From Vibrio gallaecicus (GTDB lineage Bacteria; Pseudomonadota; Gammaproteobacteria; Enterobacterales; Vibrionaceae): 64,000 nucleotides of DNA. The notes beneath the pieces are model-generated. The model was not told the DNA's origin. It saw only the letters and a list, made by a program, of their open reading frames with translations, and made no database searches. A program made the translations under genes and the position numbers. Shown piece by piece: positions 1 through 64,000 of this stretch (position 1 is its first letter; every line of letters begins with the position of its first letter). Location of the stretch: the NCBI RefSeq assembly GCF_024347495.1, contig NZ_AP025490.1, positions 124,001-188,000 on the forward strand. Reading direction: 5' to 3'.

Positions 1-1256
1 TCTTTTTCTCCTGAAGCAAGCGCACACTTTGCCCAATCACCTAATTTTTCTTGCCAGTTTTCAGTGCCTTGACTGGAAATGTTTTTTTTCTCTTCGAGTA
101 ATTCTGTTGGAAGGTCGGAAGGTAAAATCTCACTACCGCTTGCCATTACAGTTAACCAACGACATATATTTTCAAGTTGACGCACATTTCCGGGCCAAGT
201 TAGTTTGTTTAACGTTGCAACTGTATCTTTATGCAACGTTTTCACTTCGACGGCTAGCTCTTCAGCCGCAAGCACAAGAAAATGTTGAGTCAACTTCTCA
301 ATGTCTTGTTTACGTTCCCTCAGTGCGGGAATATGGATTCGAATGACATTCAGTCGGTGGAATAAATCTTCTCGGAAGTCACCTTCATTCACTAATCGCT
401 CAAGATCTTGGTGGGTAGCTGCCACGATACGTACATCTACTTTTATGGCTGAGTGACCCCCTACTCGATAGAACTGGCCATCAGATAGGACCCTTAATAG
501 CCTTGTTTGGATATCGAGAGGCATATCTCCTATCTCATCAAGAAAAAGCGTGCCGCCGTTTGCTTGCTCAAACCGGCCTTGGCGAACGCTATTTGCGCCT
601 GTAAAAGCGCCTTTTTCATGACCAAATAGCTCGGATTCGATTAAGTCTTTAGGGATGGCAGCCATATTAAGTGCAATAAATGGCTTCTTGGCTCTAGGGC
701 TATGCCTATGTAAAGCATGAGCAACCAATTCTTTACCTGTACCTGATTCACCATTAATTAGAACAGAGATAGAGGATCGTGATAAACGACCAATAGCACG
801 AAACACCTCTTGCATCGCAGGTGCTTCACCAATAATTTCAGGTGGATTGCTGTCGGTGATCTCATTCGCTTGGTCGCGTTTTTGCTCATGACTGTGTGCG
901 ATTGCACGCTCAACAAGTGTTAAGGTTTCGTCAATATCAAAAGGCTTAGGTAAATATTCGAATGCCCCTTTTTGGTAAGCATTCACTGCAGCGTCGAGAT
1001 CGGAGTGCGCAGTCATGATAATGACTGGGAGGTCTGGGGATTTTTGATGAACTTGGTTAAGTAACTCAATACCATCCATTCCTGGCATGCGAATGTCGGA
1101 CACGAGTACATCTGGTGCTTCACGCTCAAGTGCTAGCAACACACTTTCTGCATCAGCAAATGTTTCGCATTTTATATTGGCGGATGACAGTGTTTTTTCT
1201 ACAACCCAACGAATTGAACTGTCGTCATCAACCACCCAAACATACCCTTTACTCAT
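1..1256 (-). CDS. glnG: Nitrogen regulation response regulator NtrC (3' end cut by window)
   Basis: NtrC, the sigma-54-dependent activator of nitrogen-limitation genes. The reverse strand translates from ATG at 1256 as [13 protein letters not shown] receiver domain comes first, with the phospho-acceptor Asp at residue 54 in the context LVSD-IRMPG and a conserved Lys in YLPKP. An AAA+ sigma-54 interaction domain follows, with Walker A GESGTGKE, the GAFTGA loop and [10 protein letters not shown]. About 418 residues are inside the window; the family is about 470 long, so the missing part is the C-terminal Fis-type DNA-binding domain beyond base 1. It lies 118 bp downstream of ntrB on the same strand and is probably co-transcribed with it. 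NtrC-type sites before ntrB (2480-2496) and glnA (5022-5088) are its expected targets. Function is certain from domain order and neighbours. Confidence 0.96.
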
Positions 1257-1374
1257 AATGTGATTCCTTTGCGGCAACTGCTTAATGTGCGAATTTATAT
1301 TTTTTATGCGTTGTTGTTTTTATATCTTCAATTTTACTTGCCCGTGAACTTGTCGTTTCGCGAGCTTATGAAGC

Positions 1375-2451
1375 TCATATTGGGAAATAGATAGTAAAAG
1401 TTGTATTACCCGGCCAGCTCTCTACGTCGATTTTTCCTTGGTGTTGATCGATTAAGTTTTGAGATATGGATAACCCTAATCCCGTACCACCTTCTCTGCC
1501 ACTGACCATCGGGTAGAACAAGGTGTCTTGCAGCTCTGATGGAATTCCTGGGCCGTTATCATTGATTTCGACACGTGCCGCGAGCTTGTAACGTTTCCCA
1601 TGAATATTGGCTTGATGCACCGTTCTGGTGCGAATGGTGATTCTAGCCCGTTCTTGCTTGGACAAAATTTGTGCGGCATTGCTAACAATATTTAGCATGG
1701 CTTGCTCTACTTGAGCTGGATCCATCAGAAAAGTGGGTAAGCTCGGGTCGTAATCTCGTTCAATTGTGAGGGCTGGTCCCGCCTCAAGCTCAACTAACTG
1801 ACGAACTTTTTCTAGTATTTGGTGAAGATTTTCTTCTGATTTTTTACCTGGTTTTTGTGGACCAAGTAGCCGGTCAACGAGCATTCTCAGGCGGTCAGCT
1901 TGTTCGATAATGATTTGCGTATATTCATTTAAGGATGGTTCTGGCAGCATTTTTCCAAGTAACTGAGCCGCACCTCTTAACCCACCTAAAGGGTTCTTTA
2001 TTTCATGTGCTAATCCCCGAACTAATAATTTAGCGGCTTGCTGCTGCGCATGTTGGTTCAGTTCTTGGCTTAAACGTCTTTGCTGATCAATCTTACGCAT
2101 CTCGACTAGCAGCAGTGTCTCACGGTTCCAAGATATTGGGCTTACTGTCACTTCCAACATAAGAGGGCGACCATCGACAACGAATGTAACGTCACTATCA
2201 GTAATACTTTGACCGCTTTGTAGGGGTTGAGTGAGCAAGGCTAAATCCAATGAAGCATGCTGAATAAGCTGGGTGAGAGGATGATCAACAATACGTTTAG
2301 CACTTTGAGAAAAAAGCTGCTCAGCTGCAGGATTAGCATGACGAATGAACAGTTGCTCATCGAGTAATAAAATGGCCGTGACCATATTATCGAGAATGGC
2401 GTTAGAAAGCTGATGGGTATCTATGCTGTCGCTTTGAATTGAACGGTTCAC
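1375..2451 (-). CDS. glnL: Nitrogen regulation sensor kinase NtrB
   Basis: Soluble histidine kinase/phosphatase that phosphorylates NtrC under nitrogen limitation and, with PII protein, dephosphorylates it in excess. It has 358 residues, against about 349 in E. coli. An N-terminal PAS-like sensor (about residues 15-115) precedes the H-box LAHEIKNPLGG, with the phosphorylated His at about 149. The C-terminal ATPase carries an N box (VSNAAQIL), G1 (DNGPGIP) and G2 (GGTGLGL). No membrane segment is seen, as expected. The start ATG at 2451 lies about 30 bp from a palindromic NtrC site, which fits an autoregulated ntrBC promoter separate from glnA. The DUF4124 gene and its terminator separate it from glnA. 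Confidence 0.96.
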   Translation of the reverse strand: MNRSIQSDSIDTHQLSNAILDNMVTAILLLDEQLFIRHANPAAEQLFSQSAKRIVDHPLTQLIQHASLDLALLTQPLQSGQSITDSDVTFVVDGRPLMLEVTVSPISWNRETLLLVEMRKIDQQRRLSQELNQHAQQQAAKLLVRGLAHEIKNPLGGLRGAAQLLGKMLPEPSLNEYTQIIIEQADRLRMLVDRLLGPQKPGKKSEENLHQILEKVRQLVELEAGPALTIERDYDPSLPTFLMDPAQVEQAMLNIVSNAAQILSKQERARITIRTRTVHQANIHGKRYKLAARVEINDNGPGIPSELQDTLFYPMVSGREGGTGLGLSISQNLIDQHQGKIDVESWPGNTTFTIYFPI

Positions 2452-2479
2452 TGTCGCATCCTTGAACTGGCTTTATCCT

Positions 2480-2496
2480 TGCACCAAGTTGGTGCG
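2480..2496 (-). promoter_or_regulatory. NtrC-binding site upstream of ntrB
   Basis: The perfect palindrome GCACCAAGTTGGTGC (2481-2495) matches the NtrC consensus TGCACC-N5-GGTGC and is identical in its core to the site before glnA. It lies 30-45 bp upstream of the ntrB start. By analogy with the E. coli glnL promoter, where NtrC-P represses, it probably gives negative autoregulation of ntrBC. That role is inferred; the motif itself is seen directly. Confidence 0.85.
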
Positions 2497-2572
2497 TGGT
2501 AAATTCAAGTATGGCGCATATCAATCAGAAGCTAAAGATAATTCATAATAGAGGCTGATTATTGAGGAAAAG

Positions 2573-2603
2573 AAGGGAATATGTACTTGTTTATTCCCTT
2601 TTT
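2573..2603 (-). terminator. Terminator after DUF4124 gene
   Basis: A 9-bp perfect stem (2573-2581 with 2592-2600) around a 10-nt loop. It is followed on the minus strand by a T-rich tail. It sits just past the stop of the DUF4124 gene and isolates ntrBC from upstream transcription. Confidence 0.7.
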
Positions 2604-2615
2604 AAACCGATTGAC

Positions 2616-3182
2616 CTACTTGATTGTCGCTCTGTGTAAAAACACAGTGACAGGACTAGTAGATGCAATAAGCTTGCCGCTTCTATGTGCTTGAATTGAT
2701 AAGGTATGAGTGCCTCGATCAATATTTTTTAATTGCCATATTGCTTGGGTCTGTGGAGCGCCATATCGACGACCATCGAGTATTAGTTGCAATTGTTCAC
2801 CTATCCCCAACTTACGGTTTAACTCTATCTGTATCGTAAGGTTTCCACGGTTACTACGAATGGTTTCATCATGCTGAGGAGAAAGCATAGTGAGCATGAG
2901 TTCTAGATCTTTTTTTGGTTTATCTTTCTTTTTAGGCGGCTTTTTCTGTGCGTCCATTTTAGGGGGATCGACGGGAGTGGATGACTCAAATTTTGGGGCA
3001 GGGGCTGATGCTTCTAATTGAGGTAGAGTAATTTGCTTAGCGCTTTGTATTGGTGAATCACTGAAATGAAGCACACCGTTTTCATCTTCCCATGTATACA
3101 CAGTTTGTGCATGAGCTAAGGTCGTAACATGTATTGTAGGAATAGCGAAGGCTAGTCCAAGTAATATTAGGATCTGTTTCAT
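2616..3182 (-). CDS. DUF4124 domain-containing periplasmic protein
   Basis: A 188-residue exported protein. A hydrophobic signal peptide (about residues 1-25, ending near AHA-QT) is followed by the DUF4124 signature VYTWEDENGVLHFSD, found in many proteobacterial envelope proteins of unknown role. A Lys/Pro-rich linker (about 70-92, PPKKKDKPKKD) leads to a C-terminal beta-rich segment of Ig/Fn3 appearance (about 95-180). Vibrio genomes commonly carry a DUF4124 gene between glnA and ntrB, so position supports orthology but not function. It has its own terminator at 2573-2603 and follows the glnA terminator, so it is probably transcribed alone. Function unknown. Confidence 0.85.
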   Translation of the reverse strand: MKQILILLGLAFAIPTIHVTTLAHAQTVYTWEDENGVLHFSDSPIQSAKQITLPQLEASAPAPKFESSTPVDPPKMDAQKKPPKKKDKPKKDLELMLTMLSPQHDETIRSNRGNLTIQIELNRKLGIGEQLQLILDGRRYGAPQTQAIWQLKNIDRGTHTLSIQAHRSGKLIASTSPVTVFLHRATIK

Positions 3183-3331
3183 TCTTCTCTACCTTCTGGA
3201 TTCAGCACTTAGTAAGGTTGTTTACGTATTGGATTTGTATTGTTTTTATTTTTGTGTTGGCAGCTTAATCTTTTGCCGATAATGAGCTGTTGCCGACAAT
3301 ATATTACGAGAAGAATCAGGATTTTAAGTAT

Positions 3332-3358
3332 AAAAAAGGCCCGCCTGCGAGGCGAGCC
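3332..3358 (-). terminator. glnA terminator
   Basis: A GC-rich stem, GGCTCGCC/GGCGGGCC with one G-T pair, and a 5-nt loop. On the minus strand it runs into six T residues. It lies about 70 bp after the glnA stop. Confidence 0.88.
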
Positions 3359-3429
3359 TAATAAATTGTAACTACGTTACATTTTGCATTACCTGACTAA
3401 ATCGAGGCTATGCAATACCGACAATCAAA

Positions 3430-4839
3430 TTAAACTGAGTAGTACAGTTCAAATTCAAGTGGGTGTGTAGCCATGTTCACACGTTGTACGTCGTCTGATT
3501 TCAGAGTGATGTAAGAATCAATGAAATCGTCAGAGAATACGCCGCCAGCTGTTAGGAACTCACGGTCTTCGTTAAGAGCTGCTAGAGCTTCTTGTAGAGA
3601 TTCAGCTACTGTTGGGATTTCAGCTGCTTCTTCTGCTGGAAGGTCGTATAGATCTTTATCCATAGCTTCGCCTGGGTGAATCTTGTTCTTAATGCCGTCA
3701 AGACCAGCCATTAGCATTGCAGAGTATGCAAGGTAAGGGTTAGCTGCAGGGTCACCAAAACGTAGCTCGATACGACGTGCTTTCGGAGTTGGTACTACTG
3801 GAATACGGATAGAAGCAGAACGGTTACGTGCTGAGTAAGCAAGCATTACCGGAGCTTCGAAACCAGGAACAAGACGCTTGTATGAGTTTGTTGCTGGGTT
3901 AGCAAATGCGTTGATTGCGCGGGCGTGCTTGATGATACCGCCGATGTAGAACAGTGCCATTTCAGATAGGCCGCCGTATTTATCACCAGCAAACAGGTTA
4001 ACGCCATCTTTATTTAAAGACATGTGAACGTGCATACCTGAACCATTGTCACCAACTAGTGGTTTAGGCATGAATGTCGCTGTTTTACCAAATGCGTGAG
4101 CAACGTTGTGTACAACGTACTTGTAGATTTGAGTCTCATCAGCTTTTGTTGTTAGCGTGTTGAAGCGAGTTGCGATTTCGTTTTGACCCGCAGTTGCTAC
4201 TTCGTGGTGGTGAGCTTCAACAACTAGACCCATCTCTTCCATTACTAGACACATTGCAGAACGGATGTCTTGAGAAGAATCTACAGGAGCTACTGGGAAG
4301 TAACCGCCTTTAACGCCAGGACGGTGACCTTTGTTACCGCCTTCGATGTCAGAACCTGTGTTCCAAGCTGCTTCTACGTCATCAATTTTGAAGAAAGAAC
4401 CAGACATGTCATTTGAGAATTTAACATCATCAAATAGGAAGAATTCTGGCTCAGGACCAACTAGAACTGTATCTGCAATACCAGTTGAGCGTAGGTATTC
4501 TTCAGAACGTTTAGCGATTGAGCGTGGGTCACGGTCGTAGCCTTGCATTGTTGCAGGCTCAAGAATGTCACAACGAACATTTAGCGTTGCGTCTTCTGTG
4601 AACGGGTCAAGAACGGCAGATGATGCGTCAGGCATCATTACCATGTCAGATTCGTTGATACCTTTCCAGCCAGCTACAGAAGAGCCGTCAAACATTTTGC
4701 CTTCTTCAAAGAAGTCTGCGTCTAGTTGGTGAGAAGGGATAGAAATATGCTGCTCTTTACCTTTTGTATCGGTAAAACGTAAGTCGATAAATTTAACTTC
4801 GTTTTCTTGGATCAGCGATAGTACATTTTCTACTGACAT
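3430..4839 (-). CDS. glnA: Glutamine synthetase, type I
   Basis: Catalyses glutamate + NH3 + ATP to glutamine, the main ammonium assimilation step; a cytoplasmic dodecamer. It has 469 residues, the usual length of adenylylated bacterial GSI-beta. Visible signatures are the N-terminal [10 protein letters not shown] strand, the active-site FDGSSVAGW, the metal ligands in [10 protein letters not shown], the ATP-binding NGSGMHVH and [10 protein letters not shown]. Near the C terminus [10 protein letters not shown] holds the Tyr that is adenylylated in this class. The start ATG (4839) has a clear AGG Shine-Dalgarno. It is transcribed alone, from a sigma-54 promoter with three NtrC sites upstream, and ends at a strong terminator. 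Identification is certain. Confidence 0.98.
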
Positions 4840-4943
4840 CTTGGATAACCTCCAGTGTTATTAAATCGGTATTAGCTAGATTCGGATGAAACCAGCATTG
4901 ATTAATGTCTGTCATTTGCATTAATCGATGCTGAATTCATTAA

Positions 4944-4959
4944 AGCCAAAATCATGCCA
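4944..4959 (-). promoter_or_regulatory. Sigma-54 promoter of glnA
   Basis: On the minus strand the sequence TGGCATGATTTTGGCT fits the sigma-54 -24/-12 pattern, with GG and GC elements at the required spacing. It resembles glnAp2 of enteric bacteria. The predicted start is near 4933, about 95 nt before the glnA ATG. NtrC-type sites lie roughly 90-155 bp upstream, the normal enhancer distance. Confidence 0.85.
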
Positions 4960-5021
4960 AAAAAATTATTCCATTAATTTCAATGTGTTACTTGATTTGG
5001 TACGTGTGATTGCACTTTCTG

Positions 5022-5088
5022 TGCACCAAAATGATCTGCGCTTGCACCAAGTTGGTGCTAATTGGTTGTTTTGCACCAATGTGAACCA
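5022..5088 (-). promoter_or_regulatory. NtrC enhancer sites of glnA (three copies)
   Basis: Three NtrC-like sites occur in a row. Site one is a good half site, TGCACCAAAATGATC (5022-5036). Site two is the perfect palindrome GCACCAAGTTGGTGC (5044-5058). Site three is a half site, TGCACCAATGTGAACCA (5072-5088). Start-to-start spacing is about 21 and 28-29 bp, near two and three helical turns, suited to cooperative binding. They sit upstream of the sigma-54 promoter at 4944-4959. Confidence 0.85.
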
Positions 5089-5263
5089 CAAACCCGATAC
5101 CATTCAGCAATGAATTGCACTTATTGTCAATCCACTTTTTTCATTTCACGAGGCATTCATTTTTTAATGGTGTGATTTAGAGAATAATGTTCAAAATTAT
5201 TAGAGGTTAAAACCAGTAAATGGTTGAACTTAAAACAAGGCGAATCAAAAAAATAAAAAAACG

Positions 5264-5320
5264 TTTGTATCAGATCACATATTTCTGGGGTTTTGTCTAA
5301 AATCTGGTATATTATTGACC
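5264..5320 (+). promoter_or_regulatory. Possible typA promoter region
   Basis: A candidate extended -10, TGGTATATT, lies at 5306-5313. A CRP-like sequence, TTTGT-N6-TCACA (8 of 10 core positions), lies at 5264-5279. The spacing from that site to the inferred start (about -48) is not a standard CRP position, so only the -10 is offered with some trust. Confidence 0.35.
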
Positions 5321-5400
5321 GTTTTTTAAATCAAGCTAGTGGCATTTCCTCTATTTTCAGAGGTTATATGCGGCTACTTTTATGAGTGAATCGAGAATCC

Positions 5401-7233
5401 ATGTCTACTCCACAGATTGATAAGTTAAGAAATATCGCGATCATCGCGCACGTTGACCACGGTAAAACGACTTTGGTTGATAAACTGCTACAACAGTCAG
5501 GCACTCTTGAGTCTCGTGGTGAAGCTGAAGAGCGTGTCATGGATTCGAATGACATCGAAAAAGAGCGTGGCATTACAATCCTTGCTAAGAACACAGCAAT
5601 TAACTGGAATGATTACCGTATCAACATCGTAGATACTCCGGGACACGCGGACTTCGGTGGTGAAGTTGAACGTATCATGTCTATGGTTGACTCTGTTCTG
5701 CTTATCGTTGACGCAGTTGATGGCCCAATGCCTCAAACTCGTTTCGTAACGCAAAAAGCATTCGCACACGGTCTTAAGCCAATCGTTGTAATCAACAAGA
5801 TTGACCGCCCAGGCGCTCGTCCTGATTGGGTTATGGATCAAATCTTTGACCTGTTTGATAACCTAGGTGCTACAGATGAGCAACTAGACTTCACTACTGT
5901 GTACGCATCAGCTCTTAATGGCTGGGCAACAATGGAAGAAGGTGTTACTGGCGAGAACATGGAACCACTATTCCAAGCTGTTGTTGATACAGTTGAAGCG
6001 CCTGCAGTTGACCTTGATGGGTCACTACAAATGCAAGTTTCTCAACTAGATTACAGCTCTTACGTTGGTGTTATCGGCGTATGTCGTGTAACTCGCGGTA
6101 GTGTTAAACCAAACCAGCAAGTAACGATTGTTAATGCTGAAGGTAAAAAGCGTAACGGTAAAGTAGGTACAGTTCTTGGTTACCTAGGTCTTGACCGCCA
6201 CGAAGTTGAAGTAGCAAATGCTGGTGACATCATTGCAATCACAGGTCTTGGTGAGCTGAAAATTTCAGATACTATCTGTGACGTAAACAATGTTGAAGCG
6301 ATGGAAGCACTGTCTGTTGATGAACCAACAGTAACAATGACATTCCAAGTAAACACTTCTCCATTCGCTGGTAAAGAAGGTAAGTTCGTTACTTCACGTA
6401 ACATTCTTGAGCGTCTAGAAAAAGAACTAGTACACAACGTTGCACTGCGTGTTGAAGAAACTGATAGTCCAGACCGTTTCCGTGTATCTGGTCGTGGTGA
6501 ACTTCACCTATCTATCCTGATCGAAAACATGCGCCGTGAAGGTTTCGAGCTAGCTGTATCTCGTCCAGAAGTAATCATCAAAGAAGAAGATGGTCAGAAG
6601 ATGGAACCGTTCGAAACGGTTACTATCGATGTACTTGAAGAGCACCAAGGTGCAATCATGGAAAGCATCGGTCTTCGTAAGGGTGAGCTAACAGATATGG
6701 CTCCAGATGGTAAAGGCCGTGTTCGCATGGACTTCATGATGCCTTCTCGTGGTCTTATCGGCTTCCAAACTGAATTCCTTACAATGACGTCTGGTTCTGG
6801 TCTTATCTACCACTCATACGATCACTACGGTCCTTACAAGGGCGGTATCATTGGTCAGCGTAACAACGGTGTTCTAGTTTCGAACGCAACTGGTAAAGCA
6901 TTGACTTACGCATTGTTCTTCCTTCAAGCTCGTGGTCGCCTATTTGCAGAGCACGCGGATGAAGTTTATGAAGGTCAAGTAATCGGTATTCATAACCGTT
7001 CAAACGACCTGACAGTAAACTGTCTGAAAGGTAAACAGCTAACGAACGTTCGTGCATCTGGTACTGATGAAGCACAAGTTCTTTCTCCACCGATCAAACA
7101 CACTCTAGAGCAAGCTCTTGAGTTTATCGATGAAGATGAGCTAGTTGAAGTAACGCCACTTAACGTACGTATCCGTAAGAAGCTTCTTACTGAAAACGAA
7201 CGTAAGCGTGCAGCACGTCCTGCTAAAGCTTAA
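5401..7233 (+). CDS. typA: Ribosome-associated GTPase TypA/BipA
   Basis: A translational GTPase of the EF-G/LepA superfamily that acts on ribosomes under stress and cold and in 50S assembly. The chosen start (5401) gives 610 residues and [24 protein letters not shown], with the P-loop at residues 17-24. Other G motifs are [10 protein letters not shown] and NKIDR; the switch region contains ERGITI. Domain II, the EF-G-like domains and the BipA-specific C terminus ([26 protein letters not shown] in part) follow. An in-frame GTG at 5386 would add five residues but lacks support; the GAGA before 5401 is the better ribosome site. It is divergent from glnA across about 560 bp and ends at a strong terminator. 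Codon use is highly expressed in style. Confidence 0.97.
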
Positions 7234-7273
7234 TTAATTTGCTAATGTAACCGTTAGGTTATTTTAGAATAAG

Positions 7274-7309
7274 AAACCCCGAGTAGCTTGGCTGCTCGGG
7301 GTTTTGTTT
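7274..7309 (+). terminator. typA terminator
   Basis: Stem AAACCCCGAG/CTCGGGGTTT (7274-7283 with 7295-7304), extended by an inner TAGC/GCTG pairing and followed by a T-rich run. It begins 40 bp after the typA stop. Confidence 0.9.
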
Positions 7310-7375
7310 TATAGGCTTACTTCTTCTGCCTACATACTGCACTGTTTTTATAACAAACAACCATAATGGAAAACC

Positions 7376-7915
7376 ATGCTGCCGATTATCATCACAGGTG
7401 GACCAGGCGCTGGGAAAACGACGCTGATTAATGCACTTTCAAGTGCTGGTTATACTACGTATCCAGAGGTTTCTCGTGTTCTCATTGAAGAGCAAAGTCA
7501 GCTAGGTCATGGCATTCTTCCATGGGCTAATATGAAGGCTTTTGCTGAGTTATGTTTTATTTATATGAGGCAGCAAAAGAGACAATCGGGCCACGTTGAT
7601 ACTGTATTTTTAGACCGTGCTATCCCAGATATTTTCGGGTATTTAAAGCAACAGAATCTGACTATTCCGGCGAGTTATATTGAAGAGTGCCAAGGTTATC
7701 ATAGCCAAGTCTTTTTCTGCCGACCTGAAGTATCTGTGTATGTTCAAGATGATGTTCGTCCCTATCCATTTGATGGAGCATTAGAAATTCACCAAGCTTT
7801 AATTGAGGCGTATCAAGAGGTGGGTTTTGAAGTGGTCGATGTGCCATGGGGAAACGTAGCTGAACGAGTGAGTTTTGTTGAGCAGTATCTTAACTTACAA
7901 ACAGAGAAAGTTTAG
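7376..7915 (+). CDS. Small P-loop ATPase, AAA_28-like
   Basis: A 179-residue soluble protein with Walker A GGPGAGKTT at residues 8-16. A Walker B-like VFLDRAIPD segment lies at about residue 82 and a late Arg-containing VRPYPFDG segment at about 121. The pattern matches the AAA_28 family (PF13521), whose members resemble NadR-type kinases and shikimate-kinase-like folds. The substrate is not deducible. It sits alone between the typA terminator and a convergent DUF2959 gene. The ATG at 7376 has only weak Shine-Dalgarno support (TGGAAAACC), but it precedes the P-loop at the normal distance. A nucleoside or small-molecule kinase or a toxin-like enzyme are both possible; neither is supported further. 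Confidence 0.75.
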   Translation: MLPIIITGGPGAGKTTLINALSSAGYTTYPEVSRVLIEEQSQLGHGILPWANMKAFAELCFIYMRQQKRQSGHVDTVFLDRAIPDIFGYLKQQNLTIPASYIEECQGYHSQVFFCRPEVSVYVQDDVRPYPFDGALEIHQALIEAYQEVGFEVVDVPWGNVAERVSFVEQYLNLQTEKV

Positions 7916-8025
7916 GCGTGAGATAACATAGAGTGGGGGTTATAGCTTTTGGAAAAGACAACCCTATGAAGAGTATAGAGCTGTCTTTTAAAATGTTATT
8001 TAGTTCAATATGGCTGAGCTTAATT

Positions 8026-8667
8026 TTATTGAGTATTGAGTCGCTCTAAAAACTTATCTGACTCGGCAATCGCGGTATTCATTTGCTTGATCGCATAAGC
8101 AATGTCTTTCTCTAAGCTCATGAACTCACCTTGTAAAGAACCTACCGCACTAGCATTAAGGTTATGTTTTAAATACAAAGTATTGTCTCTTAGTGTGTTC
8201 AGTACTGGGTCCATTTTCTTTTCAGCTCGTTTCATTGCTGAAAGCATGGTTTTGTATGAGGCTTTAGTTTCTCGTAACTTTTGCTCGCTGGAACGGCGAA
8301 GTGAACTGCTTGTGTAGAGTTCTAATTCAGCTTGCCATTCATCAAATAATGCGTCTGATACATCTTCTATCGCTGCAATTCGGTCACTGACATTTTGAGC
8401 GGCTTTTTCGCTGTTTTGGTATTTATCATTGACTTGGTTATACATGCCTTCCAGTTCACCACCATTAAACTTTGTTAATGCAGTGAGGGCTTCTAAGGCG
8501 CTGGTAAATTCCTCTTGAGCATCTTGTTGAGACTCTTTAGCGTCTTCTACCCGATCAACCATGATGTCACGCTTGTGGTAACCGACTTGCTCCATCGCTG
8601 AATAATATGCCGATTGACATCCAGTCAATGTAAAAATAGATAGCATAATGACGAGTAAATAAGGCAT
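8026..8667 (-). CDS. DUF2959 family lipoprotein
   Basis: A 213-residue predicted lipoprotein. A short hydrophobic signal ends in the lipobox LTGC, with the acylated Cys at residue 17. The remainder is almost wholly helical and charged, with heptad-like stretches (about residues 40-120 and 150-210) suggesting a long coiled coil in the periplasm. This matches DUF2959 (PF11172), found in marine Gammaproteobacteria and of unknown function. The residue after the Cys is Gln, not Asp, so outer-membrane sorting by Lol is expected. It is divergently arranged with yihY, 43 bp apart, so their promoters must overlap. Confidence 0.85.
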   Translation of the reverse strand: MPYLLVIMLSIFTLTGCQSAYYSAMEQVGYHKRDIMVDRVEDAKESQQDAQEEFTSALEALTALTKFNGGELEGMYNQVNDKYQNSEKAAQNVSDRIAAIEDVSDALFDEWQAELELYTSSSLRRSSEQKLRETKASYKTMLSAMKRAEKKMDPVLNTLRDNTLYLKHNLNASAVGSLQGEFMSLEKDIAYAIKQMNTAIAESDKFLERLNTQ

Positions 8668-8710
8668 CCTTGATTCCTATTGGTAAATAGCGGAAGTATT
8701 ACTTAGAACT

Positions 8711-9652
8711 ATGAACGAGTTACAAAGGAGTTACAAGTTGAAGATTGCAAAGGGAATGGCACTCGTGATGATGTTTTTTCGTTATTTACTTGTGCGAATG
8801 AAACACGACAGAGTAAATGTGAATGCCGGTTATTTGGCTTATATAACCTTGCTATCAATTGTCCCTATGCTGACGGTTTTATTGTCTATTTTGTCTTCAT
8901 TTTCTGTTTTCTCTGATGTCGGTATAGTGCTACAGAGCTTTATTATTAATAACTTTGTGCCAGCCGCCGGAGACGCTGTTCACGGTGCATTGTTAGATTT
9001 CGTTGCAAATACCGGCAAGATGACGGCAGTTGGTAGTGCTTTCTTGTTTGTTGCTGCATTGATGTTGATATCCAATATAGATAAAAACCTGAACTATATC
9101 TGGCGAGTGACAGACAAAAGACGTGCTGTCTTGTCATTCTCTATGTATTGGATGGTGTTGACTCTTGGTCCTATCTTGGTTGGTGCCAGTATTGCGGCAA
9201 CCTCGTATATTACGTCTTTAAATGTGATACAGCATGAAGCTGTGTCTGGGATCTACCATACCTTATTACGTAAATTACCTTTTATTTTGTCATTCTGTGC
9301 ATTTGTTGGGTTGTACTTACTAGTGCCGAACAAAAAAGTACATTTTTCTCATGCGGTCATTGGTTCTCTTGTTGCCGCTATTCTATTCGAACTCAGTAAA
9401 AAGGGTTTTGCTGCTTACATTACTCAGTTCCCTTCTTATCAATTGATCTATGGTGCACTCGCGGCAATTCCAATCTTATTTGTTTGGGTATATTTATGCT
9501 GGTTAATTGTTTTGGTTGGTGCCGAAGTGACGGCTGCGCTAGGGGAGCAGGAACAGTGGAGAGAGAATCAAGAAATGGTACACTCTCTTGATAATTCTAC
9601 CGTTGTAGTAAAAGGGAATCCGAGTGATAGCACTGATCCAAAGAGTGAGTGA
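8711..9652 (+). CDS. YihY/UPF0761 family inner membrane protein
   Basis: A 313-residue polytopic membrane protein with six predicted segments (about residues 50-75, 105-125, 145-170, 190-207, 215-235 and 248-275). It carries the YihY/BrkB family signatures [28 protein letters not shown] and [19 protein letters not shown]. Once misnamed RNase BN, the family has no settled function. Start choice is uncertain: ATG 8711 has no clear ribosome site, whereas an in-frame TTG at 8738 has AAAGGAG seven bases upstream and would shorten it by nine residues. Its end overlaps dtd by 29 bp, so the two are translationally linked, and the GNAT/hotdog gene follows. Confidence 0.9.
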
Positions 9653-10058
9653 AGCCGCCGTTCGAGTAAATGGTGAGGTTGTTGGCGAAATAGACCAAGG
9701 TCTATTGGTATTATTAGGTGTTGAGCGTGATGATGATGAAGCAAAAGCTAAACGTCTAGTAGAACGTGTGACAACTTACCGCGTCTTTGAGGATGAAGCA
9801 GGTAAGATGAACCTTAATGTTCAACAAGTTAATGGTAAGGTACTCGTGGTATCACAATTTACGTTACCTGCGGATACTAAAAAAGGGACGCGTGCGGGCT
9901 TTTCTCGTGGTGCTCACCCTAGTGAAGCTGAACGTCTTTATGACTATTTTTCTGAACAATGCGAGTTAGTACTGCCCACAGAGCGCGGTCAATTTGCGGC
10001 GGATATGAAAGTGTCGCTCGTCAATGATGGACCGGTGACATTCTGGCTACAAGTTTAG
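9624..10058 (+). CDS. dtd: D-aminoacyl-tRNA deacylase
   Basis: Hydrolyses D-amino acids (and mischarged Gly) from tRNA, protecting translation. It has 144 residues, the family norm. N-terminal [15 protein letters not shown] is characteristic; the two catalytic cross-subunit motifs are visible as [14 protein letters not shown] (SQFTL near residue 76) and the C-terminal NDGPVTFWL (Gly-cisPro region). The start is GTG at 9624, inside the end of yihY, with AAGGG seven bases upstream. The 29-bp overlap and the following gene 17 bp on suggest one operon, yihY-dtd-GNAT/hotdog. The same order is common in Vibrio and related genera. Confidence 0.96.
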
Positions 10059-10075
10059 GCTTAAAAAGGACAAGC

Positions 10076-11023
10076 ATGTTTAAACTCATTACTCCGACAA
10101 CTGAAAATCAACTCAACAAGTATTACCACTTTAGATGGCAAATGCTCCGAGAGCCTTGGCGTATGCCAGTTGGATCGGAACGTGATGAGTATGATCCCAT
10201 GAGCCACCATCGAATGATTGTTGATGGTCGAGGCCGACCAATGGCGATTGGTCGCTTATACATAACGTCTGATTCTGAAGGCCAAATCCGCTATATGGCG
10301 GTAAAAAATTCCCGTCGCAGTAAAGGTATGGGTTCATTGATCTTGGTTGCTTTGGAGTCATTAGCGAGGCAAGAAGGCGCTAAACGCTTAGTATGTAACG
10401 CCCGTGAAGATGCCATCTCATTTTATGAGAAAAATAGCTTTGAGCGCCGAGGTGAGATTAATGACCAGCGTGGTCCTGTTCGTCACCAGCAAATGGTGAA
10501 GCATTTAGACCCAATGGCAGATGTATTGAGAAAGCCTGAATGGTGTAATGAGTTGCAGCAGCGTTGGGAACATCAAATCCCTATCAGCGATAAGATGGGA
10601 ATCAAAATTAACCAATATACTGGTTATCAATTTGAATGTAGTGCTCAGCTGAACCCTAATTTGAACCCACATAATACAATGTTTGCAGGCTCTGCTTTCA
10701 CTTTAGCTACATTAACTGGGTGGGGGATGACATGGTTACTCATGAAAGAGCGCAACCTCACGGGTGATATCGTTTTAGCAGACAGTAATATTCGCTATCG
10801 ACATCCTGTTGAACAAAATCCAGTGGCTTCAACATCACTAGACGGTATCAGTGGTGATTTAGACCGTTTAGCTTCTGGTCGTAAAGCTCGAATTATCATT
10901 CATGTGACCATTTTTAGTGGCGACGTCGCGGCAGTCGATTTTGTGGGCACTTACATGCTTCTTCCTGACTATAAGAAGGTGCTGACGGTTCCAGAAAATA
11001 CCGATGAACCCATTACTGCATAA
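10076..11023 (+). CDS. GNAT acetyltransferase / hotdog thioesterase fusion (YiiD-like)
   Basis: A 315-residue two-domain cytoplasmic protein. Residues about 1-145 form a GNAT N-acetyltransferase fold with the acetyl-CoA-binding pattern KNSRRSKGMGSLIL. Residues about 160-305 match the YiiD C-terminal hotdog domain (PF09500), with NPHNTMFAGSAFTLATLTGWG. E. coli YiiD has the same organisation. I recall recent work assigning malonyl-ACP decarboxylase activity (MadA) to this family, giving an alternative route to start fatty acid synthesis, but I cannot verify it here. It follows dtd by 17 bp with an AAAAGGA ribosome site. The substrate of the GNAT half is not known. Confidence 0.85.
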   Translation: MFKLITPTTENQLNKYYHFRWQMLREPWRMPVGSERDEYDPMSHHRMIVDGRGRPMAIGRLYITSDSEGQIRYMAVKNSRRSKGMGSLILVALESLARQEGAKRLVCNAREDAISFYEKNSFERRGEINDQRGPVRHQQMVKHLDPMADVLRKPEWCNELQQRWEHQIPISDKMGIKINQYTGYQFECSAQLNPNLNPHNTMFAGSAFTLATLTGWGMTWLLMKERNLTGDIVLADSNIRYRHPVEQNPVASTSLDGISGDLDRLASGRKARIIIHVTIFSGDVAAVDFVGTYMLLPDYKKVLTVPENTDEPITA

Positions 11024-11142
11024 CGCTGTTTATTACCGTATTACTCTAGTTATTACTGCTTAACGCTTTCATTATGGGTTAAAGCCTAATTATGGCTCAC
11101 GTGATTGACTTGCACTGAGGACATGCATCTTAACAATAAACG

Positions 11143-13140
11143 CTACTCTGGTTGGGTGGCGTTTAGTTGAGTGGCATTTAGTTGATCAGCGTTTTTTGAT
11201 TGGCATTGGGTATCTTGTGAGAATTTAATATCGTTTGGTTTACCACTATAACGAGCACATTCGTTGCTTAACGACATGAATAATGTACTTTCTTGTACCT
11301 GTGACAAATCAAGTTTCCCTCTTATATCTCCATTCCAATCTTTCCCTGATATCTCTGCGGGAGATAGCTCCAATCGTCCCCTATCTGCGTTTATTGCTAA
11401 CTCTGGAATTTCAAAATTCGCATTTTCGATTCGAGGTTGATCGGTTTGAGAATGATGTGCAGGAAAAACCAATTCTCCATTTCTAATGCTACCGGTTACC
11501 TGACCGTCGAGAGTGTGGCTAAACATCAACAGATCACCGCCTAAACCGCTGGCTTGCAGTTCAAATTCACTAAGCCCTGTGACTTCAAATGGCAGAGCTA
11601 GCAAGTTGGTGAATGGTGTGATGGGTAATCCATCAGCTGTGAGAGATAGACTCCAAGGCTGACTTGGCTTCGAAAAATCAAACGTTGAGTGTGCATCCAC
11701 ATATCCACGCTCAAGTGGAGCAAAGAAGCGCGTTAATTGCCATACACCTTGATTACTGTTCATTTCGAGCAAAGGATGTGAACTCACAATGCTTTGGTAA
11801 CTGGCATTATTAGCACTGGCTCTAAGTTGCCCCTGCCATAGCCCCAGCTTGCGATTCTTTACTATTGTTAATTGCTGACCTTCAACATTAAAACCGGAAA
11901 CTTGCCAATAGGGATGCTGGGCAAGTTGGATAAACTGACTGCGCTCTATGTTGAGCTCGTTTATGGATAAATCTTTGAGGTCACTTAACCACTCAGAGTT
12001 AATGAATGAAGGTAAAACTTGATTTTTAGCTTCCTCTTTAAACCATTTAACCCCCTGAATTGAGAGTTGATTAAGACGCATTGAATCTGGAGTGATTTCT
12101 CCGCTGAGCTGAATGCTGCCTTGCAACCATTGAGTAAATAAGTCATCCACAATGATAGTGTTTGGCATTAAACTTAGCTTCACACTCGGTTCCACCCAAA
12201 TATGCTGACTTAAAGTTAAGCTATTCGCTTGAATGGAAATACTGCCTTTATTTTGTTGCCATTGTTTCAATGGAAGTTGGATATTTTCTAGTGAAATATC
12301 AAACCCAGCAAAGTGCCCACCTTGCCACTGAACATCACTGCGTAATATATCGACGCTATTGAGATGGTTGATCTTAAAAGCACTTAGGCTCCAATCTTTC
12401 GTAAGAATATTTTTGGCTTGTTGCTCATTAAGTCTTAATCCATCAATAGTGACGTTGATTAATGACCAAGCTTGGTCAAACTGCTCTGCTTGTCCTGAAA
12501 CTTGCGCGTCTCGCCATAAAAAAGATACCCCGTAAGCGGTGCTGTCTTTAGGTTTGTAGTCAACATCAATTAATAAATTGTCTATGGCCTCATCTTGCCA
12601 GTAAATTTGCTCAGCACTTAGCTGCAGTTTTCCGTAGGGAAAAACTTGTTGTTCACTTTCCCAAGTGGGCTCAGTAATTTGTAGGTTGAGGCTTCGGGCG
12701 CTAAAGGTTTCACCTGGAGATACACCTTCGTGGGCAAAGTCGAGGTTATTGAATGCTAATTGATGAAGAAGAATGTTGTGCTTGTTAAGAAAAGCCGAAG
12801 TGGATAGTAGTGACGATCTAGTTTGTTGAAGGTTAAGACCGTCGATAAGTACGCTATCGAAAATCCAGCTTCTCGTTTTAAACGTATCGGAGCTTAACCA
12901 CAGCGTGATTTGATCAATATATAAGGGATTCTCTTGCCCAAGTTGAACTCCTGATAGCGAGAGCTGATAAGGGGCGTTGTAAGCAATGTCTTCAATCGTA
13001 ATAGGGTAAGTCGCCGTTTGTTTAAGAATCGAGTTGGCGATATCTACACGATAAGAGGTTTGCAGGCTTAATAGCAACGCGGCAACGGTTGCTATCATTA
13101 TTGATAAAACAATACCAAAAGCCATCAGTGCTTTTTTCAT
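11143..13140 (-). CDS. AsmA family protein
   Basis: A 665-residue protein anchored by one N-terminal membrane segment (about residues 5-28). A long periplasmic beta-rich region with AsmA/DUF748-like repeating strands follows, including a C-terminal AsmA-like block (GLGGDLLMFSHTLDGQVTGSIRNGELVF, cited in part, about residues 530-560). AsmA-like proteins are elongated beta-groove proteins now linked to phospholipid transport between membranes. This one is shorter and more divergent than TamB or YhdP. The C terminus ends in a duplicated QLNAT segment made by a 15-bp tandem duplication near 11155-11190. It stands alone: the pckA terminator lies just upstream. Confidence 0.75.
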   Translation of the reverse strand: MKKALMAFGIVLSIMIATVAALLLSLQTSYRVDIANSILKQTATYPITIEDIAYNAPYQLSLSGVQLGQENPLYIDQITLWLSSDTFKTRSWIFDSVLIDGLNLQQTRSSLLSTSAFLNKHNILLHQLAFNNLDFAHEGVSPGETFSARSLNLQITEPTWESEQQVFPYGKLQLSAEQIYWQDEAIDNLLIDVDYKPKDSTAYGVSFLWRDAQVSGQAEQFDQAWSLINVTIDGLRLNEQQAKNILTKDWSLSAFKINHLNSVDILRSDVQWQGGHFAGFDISLENIQLPLKQWQQNKGSISIQANSLTLSQHIWVEPSVKLSLMPNTIIVDDLFTQWLQGSIQLSGEITPDSMRLNQLSIQGVKWFKEEAKNQVLPSFINSEWLSDLKDLSINELNIERSQFIQLAQHPYWQVSGFNVEGQQLTIVKNRKLGLWQGQLRASANNASYQSIVSSHPLLEMNSNQGVWQLTRFFAPLERGYVDAHSTFDFSKPSQPWSLSLTADGLPITPFTNLLALPFEVTGLSEFELQASGLGGDLLMFSHTLDGQVTGSIRNGELVFPAHHSQTDQPRIENANFEIPELAINADRGRLELSPAEISGKDWNGDIRGKLDLSQVQESTLFMSLSNECARYSGKPNDIKFSQDTQCQSKNADQLNATQLNATQPE

Positions 13141-13207
13141 TCCTTGAATACCTTAAAGTCTCATTAAGCCTTGAAGTAGAGTGGAGCAAAAAAAGTGTTA
13201 CAGCAAC

Positions 13208-13233
13208 AAAAAAGCCCCTCAAAAGAGGGGCTT
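13208..13233 (-). terminator. pckA terminator
   Basis: Perfect 7-bp stem GCCCCTC/GAGGGGC with an AAAA (TTTT) loop. It runs into six T residues on the minus strand, 53 bp past the pckA stop. Confidence 0.92.
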
Positions 13234-13285
13234 GCTACAAAAATATCACTTTTAACACAAGTCTGAAGCCAGTTTAGCTATTCGC

Positions 13286-14911
13286 TTAGTCTAGCTGAGG
13301 ACCTGCTGCAACCAGTGCTTTACCTTCGTCGTTGTCAGTGTACTTATCAAAGTTGTTGATGAAGCGTTCTGCTAGATCTTTCGCTTTGCTTTCCCATTGT
13401 AGTGGGTCAGTGTAGGTATCACGAGGGTCCAGAATCGTTGGGTCAACGTCATGCAAAGAAAGTGGGATCTCTAAGTTAAACATAGGGATAACTTTCGTTT
13501 CAGCATTATCAATAGAGCCATCAAGAATCGCATCAATGATGCCACGTGTGTCTTGAATTGAAATACGCTTACCAGAACCATTCCAACCAGTATTTACTAG
13601 GTAAGCTTCAGCGCCAGCCGCTTCCATACGCTTCACAAGCACTTCAGCGTACTGAGTTGGGTGAAGAGTTAGGAATGCCGCACCGAATGCCGCAGAGAAC
13701 GTAGGTGTTGGTTCAGTGATACCACGCTCTGTACCTGCCAGTTTCGCTGTAAAGCCAGATAGGAAGTGGTACTTCGTTTGCTCTGGTGTCAGTTTAGACA
13801 CTGGTGGTAGAACCCCAAAAGCATCGGCTGTTAAGAAGATAACTTTCTGAGCATGACCCGCTTTTGATACTGGTTTAACAATGTTATCAATATGATGAAT
13901 TGGGTAAGAAACACGAGTGTTTTCTGTTTTAGAACCATCATCAAAGTTGATAGAGCCATCGCCACGAACGGTGACGTTTTCTAATAGAGCATCACGACGA
14001 ATCGCATTGTAGATTTCAGGTTCTGCTTCTTTAGATAAGCGGATGGTCTTAGCGTAACAACCGCCTTCAAAGTTGAAGATACCGTCATCATCCCAGCCGT
14101 GCTCATCATCACCAATGAGTTGACGCTTAGGATCTGTTGATAGTGTTGTTTTACCTGTACCAGAAAGACCGAAGAATACCGCAACATCGCCTTCTTCGCC
14201 GACGTTAGCACTACAGTGCATTGATGCAATACCTTGCAGAGGTAGCAAGTAGTTCATCATTGCAAACATGCCTTTCTTCATTTCACCGCCATACCAAGTA
14301 CCGCCAATGACTTGTACGCGCTCAGTTAGGTTAAATGCGACGAAGTTTTCTGAATTAAGACCTTGTTTTTCCCAGTTAGGGTTGGTTGTTTTAGCACCAT
14401 TCATTACCACGAAATCTGGTTCAAACGTTGCTAATTCTTCTTCTGATGGGCGGATGAACATGTTTTTAACGAAATGAGCTTGCCATGCCACTTCAGTAAT
14501 AATTCGAACACTTAGGCGAGTGTCTGGGTTTGCACCACAATAACCGTCAATTACAAATAGGCGTTTACCAGATAGTTGAGTCGTAACTAATTCTTTTAGC
14601 TCGCTCCATACTTCAGTAGTAATTGCTTTATTGTCATTTTTGCCTTGATCTGACCACCACATGGTATCACGTGTTGTGTCATCTTTTACAATGTATTTAT
14701 CTTTCGGTGAGCGGCCAGTAAAGATACCAGTGTCAACAGCAACAGAACCAAGCTCTGTGACTACACCTTTTTCGTAGCCTTCTAAACCTGGAAGTGTTTC
14801 TTCAACGAATAACTGCTCGTAGCTTGGGTTGCGAAGAACCTCAGTAACGCCAGTAAGTCCGTGCTTAGTTAGATCAATTTGTGCAGCCTTTGTATGTTCC
14901 ATAACAGTCAT
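13286..14911 (-). CDS. pckA: Phosphoenolpyruvate carboxykinase (ATP)
   Basis: Converts oxaloacetate + ATP to PEP + CO2 + ADP, the entry step of gluconeogenesis; soluble. It has 541 residues, the usual length. The kinase-1a P-loop is [11 protein letters not shown] (about residues 248-258) and the kinase-2/metal segment is [20 protein letters not shown]. Substrate-binding [10 protein letters not shown] is near residue 65 and the adenine-binding ISIQDTR region is C-terminal. The ATG at 14911 has AAGGAGC seven bases upstream. It lies downstream of hslR-hslO on the same strand but is separated by a terminator and about 340 bp, so it has its own promoter, probably catabolite controlled, though no clear CRP site was found. 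Confidence 0.97.
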
Positions 14912-15185
14912 AGGTGCTCCTTGTAGGATATTTTGTAGGGATTTTTTATTAATTTTTTATTGTTATCTGCTCACCATGCTAGCAACGAGACTGGGGGAAA
15001 ACAGGGATATAGCTCAAAAAATATCCATATCAACCATAGGGTTTTAAGTGTCTCGTCACATATTGGCCTAGCTAGTCTATCCTGTGCGCAAACCTTTGCG
15101 CTAGAGCAAAATGCTTTATTAATTGACTAAAATTAAGCGGTGCTTTTCTTACGTTAAAGTCCCGTATTTACTGACCTTAGATCAC
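14912..15185. other. hslO-pckA intergenic region
   Basis: About 340 bp lie between hslO and pckA, including the hslO terminator listed separately. The rest is AT-rich and should hold the pckA promoter. I saw no convincing -35/-10 pair, CRP palindrome or small gene. Confidence 0.5.
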
Positions 15186-15216
15186 AAAAAGGCCTGCGTA
15201 GTGCAGACCTTTTTTT
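15186..15216 (-). terminator. hslO terminator
   Basis: Stem AAAAAGGCCTGC/GCAGACCTTTTT with one mismatch and a 5-6 nt loop, A/T-flanked on both sides. It lies 33 bp after the hslO stop. Confidence 0.85.
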
Positions 15217-15248
15217 GGGTAAATTACGTCTTTACTGTACGGGTGAAA

Positions 15249-16127
15249 TTAATGAACCGTATTATTGCCTTTATCTGCCGCTTGAGCATATAAAGCGTCC
15301 ACATCAGTTTTGTCGAACGCGTAGTTTGTGCCACAGTAATCACAGTGAAGTGCAACACTGCCTTCAGTACTGATGATGTCGTAAATCTCTTCTTGAGCAA
15401 CGGTGATGATCGCAGCACCACTTCGTTCACGAGAACACCCACAGAAAAATTCGACTTGTTGTGGTGTAAACACCTGAACCTTTTCTTGGTTGTATAAACG
15501 GTAAAGCAGATCATTCGCTTCTAAAGAGAAGAGCTCTTCATTTTTAACTGTATCTGTTAATTGCTCTAAATGTTCAAAGTCATCTGGAGAGCCAGTGCCA
15601 TCCGGCATGATTTGTAGAAGCATACCAGCAGCGTGAGCTTTACCTTCATGTTCGCCAGTACGCAGCCATAGGCGCGTCTTTAGCTGTTCAGAGTTAGCAA
15701 AGTACCCTTCAAGTACTTCAGCTAATGTATTGCCTTCAAGACCTACGATACCTTGATAGCGTTCGCCTTTTTTCGGATCGATAGTGATCACTAAGTGACC
15801 TTTACCCATCAAATCGTGAAGACCAGCATCATCTGCGATCTCACCTTCAAAACGAGCGACACCACGGATTTTTTGATCATTGTCGCCATTAATCACAGCA
15901 AGGGAAACAGGACCGTCACCTTGCAGTTGCATTGTGATTGAGCCTTCAAACTTTAATGTTGCAGTAAGAAGAGTCGTAGAAACTAATAGCTCACCAAGTA
16001 GTTTTTGAACCGCTACAGGGTATTCCTTGCTAGAAATGATATTTTGGTATGCTTCATCCAGTTGCACCAATTCACCGCGTACAGATAGGTCTTCAAATAG
16101 GTAGCGATTTAAAACGTTATTTGCCAT
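15249..16127 (-). CDS. hslO: Redox-regulated chaperone Hsp33
   Basis: A cytoplasmic holdase activated by oxidative unfolding of its zinc centre. It has 292 residues. The C-terminal zinc-binding cysteines are all present: Cys229 and Cys231 ([11 protein letters not shown]) and Cys262 and Cys265 (HCDYCGTNY), the family's CxC-CxxC pattern. The N-terminal half carries [18 protein letters not shown] and related beta strands of the chaperone domain. It follows hslR by 18 bp and both are heat-shock genes in E. coli, so an hslR-hslO operon is likely. A terminator follows. Confidence 0.97.
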
Positions 16128-16145
16128 GTGGCTATTCCTTCCAGC

Positions 16146-16532
16146 TTATTGACTCTTGAATTTGATGATGTCGCGACGCTGCTTTTTGTCAGGTCGGCGC
16201 TCAGGGCTTGGGTTTTGTGCGTGTAACCTTCGTTGCTCAGCGAATGTTTCACGTTTTGCTACGCTTTCTTGCGTTTCGGCGTAGAGAGTTTGAGCTTCTG
16301 GAGCTCCACGTCGTTGATCGGAAATTTTTTCGATCGTAACGGTTTTCTCTTCATTACCCTGACGCAGTAAAATTACGGCCCCAAGTTCGACAATTTTGCT
16401 TGGTTTACTGCGTTGACCATTATAGTGGACTTTACCACCATCGACCATATTACGAGCAATTGAGCGAGTTTTGTAAAAGCGAGCTGCCCATAACCATTTA
16501 TCTAGCCTGACAGCTTCATTAGGAGTTTTCAT
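16146..16532 (-). CDS. hslR: Ribosome-associated heat shock protein Hsp15
   Basis: A 128-residue S4-type RNA-binding protein that binds free 50S subunits carrying a nascent chain and helps recycle blocked ribosomes. The S4 domain occupies about residues 9-70 (VRLDKWLWAARFYKTRSIARNMV, cited in part, then GKVHYNGQRSKPSKIVELG). The C-terminal tail is basic (RRPDKKQRRD). It is slightly shorter than the E. coli protein (133). It is first in an hslR-hslO pair and divergent from the gsp operon across about 300 bp. Confidence 0.96.
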   Translation of the reverse strand: MKTPNEAVRLDKWLWAARFYKTRSIARNMVDGGKVHYNGQRSKPSKIVELGAVILLRQGNEEKTVTIEKISDQRRGAPEAQTLYAETQESVAKRETFAEQRRLHAQNPSPERRPDKKQRRDIIKFKSQ

Positions 16533-16694
16533 ACGGCGCTGCGCCTCATTATATTGAAATATTGTAGATATAAATTATTCAGTATTGTTGTGTGTAAAAT
16601 CACGATAAGGGACTGAGCAATCATTTCGTAGAAGCTAAAGTGGTGTCGCGACCTATTTTTTTCAAGGTTCATTGCAAAATAGCTGCTGAGTCAC

Positions 16695-16721
16695 TTGCGA
16701 AATTGGGGTTTGTGGTATAGT
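16695..16721 (+). promoter_or_regulatory. Possible gsp operon promoter
   Basis: An extended -10, TGGTATAGT (16713-16721), has a weak -35-like TTGCGA 15 bp upstream. The predicted start is about 110 nt before gspC. The rest of the 307-bp hslR-gspC gap shows no further structure. Spacing of the -35 is short, so the call rests mainly on the extended -10. Confidence 0.45.
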
Positions 16722-16839
16722 CGAAAAACCTATGACTATATGATGTTGTAATCATTGTGGCTTATATATTGTCACTAAGGTTAGTCAGTTGAGAGCGACA
16801 ACATTGTGGCCCTTAGAGTATTGAAAGGATTGTAGACGA

Positions 16840-17757
16840 GTGAAGTTATTAGAACTCGGTAGTGGGCTTGATAGGTTTCCTGCATTAAACCGGTTATTAC
16901 AGAATGGAACAGTATTCCAGCAAAAGATCAGTGTACTAACTTGCTGCATACTACTTGGTATCACAGCATGGATCTTAGGTCAGTTAGTATGGTTTATCCA
17001 GCCATCAGAGCAATCTGTCACACCTTGGAAAGCCAGTATCTCCTCATCGAACCGTCAGCAAGCATCTTTAGATATTTCAGCTTTACAGAAAGGCAATCTA
17101 TTTGGTGCTTACAGCCAAGTAGTTGCGCCCGTTGTTGAGCAGCCCGTGGTGACTGACGCACCGAAAACACGACTTAACTTAGTGTTAGTTGGGGCGGTGG
17201 CGAGTTCTAATCCAAATCTTAGTCTTGCCGTTATTGCCAATCGCGGTAAGCAAGCGACTTACGGGATCAATGAAGAAATTGAAGGTACGAGAGCAAAACT
17301 CAAAGCCGTACTTATTGACCGTGTAATTATTGATAATTCAGGTCGTGATGAAACTTTAATGTTAGATGGGCGTGAATATAAAAAGCTTTCAGCTACACAA
17401 ATGAAAGCAAAGCCGGCCCCTTCTAACCGTGGAAATAACCCAAGTTCTGCTGATAAATTGTCGGAAATTAAAGCACTTATCGCTAAGGACCCACAGCAGC
17501 TATTTCAGTACGTTCGTTTATCGCAGGTTAAGCGAGATGGAAACGTACTGGGCTATCGTGTTAGTCCTGGTAAAGCGCCGGAACTATTTAAGTCTGTTGG
17601 GCTCGAATCGGGTGATATTGCAATTCAGTTGAATGGTAATGACCTCACAGATCCTGCCGCTATGGGCAAGGTATTTCGTACATTACAAGAACAATCAGAG
17701 CTCAGCATTACTGTTGAAAGAGACGGTCAGCAACATGATATATTTATTGAATTTTAA
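16840..17757 (+). CDS. gspC: Type II secretion system protein GspC
   Basis: Inner-membrane clamp protein of the type II secretion system, linking the inner-membrane platform to the GspD secretin and helping select substrates. It has 305 residues. One membrane helix lies at about residues 33-52, then a Pro/Ser linker. The periplasmic HR domain (about 95-165, LNLVLVGAVASSNPN) binds the secretin and a C-terminal PDZ-like domain (about 215-300) ends in SITVERDGQQHDI. The start is GTG at 16840 with AAAGGA ten bases upstream. First gene of gspCDEFGHIJKLMN, 41 bp before gspD. Confidence 0.95.
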   Translation: MKLLELGSGLDRFPALNRLLQNGTVFQQKISVLTCCILLGITAWILGQLVWFIQPSEQSVTPWKASISSSNRQQASLDISALQKGNLFGAYSQVVAPVVEQPVVTDAPKTRLNLVLVGAVASSNPNLSLAVIANRGKQATYGINEEIEGTRAKLKAVLIDRVIIDNSGRDETLMLDGREYKKLSATQMKAKPAPSNRGNNPSSADKLSEIKALIAKDPQQLFQYVRLSQVKRDGNVLGYRVSPGKAPELFKSVGLESGDIAIQLNGNDLTDPAAMGKVFRTLQEQSELSITVERDGQQHDIFIEF

Positions 17758-17798
17758 GACTTTTTGCCAGAATTTGGGCGAAAATGCAGGAGAAAAAC

Positions 17799-19829
17799 GT
17801 GAAACATTGGTTTAAGAAAAGTGCATGGTTACTAGCAGGAAGCTTGGTTTGTTCACCAGCCGCTATCGCCAATGATTTTAGTGCAAGCTTCAAAGGCACA
17901 GATATCCAAGAATTTATTAATATTGTTGGACGTAACCTAGAAAAAACGATCATCGTTGACCCTTCGGTACGAGGTAAAATTGATGTACGCAGCTACGACG
18001 TACTTGATGAAGAGCAATACTACAGCTTCTTCCTCAACGTATTAGAAGTGTATGGCTACGCTGTTGTTGAAATGGAATCTGGCGTACTTAAGATCATTAA
18101 AGCAAAAGACTCTAAAACTTCAGCCATTCCTGTGGTTGGTGATCGTGACTCTATCCAAGGCGATAGCGTAATTACACGTGTTGTTGCGGTTCGTAATGTA
18201 TCGGTTCGTGAATTATCACCGCTATTACGTCAGCTAAATGATAATGCTGGCGCTGGTAACGTTGTTCACTATGATCCAGCGAATATCATTTTGATTACTG
18301 GTCGTGCCGCGGTTGTGAACCGTCTTGCGGAAATCATTAAACGTGTTGACCAAGCGGGTGATAAAGAAATTGAAGTTGTCGATCTAAAAAATGCATCGGC
18401 TGCTGAAATGGTAAGAATCGTCGATGCTTTAAATAAGACAACAGACGCGAAAAGTACTCCTGCTTTCTTACAGCCAAAACTAGTCGCTGATGATCGTACT
18501 AACTCTATTCTTATTTCTGGTGATCCTAAAGTTCGTAGCCGTCTAAGAAAGCTGATTGAGCAGCTAGATGTAGAGATGGCGACAAAAGGTAATAACCAAG
18601 TTGTTTACCTAAAATATGCTAAAGCAGAAGATTTAGTTGATGTACTTAAAGGTGTGTCAGATAACCTACAATCTGAAAAGCAGTCGTCAAGTAAGAGCAA
18701 GAATGCAAACCGTAACCAAGTGATGATCGCGGCTCATGTAGAAACCAACTCACTGGTGATTACTGCTCAACCAGACATTATGAATGCTCTACAAGACGTG
18801 ATCGCTCAGCTTGATATTCGTCGAGCTCAAGTATTGATTGAAGCTTTAATTGTAGAAATGGCGGAAGGTGATGGCGTTAACCTCGGTGTTCAATGGGGTA
18901 ATCTAGAAACGGGTGCCATGATCCAATATGGAAACACTGGTGCGTCAATTGGCGGTGTAATGGTTGGCTTAGAAGAAGCAAAAGACACCACAACCACCAC
19001 TGCTGTTTATGACTCGGATGGTAAGTTCCTACGTAATGAAACTACAACAGAAGAAGGTGATTACTCAACTCTAGCATCTGCACTTTCTGGCGTGAATGGG
19101 GCTGCGGTAAGCTTAGCAATGGGTGACTGGACAGCATTAATCAGTGCAGTAGCGACAGACTCAAACTCGAACATTCTGTCTTCTCCAAGTATTACAGTGA
19201 TGGATAACGGTGAAGCCTCTTTCATCGTAGGTGAAGAAGTGCCAGTACTAACGGGTTCAACGGCGGGTTCAAGCAACGACAACCCATTCCAAACTGTTGA
19301 TCGTAAAGAAGTGGGTATCAAACTAAAAGTGGTGCCACAGATTAACGAAGGTGATTCTGTTCAGCTGAATATCGAACAAGAAGTGTCTAACGTTTTAGGT
19401 GCAAATGGCGCAGTGGATGTACGTTTTGCTAAACGCCAACTGAACACATCAGTGATTGTACAAGATGGACAAATGCTAGTACTTGGCGGTTTGATTGATG
19501 AACGTGCGCTTGAAAGTGAATCAAAAGTGCCACTATTAGGTGATATCCCAGTAATCGGTCACCTATTTAAATCAACCAGCACTCAGGTTGAGAAGAAGAA
19601 CCTAATGGTCTTCATTAAGCCGACAATCATCCGCGATGGTATGACTGCCGATGGTATTACACAGCGTAAATACAACTACATTCGTGCAGAGCAATTGTTC
19701 AAACTCGAGCAAGGTCTGAAGCTGATGGACAATGACAATATTCCAGTTCTACCTAAGTTTGGTGATGACATCAGGCACCCGGCTGAAATCCAAGCCTTTA
19801 TTGATCAAATGCAAATGGAAGCGAAATAA
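17799..19829 (+). CDS. gspD: Type II secretion system secretin GspD
   Basis: Outer-membrane secretin channel. From GTG 17799 it has 676 residues: a signal peptide (about 1-25, SPAAIA-N), N0-N3 periplasmic domains ([15 protein letters not shown] at N0), then the secretin core with VPVLTGS and [14 protein letters not shown]. The C-terminal S-domain-like tail follows. I chose GTG 17799 because AGGAG lies six bases upstream; an in-frame ATG at 17784 would place that same AGGAG inside the gene. Similarity to remembered V. cholerae EpsD is very high throughout. The stop overlaps the gspE start in TAATG. In vibrios this channel exports toxins, chitinases and proteases. Confidence 0.97.
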
Positions 19830-21331
19830 TGGCAGAAATGGTCGATATGGCGCGAGCTTATCAACGTTTACCGTTTAGCTTCGCAAACCGTTATAAAATG
19901 GTGCTGGAATATCAGCACCCTGAACGTCCACCAAGTCTTTACTTTGTTGAGCCTCTTAATGCTTCTGCCATTTTAGAAGTGCGTAGAGTGGTGAAAGGTG
20001 GCTTCACACCTATTGCAATCTCAGCTAGTGACTTTGATACTAAACTTACTCAAGCGTATCAGCGAGATTCTTCAGAAGCTCGCCAGTTAATGGAAGATAT
20101 CGGCGCGGATAGTGATGATTTCTTTTCTTTAGCGGAAGAATTGCCACAAGATGAAGACTTACTAGAGTCGGAAGATGACGCTCCAATCATCAAATTAATC
20201 AACGCGATGCTTGGTGAAGCAATCAAAGAAGGCGCATCGGATATCCACATCGAAACTTTTGAAAAGTCTTTGTGTATTCGTTTCCGTATTGATGGTGTTT
20301 TACGTGATGTATTGGCACCAAGTCGCAAGCTTGCACCTTTGTTGGTTTCTCGTGTAAAAGTCATGTCTAAAATGGACATTGCAGAAAAACGCGTGCCACA
20401 GGATGGTCGTATTTCGTTGCGTATTGGGGGACGAGCAGTAGACGTTCGTGTATCCACCATGCCTTCTTCGCATGGTGAGCGCGTGGTAATGCGTTTACTT
20501 GATAAAAATGCTACGCGTCTGGATCTCCACAGCCTTGGTATGACTGGTGAAAATCACGAAAATTTCCGTAAGCTGATCCAACGCCCGCACGGTATTATCT
20601 TGGTTACTGGTCCAACGGGTTCAGGTAAATCCACCACGCTTTATGCTGGTCTGCAAGAACTCAACAGCAACGAACGAAATATTTTGACCGTTGAAGACCC
20701 GATTGAATTTGATATTGATGGCATTGGTCAAACACAGGTTAACCCTAAAGTTGATATGACTTTTGCGCGCGGCTTACGTGCCATTTTGCGTCAAGATCCT
20801 GATGTCGTGATGATCGGTGAGATTCGTGATTTAGAAACCGCTGAAATTGCGGTTCAAGCGTCTTTAACGGGTCACTTGGTTATGTCTACGCTGCATACCA
20901 ATACCGCAGTGGGTGCGATTACTCGTCTACGTGATATGGGCATTGAGCCTTTCCTTATTTCTTCTTCTTTACTTGGCGTATTAGCCCAACGATTGGTTCG
21001 TACTTTATGTAAGGATTGCAAAGAACCTTATGAAGCGGACAAAGAACAGAAGAAAATCTTTGGTCTGAAAAAGAAAGATGACTTAACACTTTATCATGCA
21101 AAAGGGTGTGAACACTGTAATCAAAAAGGTTACCGCGGTCGTACCGGTATTCATGAGTTGTTGATGATTGATGATTCAGTACAAGAGCTTATCCATAGTG
21201 AATCGGGTGAGCAGGCTATTGAGAAAGCGATTCGTAGCACGACTCCAAGTATTCGTGATGACGGTTTGCTGAAAGTAAGACAAGGCATCACATCTCTTGA
21301 GGAAGTGATGCGAGTGACCAAGGAAGTATAG
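19829..21331 (+). CDS. gspE: Type II secretion ATPase GspE
   Basis: Hexameric cytoplasmic ATPase that powers pseudopilus assembly. It has 500 residues. N-terminal GspL-binding domains occupy about residues 1-110. Walker A GPTGSGKS is at 261-268, an Asp box near [12 protein letters not shown] and a His box in MSTLHTN. A zinc-binding pair, CKDC and CEHC, lies near residues 393-430, a feature of GspE rather than retraction ATPases. The start overlaps the gspD stop by one base and the stop abuts gspF directly, so translation is coupled. Confidence 0.97.
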
Positions 21332-22552
21332 ATGGCGGCGTTTGAATACAAAGCCTTGGACTCGAAAGGCAAACATAAAAAAGGTTCGATTGAAGCTGAT
21401 AATGCTCGCCAAGCTCGCCAACGTCTAAAAGAGCAGGGTTTGATTCCTGTAGATATGACCGAAGCGAAAGCGAAGTCGACCAAGTCTAGTGGACAATCAA
21501 CGGGCTTCAAACGTGGTATCAGCACGCCAGATCTAGCGCTGATTACTCGTCAGATATCGACACTTGTTCAATCAGGTATGCCACTTGAAGAGTGTCTAAA
21601 AGCGGTCGCTGAGCAATCAGAAAAACCTCGTATTCGTACCATGTTGTTAGCCGTTCGTTCAAAAGTAACAGAGGGTTATACGCTGGCAGATAGTCTTGCT
21701 GATTATCCTCATATTTTTGATGAGCTGTTCCGTGCAATGGTGGCCGCTGGTGAAAAATCAGGGCATTTAGATGCTGTGCTCGAAAGATTGGCAGACTACG
21801 CAGAGAATCGCCAAAAGATGCGTTCAAAGCTGATGCAAGCCATGATTTACCCGGTTGTGCTGGTGGTTTTTGCTGTCTCAATCGTGTCATTTCTTCTTGC
21901 TACGGTTGTGCCAAAAATTGTCGAACCCATTATTCAGATGGGACAAGAGCTTCCTCAATCCACACAATTTTTACTCGCATCCAGTGAATTTATTCAGAAT
22001 TGGGGCATCCAACTGTTATTGCTGACAGTCGGTGCATTTATGCTGCTAAAAACGGTATTGAAGAAACCGTCAGTACGAATGAGTTGGGATAGAAAGTTAT
22101 TGGTTTTACCTTTAATTGGTAAAATTGCGAAAGGTATCAATACGGCGCGTTTTGCTCGTACGCTTTCCATATGTACTTCAAGCGCCATTCCGATTCTTGA
22201 AGGGATGAAGGTGGCCGTTGATGTCATGTCTAACCATCATGTTAAGCAGCAGGTTTTACTGGCATCAGACAGTGTGCGAGAAGGTGCGAGTTTACGAAAA
22301 GCACTGGATCAAACTAAGTTGTTTCCGCCAATGATGCTACACATGATTGCCAGTGGTGAGCAAAGTGGTCAGTTAGAGTCGATGCTGACTCGCGCGGCAG
22401 ATAACCAAGATCAAAGCTTTGAATCAACGGTAAATATCGCTTTAGGCATCTTTACCCCAGCCTTAATTGCTTTGATGGCTGGTTTGGTTTTGTTTATTGT
22501 AATGGCAACCTTAATGCCAATGCTGGAAATGAATAATTTGATGAGTGGCTAA
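21332..22552 (+). CDS. gspF: Type II secretion inner-membrane protein GspF
   Basis: Polytopic platform protein around which the pseudopilus is assembled. It has 406 residues with the duplicated T2SSF domain (about 68-195 and 270-395) and three membrane helices (about 168-190, 220-240 and 373-395). MAAFEYKALDSKGK is the typical start. The repeat signature GxxxxxSGxxL appears as LVQSGMPLEECLKAV and CTSSAIPILEGMKVAVDVM. It begins immediately after the gspE stop. A gap of 114 bp follows before gspG, the only sizeable break in the first half of the operon. Confidence 0.97.
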   Translation: MAAFEYKALDSKGKHKKGSIEADNARQARQRLKEQGLIPVDMTEAKAKSTKSSGQSTGFKRGISTPDLALITRQISTLVQSGMPLEECLKAVAEQSEKPRIRTMLLAVRSKVTEGYTLADSLADYPHIFDELFRAMVAAGEKSGHLDAVLERLADYAENRQKMRSKLMQAMIYPVVLVVFAVSIVSFLLATVVPKIVEPIIQMGQELPQSTQFLLASSEFIQNWGIQLLLLTVGAFMLLKTVLKKPSVRMSWDRKLLVLPLIGKIAKGINTARFARTLSICTSSAIPILEGMKVAVDVMSNHHVKQQVLLASDSVREGASLRKALDQTKLFPPMMLHMIASGEQSGQLESMLTRAADNQDQSFESTVNIALGIFTPALIALMAGLVLFIVMATLMPMLEMNNLMSG

Positions 22553-22666
22553 TAGTTAATAGCTAATATTAATGGTTAACGACCAATAGCACTTGTCGAA
22601 CAATTTGGAGCTAAGGAGTAGAGGTCATCTTGATCTAATACCTTAGCCCGTAATATGGAGAAAATA

Positions 22667-23110
22667 ATGAAAAATAAAATGAAGAAACAGTCAGGCTTTA
22701 CCTTACTTGAAGTAATGGTTGTTGTTGTGATTTTAGGCGTATTAGCCAGTTTTGTTGTACCTAATTTGCTAGGAAACAAAGAGAAAGCGGATCAACAAAA
22801 AGCCATTACAGATATTGTTGCGTTAGAAAATGCATTGGATATGTATAAGCTGGATAACAGTGTTTACCCAACAACAGATCAAGGTTTGGATGCTTTGGTT
22901 TCTAAGCCAAGCAGCCCAGAACCGCGTAACTACCGTGATGGTGGCTACATCAAACGTCTACCTAATGACCCATGGGGCAACGCATACCAGTACTTAAGCC
23001 CTGGTGACAATGGCAACATTGATATCTTTACGCTTGGTGCTGATGGTCAAGAAGGTGGTGAAGGTGTGATGGCAGATATCGGTAACTGGAACATGCAAGA
23101 CTATCAATAA
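22667..23110 (+). CDS. gspG: Major pseudopilin GspG
   Basis: The main subunit of the type II pseudopilus. It has 147 residues from ATG 22667, which is preceded by GGAG at six bases; an upstream in-frame ATG at 22655 would overlap that GGAG. A short basic leader precedes the prepilin cleavage site G-FTLLEVMVVVVIL, with the conserved Glu at mature position 5. The C-terminal domain has the calcium-binding loop region (ITDIVALENALDMYKLDNSVYPTTDQGL in part; then GADGQEGGEG). It is highly similar to V. cholerae EpsG. The 102-nt leader region before it may hold a second ribosome or processing signal for higher output. Confidence 0.96.
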   Translation: MKNKMKKQSGFTLLEVMVVVVILGVLASFVVPNLLGNKEKADQQKAITDIVALENALDMYKLDNSVYPTTDQGLDALVSKPSSPEPRNYRDGGYIKRLPNDPWGNAYQYLSPGDNGNIDIFTLGADGQEGGEGVMADIGNWNMQDYQ

Positions 23111-23245
23111 GCTTTGGCTTGTTGAATACGTCAACGCAGTTTGCATAGATTGATAGTGATGCGAAAACCAACAAGGTTTCATTGTGTAAGTGAACCTAAT
23201 AAGTTGAGTGACTTGCCAAAAGATAAAGGGGCTTTAAGAACCAAT

Positions 23246-23854
23246 ATGTTCCAAGCCTCTCGCTCTCGCCAGCACTCGCAAGGTTTTACTTTAATTGAAA
23301 TATTATTGGTACTCGTGTTGCTATCAGTGACTGCCATGGCGGTTATTGCAACAATCCCAACCAACAGCAAAGATGAAACTAAGCGTTATGCGCAGAGTTT
23401 TTATCAGCGGATTCAACTACTCAATGAAGAAGCTATATTAAGTGGATTGGATTTTGGGATACGTATTGATGAGAAAAAATCCACTTATACCTTGATGTCC
23501 CTTAATTCCGATGGCTGGCAAGATACTGATTTTGAAAAGATCCCGTCTTTAACTGAATTGTCTGAAGATCAATCTTTATCACTCACATTAGGTGGTGGAG
23601 CTTGGGCTGATAGCGACAGGCTATTTACTCCTGGAAGCCTGTTTGATGAAGACATGTTTGCTGAGGTTGAAGAGAAAAGCAAACCTAAGCCTCCTCAAGT
23701 TTTTATTCTTTCGAGTGCTGAAATCACGCCTTTTATTCTTTCATTCCATCCGAATGTGGGTGACACCGTCGAAGATGGTTGGCGTATTCAAGTAACAGAT
23801 AACGGGGTGATAACCTTGCTGGCACCAGGAGAAATACTTGATGAAGAAAAGTAA
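23246..23854 (+). CDS. gspH: Minor pseudopilin GspH
   Basis: Minor pseudopilin thought to cap the pseudopilus with GspI-J-K. From ATG 23246 it has 202 residues, close to the family (about 195). A 14-residue leader ends at G-FTLIEILLVLVLL, the prepilin cleavage site. The globular part includes ILSGLDFGIRID and a C-terminal VTDNGVITLLAPGE. Start choice is uncertain: the frame stays open upstream to 23141 (ATG 23159, TTG 23141), which would add up to 35 residues; no start has a good Shine-Dalgarno. The short leader typical of the family decides for 23246. The end overlaps gspI by 14 bp. Confidence 0.85.
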   Translation: MFQASRSRQHSQGFTLIEILLVLVLLSVTAMAVIATIPTNSKDETKRYAQSFYQRIQLLNEEAILSGLDFGIRIDEKKSTYTLMSLNSDGWQDTDFEKIPSLTELSEDQSLSLTLGGGAWADSDRLFTPGSLFDEDMFAEVEEKSKPKPPQVFILSSAEITPFILSFHPNVGDTVEDGWRIQVTDNGVITLLAPGEILDEEK

Positions 23855-24212
23855 ACGCCTTCATGCTACTCGTGGTATGACGTTACTAGAGGTGCTTGTA
23901 GCATTAGCAATTTTTGCAACCGCAGCGATCAGTGTTATTCGTGCGGTGACTCAGCACATCAATACATTAGGGTATTTGGAAGAAAAAACATTTGCCTCAA
24001 TTGTGGTCGATAACCAAATGGCGATGGTGATGTTACATCCTGATAAATTAAAAAAATCTAAGGGTGAACAAGAAATGGCAGGTCGCCAGTGGTTTTGGAC
24101 CGTTACCCCTATCGCGACTAGTGATAGTTTGTTGAAAGCTTTTGATGTCAGTGTTGCAACAAGTAAAACCTCCTCTCCTGTTGTGACGGTGCGCAGCTAT
24201 GTCCCGAATTAA
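23841..24212 (+). CDS. gspI: Minor pseudopilin GspI
   Basis: Minor pseudopilin that nucleates the GspI-J-K tip complex. It has 123 residues from ATG 23841, with AGGAGA eight bases upstream. The leader ends at G-MTLLEVLVALAIFATAAI, keeping Glu5; residue 1 of the mature protein is Met, as is usual in GspI. The remainder is the short family beta domain (GRQWFWTVTPI). It overlaps gspH by 14 bp and gspJ by 14 bp, indicating tight translational coupling. Confidence 0.94.
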   Translation: MKKSKRLHATRGMTLLEVLVALAIFATAAISVIRAVTQHINTLGYLEEKTFASIVVDNQMAMVMLHPDKLKKSKGEQEMAGRQWFWTVTPIATSDSLLKAFDVSVATSKTSSPVVTVRSYVPN

Positions 24213-24912
24213 TAAGCACCAGATGAATACTTATCAAGCTAGTCTAAAGTCACTTCCATCTAAGTCTAGAAACAAAGGCTTCACACTGATTGAAGTCTTG
24301 GTATCTATTGCGATTTTTGCCACTTTGAGTATGGCTGCTTATCAGGTTGTGAGCCAAATTCAGCGCAGTAATGAAGTATCCATAGAACGTAGTGCTCGGT
24401 TGAATGAGCTACAACGATCTTTAGTCATCTTAGACAATGATTTTCGCCAAATGGCATTACGCCAATTTCGAACGGGCGGTGAAAACGCATCTTCTAAGCT
24501 GATTTTTTCCCAGCCTTATTTATTAGATTCAGACAGTAACGGAGTGATGTTTACTCGGTTAGGTTGGCATAACCCTCAACAACAATTTCCACGCGGTGAA
24601 GTCACAAAGGTTGGTTATCGCATAAAGGAAAAGGCACTAGAGCGAGTTTGGTGGCGTTACCCAGATACACCAGCAGGTCAACTTGGCGTTATTACGCCCA
24701 TGCTGTCGAATGTCGAAAGTTTTGAGTTGGAATTCTATGATGGAAAAAACTGGCTAAAAGAGTGGGCTGCGCAGCTAACGTTACCCAAAGCCGTGAAATT
24801 TATCCTCACACTAGAAGACTATGGTGACGTTGAGCGAGTTTATTTAACACCAGACGGAAAAGTGACTCGTGCCAGTGATAGTGATAGCTCAGAAGGTTCT
24901 GACAATGGATAA
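24199..24912 (+). CDS. gspJ: Minor pseudopilin GspJ
   Basis: Minor pseudopilin of the tip complex. It has 237 residues. A 26-residue leader ends at [19 protein letters not shown], with Glu5 present. The family region [19 protein letters not shown] follows and the body is a beta-rich domain with [16 protein letters not shown] 24199 lies inside gspI; ATG 24223 is a possible alternative with a shorter leader. The C terminus is Ser/Asp-rich ([12 protein letters not shown]). It overlaps gspK by 8 bp. Confidence 0.94.
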
Positions 24913-26008
24913 GTTTCCAAGAGCGAGTACTTCAAGAGCTAATACTTCAAAAGCTAGCAATTCAAAAGCGGGCACCCTAAAGTCTAGGTCTTTAAGGCCT
25001 AAGCATCGTCAGTCTGGTGTGGCTTTAATTGTAATTTTGATGCTGTTAGCGATCATGGCGGGCATCGCTGGTAGCATGTCTGAGCGTCTTTTTACTCAAT
25101 TCAAACGAGTAGGAAACCAACTCAATTATCAGCAAGCTTACTGGTACAGCATTGGTATTGAAAGTTTAGCTGAAGTGGGTATTGAACAAAGCTATAAAGA
25201 TAGCGATACAGTCAACCTAAACCAGCCTTGGGCATTGGAAGAGCAAGTGTTTCCTTTGGACTATGGACAAGTTTCTGGTCGAATCCTTGATAAGCAAGCG
25301 TGCTTTAATCTGAATGCGCTTGCTGAAGCAAAAAGTAGTACAGGCTCAAGTAAATCACCTTACTTAGTCACTGTGTGGCAAGCCTTGCTTGAAGAAGTCG
25401 AAGTTGAGCCTTATCAGGCAGAAGTGATTGCACACTCCACATGGGAGTTTGTTGACAGTAATAGCAGCACTTCTTCATCCACAGGTGTGGAAGACAGCAC
25501 TTATGAATCTATGAGCCCTTCGTATGTTGCTGCGAATGGTTTGCTTGCTGACAGTTCTGAACTTCGAGCGATTTATCAAGTGTCAGGTGATGTTATAGAA
25601 AAAGTCGCCCCTTTCGTGTGCGCTTTACCTACTGACGACTTTCGCCTAAATGTGAATACCTTATCTGAAAAGCAAGCTCCTATTTTAGTGGCAATGTTTT
25701 CGCCAAATTTAAGTGAAAGTAATGCCAAAGAGCTCATTAAAAATAGACCATTTGATGGTTGGGATAGCATTGATGATTTTATGGCGGAGGCGTCTGTTGC
25801 CGCAGTGAGCTCTGCTGTTAAAAAGTCAGCCAAGTCTTATTTGGCTGTTGATAGTGCTTATTTTGAGTTAGATGCAGAAATTTTAGTGGAAAAGTCTCGC
25901 GTGAGAATTCGCAGCCTTTTCTATAGTGATAATCGAAAAACCGTGACGGTAGTACGCCGTCGTTTTGGAGGGATCAGTGAGCGAGTTTCTGACCGTTCGG
26001 CTGAGTAG
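24905..26008 (+). CDS. gspK: Minor pseudopilin GspK with repeat-built leader
   Basis: The large minor pseudopilin at the pseudopilus tip. It has 367 residues from ATG 24905, with AGAAGG eight bases upstream. The hydrophobic segment [16 protein letters not shown] lacks Glu5, as is normal for GspK. The alpha domain and calcium-binding beta domains follow ([37 protein letters not shown]). The leader before the cleavage site is about 39 residues, far longer than I recall for other GspK proteins. It consists of imperfect 5-residue units ([20 protein letters not shown]) encoded by 15-bp repeats. Overlaps gspJ by 8 bp and gspL by 32 bp. Confidence 0.94.
24917..24978 (+). repeat. 15-bp tandem repeat in gspK leader
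   Basis: About four imperfect direct copies of a 15-bp unit resembling AGAGCTAGTACTTCA lie in frame, so each adds five residues of the type (R/K)A(S/N)(T/N)S. Copy boundaries are approximate because the units have diverged. Confidence 0.7.
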
Positions 26009-27197
26009 CGAACCACAAAGCCCAGTACCATGGTTGGTCTGGTCGACAAGTCAACAGGAAGTCATCGCAAGTGGTGAGCTTGCTGGTTGGCATCAATTAG
26101 AAGAATTGACACCTTATGCCGAGCAACGCACTTGTATTGCGTTGTTGTCTGGTAATGATTGTTTACTGAATCATGTCGAAATCCCGAAAGGGGCAGCAAG
26201 ACAGTTTGATTCCATGTTGCCTTTTTTATTAGAAGATGAAATCGCGCAAGATGTTGAAGACCTTCATTTTACTATCTTGGAAAAGAGTGCCACTCATGCC
26301 ACGGTATGTGGTGTGGATAGAGCGTGGTTAAGCCAAATCATGGATGACTTTAAACAAGTGAACATTACCGTTCGTAAAGTCCTTCCTGATATTTTGGCAT
26401 TACCTGTTGAAGACGAAGGAGTGTCGGCTGTACAAATCGATTCTCAGTGGTTGCTTCGTCAAGGTGAATATCAAGCGGTTTCTGTCGATAATGATTGGCT
26501 TGCACTGTTTCTACAAACAGATTGGCTGGATCATGAAAATGGACCAAGCATTCATTGTTATACGTCGTTACCAAGCCCAGAAGTGATTGAACAAAGCCGT
26601 GTGGCGTGGCAAGCAAAGCCTGCTGAATTGATCATGTCTTTGCTAAGCCAGCAAGCCATTACCAGCAGTATTAATTTGTTGAGTGGCAGCTTTAAAGCGA
26701 AATCATCTTTTAGTAAGTATTGGCGAATTTGGCAAAAAGTGGCGATTGCTGCGTCGTTATTAATTGCTGTTTTAGTGACTCAGCAAGTGTTACTAGTTCA
26801 GCAGTATGAAACACAAGCTCAAGCTTACCGAACGGAAAGTGAGCGGATATTCAGAACGGTATTTCCTAATAAACGTAAGATCCCAACAGTAAGCTATTTA
26901 AAGCGTCAGATGAATGATGAGGCAAGCAGTTTGGGTGGTTCTGGATCGGATGAATCTTTACTTAGCTGGCTGACTTTACTGCCTAAAACATTAGGCACAG
27001 TGACGGCGATTGAGATTGAAAGCATTAAGTATGATGGCAATCGTTCAGAGGTTCGCCTGCAAGCGAAGAGTGCTGACTTCCAAAGTTTTGAAAGCGCTAA
27101 TGCCAAACTATCAGAGCAATTTGATGTTGAACAAGGTCCGTTGAACCGTAATGGTGAGTCGGTATTTGGTAGCTTCACTTTAAAAGCTCGTCAATAA
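25977..27197 (+). CDS. gspL: Type II secretion system protein GspL
   Basis: Bitopic inner-membrane protein that recruits the GspE ATPase. From GTG 25977 it has 406 residues, starting [11 protein letters not shown] as in V. cholerae EpsL. The cytoplasmic actin-like domain spans about 1-250 ([30 protein letters not shown]). A membrane helix follows at about 256-275, then a periplasmic ferredoxin-like domain ([17 protein letters not shown]). GGAGG lies five bases before the GTG; an in-frame TTG at 25965 would overlap it. The start lies 32 bp inside gspK. Confidence 0.95.
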
Positions 27198-27215
27198 AAC
27201 GTTAGGAGATCAGTG

Positions 27216-27707
27216 ATGAAAAAAATGATTGAGCCACTCCAAGCGTGGTGGAGTTCAGTAAGCCAGAGAGAACAGCGATTAATGATCGCATGTTCATTGT
27301 TGCTTGTGGTTGGATTGATTTATTGGGGGGTATTACAACCCTTAAGCCAACGAGCAGAGCTTGCTCAAACTCGCATTCAGAGTGAAAAGCAGCTATTGGC
27401 ATGGGTGACAGATAAAGCAGATGAAATTGTTGAACTGCGCGGAAGTGGTGGGCTGAAAGCCTCAAATCAACCACTGAACCAAGTTGTATCATCCTCAATA
27501 CGTCGTTATAAAATCGATTTAATTCGTGTTCAGCCTCGCGGTGAAATGCTTCAAGTGTGGATAAACCCGGTTTCATTTAACCAGTTCATAGATTGGATAA
27601 CGTATCTAAAGGAAAAGCAGGGTGTTGAAGTAGAGTTTATGGATATTGACCGTGCTGAAAGCCCGGGTGTTATTGAAATTAACCGCCTACAGTTTAAGCG
27701 AGGATAA
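27216..27707 (+). CDS. gspM: Type II secretion system protein GspM
   Basis: Small bitopic inner-membrane partner of GspL. It has 163 residues: a short cytoplasmic N terminus (MKKMIEPLQAWWSSVSQREQ), one membrane helix at about residues 22-40, a coiled-coil stretch, then a periplasmic ferredoxin-like domain. AGGAGA lies six bases before ATG 27216; a GTG directly upstream (27213) is too close to it. It sits 18 bp after gspL and one base before gspN. Confidence 0.94.
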   Translation: MKKMIEPLQAWWSSVSQREQRLMIACSLLLVVGLIYWGVLQPLSQRAELAQTRIQSEKQLLAWVTDKADEIVELRGSGGLKASNQPLNQVVSSSIRRYKIDLIRVQPRGEMLQVWINPVSFNQFIDWITYLKEKQGVEVEFMDIDRAESPGVIEINRLQFKRG

Positions 27708-27708
27708 C

Positions 27709-28488
27709 GTGAAGCTAGGTTTATTTACTAAACGTGGGCTGCTATTTAGTAGTGTTTTTGTCGGTTGCTTTTCAGTCAGCCTCATTCTTCACCTGCCGGC
27801 TTCTTTTGCCTTGAAACAAGTGCCATCTGTTCGTGGTTTGAGTATTGAAGGGGTAGAAGGTTCGCTATGGAAGGGCAGTGCTCAGAATATATCATGGCAA
27901 CGAGTTAATTATGGTTCGGTACAGTGGGATTTTCAGTTCAGTAAATTGCTTCAGGCAAAAGCTGAGCTAGCGGTACGTTTTGGCCGTAACAGTGATATGA
28001 CTCTCCGCGGCAAAGGTAATGTCGGCTATAGCCTAGCGGGTATTTACGCTGAGAACTTAGTAGCTACGATTCCGGCAGAAAAGGTGCTCGACTATGCTCC
28101 GAGCATTCCAGTCCCTGTTTCTGTTGCTGGGCAAGTTGAGCTAACGATTAAACATGCTTTACATGGTCAGCCATGGTGCCAAGAAGCCGAAGGTACACTA
28201 GCATGGTCAAGTGCGGGTGTTGAGTCGCCAATTGGTGCGTTGGATCTTGGTCCAGTTATCGCTGATATTACTTGCCAAGAAAATATAATATCTGCAAAAG
28301 GTGAGCAGAATAGCCCGAACGTAACAAGTGAGTTCTCTGCTGAATTAACACCGAATAAACGCTATAAGACTTCGGCTTGGTTTAAGCCTGGTGCTGAATT
28401 CCCTGCTGCAATGCAAAGCCAACTGAAATGGCTAGGTAACCCTGACTCACAAGGTAAATACCAGTTTACCTATCAAGGGCGCTTTTAG
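27709..28488 (+). CDS. gspN: Type II secretion system protein GspN
   Basis: Accessory type II secretion protein, present in only some systems. It has 259 residues, close to V. cholerae EpsN (252). One N-terminal membrane segment (about 10-28) is followed by a periplasmic beta-rich region with GSLWKGSAQNISW and a cysteine pair, Cys164 and Cys190 approximately, that may form a disulfide. GTG 27709 follows the gspM stop by one base with GAGG five bases upstream. Last gene of the operon; a bidirectional terminator follows. No prepilin peptidase gene is nearby, so GspO/PilD must come from elsewhere, as in other vibrios. Confidence 0.93.
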   Translation: MKLGLFTKRGLLFSSVFVGCFSVSLILHLPASFALKQVPSVRGLSIEGVEGSLWKGSAQNISWQRVNYGSVQWDFQFSKLLQAKAELAVRFGRNSDMTLRGKGNVGYSLAGIYAENLVATIPAEKVLDYAPSIPVPVSVAGQVELTIKHALHGQPWCQEAEGTLAWSSAGVESPIGALDLGPVIADITCQENIISAKGEQNSPNVTSEFSAELTPNKRYKTSAWFKPGAEFPAAMQSQLKWLGNPDSQGKYQFTYQGRF

Positions 28489-28517
28489 TTAATGCATACT
28501 GTTCAGTAAGAGCGGAT

Positions 28518-28548
28518 AAAAAAGGCTAGAATTTATTCTAGCCTTTTT
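28518..28548. terminator. Bidirectional terminator after gspN
   Basis: Perfect 10-bp stem AGGCTAGAAT/ATTCTAGCCT with a 2-nt spacer, A-run before and T-run after. It lies between two convergent genes and can serve both. Confidence 0.9.
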
Positions 28549-28563
28549 GTTAAGTACTGATTT

Positions 28564-30756
28564 TTAATTTGCTTGTTTTATTTCGACATACTGATACGCC
28601 ACTACAATCTCTAAACCTTCATTTGGTATTGCTGTACCAGTAAATACAATAGACTCTGAAAGTGGGTAGTACTGCCAACCATTCGAAGATTTTCTTTCTA
28701 CGACATTTCCATCAACAGTGACGTTAATTGATGACGAAAGTATGTGGTTATTTGCAGCTTGAGTTAGCTTATAACCTGCACTTGTTGCACCAGCATTTTG
28801 AGCCATTGTTTCGACAAAGGCTTTATATTCACTAGTTACATTGATATTCAGTGTTTTACCTAGTGTCGATGTCGCTAGGTCATCATACTGGCTGTTGTAA
28901 GCATCATTTGGATCGACAATTGAGTACACGCGATATCCATTATCAATGAAGATATTATTACTGGTATCAAATGCAGTATTACTTCTACGCTCGTACTGAC
29001 TTTTCTCATCACTCATAATTACAACGGATAATGAAGCTCCAGGTCTAGGGTAGCCTGCAGTAACCGATGTACCATCAGTTGTCAGTGATTTCTCTGAGTA
29101 ATAAATACCTGTTTCAGTTGCACTACCACCTGTCCCAGGTTTGAAATCACTCGCGATTTGCGTGATATCATTTGTGTAGCCATTCCCTCTAAGTGTCTCT
29201 GAATCTGTCGTGATGGTACCAACCATAAAATCAACACTTGCGTTTGATATAGTATCAGTAAAGGCTTGGGTTAAATCACTGATCGCATTCTGCTCATCAG
29301 ACATACTGCCTGAGTTATCGATTACAAAGAGGAAGTCAGCTTTAGATGCTGTTTGGTCTAGTGCTGAGAATGTGTCATTTTCAACCAATAATTTTGCATC
29401 TTTAGACGCTTGAATACTTTCTGAAGTTGTGGAGACGATTAGGTCTGAATATGCAGCTACTCTATCACTTTGTATTAAGGTACTCGTAATTACAACACTG
29501 TCATCTGCTGGGTTGTAACTAGTCGTGATATCTAGTTGGTAATCATTTAGCTCTGTTTCAGATGCTGAAGGGATCAAAGTTGAAGCAACACCGCCTACTT
29601 TATTAACGGCAACTTGATTGATTAATGTGTTTAATAAATCAGTTAGTTTCAGACCGGTTGATAGGTTTATTTTATAAGTAGCATTGATGTCACCATTAGT
29701 CAGAATAGTCTGCGATGTCTGCGTCACTTTTCCTGAAATACTTGAAGCAAAAGCACTTATACTTGAGGTTAGAATTTCTTCGGCGGTAGAACCTCTTTGC
29801 ATTGCACTGTTTTCTGCTACAAATCCAACTAGTTCTGTATTGTTTGGTGTAGGTTGTGAGCTTTGAGCTGCAATTGTAGTTGCTGGCTCTGCGTATATAA
29901 CGGTACCTGTTATATCACCGGTTAAACTGGCTGTTGTATAACCGTCAGGTAAGAAGACTTGCTTGCTATCTAAAACGACTGATTGTGTAGGAGCAGGTGC
30001 TTCAGCTATTGATATGATGATGTCTTTAGTTTGTATGACACTTTTTCCATCAGCGTTTGTTGTTTCAATACTTAAAGTGTAGCTAACTTGACCTGCTTGA
30101 GAGCCCACTTGAACTTTCAATTGTTCAGGAGAGTTTACGTCCGGAGTGAGTTCTTGATTATTTTCATCCAGCCATGTGATCTTGTCGGTAGGAAGTAGGT
30201 TTGTGATAGTTGCTGTGAGGGTTGTTTCGCCATTCGGGGCAACAATTGCAGGGTTTGCTGTAATAGAGTTGATAATTGCGCTTGGTGCAAAGTCAGCTCC
30301 AATACTACATAACACTTCCTTTGACTCTATTTCAGACTCATCAAGAATATTATTCTTATTTTTATCGATACCAGCAGAAACTAGTTGTCCACCAGCGGCA
30401 CAGCGAGAGTCCGTTTTTGCAATGAGAGCGATGGAGACAAGGGCTTGATCAAAGATTTCACTGCCTTCTTGATCGGTTTGCTGAGTACCATCATGACAAA
30501 TTGTTTTATTTGATACGTATTCGGATTCTGCAAGAGCACCATCTTCATTGTCGTCATACCCTGCGATAACTTTGAGACCGCCATTTACACATTCCGCATT
30601 ACCAGCAGGTAACGATAAAGTTGTAATTAAAGCATCTTTTTGAGCTTCGACTGGCGTTGTTGTTGTGCCACCGTCGCTGCCACCACCACAGCCAGAAAGT
30701 AAGACTGATGCTACAGATGTTGCGATTAATGTTTTTTTAGACCACTGAACGTTCAT
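28564..30756 (-). CDS. Large VWA-like lipoprotein with DUF7151-type repeats
   Basis: A 730-residue predicted lipoprotein (signal with lipobox LLSGC, Cys at 23, then GGGSDGG). Two similar repeats near residues 43-90 and 105-152 each pair two Cys with an EF-hand-like loop (DDNEDGALAESE and DKNKNNILDESE). They resemble DUF7151-type modules. An Ig-like region (about 155-250) follows. A VWA-like domain begins at about 475 (DFLFVIDNSGSMSDEQ), with an intact DxSxS metal site at 480-484. The C terminus is beta-rich. I chose ATG 30756 over ATG 30768, which sits directly on the AAAGGAA. This gene is not core; it looks like a lineage-specific surface or adhesion-type protein. Function unknown. Confidence 0.8.
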   Translation of the reverse strand: MNVQWSKKTLIATSVASVLLSGCGGGSDGGTTTTPVEAQKDALITTLSLPAGNAECVNGGLKVIAGYDDNEDGALAESEYVSNKTICHDGTQQTDQEGSEIFDQALVSIALIAKTDSRCAAGGQLVSAGIDKNKNNILDESEIESKEVLCSIGADFAPSAIINSITANPAIVAPNGETTLTATITNLLPTDKITWLDENNQELTPDVNSPEQLKVQVGSQAGQVSYTLSIETTNADGKSVIQTKDIIISIAEAPAPTQSVVLDSKQVFLPDGYTTASLTGDITGTVIYAEPATTIAAQSSQPTPNNTELVGFVAENSAMQRGSTAEEILTSSISAFASSISGKVTQTSQTILTNGDINATYKINLSTGLKLTDLLNTLINQVAVNKVGGVASTLIPSASETELNDYQLDITTSYNPADDSVVITSTLIQSDRVAAYSDLIVSTTSESIQASKDAKLLVENDTFSALDQTASKADFLFVIDNSGSMSDEQNAISDLTQAFTDTISNASVDFMVGTITTDSETLRGNGYTNDITQIASDFKPGTGGSATETGIYYSEKSLTTDGTSVTAGYPRPGASLSVVIMSDEKSQYERRSNTAFDTSNNIFIDNGYRVYSIVDPNDAYNSQYDDLATSTLGKTLNINVTSEYKAFVETMAQNAGATSAGYKLTQAANNHILSSSINVTVDGNVVERKSSNGWQYYPLSESIVFTGTAIPNEGLEIVVAYQYVEIKQAN

Positions 30757-30890
30757 ATTTATTACCATTTCCTTTAGTAACTTTTTAGGTATAGATTTTA
30801 TGAATGGTATTTTTATGAAACTAGAGTCACTTTGTAAACATTATTTGTTAACTGAATTAAAAAAATCAGACTTCATTAATTGTTTGATTG

Positions 30891-30940
30891 TTAATGATAA
30901 TTAACTCAATTTCATTATTTCAAATGTAATCGTTATCATT
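30891..30940 (-). promoter_or_regulatory. Possible Fur-box pair upstream of VWA lipoprotein
   Basis: Two AT-rich sequences share the AATGATAA core of the Fur consensus. One is at 30891-30909 on the plus strand and one at 30926-30940 read on the minus strand. Each matches about 12 of 19 positions. They lie 135-185 bp upstream of the lipoprotein start. AT-rich DNA produces such matches by chance, so this is weak. Confidence 0.3.
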
Positions 30941-30979
30941 GATAGGTTTTATAAAATTAAAAGTGGCTATTTGAGGCAT

Positions 30980-31004
30980 AAAAAAGCCGTAACAAGGTTA
31001 CGGC
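30980..31004 (-). terminator. cysQ terminator
   Basis: Perfect 8-bp stem GCCGTAAC/GTTACGGC with a 3-nt loop. It is followed on the minus strand by six T residues, 45 bp past the cysQ stop. Confidence 0.9.
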
Positions 31005-31048
31005 AATTGAATTGAGCGGTTTAGATAAAGCTTTAGAATGTGTACGTT

Positions 31049-31876
31049 CTACTTTTTAACCGTAAGAATTTCATCCCAAGGTAGGTTCTCATCCCCTAAA
31101 ACAATAAAGTTTGGGTTTTCTAATGTTTCTCTCTCATTGTATGAAAGAGGCTCTAATTGAGTACTTAAAATCCTCCCGCCAGCCTCTTCAACGATACATT
31201 GAGTAGCAGCCGTATCCCATTCACCAGTTGGCCCTAATCTTAGGTAGCAATCAACCGCGCCTTCCGCCACTAAGCATGCCTTTAGTGCCGCAGAGCCCAA
31301 AGGCACTAAATCATAGTTCCATGCTGAACTCATGCAGCTGGTGATTCGATTTATATCTTGGCGGCGGCTAATCGCCATCGCAATAGATTGGTTTGGCAGC
31401 TCATGATGATGTGTTTTAATTTTCACACTGTCAGCTAGTTCTGGGATTTTCCATGCCCCTTTGCCATGATAAGCGTAATAAGTCACACCTGATACCGGCG
31501 CATACACAACCCCCATCACAGGTCGATTATGCTCAATTAGTGCAATGATGGTCGCGAAGTCACCACTACGCGCGATGAATTCTTGAGTGCCATCGAGTGG
31601 GTCGACTAACCAGTAGCGATCCCATTGTTTACGTTGCTCTAAACTAATGTCAGCAGCTTCTTCAGAAAGCACTGGGATATCAGGAGTGAGCTCCGTTAAG
31701 CGCTGTTCTATAAGCTTATGTGCGGCCAAATCGGCACTGGTTACAGGCGTGTCATCGCTTTTCGTAAATTCTTCGTAATCCTTTTTTTCATAGATTTCGA
31801 GAATCAATTGCCCAGCAGAACGAGCAATTTCAATGACGGAAGGTAAGAGGTGGGATAGATCTTTTGTTATTGGCAT
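31049..31876 (-). CDS. cysQ: 3'(2'),5'-bisphosphate nucleotidase CysQ
   Basis: Hydrolyses 3'-phosphoadenosine 5'-phosphate to AMP, clearing the by-product of sulfate assimilation; a metal-dependent inositol-monophosphatase-fold enzyme. It has 275 residues. Metal-site motifs are visible: SEEAADI, WLVDPLDGTQEF (about residues 93-104) and EWDTAATQCIVEEAGG near the C terminus. The start lies 11 bp after the nudE stop, so nudE-cysQ form an operon, as in E. coli relatives. A clean terminator follows. Confidence 0.96.
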   Translation of the reverse strand: MPITKDLSHLLPSVIEIARSAGQLILEIYEKKDYEEFTKSDDTPVTSADLAAHKLIEQRLTELTPDIPVLSEEAADISLEQRKQWDRYWLVDPLDGTQEFIARSGDFATIIALIEHNRPVMGVVYAPVSGVTYYAYHGKGAWKIPELADSVKIKTHHHELPNQSIAMAISRRQDINRITSCMSSAWNYDLVPLGSAALKACLVAEGAVDCYLRLGPTGEWDTAATQCIVEEAGGRILSTQLEPLSYNERETLENPNFIVLGDENLPWDEILTVKK

Positions 31877-31887
31877 AGGGCTAACTC

Positions 31888-32457
31888 TTATTCTTCTAAT
31901 GTACTAGCTTGTTCTTTTAATGTTCTGAGGGCTAGTAGTAGGGCGGTAATACAGCGAGCTTCACTAAAATCGAGATGAGTGAGTAATTCTTCGGCTTGAG
32001 CAAGTGGCCAGCGTATGATGTCTAAAGGTTCAGGTTCATCACCTTCAAGCTTTTCAGGGTATAAGTCTTCAGCAATGAACAGCGTCATTTTGCTCGAAAA
32101 ATAGGAAGGAGCAAGAACGACTTCTTTTAAAGGGGTTAACTTATGCGATCCGAATCCAATCTCTTCTTTAAGCTCTCTGATTGCTGCCTCTGAAGGCGTT
32201 TCTCCGGCGTCAATTAGCCCTTTGGGGAAGCCAAGTTCGTAGCGCTCGGTACCTGCAGCGTATTCGCGAACCAGTAATAGATCACCTTGCTCAGAGATTG
32301 GAACCATCATCACGGCATTTCGTCCGCTAGGCTTCATGCGTTCGTAAGTTCTTTCTTCACCATTAGAGAAGCGTAAATCGAGAGATTCAATAGAGAAAAG
32401 TTTTGATTGAGCGACAGTTTGCTGAGCCAAAATTTCTGGCACTTTCCTTTTTGTCAT
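31888..32457 (-). CDS. nudE: ADP compounds hydrolase NudE
   Basis: A Nudix hydrolase acting on ADP-ribose, NADH and Ap3A, giving AMP. It has 189 residues. The Nudix box reads GLIDAGETPSEAAIRELKEEIGF (split here: GLIDAGETPSEAA, then IRELKEEIGF), complete with the catalytic REL-EE-G core at about residues 85-107. The N terminus MTKRKVPEILAQQ matches gammaproteobacterial NudE. It precedes cysQ, and its start has an AGGAGCGAGC-type ribosome site. Confidence 0.95.
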   Translation of the reverse strand: MTKRKVPEILAQQTVAQSKLFSIESLDLRFSNGEERTYERMKPSGRNAVMMVPISEQGDLLLVREYAAGTERYELGFPKGLIDAGETPSEAAIRELKEEIGFGSHKLTPLKEVVLAPSYFSSKMTLFIAEDLYPEKLEGDEPEPLDIIRWPLAQAEELLTHLDFSEARCITALLLALRTLKEQASTLEE

Positions 32458-32639
32458 TACGCTCGCTCCTTAGCTTTAATTAGATACCCCCAATATATGA
32501 AAAAACGGCATGGATTGATACTGGCGGGTTTTGTGTTTCGACTTAATTCTGAACCTTATGCAAAATTCTTAGGGTGAATGCCTGAGAGTTGATCATTCAT
32601 TCAATGAACTTATTCAATAATAGGATGAGATAAGGCATT

Positions 32640-32671
32640 AAAAAAGGTTGATGCTTACACATCAACCTTTT
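32640..32671 (-). terminator. nfuA terminator
   Basis: Perfect 11-bp stem AAAGGTTGATG/CATCAACCTTT with a 6-nt loop and flanking T-run on the minus strand. It lies 32 bp past the nfuA stop. Confidence 0.9.
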
Positions 32672-32702
32672 GCTGTTTGTTTGGTGTTACTTCTAGTGTG
32701 GA

Positions 32703-33287
32703 CTAGTAGTAAGAGTGCTCACCGCGATCATGCTCTGTTGCATCACGAACGGCAGTCAGTTCACCTTGGAACTGTTCTAGTAGTTCTTTTTCGATGCCTT
32801 CTTTCAAAGTTACATCAACCATTGAACAACCATTACAACCACCACCGAATGCCACGATAGCAGCGCCTTCTTCAGTAATTTCAACAAGGCTTACGTGACC
32901 ACCGTGACCTGCAAGTTGCGGGTTAACTTGTGTTTGAATTGCGTATTCAACACGCTCAAGTAGTGGTGCATCATCAGAGACTTTACGCATTTTTGCGTTT
33001 GGTGCTTTTAGAGTTAACTGAGAGCCCATTTTGTCAGTAACGAAATCAATTTCTGCTTCGTCTAGGAATGGCAAGCTTAGCTCATCTACATAAGCATCGA
33101 ATGCTTCAAAAGACAGTTTAGTATCTGAAGCTTCAATAGCGTCTGTTGGGCAGTAAGATACGCCACATTCAGCATTTTGTGTTCCTGGGTTTACCACGAA
33201 TACACGAATGTTTGTGCCTTCAGGTTGCTGTGAAAGCAGATTGGCAAAGTGAGTTTGAGCTGTTTCTGTAATTGTAATATTTGACAC
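32703..33287 (-). CDS. nfuA: Fe-S biogenesis protein NfuA
   Basis: Carries and delivers [4Fe-4S] clusters, important under oxidative stress and iron limitation. From GTG 33287 it has 194 residues and begins [17 protein letters not shown], matching the family. The N-terminal half is a degenerate A-type carrier domain and the C-terminal Nfu domain holds the CNGC cluster site in [18 protein letters not shown] longer in-frame start at 33326 exists but adds a non-conserved stretch. In E. coli, nfuA lies next to comF-like yhgH and bioH; that order is kept here. Confidence 0.96.
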
Positions 33288-33395
33288 GACTAATACCTGA
33301 GTAAATTTGTAGGCTATTCCGGACATTCTACTCCGGTCAGAATTGTAATTCAGCCTCTTTTTGTTGGATTGCTGTACAGATCAAGCTCGTCGCCT

Positions 33396-34112
33396 TTATT
33401 TACTTGGCTCGGGCGTCCGACAAATACAATAGATATCAATTCTTTCAACCCCTCTTTCTCGTAGTAACTGGCATAAATAGTTCACGGTACTGCCTGTTGT
33501 GACCACATCATCCATAATGGCAATGTGTTTAGGTAATGACGTTTTTATTAGTGTGAATGCATTGGCGAGGTTCTGCTGTCGAAGGCGCTTAGATAAGCCT
33601 TGCTGAGTTGCCGTCGCTCTTATTCGTTTGAAAAGTGTTTTGCTTTTAATTTTCATTTCTTTTGTCGTCAGTGTTTTCGCTGTGTAACGGGCAAGTAAAT
33701 CGCTCTGATTAAATCCGCGTTGTAGATAGCGTCGCCAATGCAAAGGGACGCTTGTGATCAGCGGTGCGGGTTGGTCTATACGGTTTGAAATGAGTGAAGC
33801 TAAATCCCGAGCTAGCCAAAACTGTTTGGTGTATTTGAATTTATGAATATAAGAAGACGTAGGGAAGGTATAGTCACTCACACAATATAGCCTGTCCCAT
33901 AGCGGAGGGTCAGATAAGCAACTGCCGCATTGCTCAATGGTTGAAGGTGTTTCTAACCCACAGCGTAAGCAGCGAGTCGTTGAGGCAATAAACTCCATAC
34001 ACGTATTGCAAAAGATTGAAGCACTATCTGCGTCCGACTTTTTTAGTTGGCATAATGGGCACAGAGGCGTGAACAGGCGTTGGGTGTTCTTTTGTAGCCA
34101 ATCAGATAACAT
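33396..34112 (-). CDS. ComF family protein
   Basis: Phosphoribosyltransferase-fold protein linked to use of external DNA; in vibrios and Haemophilus it is needed for natural transformation. It has 238 residues. Four CxxC-type pairs at the N terminus (CPLC, CNTC, CLRC and CGSC, about residues 18-66) should bind zinc. A PRTase signature, IMDDVVTTGSTV, lies near residue 199. It is divergent from bioH with 85 bp between, and nfuA lies downstream. Its exact molecular role is unknown. Confidence 0.9.
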   Translation of the reverse strand: MLSDWLQKNTQRLFTPLCPLCQLKKSDADSASIFCNTCMEFIASTTRCLRCGLETPSTIEQCGSCLSDPPLWDRLYCVSDYTFPTSSYIHKFKYTKQFWLARDLASLISNRIDQPAPLITSVPLHWRRYLQRGFNQSDLLARYTAKTLTTKEMKIKSKTLFKRIRATATQQGLSKRLRQQNLANAFTLIKTSLPKHIAIMDDVVTTGSTVNYLCQLLRERGVERIDIYCICRTPEPSK

Positions 34113-34197
34113 GAGCTCAATTCTTTAAAGGACAATCATTAATAGTAAGTGGCGTGTTTGGCTAACGTGGCTGAAAAAAGTAGGAGACACTGCAAGA

Positions 34198-34983
34198 ATG
34201 AGTAAAGCATTGTATTGGCATGTATCAGGTTCAGGTCCTGACTTAGTTTTGGTTCATGGCTGGGGGATGAATGGCGCCGTTTGGCAGCAAACCGTTAAAA
34301 CGCTAGAAAGTCATTTTACGGTTCATGTCGTCGACCTTCCTGGCTACGGGCACAGTTCTCACAGCCCCGCTAAAGATCTTGCAGGTATTGCTGATTTACT
34401 GATTGCAGAGGCACCTAAAAATGCTATTTGGGTCGGATGGTCTCTAGGTGGTTTAGTTGCTACTCATATGGCTTTGCACCATGCAGATTATGTTCGTAAA
34501 TTAGTGACGGTTGCCAGTTCACCTAAATTTTCAGCCGAGAAAACACCAGTGATGTGGCGTGGTATTCAGCCGAATGTATTGACGGCTTTCACTGAGCAGC
34601 TTGTAGAAGATTTTCAAACCACCATTGAACGATTTATGGCTTTACAAGCGATGGGTAGTCCTTCAGCGAGGCAAGATGTTAAACAGTTAAAGCAAGCGGT
34701 GTTATCTCGTCCGTTGCCAAATCCAGAATCATTATTAGCGGGTTTGAAGATGTTATCTGATGTAGATCTAAGAGAGCAACTACCGGAAATATCGGTTCCA
34801 ATGCTGCGCTTATATGGTCGCTTAGACGGCTTAGTTCCGATTAAAGTGGCTAAAGATTTAGATAAAGCTTTGCCTCATACGGAGCAGTTTATTTTTACTC
34901 AATCATCGCATGCACCATTCATGACTGAAGCGGAAGCATTTTGCAGCCAGTTACTCAATTTTGCAGAGATAACGCCCCAGTGA
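34198..34983 (+). CDS. bioH: Pimeloyl-ACP methyl ester carboxylesterase BioH
   Basis: Alpha/beta hydrolase that removes the methyl group from pimeloyl-ACP methyl ester, ending the BioC-BioH route to the biotin precursor. It has 261 residues. The nucleophile elbow GWSLGG places Ser at 82, as in E. coli; the oxyanion region HGWGMNGAVW, acid LYGRLDGLVP (Asp near 206) and His in SSHAPFM (near 234) complete the triad. ATG 34198 has TAGGAGA upstream. Divergent from comF. Confidence 0.96.
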   Translation: MSKALYWHVSGSGPDLVLVHGWGMNGAVWQQTVKTLESHFTVHVVDLPGYGHSSHSPAKDLAGIADLLIAEAPKNAIWVGWSLGGLVATHMALHHADYVRKLVTVASSPKFSAEKTPVMWRGIQPNVLTAFTEQLVEDFQTTIERFMALQAMGSPSARQDVKQLKQAVLSRPLPNPESLLAGLKMLSDVDLREQLPEISVPMLRLYGRLDGLVPIKVAKDLDKALPHTEQFIFTQSSHAPFMTEAEAFCSQLLNFAEITPQ

Positions 34984-35224
34984 TAACTACTTCAAATGAT
35001 TATTGTTTTATTTGAAGAGAAACTAAATGCTAAATTTATGATCAAACTGGTCGATATATAAGCTAACCAACGAGGTGAGTTGTTAAGTAACTGGCTATCA
35101 ATGGGAGTTGTTTCTTTGCTGGTCTAGATATATCTATAGATATTCGTAGGTAGGAGACCATACCAGGTCAAAGCCAAGCAAAAGAGTATAACGAGAATAA
35201 TTTATCGATGAGATAAAGCTGTAT
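34984..35224. other. bioH to 8-bp repeat spacer
   Basis: Spacer of about 240 bp with no gene. It is AT-rich and ends in the tandem repeat at 35225-35262. No terminator hairpin for bioH was evident. Confidence 0.4.
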
Positions 35225-35262
35225 AGATAAATAGATAAATAGATAAATAGATAAATAGATAA
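35225..35262 (+). repeat. Tandem 8-bp repeat AGATAAAT
   Basis: Four perfect direct copies of AGATAAAT (35225-35256), then six bases of a fifth. The array ends 44 bp before the start codon of the unrecognised gene at 35307, so it falls in its promoter or leader. Simple repeats of this kind change length by slippage, giving possible on/off or graded expression. Confidence 0.9.
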
Positions 35263-35306
35263 GCAAGAAAGCATAAAACGTTGGGCGATTCTGAGGAGAC
35301 TTCGCG

Positions 35307-35780
35307 ATGATAGTGCCACCTGCATCAGTTGTAAGTGTGCCATTGATCGCCCCATCAGTTAATGTGCAAACAGAGCAAGTTGCGCGCGATAATAGAGTTC
35401 GTGAACCAATAGCCCCAACGGTTGCAATGGCAAAAACTAATGCAGAACGTAGGGTTAAGTCTGATGAGAAACGACGAAAGCAGTCGGCATGGGATCCCTC
35501 TGATCACCCAGGTTATGAGATGGATAACGAGTCGGAAGCCAGTTCGATTTATCATGAAGAACCCAAAGACATCTTAGATCGGTTATTTGGTCTATTAGCA
35601 TTACAGACATACAGTGCCGATCAAGGAAAAGGTTACACGATGCGTTTTCGACTGCCTAGGCATGTTTTAGATGCGGCGATAAGGCAAGATCAGATGGATA
35701 AACGGCGTAAGATCATTAAGTATCACTATGGTCATGCGGTAGCGCCTCATACGCCATCAGAAGTTATAGCGGTTTTATGA
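35307..35780 (+). CDS. Unrecognised 157-residue protein
   Basis: I do not recognise a characterised family. ATG 35307 has a strong GAGGAG eight bases upstream, so translation is likely. The N-terminal third is Val/Pro/Arg-rich and looks disordered (residues 1-75), with no signal peptide or membrane helix. The C-terminal half has a helical, charged region (DILDRLFGLLALQTYSAD) and a basic segment (RFRLPRHVLDAAIRQDQMDKRRK, cited in part). I recall a similarly placed hypothetical gene between bioH and tex in other vibrios. The 8-bp repeat upstream and a strong terminator downstream frame it as a single-gene unit. Confidence 0.65.
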   Translation: MIVPPASVVSVPLIAPSVNVQTEQVARDNRVREPIAPTVAMAKTNAERRVKSDEKRRKQSAWDPSDHPGYEMDNESEASSIYHEEPKDILDRLFGLLALQTYSADQGKGYTMRFRLPRHVLDAAIRQDQMDKRRKIIKYHYGHAVAPHTPSEVIAVL

Positions 35781-35802
35781 CGGAGATCTTTGGCTACTTA
35801 AG

Positions 35803-35852
35803 AAAAAAGCCTGACTCTTCCCATTTTATGGAAGGTCAGGCTTTTTTTTTTT
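35803..35852. terminator. Bidirectional terminator between 157-aa gene and tex
   Basis: A 12-bp stem (GCCTGAC + CTTCC paired with GGAAG + GTCAGGC, one bulged T) and a 7-nt loop. It is flanked by an A-run and an 11-nt T-run, so it works for both convergent genes. Confidence 0.92.
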
Positions 35853-35916
35853 GGTGATTACTTATGTTTATTGATCGCTTTTGTAACGGCTTACTTCGGT
35901 TTATTACCTATTCAGC

Positions 35917-38250
35917 TTATTTCTTTGCTTTAGCAAAAGCAGCAGCGAATGCACCACCCATAGCCGCGTTTTGTGGTTCTTCACGACGACGCTGGTTACC
36001 TTGAGCATTTTGATTTCGAGGTCTAGATTGCTGATCGCGAGGTGAACTAGAACGTTGTGACTTATTGTCTTGTCCTGGTTCATCTTTCATACGCATGGTC
36101 AGAGCTATACGTTTACGCTGAACATCCACTTCCATGACTTTGACTTTAACGATATCACCGGCTTTTACGACTTCTCTAGGGTCAGAGACAAAGCGATCAG
36201 TCAGCGCAGAAATATGTACTAAGCCATCTTGGTGAACACCAATATCCACAAAAGCACCGAAATTTGCCACGTTAGAGACAACACCTTCTAATATCATGCC
36301 GAGTTCTAAGTCAGACATGCTATTTACGCCATCTGCAAATGTCGCGGTTTTAAACTCAGGACGCGGGTCTCGGCCTGGCTTATCAAGCTCTTTAATGATG
36401 TCGGTAATCGTCGGAACACCAAAATTGTCGTTGGTGTAATCAATCGCGTGCAAACCACGTAAGAAATCCGTATCCCCAACAAGAGACTTAATGTCTTTTT
36501 GGTTCTTCTCTGCAATGGCTTTCACGACAGGATAAGCTTCAGGGTGAACGGATGATGCATCAAGTGGGTTTTTACCATCCATAATTCTTAAGAAGCCCGC
36601 ACATTGTTCAAATGCTTTTGGTCCGAGTCGAGCGACTTTCTTTAGAGTCGTACGCGCTTCGAATCGACCATTCTCATCGCGGTAATCCACAACATTTTGA
36701 GCGATGGTTGTAGACAGCCCAGCCACACGTGTCAGTAGTGCAGCAGAAGCGGTATTGACGTCTACACCAACGGCATTCACACAATCTTCTACAATCGCAT
36801 CAAGGCGTTTAGCAAGCATAGTTTGGCTTACATCGTGTTGGTATTGACCCACACCAATGGATTTCGGGTCAATTTTCACAAGCTCTGCGAGAGGATCTTG
36901 TAATCGGCGAGCAATCGACACGGCGCCACGAATCGATACATCCATATTCGGAAATTCTTTCGCCGCTAATTCTGATGCTGAATACACAGAGGCTCCAGCT
37001 TCACTGACGATAATTTTCTGCGCGTTTAGGTTGCCACGCTTGATCACATCAGCCACAAAGCTGTCGGTTTCACGTGAAGCGGTACCGTTACCAATCGCAA
37101 TAAGGTCAACATTGTATTTGCGAACTAATTGTTCAACAACATGAGCCGACTTGTCGTATTGCTTTTGTGGTGGGTGAGGGTAAATCGTATCTGTCGCGAG
37201 CACTTTACCTGTCGCATCCACAATCGCAATTTTAGAACCCGTACGTAAACCAGGGTCGAGACCTAAAGTCGCACGAGGACCAGCAGGCGCTGCCATGAGT
37301 AGATCTTTAAGGTTGGTCGCGAATACTTCAATGGCTTCAATTTCAGCGCGTTCTTTCATTGAACCCATAAGTTCAGTTTCCATATGCATAGAAACTTTTA
37401 TACGCCATGCCCAGCTGATCACTTGCTTACGCCATGCATCGGCGGGGGCGCTGCTTAAATGAATACCGTAATGATCAGAAATGATGTTTTCGCAATATGA
37501 AGTTCGAATGCTTTCATCTTGGCTTGGGTCGGCATTCATAGCTAACGTTAAGAAGCCTTCATTACGACCGCGTAGCATAGCTAAAGCTCGGTGTGAAGGG
37601 ACTTTGCTCATTGCTTCATTATGTTCAAAGTAATCTTTAAACTTCTCACCTTCTTGTTCTTTACCGCTAACGACGCGAGCCGCCAGTTCTGCATTACGGG
37701 TTAAGTGTTGGCGGATTTTTTCAAGTAGGTTTGCATCTTCTGCGATACGTTCCATGATGATCGCTCGTGCGCCATCAAGTGCAGCTTTAGTATCTGCGAT
37801 GCCTTTATCTGCAGATATATAATGATTTGCTTCCGTTTCAGGATCTTGTTGTGCGTTGTTCCAAAGGGAATCGGCTAAGGGTTTGAGACCTGCTTCAATG
37901 GCAATTTGCCCTTTGGTACGGCGCTTGGGTTTATAAGGAAGGTATAAATCTTCAAGGCGAGTCTTACTGTCTGCTTGATTGATGTCTTTTTCGAGTTCAG
38001 GTGTCAGCTTATCTTGGTCTTTAATTGATTTTAGGATCGTTTGACGGCGATCATCTAATTCACGTAAGTAAGAAAGTCGGCTGTCTAAGTTACGCAGTTG
38101 GGTATCGTCTAATGCTCCAGTGACCTCTTTACGGTAACGCGCAATAAATGGAACAGTGTTGCCGTCATCAATGAGGTTTACAGCAGCGATAACTTGCTCA
38201 GGGCGAACATTCAGTTCCTGGGCAATCAATGTACAGATAGCGTGGCTCAT
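35917..38250 (-). CDS. tex: Transcription accessory protein Tex
   Basis: An RNA-binding protein of the Tex/Spt6 family. It has 777 residues. In order: N-terminal helical Tex region ([16 protein letters not shown]), a YqgF/RuvC-like domain ([20 protein letters not shown], about residues 328-347), helix-hairpin-helix segments ([18 protein letters not shown]) and an S1 RNA-binding domain at about 652-725. It ends in a low-complexity Arg/Gln/Asn tail ([19 protein letters not shown]). It stands alone; the CsrB RNA gene and its control region lie upstream in divergent orientation. Confidence 0.96.
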
Positions 38251-38366
38251 CCGTTGAATCTCTTATTTAGTATCATAGAAGTAATATGGGGAGTCACTTG
38301 GGTGTTTTCTAGAGTTAACCCCGAATAATATGGGCTAGAGCAGGTTTCTCTATCTGTTATGGGGCT

Positions 38367-38384
38367 TGTAAGAGATCTCTCACA
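38367..38384 (+). promoter_or_regulatory. UvrY/GacA (VarA) box upstream of csrB
   Basis: Sequence TGTAAGAGATCTCTCACA matches the GacA/UvrY palindrome (TGTAAG-N6-CTTACA type) with one base departure in the right arm. It lies about 160-177 bp before the inferred RNA start, a distance like that reported for csrB in E. coli. VarS/VarA is the Vibrio equivalent, so phospho-VarA activation is expected. Confidence 0.85.
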
Positions 38385-38530
38385 GCTAATGTGAGAATAC
38401 GCTTCGCATTTATCATGAAATGTCTCGAATTTTATTATAACCGGTTGATTTAATTTGACTTTAATTTTGTTTAATTAATGTTTCAGATAAATTTTTGTTT
38501 TTAGCCTCTGTGAATGTCAAACAATCCGCG

Positions 38531-38536
38531 TAATAT
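38531..38536 (+). promoter_or_regulatory. -10 element of csrB
   Basis: TAATAT, eight bases before the inferred start at 38544. No good -35 is present 16-17 bp upstream, as expected for an activator-dependent promoter. Confidence 0.65.
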
Positions 38537-38543
38537 TCACTTT

Positions 38544-38879
38544 GTCGACAGGGAGTTGGCAGGAACAGGACAAAGCCTAAAGGAATAGGTATCTTCAGGA
38601 TGAAGATTTGGTGACTTAGGATGAGTTATCAGCAAGGAAGTAAAATACTGAATCAGTAATATCTTTGGATGAGATTAGCCAGTCAGGATGATGGGCAATA
38701 TGGACACCGCTAGGATGGCGATGAACTATGGAAATCGGTTAAAGGATTTAGCCACAGTCAAGGATAGATGCAGGGAGCATCAGTCTTATTGAAGGGAAAC
38801 CTCATAAGATGAACAGTAGCCGGATTGCTGCAAAAGAACCATAACCCCGTTAGGCGAAAGCTTAGCGGGGTTTCTTTTA
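38544..38879 (+). ncRNA. csrB: CsrB-type regulatory RNA
   Basis: A roughly 336-nt RNA that sequesters the translational regulator CsrA. The 5' end GTCGACAGGGAGT is the same as remembered for E. coli csrB. About 17 GGA motifs occur in the transcript, many as AGGATGA or CAGGA in loop contexts, the CsrA-binding signature. The 3' end is a strong terminator: stem AACCCCG-TTAGGC with a GAAA loop and GCTTAG-CGGGGTT (38843-38872), then TCTTTT. No open reading frame is conserved through it. A UvrY box lies upstream and a -10 fits the start. Other Csr RNAs probably exist elsewhere in the genome, so the paralogue number is not assigned. Exact 5' and 3' ends are inferred. Confidence 0.93.
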
Positions 38880-38972
38880 TTTAGGTTGTACATATCCCTT
38901 CCCTTTTATCTCCAGTTTATTTATTTACTCTGTTTGTTTCGTCAAAGATTATGATCTGCCTCATTCGTGAGG

Positions 38973-38984
38973 GGACAAATGTCC
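38973..38984. promoter_or_regulatory. Palindrome before flavodoxin-NupC operon
   Basis: GGACA-AA-TGTCC, perfect arms, lies 115 bp before the flavodoxin-fold gene. It could be an operator for the Crp/Fnr-type regulator encoded at the end of this cluster. Unproven. Confidence 0.3.
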
Positions 38985-39099
38985 TCCTGCCCAACCATTT
39001 TTATTATTTATAATTCAGCCAATAATCGATAAACCTTTTTCTATGGTAATCGAGTGGCTATGTGTTGTGCGAAATGAGCGTAACTTCAAGGACATAATT

Positions 39100-39651
39100 A
39101 TGAATATTTTAGTGATAGATGGTCATCCTGACTTATCCAAGTCAGTCGCAAATGCCACAATTTTGGCTGACCTTACTCAGCAAACCGAGTGGCATGTTAA
39201 TCACGTTGCAAATTTTAATGGTGATATTGAAGCGGAACAAACTGCGCTGCAAATAGCAGATCTAATCGTGGTTCAGTTCCCACTTTATTGGAGTACGTAT
39301 CCGTCTGTACTTAAGCGTTGGATTGATGAAGTATTCACATACGGCTTTGCCTTTGGTCCAGAGGGTAGCAAGCTTAAAGATAAGCCGGTGTTGTTTTCTG
39401 TCACTGCTGGTGCAACAGAAGAGTCATACAGCGAAACTGGCTTCAATTTTTTACCCCTCTTAGCCTATCAAGTCGCGTACGAACATCCATTCAGAGCGGC
39501 AGAGGTCAACATTGTCGATACGATAGTGACCTTTGAAATGAACGCTACCCCAGAAGAAGGCGGTGATAAAGCCATGACTTTAGAACTCTCTCACCAACAT
39601 GCACAACGCCTTATTCAAGTCGTTAATCAATCTTTAGAGGTTTCAAAATGA
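39100..39651 (+). CDS. Flavodoxin-fold NAD(P)H oxidoreductase
   Basis: A soluble FMN-dependent oxidoreductase of the flavodoxin_2 family (KefF/MdaB/NQO-like). From ATG 39100 it has 183 residues, with AAGGA seven bases upstream. MNILVIDGHPDLSKS gives the FMN-phosphate loop and QFPLYWSTYPSVLKRWIDEVF the family core motif, with GFAFGPEGSKLKDK after it. No membrane segment. It overlaps nupC-like by four bases (ATGA). A quinone or nucleoside-linked substrate is possible; the pairing with a nucleoside transporter is the only hint. Confidence 0.85.
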   Translation: MNILVIDGHPDLSKSVANATILADLTQQTEWHVNHVANFNGDIEAEQTALQIADLIVVQFPLYWSTYPSVLKRWIDEVFTYGFAFGPEGSKLKDKPVLFSVTAGATEESYSETGFNFLPLLAYQVAYEHPFRAAEVNIVDTIVTFEMNATPEEGGDKAMTLELSHQHAQRLIQVVNQSLEVSK

Positions 39652-40853
39652 TCCAGTCTTTACTCGGAATTATCGCGCTATTGAGTGTTGGTTTTATCTT
39701 CTCTGAAAACCGCAGCAAAATAAGCTGGCGTGCAGTTGGTGGTGCTTTTGTTGTCATTATTGGTGTTGCTTTCTTCGTACTAGTAACGGATGTTGGTGCG
39801 AGTGTCTTGCTGTCTGTGTCTAATGCCGTGGGGAATGTTTTTGGCTACGGAGTTGAAGGTATTCGTTTCGCTTTTGGTAGCTTAGTGAACTTTAGTGTCG
39901 ATGGCATTGGCTTTGTTTGGGCTCTGCAAGTATTGCCACAAATCATCTTTACGGCATCGTTAACATCATTGCTTTACTACCTAGGCATTATGCAGTGGTT
40001 CGTTCGTATTATTGGCGGCAGTTTACAGCGTGTATTAGGTACTTCTCGTGCCGAGTCAATGAATGCAGCTGGCAATATTGTGTTGGGGCAAACGGAAGCA
40101 CCTTTATTGGTGAAGCCTTACCACCGTGTACTAACTCGTTCTCAAATCTTTGCTGTGATGGTTGGCGGTTTGTCCTCTATTGCTGGCTCTATTCTGGCTG
40201 GTCTAGCGGGTATGGGAGTGGACCTTAATTACCTGATTATGGCGTGTTTCATGTCGGCTCCAGCTGGTTTGATGTTTGCTAAATTATTGATCCCTGAAAC
40301 AGAAGAGACCGTTGATGAAGTTCCAGAACTTCCAGACGATGAAAAGCCGAGCAGCTTTATTGATGCGGTTGCAAAAGGTGCGATAGCAGGTATGGGAATT
40401 GCCGCTATTGTCGGTGCTGTGATCATCTCATGTATCGGTTTAATGGCGATGCTAAATGGAGGTTTAGGAGCGATTGGCGAATGGTTTGGGAAGCCAGACC
40501 TAACGGTTGATGTCATTCTAGGAACGTTTTTCTCGCCTGTTGCATGGCTAATTGGTATTCCTTGGGAAGAAGCGGGTATTGCGGGTTCTTTCTTAGGTCA
40601 GAAAATCGCACTTAACGAATTTGTTGCTTTTGCAAGTATGGGTGGCGTTGAAATGACCCCACGTTCCACCGCTATTATGACCATTGCACTGTGTGGCTTT
40701 GCCAATATCGGTTCGGTGGCAATGGTATGTGGCGCATTGAGTAAAATGATCCCACAGCGTGCAGGTGTTATTGGTCAACTGGGCATGAAAGTTCTATTGG
40801 CGGCAACACTAGCAAACTTAATGAACGCGGCGGTTGTTGGCCTGTTTGTGTAA
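39648..40853 (+). CDS. NupC-family nucleoside transporter
   Basis: Concentrative nucleoside transporter (CNT family), proton- or sodium-coupled uptake of nucleosides. It has 401 residues and about ten membrane segments. The family signatures are NIVLGQTEAPLLVKPY and a late GGVEMTPRSTAIMTIALCGFANIGS. The ATGA overlap with the flavodoxin-fold gene indicates coupled translation. A nucleoside phosphorylase gene follows 66 bp later. Substrate range (purine or pyrimidine) cannot be read from sequence. Confidence 0.93.
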   Translation: MIQSLLGIIALLSVGFIFSENRSKISWRAVGGAFVVIIGVAFFVLVTDVGASVLLSVSNAVGNVFGYGVEGIRFAFGSLVNFSVDGIGFVWALQVLPQIIFTASLTSLLYYLGIMQWFVRIIGGSLQRVLGTSRAESMNAAGNIVLGQTEAPLLVKPYHRVLTRSQIFAVMVGGLSSIAGSILAGLAGMGVDLNYLIMACFMSAPAGLMFAKLLIPETEETVDEVPELPDDEKPSSFIDAVAKGAIAGMGIAAIVGAVIISCIGLMAMLNGGLGAIGEWFGKPDLTVDVILGTFFSPVAWLIGIPWEEAGIAGSFLGQKIALNEFVAFASMGGVEMTPRSTAIMTIALCGFANIGSVAMVCGALSKMIPQRAGVIGQLGMKVLLAATLANLMNAAVVGLFV

Positions 40854-40919
40854 TTGAATGAGGCTGCGTATCGCGCAGTCTACCATGATGAGTAAGGTCG
40901 TTGAGCAGTAAGGTAGATT

Positions 40920-41645
40920 ATGAACAAACAACCCCACTTGTGTGTCGATGAAACACAAGTTACTGATAAGGTCATTGTGTGTGGTGACCCTGCACGTGTA
41001 GATCGCATTGCAGAACATTTATCTGACGTGGTGTCACTGGCTAACAATCGAGAATTTCGCTTGATACGAGGGCGATACAATCAACAAGATATTACTGTTT
41101 GTAGTACAGGTATTGGCGCGGCTTCTGCTATTATTGCCCTTGAAGAGCTAGTAATGTGCGGTGCCAAACAAGTCATCCGTGTTGGTTCCGCTGGTGCTTT
41201 GCAGCATGATATTGCGATGGGTGACTTGATCATTGTAGAAGCTGCGGTACGAGATGAAGGTGGGTCGGCGAGTTATATTTCACCTAATTATCCTGCCTAT
41301 TCCGATATAGATTTAGTGAGTGGGCTGGTGGAGTTTAGCAACAAAATGCTGCAGAACTTTCATCGTGGAGTCGTACGTTCTCATGATAGTTTTTACATCG
41401 ATAATGAACTTGATGTATGCCGGTATTGGCATGAAAAAGGTGTATTAGGTGCCGATATGGAGACATCTGCGCTATTAACTGTGGGTCGATTAAGAGGCGT
41501 GCAAGTTGCATCGGTTCTGAATAACGTTGTGCTGTACGAGCAAGATGTTCAGCAAGGCATTAGCGATTATGTCGATGAAGGAACACTGACATCACAAGGC
41601 GAGCAAAACGCTACGCTGGCGGCTCTGTATGCTCTAACGCGATAG
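40920..41645 (+). CDS. Nucleoside phosphorylase (uridine phosphorylase-like)
   Basis: PNP/UDP family enzyme that splits a nucleoside with phosphate into base and (deoxy)ribose-1-phosphate. It has 241 residues. Phosphate-binding residues lie in CGDPARVDRIAE and RVGSAGALQ; the substrate loop holds GADMETSALLTVGRLRG, with the family's conserved MET. The Udp-like pattern favours uridine phosphorylase over PNP, but the call is tentative. It begins 66 bp after the NupC-type gene and should use its product. Confidence 0.85.
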   Translation: MNKQPHLCVDETQVTDKVIVCGDPARVDRIAEHLSDVVSLANNREFRLIRGRYNQQDITVCSTGIGAASAIIALEELVMCGAKQVIRVGSAGALQHDIAMGDLIIVEAAVRDEGGSASYISPNYPAYSDIDLVSGLVEFSNKMLQNFHRGVVRSHDSFYIDNELDVCRYWHEKGVLGADMETSALLTVGRLRGVQVASVLNNVVLYEQDVQQGISDYVDEGTLTSQGEQNATLAALYALTR

Positions 41646-41740
41646 CTTTTTTAGTTATTAACTTAGCCATCGAATTACAAGAGCTGCTCAGTTAAGTGGG
41701 GGCTCTTGTGATAATTAGACCATTGTAATGGGTGCTATTG

Positions 41741-41755
41741 TGTCAATTTTTGACA
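41741..41755. promoter_or_regulatory. Palindrome before Crp/Fnr gene
   Basis: TGTCA-ATTTT-TGACA, a near-perfect inverted repeat 55-69 bp upstream of the regulator's likely start. It has the general shape of a Crp/Fnr-family operator and could be autoregulatory. It differs from the palindrome at 38973. Confidence 0.35.
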
Positions 41756-41809
41756 TCATCTATTCCAAAGCCCTTCTCAAATGCGTATGTTCTTGCAGTC
41801 TCCATTATT

Positions 41810-42493
41810 ATGAAGAATCCAATGCAGCTACGTCCTTATGCCAATACACGCTTTACTCCTCTATTAGAACAGCAATACGGTGATTTTGAAGCGGCTCTTT
41901 TTCAATGTCGGGTTGGCACCCAACGTTTTAGTCGTGGTGACACGATTTTAGAGCAAGGTCAGCCTGTTAATAAACTCTATATTATCTCGGTCGGGCGAGT
42001 AGCGATGCATATTTGTGCGGTGAATAGCCGACGTTTTCAATTAGGTGAAGTGAAGTGTGATCATCATATTTTTGGTGAGATGGAGTTTTTTTCTGGTAAC
42101 GCATGTCAATGGAATGTGGTTGCGGATGATGACATTGAAGCTGATGTGATTTGCGCGAATCAACTACAAAAGTGTATTACCGATAAGCCCAACTTAGCGC
42201 TCTTCTTTGCGTCGGCATTGGCTTATGATTACGAAGAATCAATGGAGATTTACACTAACCGAGTGTTGCACTCGATAGCGTATAATATCGCTTATGACCT
42301 TTGGCATAGGGCGCGTCAAAATGTCTTTTTGGATGCTTTTGATAAGGTAGAGTTTGAAGCGGAACGATTTGGCACTTCAAGCCGAGTTTACCGTCGCGCT
42401 CTCAATACCTTGATAGAGCAAGGCTTGATTGAAAAGCGAGGTAATCAAATACATATTTGCGATATGGCTCGGCTAGAAGCGTTTATTTCTTAA
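41810..42493 (+). CDS. Crp/Fnr family regulator (YeiL-like)
   Basis: A transcription factor with an N-terminal cyclic-nucleotide-binding-type beta-barrel (about residues 10-125, with EQGQPVNKLYIISVGRV and FGEMEFFSG) and a C-terminal helix-turn-helix (FGTSSRVYRRALNTLIEQGLI). About 227 residues from ATG 41810; an ATG at 41822 or GTG at 41732 are possible alternatives and no start has a clear Shine-Dalgarno. Several cysteines in the sensor domain may bear on redox or Fe-S sensing, as proposed for E. coli YeiL. In E. coli yeiL also adjoins nucleoside transport and hydrolase genes, so a nucleoside role is likely. The end overlaps greB (convergent) by four bases. Confidence 0.8.
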   Translation: MKNPMQLRPYANTRFTPLLEQQYGDFEAALFQCRVGTQRFSRGDTILEQGQPVNKLYIISVGRVAMHICAVNSRRFQLGEVKCDHHIFGEMEFFSGNACQWNVVADDDIEADVICANQLQKCITDKPNLALFFASALAYDYEESMEIYTNRVLHSIAYNIAYDLWHRARQNVFLDAFDKVEFEAERFGTSSRVYRRALNTLIEQGLIEKRGNQIHICDMARLEAFIS

Positions 42494-42972
42494 GGTTTGC
42501 CATCATAACGGATCGCGTTAATGAACCATTCTTTATCACCTTCAGGCGTCCTCACGATAAATTCATCATCCACTTCTTTTTTGAGTAATGCGCGTGCCAT
42601 CGGTGAATCAATCGAAACGTAATCTTTGACGCCACCATAGATCTCATCAGGACCTACAACTCTAAACGTCTTGATATCACCGTCTTCATTTTCTATTTCG
42701 ACCCAAGCTCCAAAAAACACTTTGCCTTCTTGTTGTGGCGAATAGTCGACAACTTTAACTTGGTCTAAGCGTTTTCTGAGATAGCGCACACGACGATCGA
42801 TTTCTCGAAGGCGTTTTTTGTTATATTGATAATCTGCATTTTCACTGCGGTCACCTAGACTTGCAGCCCAAGTTACTTTTTTAGTGACTTCTGGGCGGTC
42901 TTCTCGCCACAGAAAATTCAGTTCTTTTGTGAGTTTGTCATAACCCTCACGAGTGATTAAGTTTGTTTTCAT
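42490..42972 (-). CDS. greB: Transcription elongation factor GreB
   Basis: Stimulates transcript cleavage by stalled RNA polymerase. It has 160 residues, the GreB length. The N-terminal coiled coil holds LGDRSENADYQYNKKRLREIDRR, with the acidic tip residues of the Gre family. The C-terminal FKBP-like domain includes VSIDSPMARALLKKEVDDE. Basic character in the coiled coil distinguishes GreB from GreA. Converges on and overlaps the Crp/Fnr gene by four bases; divergent from ompR, as in many Gammaproteobacteria. Confidence 0.96.
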   Translation of the reverse strand: MKTNLITREGYDKLTKELNFLWREDRPEVTKKVTWAASLGDRSENADYQYNKKRLREIDRRVRYLRKRLDQVKVVDYSPQQEGKVFFGAWVEIENEDGDIKTFRVVGPDEIYGGVKDYVSIDSPMARALLKKEVDDEFIVRTPEGDKEWFINAIRYDGKP

Positions 42973-43135
42973 AACTCTGACTAAATTAAATCATGTTCTA
43001 AGATAGAATATATAGAAAGGCAACATACGTTAACAATTCTTTGGGCGACATTTGCGCTAAGAATGTTACATTTTTAATGCCTTACCCCAAATCATAAATT
43101 TTCAGGCGTAAGCTTTTATTAGGTGGAATCATTAC

Positions 43136-43855
43136 ATGCAAGAAAACTATAAAATTTTAGTGGTCGATGATGATGCTCGTTTGCGTGCATTACTTGAGCG
43201 TTATTTGTCGGAGCAGGGCTTTCAAGTTCGTAGCGTGGCAAATAGTGAGCAGATGGACCGCCTACTGACTCGTGAAAATTTCCATTTGATGGTACTGGAT
43301 TTAATGCTACCGGGTGAAGATGGTTTATCTATTTGTCGCCGCTTACGTAATGCGAATAATACGTTGCCAATTCTAATGCTGACGGCAAAAGGCGATGAAG
43401 TCGATCGTATTGTCGGTTTAGAAGTAGGTGCAGATGACTATCTGCCAAAACCTTTTAACCCGCGTGAGCTACTGGCTCGTATTAAAGCCGTTATGCGTCG
43501 CCAAGTGATTGAAGCACCAGGCGCACCAAGTACTGAAGAATCAATAGTTGAATTTGGTGAATTCCGTTTGAATCTAGGGACTCGTGAGATGTTCCGTGGT
43601 GAAGAGCCAATGCCATTAACGTCTGGTGAGTTCGCTGTTTTGAAATCTTTGGTGACGAATGCTCGTGAGCCAATGTCTCGTGATAAGTTGATGAACATGG
43701 CTCGTGGTCGTGAATATTCAGCGATGGAGCGTTCGATTGACGTTCAAATTTCTCGCCTAAGACGTATGCTTGAAGAAGATCCAAGCAAACCTAGATACAT
43801 CCAAACCGTTTGGGGTTTAGGTTATGTCTTTGTTCCTGATGGAAAAGCGGTTTAA
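43136..43855 (+). CDS. ompR: Response regulator OmpR
   Basis: Osmotic-stress response regulator. It has 239 residues. The receiver carries Asp12-equivalents (VVDDDAR) and the phospho-acceptor Asp55 in LMVLDLMLPG, with a conserved Lys in YLPKPFNPREL. The winged-helix output domain follows (LTSGEFAVLKSLV, SIDVQISRLRRML). ATG 43136 is used; AGGTGGAAT lies upstream. envZ starts 127 bp downstream, an unusually wide gap that contains a terminator-like hairpin. Confidence 0.97.
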   Translation: MQENYKILVVDDDARLRALLERYLSEQGFQVRSVANSEQMDRLLTRENFHLMVLDLMLPGEDGLSICRRLRNANNTLPILMLTAKGDEVDRIVGLEVGADDYLPKPFNPRELLARIKAVMRRQVIEAPGAPSTEESIVEFGEFRLNLGTREMFRGEEPMPLTSGEFAVLKSLVTNAREPMSRDKLMNMARGREYSAMERSIDVQISRLRRMLEEDPSKPRYIQTVWGLGYVFVPDGKAV

Positions 43856-43866
43856 GTAAAATGTCT

Positions 43867-43896
43867 GGCCATTGTATTTATTTACGATGGCCTTTT
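43867..43896 (+). terminator. Hairpin between ompR and envZ
   Basis: Inverted repeat GGCCAT...ATGGCC (43867-43872 with 43887-43892) followed by TTTTT. It looks like an intrinsic terminator or partial attenuator that would lower envZ relative to ompR. No separate envZ promoter was evident. Confidence 0.65.
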
Positions 43897-43982
43897 TGTT
43901 TCTCGGTCTTTTTGTTGTTTATACATTATGATTGAGGCTTGTGCCTCTCAGCTTTCCATTATCTGCTCTTCTAAGGTTTCCT

Positions 43983-45287
43983 ATGCGTATCCGTAGTTCC
44001 TTCACTCAATCTATTGTTCTATTTCTTTCTCTATTAATCGCTAGCCAAGTGTTTTCTTACTACGCGGTGTTCAATTACGCATTGATGCCGAGTCTCCAGC
44101 AGTTCAACAAAATTTTAGCTCATGAGCTGAATTTAGTTTTGGATGAAAGTAGCGGGGAAGATTTAGAGATGGATGCCCCATTAAGGCGTCGTGTATTAGA
44201 GCAATTAGGAGTTACGGTTCATGCAAAAGATGGTCCTATTTCAGAGGAATATTTTCACGCAGTGACTATTGATCTAATGAGCGAGGAGATGAGTAAGGAG
44301 TTGGGTTCTCAAACGGAAGTTCGGTTGATTTTAGGTGCAGAAAGCTACGTATTGTGGATGGATATTGATGCGTTGCCCAATTCACTAATTCGTATTCCTC
44401 TCTCTGAACTACAAGAAGAAGATTTCGCACCACTCTTTAGAAACAGCCTGATTATGGCGTTGCTGATTATTGCTGGAGGTTGGTTGTTTATACGGTTACA
44501 AAATCGACCTTTGATTGCATTAGAAAAAGCGGCTAAAGGGGTTGGGCGGGGTGAAATTCCACCTCCATTATCTGAGAAAGGTGCATCTGAAATTCGTTCG
44601 GTAACTCGAGCATTCAATAGTATGTCCAAAGGAATACAAGAGCTCGAAGAGGACAGAGCGCTACTAATGGCTGGTATTAGCCATGATTTAAGAACCCCAT
44701 TAACTCGTATTCGTTTAGCGACAGAAATGATGTCTCCGGAAGATGCTTATCTAGCGGAAGGGATCATCAGTGATACTGAAGAGTGTAATGAGATTATTAG
44801 CCAGTTTATGGACTATTTGAAGCCAGTGAATACCGAGTCGTTCACCAATGTATTCCTTGATGATATTGCCCGTGAAGTAGCAAGCTCTGAAGGTGGGTAT
44901 GAAGTTCAGATAGAAACGGATATTGCTGAGTCAATGAAAGCGGCTTTAGGTAACCCGATTGCGATTAAGCGAGCGGTAAGTAACTTGGTGGTGAATTCAC
45001 TTCGCTATGGTAATGGTTGGGTCAAGATCTCAACGGGTATGACCGCAGATAACAAACTAGTGTGGGTGACGGTTGAAGATAATGGTCCTGGTATTGAACA
45101 AGACCAAATAAGTAAACTGTTTGAACCCTTTACCCGAGGTGATACCGCACGAGGTAGTGAGGGTACAGGATTAGGTTTAGCAATCGTAAAAAGGATTGTT
45201 AGCCAACACCAAGGAGCCGTTGTGGTGAATAATCGCAGTCAAGGTGGCTTAAAAGCGCAGATCAGTTTTCCGACATATAAGTCTTAA
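43983..45287 (+). CDS. envZ: Osmosensor histidine kinase EnvZ
   Basis: Inner-membrane sensor kinase for OmpR. From ATG 43983 (TAAGG six bases upstream) it has 434 residues. Membrane helices lie at about 12-30 and 155-173, a periplasmic segment between, then HAMP (about 175-225). The H-box is [12 protein letters not shown] with His at 234. N box [15 protein letters not shown]1 DNGPGIE and G2 [11 protein letters not shown] complete the kinase. A longer in-frame start at 43932 would add 17 residues without support. Confidence 0.95.
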
Positions 45288-45321
45288 ATTATAATCAGTT
45301 AGGTATAATTTCTAAAATAAT

Positions 45322-45351
45322 AAAACGGGCTCTAAAATAGAGCCCGTTTTT
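45322..45351. terminator. Bidirectional terminator envZ/recG
   Basis: Perfect stem AAAACGGGCTCTA/TAGAGCCCGTTTT with a 3-nt loop. It lies between convergent envZ and recG. Confidence 0.93.
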
Positions 45352-45418
45352 GATATTTATTGATTAACAGCTGCTGAATTGAGTTAGGTTAAAACGAACT
45401 TAGCGGGTTTAATAAGAG

Positions 45419-47497
45419 TTAGGCCTTAGAGTAAACGTCTCGCTCGCCTAACCAGCGCTCAATAATAGCCAATGCATTGTCTGGGTATTGATCATGAATA
45501 TGACGAGCAATTCGTTGCACTTCAGGGATTAAACGCTGGTCTCGCATTAAATCTGCAATTTTAAAGTCGGCTAACCCTGTTTGCTTTGTTCCAAGTAACT
45601 CACCCGGCCCTCTAATCTCAAGATCTTTCTGCGCAATGACAAACCCATCATTACTTTCTCGTAAAACCCCTAGACGTTTCTGAGCGGTTTTAGACAAAGG
45701 TGAGTGGTACAAGAGTACACAGTGGCTCGCAACTGAACCACGACCGACACGGCCTCGTAATTGGTGTAATTGTGCTAAACCAAGCCTCTCCGGGTTTTCG
45801 ATGATCATCAGGCTGGAGTTGGGTACATCAACCCCAACTTCAATTACGGTGGTTGCTACCAGTAAGTGAAGCTTGTTCTCTTTGAACTCTTGCATCACGG
45901 CTTGCTTTTCGGCTGGTTTCATTCGCCCATGCACTAAACCTATTTTTACGTCTGGCAGTGTGCGTTGTAATTCTTCTGCCGTGTCAGCGGCGGCTTGGGC
46001 TTCTAGAGCTTCTGATTCATCAATTAAGGTACACACCCAATACGCTTGTTTACCTTCATTAAGGCAGGCGTTTCTTACTCGTTGGACAATATCATCACGC
46101 TTAGTGTCAGGCAGCGCGACCGTCTGAATTGGCGTTCTTCCTGGTGGAAGTTCATCAATGATAGATGTTTCTAAATCGGCGTAAGCCGTCATGGCTAAAG
46201 TCCTTGGGATTGGAGTCGCTGTCATAACCAGTTGATGCGGGTAATAACCTTGCTTTGCCCCTTTCTCTCGTAACTCTAAACGCTGATGGACGCCAAAACG
46301 GTGCTGTTCATCAATAATGACAAGTGCGAGGTTATTAAACTCCACATGTTCTTGAAACAAAGCATGAGTTCCAACCACCATTTTTGCTTCACCACTGGCA
46401 ATGCTAGCGAGCTCTTTTTCCCTTGCTTTGCCTTTTAATTTTCCGGCTAACCAACCAACTTGAATGCCCATGCTCTCAAACCAGTTAGCGAAGTTAATAG
46501 CATGCTGCTCAGCCAGTAACTCTGTCGGTGCCATTAGCGCGACTTGCTGCCCGTGCTCTAAAGCTCTTACGGCAGCCAAAGCGGCGACTAATGTTTTACC
46601 TGAACCCACATCACCCTGAACTAGGCGCATCATAGGGTGTGCTTTTTCTAAGTCCGCTTCGATTTCTTTCACTACTCGATTCTGCGCATTAGTTGGAGAA
46701 AACGGCAATTGGGCAAGTAGCTGAGTTTTTAGTTCGTTTACTTCTGGAAGAGGTAAAGCTTTATCTAATTGACCTTTACTGCGCACAGAAAGCATAGATA
46801 AATTTTGTGCGAGTAATTCTTCCATGATCAGGCGAAGTTGAGCAGGGTGTTTGCCTTCATCAAAGGCTTCAATATCTATCGAAGGTGGTGGTCTGTGTAT
46901 AGTATGCAGAGCCTGACCAAGCGTGATTTGATGGTCGTATAAACCTGCAGGAAGTAATTCTTTAACCGCCGCTTTATCGAGTAGTGCTAATGCTTGATCG
47001 GTTAGGTTACGTAGAGTGACCTGCCTTAATCCTTCTGTTGTTGGATAAACAGGCGTTAGGTTTTGTTCGATATCAGGCTGCTGCCTTGGGGCGAAAAACT
47101 TGTAATCAGGGTGTACTATTTCTAGCCCCATACCACCCCGTTTTATCTCCCCGTAAGCGTAAACTTGTTTACCTTCAGAGAAGTTATTTTTTATCCCAGC
47201 TGTAAAGTTGAAAAAGCGCAGAGTAACTGTGCCATTTCCGTCACTGATCTTTACGGTCAGCATTTTACGTTTACCGAAGGTCGTGTCTACGCTCATGACT
47301 TTTCCTTGCACGGCTGCCCATAAACCGGCGTGAAGTTTAGCTATTGGGTAAATACGAGTGCGGTCTTCATAACGTAATGGAAGGTGGAAAAGTAAATCTT
47401 GTACATTATTGAGCCCAACTTTTTCGAGTTTTTCAGCGACTTTCGCTCCAACACCAGATAAGGACGTGAGAGGGATGGCAGATAAAAGTTGTGACAT
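45419..47497 (-). CDS. recG: ATP-dependent DNA helicase RecG
   Basis: Branch-migration helicase that remodels stalled forks and Holliday junctions. It has 692 residues. The N-terminal wedge domain (OB fold) spans about 60-160. Motor motifs in order: Walker A GDVGSGKTLVA (about 292-302), the DEQH box in IIDEQHRFGV, TATPIPRTLA (motif III), then motifs V-VI in TTVIEVGVDVPNSS and QLRGRVGRG. The normal order and length are kept. It ends 66 bp before the envZ terminator. Confidence 0.97.
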   Translation of the reverse strand: MSQLLSAIPLTSLSGVGAKVAEKLEKVGLNNVQDLLFHLPLRYEDRTRIYPIAKLHAGLWAAVQGKVMSVDTTFGKRKMLTVKISDGNGTVTLRFFNFTAGIKNNFSEGKQVYAYGEIKRGGMGLEIVHPDYKFFAPRQQPDIEQNLTPVYPTTEGLRQVTLRNLTDQALALLDKAAVKELLPAGLYDHQITLGQALHTIHRPPPSIDIEAFDEGKHPAQLRLIMEELLAQNLSMLSVRSKGQLDKALPLPEVNELKTQLLAQLPFSPTNAQNRVVKEIEADLEKAHPMMRLVQGDVGSGKTLVAALAAVRALEHGQQVALMAPTELLAEQHAINFANWFESMGIQVGWLAGKLKGKAREKELASIASGEAKMVVGTHALFQEHVEFNNLALVIIDEQHRFGVHQRLELREKGAKQGYYPHQLVMTATPIPRTLAMTAYADLETSIIDELPPGRTPIQTVALPDTKRDDIVQRVRNACLNEGKQAYWVCTLIDESEALEAQAAADTAEELQRTLPDVKIGLVHGRMKPAEKQAVMQEFKENKLHLLVATTVIEVGVDVPNSSLMIIENPERLGLAQLHQLRGRVGRGSVASHCVLLYHSPLSKTAQKRLGVLRESNDGFVIAQKDLEIRGPGELLGTKQTGLADFKIADLMRDQRLIPEVQRIARHIHDQYPDNALAIIERWLGERDVYSKA

Positions 47498-47620
47498 ACA
47501 TGGCTCGCAAACATAAGAGTGACAAGCTATTCAATCATTTTACTGGATTTTTGTACAGGCAGAATTGTAGGGGAGAGGGTAAAGGATGAAGTTGAATGTT
47601 TGGTCGATAAGCCGATACAA

Positions 47621-47657
47621 AAAATCTCCTTAAAGTTTGTCACTTTAAGGAGATTTT
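47621..47657 (-). terminator. gmk-rpoZ-spoT terminator
   Basis: Perfect 15-bp inverted repeat (AAAATCTCCTTAAAG with CTTTAAGGAGATTTT) and a 7-nt loop. On the minus strand it ends in six T residues. It lies 104 bp past the spoT stop, so the repeat array at 47673-47716 falls in the spoT 3' untranslated region. Confidence 0.9.
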
Positions 47658-47672
47658 AAATGTTTCGTAGCT

Positions 47673-47716
47673 AAGGAAGTAAGGAAGTAAGGAAGTAAGG
47701 AAGTAAGGAAGTAAGG
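47673..47716. repeat. Tandem 8-bp repeat AAGGAAGT
   Basis: Five perfect direct copies of AAGGAAGT followed by AAGG. It lies between the spoT stop and its terminator. The final copy forms one arm of the hairpin at 47709-47747. Confidence 0.92.
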
Positions 47717-47742
47717 CTAAGCTAAATTAAGCTCAGCCTTAC
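47709..47742. repeat. Inverted repeat downstream of spoT
   Basis: Ten-base arms, AAGTAAGGCT and AGCCTTACTT, enclose a second 4-bp pairing (AGCT/AGCT) with one mismatch between. It makes a stable hairpin without a T-run, so it is more likely an mRNA-stabilising 3' structure than a terminator. The left arm overlaps the end of the 8-bp repeat. Confidence 0.75.
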
Positions 47743-47760
47743 TTGCTATTCTCGTATCAC

Positions 47761-49887
47761 TTAGTTTTTACGGCGTCTTACTTTTAGCGCATGTGGCATC
47801 ACACGCAGCTTTTTCATAATGCTCGCTAAGTGAACTCGATCTTTAGTCGTTAGCAGTATTGTCACGGTATACAAGCGGCCGTCACGTTCTTCCGTGGAAA
47901 TACCGTGAATGTTGGAGCCTGTTTTAGAAATGACATTGGTCAATTCTGCTAATGCACCTTGGTGATTTTGAAGATCAATCTGAAGCTCTGCTGTGAACTC
48001 CTGATCATAATCCTCAGACCATTCTACCGCCATGTACTTATCTGGTTCTTTTTGGTAACCACGTACGTTTGGACAAGTTTCACGGTGAACAACCAAGCCA
48101 CGACCCGGAGAGACATGGGCTATGATGTGATCGCCAGGAATTGGGTGACAACAATTAGCAAAAGTGAGCAGTAACCCTTCTGCACCACGAATCGGAAGTT
48201 TCTTCTTCGTAGTACCATTAGTATTCGCGACTTCAGTCAGTTCGTCAGCATCACCTAATAGGCGGCGCGCAATCACGATGCTCATTAGTTCACCGAGACC
48301 AATCGATGCAAGCAAGTCTTCGAGATTGTCGAGGCGAAGGTCAGACAGCACATGCTCAATGTTTTCTTGAGCGATATCGCTAATCGATAGTTCACCTAAC
48401 GCATGGTTAAGTAATCGACGACCAAGCGTGATCGACTCTTCACGGCGCATTGTTTTCAGAACCTGACGGATCTTAGTGCGCGCACGTGATGTCACCACGT
48501 AGTTGAGCCATGCTGCATTCGGACGTGCGCCCGGAGCACTGATGATCTCAATCGTTTGACCATTCTTAAGCGATTTACTTAGTGGGTAAGGGTTCATGTC
48601 TACACGAGCACCTACACACATGTTACCGACGTCAGTATGCACCGCGTAAGCAAAATCGACCGCTGTTGCACCTGCTGGAAGTTCAACGATGCGACCTTTT
48701 GGCGTGAAGACGAAAATCTCATCAGGGAAGAGATCAGACTTAACATTCTCGATGAATTCGAATGAGTTGCCAGCGCTTTGTTGCAGCTCAAGTAAGCTCT
48801 GCATCCAACGCTGTGCCTTAACCTGTGCGGTAGTCCCATTGCTGCTACGTGAGCCATTACCTTTGTAAGACCAGTGCGCCGCGACACCTTTATCAGCCAT
48901 TTGATCCATATCTTCAGTACGGATCTGAACTTCAACAGGCACCCCGTGAGGGCCGATCATTGAGGTATGCAGAGATTGGTAGCCGTTGGCTTTTGGTACC
49001 GCGATGTAATCTTTCATGCGGCCAGGGCGTGGCTTGTACAAGCTATGAGCCTGACCAAGTGCGCGGTAACAAGTATCTGGGGTATCAACTACAACGCGGA
49101 AAGCGTAGATATCCATAATAGTGTGGAAACGCTGCTCTTTCGTTTTCATCTTGTTATAGATGGAGAACAGGTTCTTTTCACGACCAAGTACGCGAGCAGG
49201 TAAGCCGACTTCTTCAAGGCGACCTTCAATCTCACTATGGATACGTTGAATCATCTCTTTACGATTACCACGCGCCGCTTTCACTACGTTTTTAAGAACG
49301 CGATAGCGGTTAGGGTAGAGCGCTTCAAAACCTAACTCTTCAAGCTCGGTCTTGATATTATGAATACCAAGGCGGTGTGCGAGGGGAGAATAGATTTCGA
49401 GAGTTTCACGTGCAATACGACGCTTTTTATCAGGACGAAGTGCCCCAAGCGTACGCATGTTATGAGTTCGGTCAGCTAATTTGATCAAGATAACGCGGAT
49501 GTCTTGCACCATGGCGAGAACCATCTTACGGAAGTTCTCTGCTTGCGCTTCTTTGCGATCACGAAATTTAAGCTTATCCAGCTTAGATACACCATCCACT
49601 AATTCAGCAACTGTATTGCCAAATTGAGCTTCTAACTCTTCTTTTGTAACTTCAGTATCTTCAATTACATCATGGAGTAGGGCGGCTTGCAGGGTTTCGA
49701 TATCCAGACGCATTTCTGCCAGGATTCTTGAAACAGCAACAGGATGGATAATGTATGGTTCACCCGTTGAACGGGTTTGCCCTTCATGGGCGTTTCTCGC
49801 TACCACATAAGATTGACGCAGAGCCTCAATTTGAGGCTCTGTTAGGTATTCTTGGGCAACGTCTTTGAGGCTATCGAATAGATACAA
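47761..49887 (-). CDS. spoT: Bifunctional (p)ppGpp synthetase/hydrolase SpoT
   Basis: Controls the stringent alarmone, with hydrolase and weak synthetase activities. It has 708 residues. An HD hydrolase domain (about 20-155) shows HPVAVSRILAEM, LHDVIEDT and RTHNMRTL. The RelA-SpoT synthetase domain (about 195-345), TGS (about 385-445, FVFTPKGRIVELPAGATAVDFAY in part), a zinc/helical region with CCHPIPGD and a C-terminal ACT domain (about 635-705) follow. The intact HD residues mark it as SpoT and not RelA. Last gene of gmk-rpoZ-spoT. Confidence 0.97.
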   Translation of the reverse strand: MYLFDSLKDVAQEYLTEPQIEALRQSYVVARNAHEGQTRSTGEPYIIHPVAVSRILAEMRLDIETLQAALLHDVIEDTEVTKEELEAQFGNTVAELVDGVSKLDKLKFRDRKEAQAENFRKMVLAMVQDIRVILIKLADRTHNMRTLGALRPDKKRRIARETLEIYSPLAHRLGIHNIKTELEELGFEALYPNRYRVLKNVVKAARGNRKEMIQRIHSEIEGRLEEVGLPARVLGREKNLFSIYNKMKTKEQRFHTIMDIYAFRVVVDTPDTCYRALGQAHSLYKPRPGRMKDYIAVPKANGYQSLHTSMIGPHGVPVEVQIRTEDMDQMADKGVAAHWSYKGNGSRSSNGTTAQVKAQRWMQSLLELQQSAGNSFEFIENVKSDLFPDEIFVFTPKGRIVELPAGATAVDFAYAVHTDVGNMCVGARVDMNPYPLSKSLKNGQTIEIISAPGARPNAAWLNYVVTSRARTKIRQVLKTMRREESITLGRRLLNHALGELSISDIAQENIEHVLSDLRLDNLEDLLASIGLGELMSIVIARRLLGDADELTEVANTNGTTKKKLPIRGAEGLLLTFANCCHPIPGDHIIAHVSPGRGLVVHRETCPNVRGYQKEPDKYMAVEWSEDYDQEFTAELQIDLQNHQGALAELTNVISKTGSNIHGISTEERDGRLYTVTILLTTKDRVHLASIMKKLRVMPHALKVRRRKN

Positions 49888-49943
49888 ATTAAAGGCCCGG
49901 AAGGTTAATTAGTTCGAATGACGCTATTAGCGACGAATATGAG

Positions 49944-50216
49944 CTAACGAGTGTGAGCGATGCTGCTAACTGCTGCAAGTTCAGCCGCTTCTTGCTCTTG
50001 TTGCTCTTGACGCTCACGAGCGTCTAGTACGTCTTTAGTGATAAGACCGTCTTCGATTTCGCGAAGAGCGATAACCGTAGGCTTATCGTTTTCTTCAGGC
50101 ACTAGTGAATCTTTACCGCCAGTTTGCATTTGACGTGCGCGGCGAGCCGCAATAAGAACTAGGTCGAAACGGTTGCCAACTTTTTCAACAGCGTCTTGAA
50201 CAGTTACGCGTGCCAT
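49944..50216 (-). CDS. rpoZ: RNA polymerase omega subunit
   Basis: The omega subunit, which supports RNA polymerase assembly and forms part of the ppGpp-binding site. It has 90 residues. [30 protein letters not shown] (cited in part) and [17 protein letters not shown] are typical. It lies between gmk and spoT as in E. coli, 56 bp before spoT. ATG 50216 has a GGAG ribosome site. Its co-transcription with spoT links a ppGpp target and its synthase. Confidence 0.97.
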
Positions 50217-50261
50217 GAGGACTCCAAATAGTAATTAACTAATAAATTTTTGATGACGAGA

Positions 50262-50306
50262 AAGTATACAAGTTTAACTAGAGACTTTCTAGCTCACCGT
50301 ATACTT
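50262..50306. repeat. Inverted repeat between gmk and rpoZ
   Basis: AAGTATAC (50262-50269) with GTATACTT (50299-50306), perfect 8-bp arms around a 29-nt spacer. An inner CTAGA/CTAG pairing may extend it. Possibly an mRNA structure affecting rpoZ; function unknown. Confidence 0.5.
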
Positions 50307-50318
50307 ATCTCAATGGAA

Positions 50319-50337
50319 AATCTAGTGCTTCTAGATT
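50319..50337 (-). repeat. Hairpin at the gmk stop
   Basis: AATCTAG/CTAGATT, perfect 7-bp arms, 5-nt loop, followed by TTTTCC on the minus strand. It overlaps the gmk stop codon. It could be a weak attenuator before rpoZ. Confidence 0.45.
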
Positions 50338-50959
50338 ATTCCGCTAGTAGTGCAGTAAGCATGCCGCTGTATTTTGCCGCTTGCTTATCTTCTTTTAAGC
50401 GTTCCGCACGGATGATAGCTCTGAAGTCCATTAAGGCAGCATCAAAATCATCATTTACGATCACATAATCATACTCATTATAATGAGAGATCTCTGATTT
50501 CGCTTCACTCATGCGTTTCGCAATAACTTCTTCGCTATCTTGACCGCGAACATTTAAACGACGCTCTAGCTCACCATTTGATGGCGGAAGAATGAACACA
50601 CTCTTCGCTAAAGGCATTTTTTCGCGGATTTGACGTGCGCCTTGCCAATCGATATCTAGGAAGACATCAATGCCTCGCTCTAGATTCTCTTCAATCCATA
50701 CTCGTGAAGTGCCGTAGTAGTTGCCGAATACTTCAGCGTACTCAAGAAATTCATCTTTCTTGATTAGGTCTTCGAAGTGATGCTTTTCTACAAAGTGGTA
50801 GTGAACACCATTTTCTTCACCTGGGCGCATGCCACGAGTGGTGTGCGAAACAGACACTTTCATTGCGTAGGTAGGATTGGTTTCTAGCATTGCTGAGATC
50901 AAGCTCGATTTACCTGCGCCGCTAGGTGCAGATACGATGTAAAGAGTACCTTTGCCCAT
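50336..50959 (-). CDS. gmk: Guanylate kinase
   Basis: Phosphorylates GMP to GDP. From ATG 50959 it has 207 residues, beginning [20 protein letters not shown] with the P-loop at residues 11-18. GMP-binding residues are in [12 protein letters not shown] and [13 protein letters not shown] longer in-frame start at 51043 would add 28 non-conserved residues. First gene of gmk-rpoZ-spoT. It faces away from the guanine-riboswitch-controlled permease, with about 320 bp between it and the riboswitch. Confidence 0.97.
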
Positions 50960-51278
50960 CTGTATGTTTCCACTGTTGTTGGATTGAATGCAGGCTGACA
51001 AGCCAGCACAAAAAGATAGTTCTGCCTCATCAACACTAAGCAATAAAAATGCGAATTGATGAAAATTAGGTCAGAAAAATGGAGGCGAAGAGTAGCATAT
51101 TTCGATCCTTGAGAACAATCATCTTGATCGTTATTTGCTTTCAAAAGATCTTCCTCATGATCGTAAAGCGTAAAACCGTTGTGCAATAAAATGTAATTTC
51201 ACTATTTTAATGTGATCTAGATATAAAGGCGTTGAACTTTTAAACGAAAACCTTACAATCCGCGCAAACGATTAAATG

Positions 51279-51341
51279 CTGTATATATCTAATGAAATGG
51301 ATTAGATGTTTCTACTACCAAGCCTATCTTGGTGACTACAG
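51279..51341 (+). ncRNA. Purine riboswitch, guanine class
   Basis: A complete purine aptamer. P1 is CTGTA with TACAG. P2 is ATCTAAT with ATTAGAT around the loop GAAATGG. J2/3 is GTTTCTAC. P3 is a 7-bp TACCAAG/CTTGGTG stem around CCTAT. J3/1 is ACTAC. The GG in L2 can pair with CC in L3, as in known structures. The specificity base in J3/1 is C (51336), which pairs with guanine or hypoxanthine; adenine forms have U. L3 is five bases, against seven usually. A competing hairpin CTACA/TGTAG (51336-51353) takes the 3' strand of P1, a likely expression switch. It precedes a purine permease. Confidence 0.9.
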
Positions 51342-51418
51342 TTTTTAGTGTAGAAGTACGTCTATTTCACACAGCATTTCAATCTTCAAATTTATTAATT
51401 AATTGCAAAGGTTTCGCT

Positions 51419-52789
51419 GTGAGTACTGAATCAACCCTCAAAGCCCAGAAGTCTTCTGGTTCGCTTGATGCACTGTTTAAAATCTCAGAAAGAAAAACCA
51501 ATATCAGCACTGAGCTGTATGCGGGTTTTATTACTTTTTTGGCGATGAGCTACATTCTTGCGGTTAACCCTGCAATTCTGGGAGGGATTCCTGGAATGGA
51601 TAAAGGCGCGGTATTTACTGCTACTGCTTTGTCTGCTGCTATCGCAACTTTGATTATGGGTATTTGGGGTAACTACCCAGTAATGCTTGCGCCAGGCATG
51701 AGTATGAATGGTTTTTTCAAGGGAATGTTACTCAGCGGCTCTGTGGCTTTATTGTGGAATGAAGCGCTTTTTGGGATTTTCTTGTCTGGTCTTTTGTACT
51801 TGGCTTTTTCGATGACCAATATTCGTAAGTCGATGATTGAGTCGATTCCCGAAGACTTGAAGTTGGCGATTACCGTTTCCCTCGGTTTGTTCATTGCGTT
51901 TTTAGGTTTAAAAAACGCCGGTATTATCGTTTCAAACCCGTTTGTTTTAGTGGGTTTAGGCGACATCTCAGATCCAACGGTCATTATCGCTTACATCAGT
52001 ATTTTTATTGCTTTGGGCTGCATGGTTCGTGACATTAAATTAGCGACTTTTATCTCTTTCATTTCTGCAATCGTTTTGACCATTCTTGCTGACGTTTTCA
52101 TGGGTACATCTAACGCTCCTATTCCTGAGCAATTCGTGTCTATGCCGCCAAGTATGTCGGGTACGTTTGGGGCAATTTTTGATTTCTCTCACTTCACTGC
52201 AGAGAAAATTTTTGATTTGCTGTTTGTCGTGATGATTTTCTTGATTGTCGATTTCTTTGATGGGTTAAGCACGATTGTTGGTGTGGGTCGTGACGCCGGT
52301 ATTATTGATAAAGATGGCAAAGTGCCTAACGCTAAATCAGCCCTTGTAGCAGATGCTGGTGGTACTGTGATTGGTTCTGTTTTAGGTACTACTTCAATTA
52401 CTGCGTTCTCTGAATCTGGTATTGCTTCTTCTCAAGGTGCAAAAACAGGTCTAGCGGCGGTTGTAGTGGCTGGTTTGTTCTTAGTGTCATTGTTTTTATA
52501 CCCACTGTTTTCCATCTTCTCGGCGGCGATGGTTGCGCCAGCGATGGTAGTGGTAGGTATCTACATGGTCGGTCGCTTAGGTCAGATTAATTGGGAAAAG
52601 AAAGAGTCACGTATTGCGGCATTCTTTACCATTATGTTTACTGTTCTGAGCTTCTCTCCTGCGAATGGTATGGCTATGGGCTTTATCAGCTATTCATTCA
52701 CAATGATTGTTGCAGGCAAAGGTAAAGAAGTTCACCCATTAATTTATGCACTTTCGGTAATTTTCTTGGCATATTTAGTGCTGCTTTAA
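51419..52789 (+). CDS. NCS2-family purine permease (guanine/hypoxanthine type)
   Basis: AzgA-type NCS2 transporter. From GTG 51419 it has 456 residues, with AAAGG seven bases upstream. A start at 51329 falls inside the riboswitch and is wrong. About 12 membrane segments are seen; the family signatures are TFLAMSYILAVNP, APGMSMNGFF and DFFDGLSTIVGVG. The upstream guanine-class riboswitch and the E. coli relatives AdeP/GhxP point to hypoxanthine/guanine uptake. No nearby gene shares its transcription. Confidence 0.92.
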   Translation: MSTESTLKAQKSSGSLDALFKISERKTNISTELYAGFITFLAMSYILAVNPAILGGIPGMDKGAVFTATALSAAIATLIMGIWGNYPVMLAPGMSMNGFFKGMLLSGSVALLWNEALFGIFLSGLLYLAFSMTNIRKSMIESIPEDLKLAITVSLGLFIAFLGLKNAGIIVSNPFVLVGLGDISDPTVIIAYISIFIALGCMVRDIKLATFISFISAIVLTILADVFMGTSNAPIPEQFVSMPPSMSGTFGAIFDFSHFTAEKIFDLLFVVMIFLIVDFFDGLSTIVGVGRDAGIIDKDGKVPNAKSALVADAGGTVIGSVLGTTSITAFSESGIASSQGAKTGLAAVVVAGLFLVSLFLYPLFSIFSAAMVAPAMVVVGIYMVGRLGQINWEKKESRIAAFFTIMFTVLSFSPANGMAMGFISYSFTMIVAGKGKEVHPLIYALSVIFLAYLVLL

Positions 52790-52811
52790 TTTACATACTT
52801 CGCAAGTATAA

Positions 52812-52844
52812 AAAAATGGCTTTACGTTATGTAAAGCCATTTTT
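52812..52844. terminator. Bidirectional terminator permease/CpdB-like
   Basis: Perfect stem AAAAATGGCTTTAC/GTAAAGCCATTTTT with a 5-nt loop, between convergent genes. Confidence 0.93.
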
Positions 52845-52883
52845 GTTTTTACGGTTTTTAGCTCGTGTTAATTAAACGTGCTC

Positions 52884-55007
52884 TTATTGAAAGGTATAGG
52901 TATACACACTAAATCCAGTGTTATCACCGACATTACCCGTTTCTGATGTGAATGCCACAGAAGGGACCTCACCAGCAAATGTTTCGCCGCTTGGAGAAGA
53001 TAAGAACTTCACGGCTGTGCCTGATGTTAATCCCGTTAATGAGAAGTTCTCAGCATTGTCAAAACGGTGTAGCGGCACTTCTTCTGCACTTTCAGAAGCG
53101 ATACCTTTTAGGTATTGATCAACTAACTCTCGGTTTGAGAATGCGCCATCTTCATGAACAACTTCAGCTTGATCTACGCCAGGAATCCAATTGTTTGAAG
53201 CTCGGTAGTTATTGGTTACGACATAAAGAACTTGCGAGTCTTCAAGGACCACACCGTTGTAAGTAATGTCACTGATACGGCGGTAATCACCATTTGGATT
53301 AAGTTGTGGCTTATCGTCAGCGTCGTTGATTAACTCACCATTAGCATTTATGTAGTAACGAGGTGGGGTGCCGACATCAATTGTGTAATTTAAGCTGTTC
53401 GAATTGCCATCTGCTTTCCAACCGCCATAGAACACATCTAAATTGTAGCTGCGGAACATTTGGTGCAGAAGGTAATCACCACCAGAACTAACCGTTTGGT
53501 ATTGTTGTGATGCAATAGTCTCTAGCCATTCTTTAACATCAGCTGCGGTCAATTTAAGAATTGCTGGCGTGTTGTTATCAAATACATAAAGGTCAGCAAC
53601 GCTGGCGTTGGTTAATTCGCTACCATCAATGTTGGTATAATCTTCAGCGCCACCACGACCACCTTTGAAAGGTGCAGATACTGACAATAAGATAGCGCCA
53701 TCTTCCATCTGAACAGTGCCATCTTGAGTCACCGTCATACCCCAGTTGTATTGGGCTTCATTGACGATTTGTACAGATAGATCAGGTTCGATTGCTGAGA
53801 AGAAACTATTAATCTTTTGGTCAATTTTTAGGATAGGGGTTTGCATGTAGTCGATGGTACCTTGGTGGTCATCTGCCACTGCATCAACCACATCTTGGGC
53901 CATGATTTCTGTGTCTTCATATAAGCCACGCAATTCAGCGGTACTTTGATCATAATTGACGCTCCAAGTCCCACCAGAGTTAGTCGACTCCAATTTCAGG
54001 TCAATAATACCGACATTATTTCCCCAGTAGCCTGGCATGACTGCCGGTTTATTAAAGATCTTACCATTTTCGGCATCAACACCTTCCATGCCATCGTATG
54101 TGTCTGTTGTGGTTGGGAAGTTGTTGTGGTCATGACCAAACATAATGGCATCAATACCATCAATATTGGCAAGCCCCCATGTTGCATTATCGATAAATGG
54201 TACATCAGCATCACTACCAGAAAGGCCTGAATGTGGAATCGCGACGATGATGTCAGCGCCTTCAGCCTTCATTTTACTAACATAGAATTCGGCGGTGGTT
54301 TTAATGTCAGAGACAACGACCTGACACTCTAAATTGGTTTTATCCCAGCTCATGATGTTTGGTGGTGTGAATCCAATGACACCGACCTTCACCGGGTGCA
54401 TCTTGCCATCACTGCCTTCAAAGTTACGTTCTAGAATGAGATAAGGAGTAAAAGCATTTTCAGCTTGAGATAGGAATTCTTCATCGATACGAGGCTCACA
54501 TGATTGGCTCGAAAAATCGCTGCTTGAAAGTAGAGTGTCGTCATATTTGAATACATTCGACACAACATAAGGGAAGTCTGCCCCTTGAATCGCCGCTTTC
54601 AAATAATCCAAACCGTAGTTAAATTCATGGTTACCAATATTAGCCGCATCATAATTGAGTAAATTCATGGCTTTATAAACGGAGTGAAGGTTTGACTGCA
54701 AGTTGTCTTCACCTAAGCTCGCCATATAGTCAGCCATTGGGCTGCCTTGAATAAGGTCACCATTATCAAACAACATGCTATTTTTAGCTTCTTCACGAAC
54801 AGCGCGGATAACCGGAGCAGTACGAGCAAATCCATAGCTTTGTTTGTCACTGTCACTGAAATAGTTATACGGCATCATGTTACCGTGCAAGTCGGTTGTT
54901 TCCATCAAGCGTAAGTCGATGCTGACAAAATCATCATCTGAATCACTACAGCCCACTAGTGCCATTGCTATCGCTGCCGAGAGTAGTATTTTCCCCGAAT
55001 TTTTCAT
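52884..55007 (-). CDS. CpdB-like 2',3'-cyclic phosphodiesterase/nucleotidase lipoprotein
   Basis: An exported bifunctional metallophosphatase of the 5'-nucleotidase family. It has 707 residues. A signal ends in the lipobox LVGC (Cys at 20), then an acidic stretch. The N-terminal metal domain has TTDLHGNMMPYNY, LFDNGDLIQGSP, GNHEFNYG and IPHSG-type His motifs; the C-terminal substrate domain spans about 400-640. The TTDLHGNMMPYNY pattern is that of CpdB, which hydrolyses 2',3'-cyclic and 3'-nucleotides. Typical CpdB is periplasmic and not acylated, so the lipoprotein signal is notable. It supplies nucleosides for uptake. Confidence 0.85.
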   Translation of the reverse strand: MKNSGKILLSAAIAMALVGCSDSDDDFVSIDLRLMETTDLHGNMMPYNYFSDSDKQSYGFARTAPVIRAVREEAKNSMLFDNGDLIQGSPMADYMASLGEDNLQSNLHSVYKAMNLLNYDAANIGNHEFNYGLDYLKAAIQGADFPYVVSNVFKYDDTLLSSSDFSSQSCEPRIDEEFLSQAENAFTPYLILERNFEGSDGKMHPVKVGVIGFTPPNIMSWDKTNLECQVVVSDIKTTAEFYVSKMKAEGADIIVAIPHSGLSGSDADVPFIDNATWGLANIDGIDAIMFGHDHNNFPTTTDTYDGMEGVDAENGKIFNKPAVMPGYWGNNVGIIDLKLESTNSGGTWSVNYDQSTAELRGLYEDTEIMAQDVVDAVADDHQGTIDYMQTPILKIDQKINSFFSAIEPDLSVQIVNEAQYNWGMTVTQDGTVQMEDGAILLSVSAPFKGGRGGAEDYTNIDGSELTNASVADLYVFDNNTPAILKLTAADVKEWLETIASQQYQTVSSGGDYLLHQMFRSYNLDVFYGGWKADGNSNSLNYTIDVGTPPRYYINANGELINDADDKPQLNPNGDYRRISDITYNGVVLEDSQVLYVVTNNYRASNNWIPGVDQAEVVHEDGAFSNRELVDQYLKGIASESAEEVPLHRFDNAENFSLTGLTSGTAVKFLSSPSGETFAGEVPSVAFTSETGNVGDNTGFSVYTYTFQ

Positions 55008-55320
55008 GTTTACCTCAAATTTAAATATGGTTTAAATGCGGTTTATGTTGGAGGGGAATTGTTACAGAAACATGGGATCTTTATTACAATATGAATCACG
55101 GTTTAATGTGTAAGTAATTGTTTTGTTGATTGTTTTATTGTTATTGATAAGGCAATCGTATACGTATGTTTAATCTGAGGTTTTTACTGAGGGGCTTGTC
55201 ACATGGCTTTTTTATCAAAGCATTGGTAAGTTAAATGAATCATTTTTTATTACATCGAGTGAATATGCAAAAGGGCGTGATAAACTGATTTCTTTAGCTC
55301 ATAAATTATGAATAGTGATT
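55008..55320. other. CpdB-like / psiE intergenic region
   Basis: About 310 bp of AT-rich DNA between divergent genes. It must hold both promoters. I looked for a Pho box because PsiE is phosphate-starvation induced in E. coli, but found only weak fragments. Confidence 0.4.
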
Positions 55321-55746
55321 ATGCCTTCTCATCTTCCCCCTTCGTTTAGTAAACCATTTCTCAAAATTTTCCATATGCTTGAAGCGGTATTGCTGGTTGC
55401 AATTACGCTAGCAACTTTGGTTGCGATGGTAGATGAATTTGTACATGTTTTTGTAGAAAAGAGAGTCCAGCTTACCGATATATTGCTGATGTTCATTTAC
55501 CTTGAAGTATTAGCGATGGTCCAGCAATTTGTGATGAACGGTAAGATCCCTGTTCGCTACCCTATTTATATTGCAATGATGGCGATAGCTAGGTACATCA
55601 CATTAGGCATGAAAGAGTTGGATGCGGTGCTAGTAGTTTGGCTTTCTGTCGCAGCCTTTATCTTAGCGGCAGCAACCTTATTAATTCGAGTCGGTCATCA
55701 TTATTGGCCATATGTTGATAGAAAAACCAAGCAGCCTGATGAATAA
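55321..55746 (+). CDS. psiE: PsiE family protein
   Basis: A small four-helix membrane protein of the PsiE family (phosphate-starvation-inducible in E. coli; function unknown). It has 141 residues from ATG 55321. Four membrane helices lie at about 15-35, 55-73, 82-98 and 105-125. The family features FHMLEAVLLVAITLATLV and GKIPVRYPIYIAMMAIARYI are present. No Shine-Dalgarno is visible; a GTG at 55315 is an alternative. The neighbouring divergent phosphatase suggests a phosphate or nucleotide context. Confidence 0.85.
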   Translation: MPSHLPPSFSKPFLKIFHMLEAVLLVAITLATLVAMVDEFVHVFVEKRVQLTDILLMFIYLEVLAMVQQFVMNGKIPVRYPIYIAMMAIARYITLGMKELDAVLVVWLSVAAFILAAATLLIRVGHHYWPYVDRKTKQPDE

Positions 55747-55881
55747 CTCCACAAAATCAAAAGAAATATTTATATATTAATGCAACAGGTCAAATACCAA
55801 CCAAGTGGCAGTGTGAATGGTTTTATAATTCGAGTATATTCACGACCAAAAATTTAATTATAAAAAATAAGTGGTTGTGCT

Positions 55882-57264
55882 ATGAAATTAAAACTTGTCA
55901 GTGGCTTGGTGAGCATGGTTATGCTTTCAGGCTGTACGTCAATGATGCAAAAAGATGATTTTGAGAGCTTTAACAATAAGCTCAATACCGGTGATTATAA
56001 TGGAGCTGCTGAAGTGGCTCTTGATCATGCAGGTTATGATGAAGAGTCTGGTGAAACCGATGATCTTCTATGGACGCTTCAAGCTGGCGCCACATTAAAC
56101 TATGTAGGGCAGTATGACTTATCCACTAAGTTATTAGATTCTACAGAAAATATGATGAAGAGCGAAGATACTGAAAGCACAGTGGTAGAAGGCGCTGAGC
56201 TGGTTGGCTCTATGCTGGGTAATGATGCGATGCTTGCTTATGAACAAGCTCATTACGATGGCGTAATGTCTAACACCATTAAAGCTTGGAACTTCATTTC
56301 CCAAAATGATTACCAAAACGCTCGCGTTGAATTAAACCGTGCTGAAGAGCGCCAACGCCGCGCAGCTCAGCACTTCGCTGATGTGATTAAAGAACGCCGA
56401 GCTGAAATCAAAGAAGAGGCGGGCGAATCTGGTGCGCTTGTTAAGCAATCTATGGAATCTGAAGAAACTAAAAAGATTCTAGCAGATGCTGGTATCGAGC
56501 AAGGTCAGTGGAAACCTTATGAAGGCTATGTAAACCCTTTTACTACTTATTCTTACGGTCTAAACCTTCTTCTTACTGGTAAGAGCAAATCTGATTTCCA
56601 GAAGGCAGCTGATTCTTTCAAGCGTGTTTACTCACTAACCGATTCAAAAGCGGCGAAAGCCGATTATGAGCTTGCTCGTTCGATGGCTCGTTCAAATAAC
56701 CAAGACAAACTTGCTAATAAAGTTTGGGTTATCTTTGAAAATGGTCAATCGACAGTACGTGAAGAAAAGCGAATCGACCTCCCTGTCTTCATCCTTTCTG
56801 ACAATGTTTCATACACTGGTATTGCCATTCCACGTCTAAAAGAACGCGGTAAAGCGCTAAATAACATCACTATCGAAGGCAACGACACTGAAACTATCGC
56901 AGATATGGATAAGATCATTGGTGCTGAATTCGACCAAGATTTCCCATACATCCTTGCTCGTGAAATTACTCGTGTAACGTTGAAAACTATCGCTCAAAAA
57001 CAAGTGAAAGACGAAAACGCATTGCTGGGTGATGCATTTGCAATTGTGCAAATGTTAACAACGGGTGCTGATATTCGTTCATTCTCGGCATTACCAAGCG
57101 AGTATCAAGCAACACGTATCGATGCAAAAAATAACACAGTTGAAATTAAAGCAGGGGCATTCACGATTCCTGTTGAACTTGATGCAGATTCAAGCAAACA
57201 CATCATTTATGTAAAAGCGATTTCTCCGGTAATTGAGCCGACAATCAAAGTAGTTAATATCTAA
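55882..57264 (+). CDS. COG3014 family lipoprotein
   Basis: A 460-residue lipoprotein (signal ending LSGC, Cys at 18, then TSMMQKDD). The body is largely helical and TPR-like, with repeated helix-turn-helix segments (DYNGAAEVALDHAG, QYDLSTKLLDSTENMM, NDYQNARVELNRAEERQRRAA, about residues 35-200). A C-terminal beta domain follows (about 290-460). This matches the uncharacterised COG3014. First gene of a four-gene cluster; an LpoB-like gene follows in 9 bp. A scaffold for an envelope complex is my inference. Function unknown. Confidence 0.82.
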   Translation: MKLKLVSGLVSMVMLSGCTSMMQKDDFESFNNKLNTGDYNGAAEVALDHAGYDEESGETDDLLWTLQAGATLNYVGQYDLSTKLLDSTENMMKSEDTESTVVEGAELVGSMLGNDAMLAYEQAHYDGVMSNTIKAWNFISQNDYQNARVELNRAEERQRRAAQHFADVIKERRAEIKEEAGESGALVKQSMESEETKKILADAGIEQGQWKPYEGYVNPFTTYSYGLNLLLTGKSKSDFQKAADSFKRVYSLTDSKAAKADYELARSMARSNNQDKLANKVWVIFENGQSTVREEKRIDLPVFILSDNVSYTGIAIPRLKERGKALNNITIEGNDTETIADMDKIIGAEFDQDFPYILAREITRVTLKTIAQKQVKDENALLGDAFAIVQMLTTGADIRSFSALPSEYQATRIDAKNNTVEIKAGAFTIPVELDADSSKHIIYVKAISPVIEPTIKVVNI

Positions 57265-57273
57265 GGACATATC

Positions 57274-57876
57274 ATGAAAAAATTGGCACTTGCAGCCGCA
57301 GTTGCAGCTCTAACACTTACTGGTTGTGCGACAAAAACAGCGTATATCGATGCATCAGACACTCAAACAAATGTAGTTGCAGCTCTGTCTTACGCTGACT
57401 TCTCAAAAGCAGCGAATGAAATGGCGGAAGAGATCGTCGCAAGTAAATTAATGACGCACCCTCAAGCTGATGAAGGCGGTCGTTACATCGTTTACGTAAA
57501 TGATATCGAAAACGATACGATGCAGCGTTTAGACACTGACCAACTAACAAAAGGTCTGCGCGTTAACTTACTTCAATCAGGTAAGTTTTTAGTAACGACT
57601 GCATTTGGTGAAGACGATGCAACTAAGAAGATGCGTGAGCTAAAAGATTCAAAAATGGTTAAGCAGTCGACAGTGAAGGGTGATGACCAAGTGTTTGCAC
57701 CAGACTTCAGCCTGTCAGGCAAAATCCTACAACGTAATACATCGTTAGATAATGACGACACACGTATCGAATACTACTTCCAGCTATCAATGACTAATGT
57801 AGAAAATGGTCTGGCATATTGGGAAGGCGAACGCGTTGTCGGCAAAGTTGCTGATGGCTCTAGCGTAAGCTGGTAG
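57274..57876 (+). CDS. LpoB-like lipoprotein
   Basis: A 200-residue lipoprotein, signal ending LTGC (Cys at 18). The domain from about 60 to 195 matches LpoB/PBP-activator (PF13036) and the wider TolB-N/CsgG fold: GGRYIVYVNDIENDTMQRLDTDQLTKGLRV (cited in part), LLQSGKFLVTTAF, then DFSLSGKILQR and a terminal YWEGERVVGK. LpoB of E. coli activates PBP1B; here no PBP gene is adjacent and the partner is the COG3014 gene, so a different role is possible. A second, true LpoB may exist elsewhere in the genome. A hairpin (57905-57928) separates it from the next gene. Confidence 0.82.
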   Translation: MKKLALAAAVAALTLTGCATKTAYIDASDTQTNVVAALSYADFSKAANEMAEEIVASKLMTHPQADEGGRYIVYVNDIENDTMQRLDTDQLTKGLRVNLLQSGKFLVTTAFGEDDATKKMRELKDSKMVKQSTVKGDDQVFAPDFSLSGKILQRNTSLDNDDTRIEYYFQLSMTNVENGLAYWEGERVVGKVADGSSVSW

Positions 57877-57904
57877 TAGAGTGATTGATTAGTAAAACAT
57901 AAAA

Positions 57905-57928
57905 AATGGATAGCTTCGGCTATCCATT
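57905..57928 (+). terminator. UUCG hairpin within the envelope cluster
   Basis: Perfect 10-bp stem AATGGATAGC/GCTATCCATT with a TTCG tetraloop. The tail is ATTATTATTA, not a clean T-run. It may be a partial terminator or an mRNA-protecting structure between the two lipoproteins and the two exported proteins. Confidence 0.65.
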
Positions 57929-57952
57929 ATTATTAAGAAAGTTAGGTGACCT

Positions 57953-59395
57953 ATGAAATTTAATAAACTTCTATTAGCGATGATGCTGACAGGCGCAAGC
58001 GCTCCAGCTGTTTTAGCCGAAGAATCGGTTGATACGACAGCCGCAGAAGAATTAGTGGATACAACAACAACGGCAGAAGTACCGGCAGAAGTCTTAGGCG
58101 AGCAATCGGATAAAGATGTTGTTCAAGTAGAAGAAGACGTTGATACCCTAGATGTTGTTGAAGGTAAGCTCGATCGCTATATCACTAAAGTGAAAAGTAG
58201 CTTAGAAAAATCAGGCAAAGCCCATAAAGTCTTTGTATATTCAGGTACGGCTGAATTGAGTGTTAGTAGTAGCGATCCTCGTTGGTCGAAGTATCGAGAA
58301 AGGGCTTTAGAAAAAGCAGTTTTAGATGCTCGAATCTCTTATTTATCGACGTTAAATACGAGCCCTGCGAACAATGTTATTTATTCTATGAATAGTATGA
58401 GTGGTCTACCGATCCCAACGGTTGATGACTTTAAAACTGATTCACAAATGGAAGGCTTCCTCGATAAAGTTATCGCTGTTATCGATGGCAAGCTCGACAG
58501 TGAATTAAAAGAAATGGGCATTGACCCTAAGCAGTTTAATGCTGCTCCACCTGCAATTAAGCGTGACTTATACAAAGAATCTGTAGTTGAGCAAACTGTC
58601 CGTACTTCTTATGGTGACCTGTCAGGCATGGTAGTGGTTAAGCAGTACGAAGAAATCACGGAATCTGGCCACGGAACCATTGGTGTAGTAATGATTTTGT
58701 CTGCGACTAAACGTGACGAAATTAAAGCGATGATCGAATCGCATGGTGAAGTTGCTCCTCAACCTGAGAAAGCGAATACTCAATTTTCATCATTACAACA
58801 GATGTTTTCATCTAAGAAAGACTCTTTATACCTAAAAGCAGGAACCGACGTTTTGTACGATTCGGAAGGTTACCCTCTTATTGTTGCTTATGGCCAGTCG
58901 GGAGTGACTTACTCTAAGTCTTCGACTAAGAAAAAAATTGAGCGCAAAGTAGCGAAAGAGTTTGCGACTAATAATGCATGGGCAAATTTGACTCGTGCGT
59001 ACAATCTTAACGGTGATCTAAAAAGCTCTACGTCAGTTGAAGCACAAGAAAGTGAAAGTGAGAAATTTGAACTGATTATCGACTCTGTTCGTTCTACTTC
59101 TTCAGGCTTAACGCAGTCAATGTATGAAAGCATGGAAAAACGTGCCTCAATGCAGTCCTCAATGCGAAATATGACAGGTGTGAGTGTTGAATATGACTGG
59201 CGTCGTAAGCACCCAGTAACGGGTCATGAAATGGTCGGTTCTGTACTGGTATGGCATCCAAAGAAAGTGACGAATGCGAAGAACTTAGCCAGTGGTAAGA
59301 GCGAAGCGCAGCTAGATCAAGCAGTACAAGAAGAGGTGGTGGGTTCTCGACATTCTGCTGAATCTGAAGATACGTTTGATGCGGCGGATTTCTAA
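57953..59395 (+). CDS. Exported protein of unknown function (DUF6844-like)
   Basis: A 480-residue exported protein. A signal peptide (about 1-22, cleaved near VLA-EE) precedes an acidic, Thr-rich linker (about 23-65). A region at about 85-125 (YSGTAELSVSSSDPRWSKYRERALEKAVLDARI, cited in part) has the strand-helix look of LPP20/FlgT-type domains. A later repeat-like domain (RKVAKEFATNNAWANL) resembles it. I recall a DUF6844 label for such proteins but cannot confirm it. No membrane helix beyond the signal. It abuts the next gene exactly (stop at 59395, start 59396). Confidence 0.75.
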   Translation: MKFNKLLLAMMLTGASAPAVLAEESVDTTAAEELVDTTTTAEVPAEVLGEQSDKDVVQVEEDVDTLDVVEGKLDRYITKVKSSLEKSGKAHKVFVYSGTAELSVSSSDPRWSKYRERALEKAVLDARISYLSTLNTSPANNVIYSMNSMSGLPIPTVDDFKTDSQMEGFLDKVIAVIDGKLDSELKEMGIDPKQFNAAPPAIKRDLYKESVVEQTVRTSYGDLSGMVVVKQYEEITESGHGTIGVVMILSATKRDEIKAMIESHGEVAPQPEKANTQFSSLQQMFSSKKDSLYLKAGTDVLYDSEGYPLIVAYGQSGVTYSKSSTKKKIERKVAKEFATNNAWANLTRAYNLNGDLKSSTSVEAQESESEKFELIIDSVRSTSSGLTQSMYESMEKRASMQSSMRNMTGVSVEYDWRRKHPVTGHEMVGSVLVWHPKKVTNAKNLASGKSEAQLDQAVQEEVVGSRHSAESEDTFDAADF

Positions 59396-60529
59396 ATGAT
59401 AAAAAAGCTTTTATTAATTAGTGCATTTCTATTCGGTGCATCTTCTGTGCAGGCTGCGAGTTACGAAAAAGTAGTGACTACAGGGCAAGGCGAAACGTTA
59501 GATCAAGCGATTGATGTCGGGTTACGTCGAGCTGTAGAACAAGTGTCTGGCGTTTCCATTGATAGCTCTCGAATTTCGACTACGACTTATTCTTCAAATG
59601 GAGATAAAAGCGAAGCGAAAGAGGCGATGATTGATGGTATTCATACGACCGCAAAAGGAAACGTTAAGTACCGAATCTTAAATGAACAGTGCTTAAATGA
59701 CTTCTGTAATGTGAAGCTTGAAGTTAGCGTGAAAGTTGACCCAAGAGATAAGATAAAAGACCTTAACTCTAACCGTCGTACTATTGCTGTAGGGCAATTT
59801 TCAGGACCTAAAGGCTCGACTATCGGTAAAAAAGTACAAGAATTTCTTGTTCAAGACCGTAAGTTTAAAGTCTTAAGTAACCAGAAAGATCCAGCGCTTC
59901 AATACGTTGTTACGGGCAAGGTACTGACGGCTAAGACGCATAAGCGTGTTGTGGATAATTCTCGCACAGTTGAATTAACAGGTGAGAACATCAAAGATGT
60001 GAAGACTTACTACAGTTCTAAAGTGTTAGTTGAGTTTCGCATTGTGGATGTCGTCAATAACCAAGTTAAATGGTCAGCGACGATCCCAACCACTTCAAGC
60101 CGAAATAACTTAAGCTTACTTGTCGATATTGCTTCGAAGAAAGTCTTTACCCAATTGAAAGACAATATCTACCCTTTAGTTTTGCTTGTTGGTGATAATG
60201 GTTCAATGGTGCTTAACTCGGGTGGTTCAACGGTTAAGAAAGGTCAGTACTACGATGTATTTAGTCTAGGTGAAAAGTTTGTTGATCCTGTGACTAAAGA
60301 AAGCCTTGGTCGTGATGAAGTCAAAGTGGGAACAGTAAAAGTGACGAAGGTTTTACCTAAACTAGCGTACGTTACTGTAGTGAAAGGGGATGCCAGTGCG
60401 ATTAAAACGAAGAGTATAGCGAGAAAGTCTACTTATGCTCCTCGACCAAAAAAATCAGCAGCAAAACCTAAAGCAGCACCCGTTAAGAAAAAAGATGACA
60501 CGCCATCTGCAGGCGGAATCATTCTTTAA
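59396..60529 (+). CDS. Exported FlgT/CsgG-like protein
   Basis: A 377-residue exported protein. Signal peptide about 1-20 (SSVQA-AS). An LPP20/FlgT-N-like domain covers about 22-115 (TTGQGETLDQAIDVGLRRAVEQVSG, cited in part). A TolB-N/CsgG-like fold spans about 125-260 (RRTIAVGQFSG, FKVLSNQKD, VEFRIVDVVNNQVKWSATIP). A C-terminal SH3-like domain resembles FlgT-C (KGQYYDVFSLGEKFVDP), then a Lys/Pro/Ala tail. It is not lipidated. Domain order matches FlgT of the Vibrio flagellar H-ring, but it lies outside any flagellar locus. Translationally coupled to the preceding gene; function unknown. Confidence 0.78.
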   Translation: MIKKLLLISAFLFGASSVQAASYEKVVTTGQGETLDQAIDVGLRRAVEQVSGVSIDSSRISTTTYSSNGDKSEAKEAMIDGIHTTAKGNVKYRILNEQCLNDFCNVKLEVSVKVDPRDKIKDLNSNRRTIAVGQFSGPKGSTIGKKVQEFLVQDRKFKVLSNQKDPALQYVVTGKVLTAKTHKRVVDNSRTVELTGENIKDVKTYYSSKVLVEFRIVDVVNNQVKWSATIPTTSSRNNLSLLVDIASKKVFTQLKDNIYPLVLLVGDNGSMVLNSGGSTVKKGQYYDVFSLGEKFVDPVTKESLGRDEVKVGTVKVTKVLPKLAYVTVVKGDASAIKTKSIARKSTYAPRPKKSAAKPKAAPVKKKDDTPSAGGIIL

Positions 60530-60623
60530 CGCTAAGTTAATTAGATCTATGCTTACTGGAGCTCGATTAATTAGAGCTGGATAATTAGCTCGAACTTTGT
60601 TTAGTTCTTGAATAGCTTGCATA

Positions 60624-60652
60624 AAAAAGCCTTTGAAATTCAGAGGCTTTTT
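60624..60652. terminator. Terminator after envelope cluster
   Basis: Stem AAAAAGCCT/AGGCTTTTT with partial inner pairing, between the cluster and convergent yicC. Confidence 0.85.
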
Positions 60653-60679
60653 ATTTAATTGGAATAAATGAGTTAGTGA

Positions 60680-61546
60680 TTACTCAATATTCTGGATCTG
60701 TTCACGCATCTGTTCGATAAGTACTTTCAGTTCAACACCTGATGCTGTGATATCAGTGCTGATAGACTTAGATGCTAGCGTGTTAGATTCACGGTTGAAC
60801 TCTTGCATCATGAAATCAAGTTTACGGCCACATGCGCCGCCTTTCTTAAGCACTGCATTCGCTTCTTTTACGTGAGAGTCTAAGCGATCAAGCTCTTCCG
60901 CAACATCTGACTTTTGAGCCAATAAGATAAGCTCTTGTTCTACGCGAGAACCTTCAAGTTCTACTTTAGCTTCTTCAAACTTATTGATCAGACGTTCACG
61001 TTGCCATTCTAGAATTTCAGGCATACGAGCACGTACTTTCACGACTTCTTCAGTAATTGCTTCTAAACGTTGCTCAATCAGAACTTTCATGTTGTCGCCT
61101 TCACGACCACGAGCATCAATAAACTCACCAATTGCATCGTTAAATGCATTCAATAAATCTTTGTTAATCGCATCCATGTTTTGCTCTGGTGTTTCCATTA
61201 CGCCAGGCCAGTTCATGATTTGGAATGGGTTTAGGCGGCTTTCTTCACCAGTCATCGACATCACTTGGTTAGCGGCATTGATTACTTGCTGAGCCAAACC
61301 TTCATTAATGCTTAGTTCACCTTTCGCCGCAGGGTTTGCTTCAAAACGTAGATTACATTCTACTTTTCCGCGCGCTAGGCGTTTACGGAAACGCTCACGT
61401 AAAATTGGCTCTAAACCACGGAATTGTTCTGGCATACGGAAGTAAGTTTCTAGGTAACGCTGGTTCACACTACGGATTTCCCATACTGCGCTGCCCCAAT
61501 CGCCTTTCACTTCTTTACGTGCGTAAGCCGTCATACTATAAATCAT
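60680..61546 (-). CDS. yicC: YicC family protein
   Basis: YicC/YloC family; the E. coli protein has recently been described as an endoribonuclease or adaptor of RNase-type activity. It has 288 residues from ATG 61546, beginning MIYSMTAYARKE with the family SMT-AYA signature. Visible motifs include EIRSVNQRYLET, ARGKVE, and the C-terminal GRKLDFMMQEFNRESNTLASKS. A longer in-frame start at 61702 adds 52 unconserved residues and is rejected. AGGAAA lies upstream of the chosen ATG. Divergent from rph by 185 bp, the standard arrangement. Confidence 0.95.
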   Translation of the reverse strand: MIYSMTAYARKEVKGDWGSAVWEIRSVNQRYLETYFRMPEQFRGLEPILRERFRKRLARGKVECNLRFEANPAAKGELSINEGLAQQVINAANQVMSMTGEESRLNPFQIMNWPGVMETPEQNMDAINKDLLNAFNDAIGEFIDARGREGDNMKVLIEQRLEAITEEVVKVRARMPEILEWQRERLINKFEEAKVELEGSRVEQELILLAQKSDVAEELDRLDSHVKEANAVLKKGGACGRKLDFMMQEFNRESNTLASKSISTDITASGVELKVLIEQMREQIQNIE

Positions 61547-61731
61547 CGAATTTTCCTGTCTTTTATCATTCTGAAAATAACGCGCGGCAATAGTAGCACA
61601 TAAACTAGTGAGGAAAACGAAGGTGAGGCTGTTGATGCCTACTCGCCACAGAGGTTCTTTTCCTATATAATCCTGCCCCAATAAAATCCGTCTCACCCCC
61701 ATTCTTTACATAGATAACAAGGTAGATGCTA

Positions 61732-62448
61732 ATGCGTCCAAATGACCGCGCTGTAGATCAAATTCGTCCAATTAAAATTACTCGTAACTACACAGCTTAT
61801 GCTGAAGGTTCTGTATTAGTAGAGTTTGGTAATACCAAAGTTTTATGTAATGCCTCTGTGGAAGAAAATGTTCCTCGCTGGCTGAAAGGCCAAGGTAAAG
61901 GCTGGGTAACGGCTGAATACGGCATGCTGCCACGTGCAACGCACACTCGTAACCGTCGTGAAGCGGCGAGCGGTAAGCAAGGCGGTCGTACTATGGAAAT
62001 CCAACGCTTGATCGCTCGTAGCCTACGCGCTGTTGTCGATTTAAAAGCGATGGGGGAAATAATGATCACTGTTGATTGTGATGTTATCCAAGCGGATGGC
62101 GGCACTCGTACTGCTTCTATTTCTGGTGCAAGCGTTGCTTTAGCGGATGCGATTCAAAGCTTAATCGAAAAAGGTAAGCTTAAGAAAAACCCAATGAAAG
62201 GCCATGTTGCGGCTGTTTCAGTAGGCATTGTTAAGCAAGAGGCTTTGTGTGATTTAGAGTATGTAGAAGATTCAGCAGCAGATACCGACATGAACGTTGT
62301 AATGACGGAAGACGGTAAGATGATTGAGATTCAAGGCACCGCAGAAGGCGAACCGTTTAGCCACGAAGAGCTGATGCAGCTTTTAGCCCTGGCAAATAAG
62401 GGTATTGCCGATATCGTCGTCGCTCAGAAAGCCGCGTTGGCCGACTAA
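61732..62448 (+). CDS. rph: Ribonuclease PH
   Basis: Phosphorolytic 3'-exoribonuclease that trims tRNA and rRNA ends. From ATG 61732 it has 238 residues, the family length. [43 protein letters not shown] (cited in part) and the catalytic [19 protein letters not shown] are intact. An ATG at 61726 is too close to the AAGG. Full-length rph contrasts with the frameshifted E. coli K-12 gene. It is followed by an attenuator and pyrE. Confidence 0.97.
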
Positions 62449-62458
62449 TCATTTTTAA

Positions 62459-62487
62459 TAGCTCCTTTCATAAGGGGCTATTTTTTT
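62459..62487 (+). terminator. rph-pyrE attenuator
   Basis: Nine-bp stem TAGCTCCTT/AAGGGGCTA (one T-G pair), TCAT loop, then seven T residues. It starts 11 bp after the rph stop and lies 70 bp before pyrE. In E. coli the same arrangement lets low UTP couple rph translation to RNA polymerase and allow read-through. Confidence 0.9.
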
Positions 62488-62556
62488 GTCTGTAAAACCC
62501 GAAAGGGTAATGCAGAGCGTAAGTTAAGTTTTATTGAATAACCGTAGAGGAAGAAC

Positions 62557-63198
62557 ATGAAAGCATATCAACGTGAATTTATTGAATTTGCACTAGAAAA
62601 AGAAGTACTTAAGTTTGGTGAGTTTACTTTAAAGTCTGGCCGTAAGAGCCCTTACTTCTTCAATGCTGGATTGTTTAATACAGGTCGTGATTTAGCGCGT
62701 CTAGGTCGTTTCTACGCGGCAGCATTGGCTGATTCAGGTATTGAATTCGATGTACTGTTTGGTCCTGCATACAAAGGCATCCCAATTGCGACAACGACTG
62801 CTGTTGCTTTGGCTGATCACCACGATGTAGACACGCCTTACTGCTTTAACCGTAAAGAAGCGAAAAACCACGGTGAAGGTGGCAACCTAGTCGGTAGCGA
62901 GCTTAAAGGCCGTATCATGCTGGTGGATGACGTTATTACAGCCGGTACTGCAATTCGTGAGTCTATGGAAATTATCCAAGCTAACGGTGCTGATTTGGCT
63001 GGTGTTCTTGTTGCGATTGACCGCCAAGAGAAAGGTAAAGGTGAGCTGTCTGCAATTCAGGAAGTTGAACGTGACTTTGGCTGCGCTATCATTTCAATTG
63101 TTAGTCTGACTGACCTTGTTACCTTCCTTGAAGAGAAAGGTACAGATGCAGCTAACCTTGAAGCGGTTAAAGCGTATCGTGCTGAATATGGTATTTAG
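62557..63198 (+). CDS. pyrE: Orotate phosphoribosyltransferase
   Basis: Joins orotate and PRPP to make OMP in pyrimidine synthesis. It has 213 residues. The PRPP-binding signature [16 protein letters not shown] lies at about residues 122-137 and [13 protein letters not shown] near residue 26. [18 protein letters not shown] holds the substrate loop. GAGGAAGA lies before ATG 62557. Expression is probably set by the preceding attenuator. Confidence 0.97.
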
Positions 63199-63268
63199 TT
63201 CTTAATCATGCTCAAAGCAATGGGCAATAAGTAAGACAGTTCTCGTTGTAGTAGGATGCTTTATATAG

Positions 63269-63300
63269 AAAAGGGCTGATAGTTATCTATCAGCCCTTTT
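63269..63300. terminator. Bidirectional terminator pyrE/acyltransferase
   Basis: Perfect 14-bp stem AAAAGGGCTGATAG/CTATCAGCCCTTTT with a TTAT loop between convergent genes. Confidence 0.93.
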
Positions 63301-63355
63301 GATTTTCGGAATTTTTGATTTATGAGTAGTTTAATGCCTGAAAGCCATTAAGCTC

Positions 63356-64000
63356 TTACTTGTAGAGCGTATCTTTTGGTTGGCTTGGATCTTCCATCGT
63401 TTTATAACGCTTGTGTATCCACATCCATTGTTCTGGAGCTCTTAAAATCGTCTTTTCTAAGTAGCGATTCATGTAAGCCGCTGCGGCTTTTTCATCTTTT
63501 TGTGGGTAGTTACCTTCAATGGACTCTTCTGCGATAAGCTCATACTTCCCTTCAGAGTTTCTAAATCCAGAACCCGGTATCAGCGCGCACTTACTCACGT
63601 AAGCTAGAATACTGGTACCTGTGGTGGTACAGGCATTAGGCACGGCAAAAAATGGAACAAAGACAGATTTATTACGACCGTAGTCATGGTCGGGCAGATA
63701 GAAAAGCACCTCGTTTTTACGTAGGATCTTAATCATCCGCTTCACATCTTTACGATGGACCAGTCGGTTGCCATTCTGAGTACGTCCACGATATTGGATA
63801 AATTCATAAGCAGGGTTATTGTGCGGGCGATAAACCCCAAGCCCAGGAATACCTAAGACAGCAAACCCACGAGCTGTAATTTCCAAGTTGAGTGCATGCA
63901 CACAGCAAAGTAGTGTGCCTTTTCCTTTTGCACAATTATCTCGTAGGGCTTGTGTGTTTTTGTCGACTAGAATGCGTTTTAAGCGCCATGTTGGCCAGAA
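63356..64000 (-). CDS. Lipid A acyltransferase, LpxL/LpxM/LpxN family (5' end cut by window)
   Basis: Inner-membrane-associated acyltransferase that adds a secondary acyl chain to Kdo2-lipid A. The reading frame continues past 64000 (FWPTWRLKRILVDKNTQALR at the edge), so the N terminus is missing; about 214 residues are visible, roughly two-thirds of the family length. The catalytic HX4E motif is HALNLE, and the GVYRPHNNPAYEFIQYRGR segment and FLPDHD-type YLPDHD follow. A GTG at 63901 is internal and not a start. By its place next to pyrE it may be the counterpart of V. cholerae LpxN (VC0212, by memory), which transfers 3-hydroxylaurate. Which of LpxL, LpxM or LpxN it is cannot be settled. 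Confidence 0.9.
   Translation of the reverse strand, partial: FWPTWRLKRILVDKNTQALRDNCAKGKGTLLCCVHALNLEITARGFAVLGIPGLGVYRPHNNPAYEFIQYRGRTQNGNRLVHRKDVKRMIKILRKNEVLFYLPDHDYGRNKSVFVPFFAVPNACTTTGTSILAYVSKCALIPGSGFRNSEGKYELIAEESIEGNYPQKDEKAAAAYMNRYLEKTILRAPEQWMWIHKRYKTMEDPSQPKDTLYK

What the first reader, a model, noticed from the sequence alone, without database searches (positions are those of the whole stretch)
55882..60529. Four-gene envelope cluster with several CsgG/LpoB/FlgT-like folds
Two lipoproteins (COG3014 and LpoB-like) are followed by two exported proteins, the last with FlgT-like domain order. At least two of the four appear to share the TolB-N/CsgG-type fold, and the last two genes abut exactly. 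Known systems using these folds (LpoB, CsgG, FlgT) build rings or activate periplasmic enzymes. None of the usual partners (PBP1B, curli genes, flagellar genes) is nearby. A ring- or scaffold-forming outer-membrane complex is a reasonable hypothesis; a role is not known to me.
Basis: partly seen in the sequence, partly recalled or inferred. Interest (0 to 1): 0.7.

Follow-up and report, generated by a model that had tools for sequence, protein, structure and literature searches.

The report
Flagellum-free FlgT-like outer-membrane ring operon
A few Vibrio genomes and scattered distant bacteria share a cluster of genes for two predicted lipoproteins and two predicted exported proteins that would likely assemble into a ring on the inner face of the outer membrane, like the Vibrio flagellar H-ring but without a flagellum; two of the genes are relatives of the locus of the cell-wall activator LpoB.

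Summary
Four adjacent genes encode a TPR-type lipoprotein (g1), an LpoB-family lipoprotein (g2), a DUF6844 protein (g3) and a protein whose top Foldseek match is FlgT (g4). g2 and g4 share the LpoB/CsgG fold; g1 and g3 show no sign of it. g3 is an internal duplication related to the crystallised Francisella protein FTT_1539c.

Of 40 named loci found through g4, 25 have g1-g2-g3-g4 and 8 have g1-g2-g4, across several phyla. DUF6844 is rare in the genus (7 of 148 genomes).

New here: g1 and g2 are paralogues of the lpoB neighbourhood of the same genome. g2 lacks the long proline-rich tether by which LpoB reaches PBP1B. Of 36 carrier genomes, 15 have no strong match to PBP1B's UB2H dock, 10 lack flagellar FlgH and 5 lack a secretin match; both Chlorobium-group genomes lack all three. 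g3 proteins end in an aromatic residue in 38 of 38 cases (D-F in 30).

Best reading: a flagellum-independent, outer-membrane-anchored ring or collar with parts like FlgT/FlgO/FlgP, joined to an LpoB-type lipoprotein module. Ring formation and function are inferred, not shown.

The parts
55882..57264 (+). g1: 460-aa predicted outer-membrane lipoprotein (Cys18) with TPR-like helices and a C-terminal part of unknown fold; homologue of the gene upstream of ycfL-lpoB
   Evidence: HMM match of the canonical copy L072:6574-8007 at E 2e-49
57274..57876 (+). g2: 200-aa predicted lipoprotein of the LpoB family with a short tether (23 residues, no Pro)
   Evidence: PF13036 1.2e-36, TIGR02722 over cut-off, tether length, tree
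57905..57928 (.). 10-bp stem with a 4-base loop between g2 and g3; a stem-loop in this place recurs with different sequence
   Evidence: of 10 relatives tried 8 have a gap over 20 nt, and 7 of these 8 fold at -9.8 kcal/mol or below (L020 does not); no shuffle control was run
57953..59395 (+). g3: 480-aa predicted exported DUF6844 protein; two related halves (about residues 88-255 and 290-440); C terminus A-D-F
59384..59392 (+). codons of the conserved C-terminal tail of g3 (Ala-Asp-Phe)
   Evidence: 30 of 38 homologues end D-F, 38 of 38 end F, W or Y
59396..60529 (+). g4: 377-aa predicted exported FlgT-like protein
   Evidence: AlphaFold2 model pLDDT 78.3, pTM 0.58; FlgT 3w1e top Foldseek hit
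59459..59737 (+). g4 N domain (residues 22-114), in the place of FlgT_N; residues 54-88 modelled with low confidence
59777..60169 (+). g4 middle domain (residues 128-258), LpoB/CsgG/PelC/TolB-N fold
60176..60430 (+). g4 C domain (residues 261-345), FlgT_C / TsaP-type beta domain
   Evidence: TsaP 6ve2_O E 7.7e-11; FlgT_C in 5 of 37 relatives
60431..60526 (+). g4 Lys/Pro/Ala-rich tail of mostly low model confidence, ending GGIIL; other lineages end GGVxLPFD, NRSMFD or otherwise
60624..60652 (+). terminator-like hairpin downstream of g4

Best explanation
The four genes lie in a conserved order and likely act together: two predicted outer-membrane lipoproteins and two predicted exported proteins that would assemble into a flagellum-independent ring or collar on the periplasmic side of the outer membrane, built like the Vibrio flagellar H-ring (FlgT, FlgO, FlgP). 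Shown by calls: gene order and co-conservation, the shared fold of g2 and g4, the FlgT-like model of g4, the duplicated g3 related to FTT_1539c, and homology of g1-g2 to an lpoB-type lipoprotein module. Inferred: g1 (TPR lipoprotein) and g2 (short-tether LpoB-like lipoprotein) would sit on the inner leaflet of the outer membrane as the base; g4 would pack side by side through its CsgG/PelC-like middle domain; g3 would form a second tier; the C-terminal tails of g3 (ending D-F) and g4 would dock into the lipoprotein base. The likely output is a scaffold that holds the outer membrane to the periplasmic layer below it, not activation of PBP1B.
Against: No oligomer was predicted or seen; no complex could be modelled. 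The fold is also used by proteins not known for rings (LptE, TolB, PqiC). g3 has only a weak match to FlgT-N and none by profile to g4's N domain. g3 is missing in 8 of 40 loci that keep the other three, so it is not indispensable. In Francisella-type loci g4 is shorter (308-328 aa) and g1 lies last. In five carriers (G433-G437, Endozoicomonas-type and related) g2 is the only LpoB-family gene besides g4 while PBP1B with UB2H is present, so an activator role is not excluded there. Absence counts rest partly on drafts of unknown completeness.
Confidence: 0.5

Rival explanations
1. A peptidoglycan-synthase regulator: g2 would be a second LpoB that stimulates PBP1B or another class A PBP, with g1, g3 and g4 as its outer-membrane scaffold.
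For: g2 is over the PF13036 and TIGR02722 cut-offs; g1 and g2 are paralogues of the hinT-g1-ycfL-lpoB run of this genome, seen in 6 of 6 Vibrionaceae genomes read; PBP1B with UB2H is in this genome; in G433-G437 g2 is the only LpoB-family gene besides g4.
Against: g2 and its kin have 22-27-residue tethers with 0-4 Pro, against 49-60 residues with 15-20 Pro in the lpoB of three Oceanimonas/Oceanisphaera genomes and Klebsiella; the linker is what lets LpoB reach PBP1B (PMC4632607, passages). The thiK-side Vibrio copy also lacks it, so tether length alone does not separate g2 from that copy. UB2H had no match in 8 of 36 carriers and only a weak or partial one in 7; one of the 7 (G440) may be a true domain.
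Confidence: 0.25
2. A secretion or export channel: g4/g2 would oligomerise as CsgG or PelC do and pass a substrate.
For: PelC dodecamer and CsgG among the best fold matches.
Against: The middle domain of g4 is about 130 residues, without room for membrane-spanning insertions like those of CsgG (recalled); the long strands of g3 (353-401) are polar on both faces; no common substrate gene was seen in the flanks listed (output was cut).
Confidence: 0.1
3. A collar around a type IV pilus or type II secretin, as TsaP is.
For: C domain of g4 matches TsaP (E 7.7e-11); 31 of 36 carriers have a secretin.
Against: Five carriers have no secretin match, both Chlorobium-group genomes and three Acetobacteraceae; no LysM domain in g4. 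Some of these are drafts of unknown completeness.
Confidence: 0.1
4. A co-inherited but non-interacting set of envelope proteins kept together by lateral transfer.
For: Patchy: DUF6844 in 7 of 148 genomes of the genus and 8 of 369 of the class; varied flanks where listed; one copy on an Azospirillum plasmid.
Against: Same order kept across phyla, correlated divergence (g1-g2 r 0.94, g3-g4 r 0.90, without a genome-wide background), conserved tail of g3.
Confidence: 0.05

Closest known systems
Vibrio flagellar H-ring (FlgT, FlgO, FlgP)
   Same: A three-domain FlgT-like exported protein, a small lipoprotein of the same fold class and a further protein encoded together; this genome's own flgT/flgO/flgP confirmed. 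The H-ring is at the outer membrane (PMC6504787, passages).
   Different: No flagellar genes seen nearby, 10 of 36 carriers have no FlgH match, g3 is a large non-lipidated duplicated protein, g1 has no H-ring counterpart.
lpoB neighbourhood (hinT - g1-like - ycfL - lpoB, thiK near) of Vibrionaceae
   Same: g1 and g2 families side by side; ycfL between them in many distant clusters.
   Different: g3 and g4 absent there; g2 of the window falls in a separate clade (36 against 16 rows, branch 100/100).
Francisella operon FTT1537c-FTT1540c
   Same: LpoB-family (FTT_1540c, K07337, PMC8149597 passage), DUF6844 (FTT_1539c, PDB 4qvr) and, by position in Francisella-type genomes, g4-like and g1-like genes.
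   Different: Order g2-g3-g4-g1; g4 shorter; g2 in the canonical LpoB clade. That FTT1538c is g4-like and FTT1537c g1-like is inferred from position.
CsgG and PelC outer-membrane ring lipoproteins
   Same: Fold of the g4 middle domain, shared by g2.
   Different: No curli or pel genes seen; g4 has no lipobox.
TsaP
   Same: C domain.
   Different: No LysM domain; five carriers without a secretin match.

Membership tests
LpoB, PBP1B activator (g2) | PF13036 / TIGR02722 domain | tested here: met
LpoB, PBP1B activator (g2) | long Pro-rich disordered tether that spans to PBP1B | tested here: not met
   23 residues, no Pro, against 49-60 with 15-20 Pro in four linker-type LpoB
LpoB, PBP1B activator (g2) | cognate PBP1B with UB2H in the genome | tested here: inconclusive
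   present in this genome, which also has another LpoB; strong match in 21 of 36 carriers
LpoB, PBP1B activator (g2) | place near thiK | tested here: not met
   (gene names read by eye)
LpoB, PBP1B activator (g2) | stimulates PBP1B | not testable with these tools
   biochemistry
FlgT (g4) | N-M-C domain architecture | tested here: met
   N domain least sure
FlgT (g4) | passes the FlgT Pfam cut-offs | tested here: not met
   g4 itself has no match; the genome's only PF16538 hit is the flagellar FlgT
FlgT (g4) | encoded with flgO/flgP in a flagellated cell | tested here: not met
   separate locus; no FlgH match in 10 of 36 carriers
CsgG | CsgG fold | tested here: met
CsgG | lipoprotein encoded with curli genes | tested here: not met
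   g4 has no lipobox (sequence); no csg genes noticed in the loci read, not searched by family
DUF6844 / FTT_1539c (g3) | PF20891 and near full-length alignment to FTT_1539c | tested here: met
COG3014 (g1) | match to the COG model | not testable with these tools
   no COG library; homology to the lpoB-side gene shown instead
TsaP | LysM domain plus this C domain | tested here: not met
   no LysM in g4; C domain only

The most novel reading that the evidence does not exclude
A so far undescribed outer-membrane ring machine, spread across several phyla, in which an LpoB-type lipoprotein module (g1-YcfL-g2) carries a FlgT-like/DUF6844 ring (g3-g4) locked on by C-terminal tail peptides; the flagellar H-ring and LpoB would be two specialised descendants or cousins of one ring-building envelope kit.
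Probability: 0.35. Interest if true: 0.8.

Novelty: new variant of a known kind. Interest (0 to 1): 0.6.

Why it matters
As far as I recall, three-domain FlgT proteins have been studied as a flagellar ring and LpoB as a PBP1B activator. A gene cluster that joins the two folds, also in genomes with no match to FlgH, a secretin or UB2H, would be a testable flagellum-free cousin of the H-ring. It also gives a genomic context to FTT_1539c, a solved and immunoreactive Francisella protein of unknown role, and questions the automatic label 'PBP activator LpoB' on short-tether members.
Full report
The window lies in a two-contig, 5.13 Mb genome, G000. That it is a Vibrio is inferred from named relatives (98% identity of g4 to Vibrio sp. 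99-70-13A1), not from a label. g1 and g2 have lipoboxes with Thr and Ala at +2, as expected for outer-membrane lipoproteins (rule recalled); g3 and g4 have Sec-type signals (by eye).

Families. g2 is an LpoB-family protein and g3 a DUF6844 protein; g1 and g4 match nothing above cut-off. Among 37 g4 relatives, CsgG matches 25, LpoB 22, FlgT_M 10, TolB_N 7, FlgT_C 5 and FlgT_N 4. A g4 profile finds TsaP (7.7e-11, C domain) and CsgG (2.6e-4, middle domain) in the PDB sequences. A g3 profile finds FTT_1539c, PDB 4qvr (1.1e-60). g1 gives TPR-type matches, most of them weak.

Conservation. A scan of one genome per species with the g4 alignment gave 40 named loci: Vibrio, Grimontia, Aliivibrio, Oceanimonas, Oceanisphaera, Endozoicomonas-type bacteria, Planctobacterium, a Methylococcales symbiont, Acetobacteraceae, Desulfuromonas, Chlorobium-group, Verrucomicrobia, Victivallales, Kiritimatiellae, Desulfurobacteriaceae, Marinobacter and others (many are metagenome bins). 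Of these 40, 25 hold g1-g2-g3-g4, 8 g1-g2-g4, 3 g2-g3-g4 (one on a cut contig), one g4-g3, one g3-g4 on a cut contig, and 2 g4 only (one on a cut contig). An Azospirillum plasmid has a hypothetical protein, YcfL, LpoB, DUF6844 and a further hypothetical protein in this order. Within the genus DUF6844 is in 7 of 148 genomes, in the class sample in 8 of 369. Flanking genes differ in the part of the listing shown.

Link to the lpoB locus. This genome has a second, stronger LpoB at C1:2052532. Its neighbourhood reads hinT, a g1 homologue (E 2e-49), ycfL, lpoB, and further on thiK and ycfP; 5 other Vibrionaceae carriers read have the same hinT-g1-ycfL-lpoB run (names by eye against the annotated Klebsiella locus; ycfL by Pfam). 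In this genome and in G430 other ORFs lie between lpoB and thiK. In 13 of the 40 cluster loci a gene lies between g1 and g2; the 8 of these 13 that I scanned all match YcfL/DUF1425, 6 over its cut-off. YcfL was found in 21 of 36 carrier genomes. In two gamma genomes (L012/L039, L040) and in the Francisella-type genomes the g2 of the cluster belongs to the canonical LpoB clade. In one draft genome (G260) g3-g4 and g1-ycfL-lpoB are on different contigs. Pairwise divergences correlate best for g1-g2 (0.94) and g3-g4 (0.90), others 0.67-0.80, though a smaller set blurs this. A stem-loop sits between g2 and g3 here and, with other sequences, in 7 of the 8 relatives (of 10 tried) with a gap over 20 nt; its role is not known, and the consensus scan called it terminator-like only on the other strand. 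I read this as two sub-modules, lipoproteins and ring proteins, often joined.

Is g2 an activator of PBP1B? LpoB reaches PBP1B by a long proline-rich disordered region (PMC4632607, passages). g2-type proteins have 22-27 residues between Cys and domain with 0-4 Pro; Klebsiella and three Oceanimonas/Oceanisphaera lpoB have 49-60 with 15-20 Pro. In this count 4 cluster rows had no clear lipobox by my pattern, one had an overlong start, and for Francisella-type L068 the pattern took an earlier Cys. The thiK-side Vibrio LpoB is as short as g2. UB2H: strong match in 21 of 36 carriers, weak or partial in 7 (G440 perhaps real), none in 8. So the known mechanism is unlikely to apply in all carriers. 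In G433-G437 it could, since g2 is there the only LpoB-family gene besides g4.

Partners tested for necessity, in 36 genomes that carry g3 and/or g4. FlgH has no match in 10 and secretin none in 5; both Chlorobium-group genomes lack both and UB2H. Several are drafts of unknown completeness. This genome has its own flgT, flgO, flgP elsewhere. In Vibrio the H-ring is formed by FlgT and FlgO, with FlgP, at the outer membrane (PMC6504787, PMC7693769, passages), which is the model I transfer: g4 to FlgT, g2 to FlgO (both small lipoproteins of this fold class; FlgO weakly matches FlgT_M), g3 to the FlgP place, the last being the weakest step.

Tails. Of 38 g3 proteins, 30 end D-F and all end in F, W or Y; of 368 other ORFs of at least 200 aa in these loci 3 end D-F, 16 in F and 56 in F, W or Y (ORFs called mechanically, relatives not independent). 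Where g3 is missing, a 257-aa exported protein ending ADDF (Desulfuromonas) and 86- and 123-aa Pro-rich ORFs ending EYDF (Chlorobium group) lie in its place; in the five other g3-less loci (Acetobacteraceae) g2 and g4 overlap and nothing stands between. g4 tails end GGVIL, GGVxLPFD, NRSMFD or otherwise by lineage. I infer docking peptides.

Francisella. FTT_1540c is listed as LpoB (PMC8149597, passage); FTT1537c-FTT1540c are an annotated operon, and an FTT1538c insertion mutant was reported as attenuated in mice, with overlapping confidence intervals and possible polar effects (PMC4696196, passages). FTT_1539c is immunoreactive (PMC10963506, PMC4207810, passages), and the FTT_1538c homologue was listed in vesicles (PMC6795709, passages). 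The order in three Francisella-type genomes, one matched to F. philomiragia, is g2-g3-g4-g1; I did not compare FTT1538c or FTT1537c by sequence. In V. cholerae vesicles LpoB and YcfL were reported (PMC6883915, passage), in line with an outer-membrane place of the canonical module.

Verdict: real, co-conserved, built from FlgT- and LpoB-type parts; ring and role inferred.

Noticed in passing
window 51259-51358 (+): Purine riboswitch (RF00167, 53.6 bits) overlapping the start of the 486-aa ORF called at 51329, which looks like a purine permease, so its true start is probably further downstream.
   Followed up: no
L010:10781-12685, L020:10168-12063, L021:10208-12112, L022:4569-6473: In Aliivibrio and some Vibrio loci the cluster is followed by an exported protein of about 630 aa, absent from the window (L021 is the same genome as L010).
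   Followed up: no
L069:4890-6347: A 485-aa exported protein of unknown family lies between g3 and g4 in one gamma genome.
   Followed up: no
L043:6993-8831 and L051:6242-8060: A variant context in which g4 follows an exported protein of about 375 aa and one of about 220 aa in place of g1-g2.
   Followed up: no
L120:10296-13053: On the Azospirillum plasmid the cluster lies close to a gene of about 19.9 kb for an Ig-like-domain protein.
   Followed up: no
L072:5497-6087, L109-L113: The Vibrionaceae protein called LpoB near thiK also lacks the proline-rich tether, while Oceanimonas-type genomes keep it; whether Vibrio LpoB reaches PBP1B in the E. coli way is open.
   Followed up: partly
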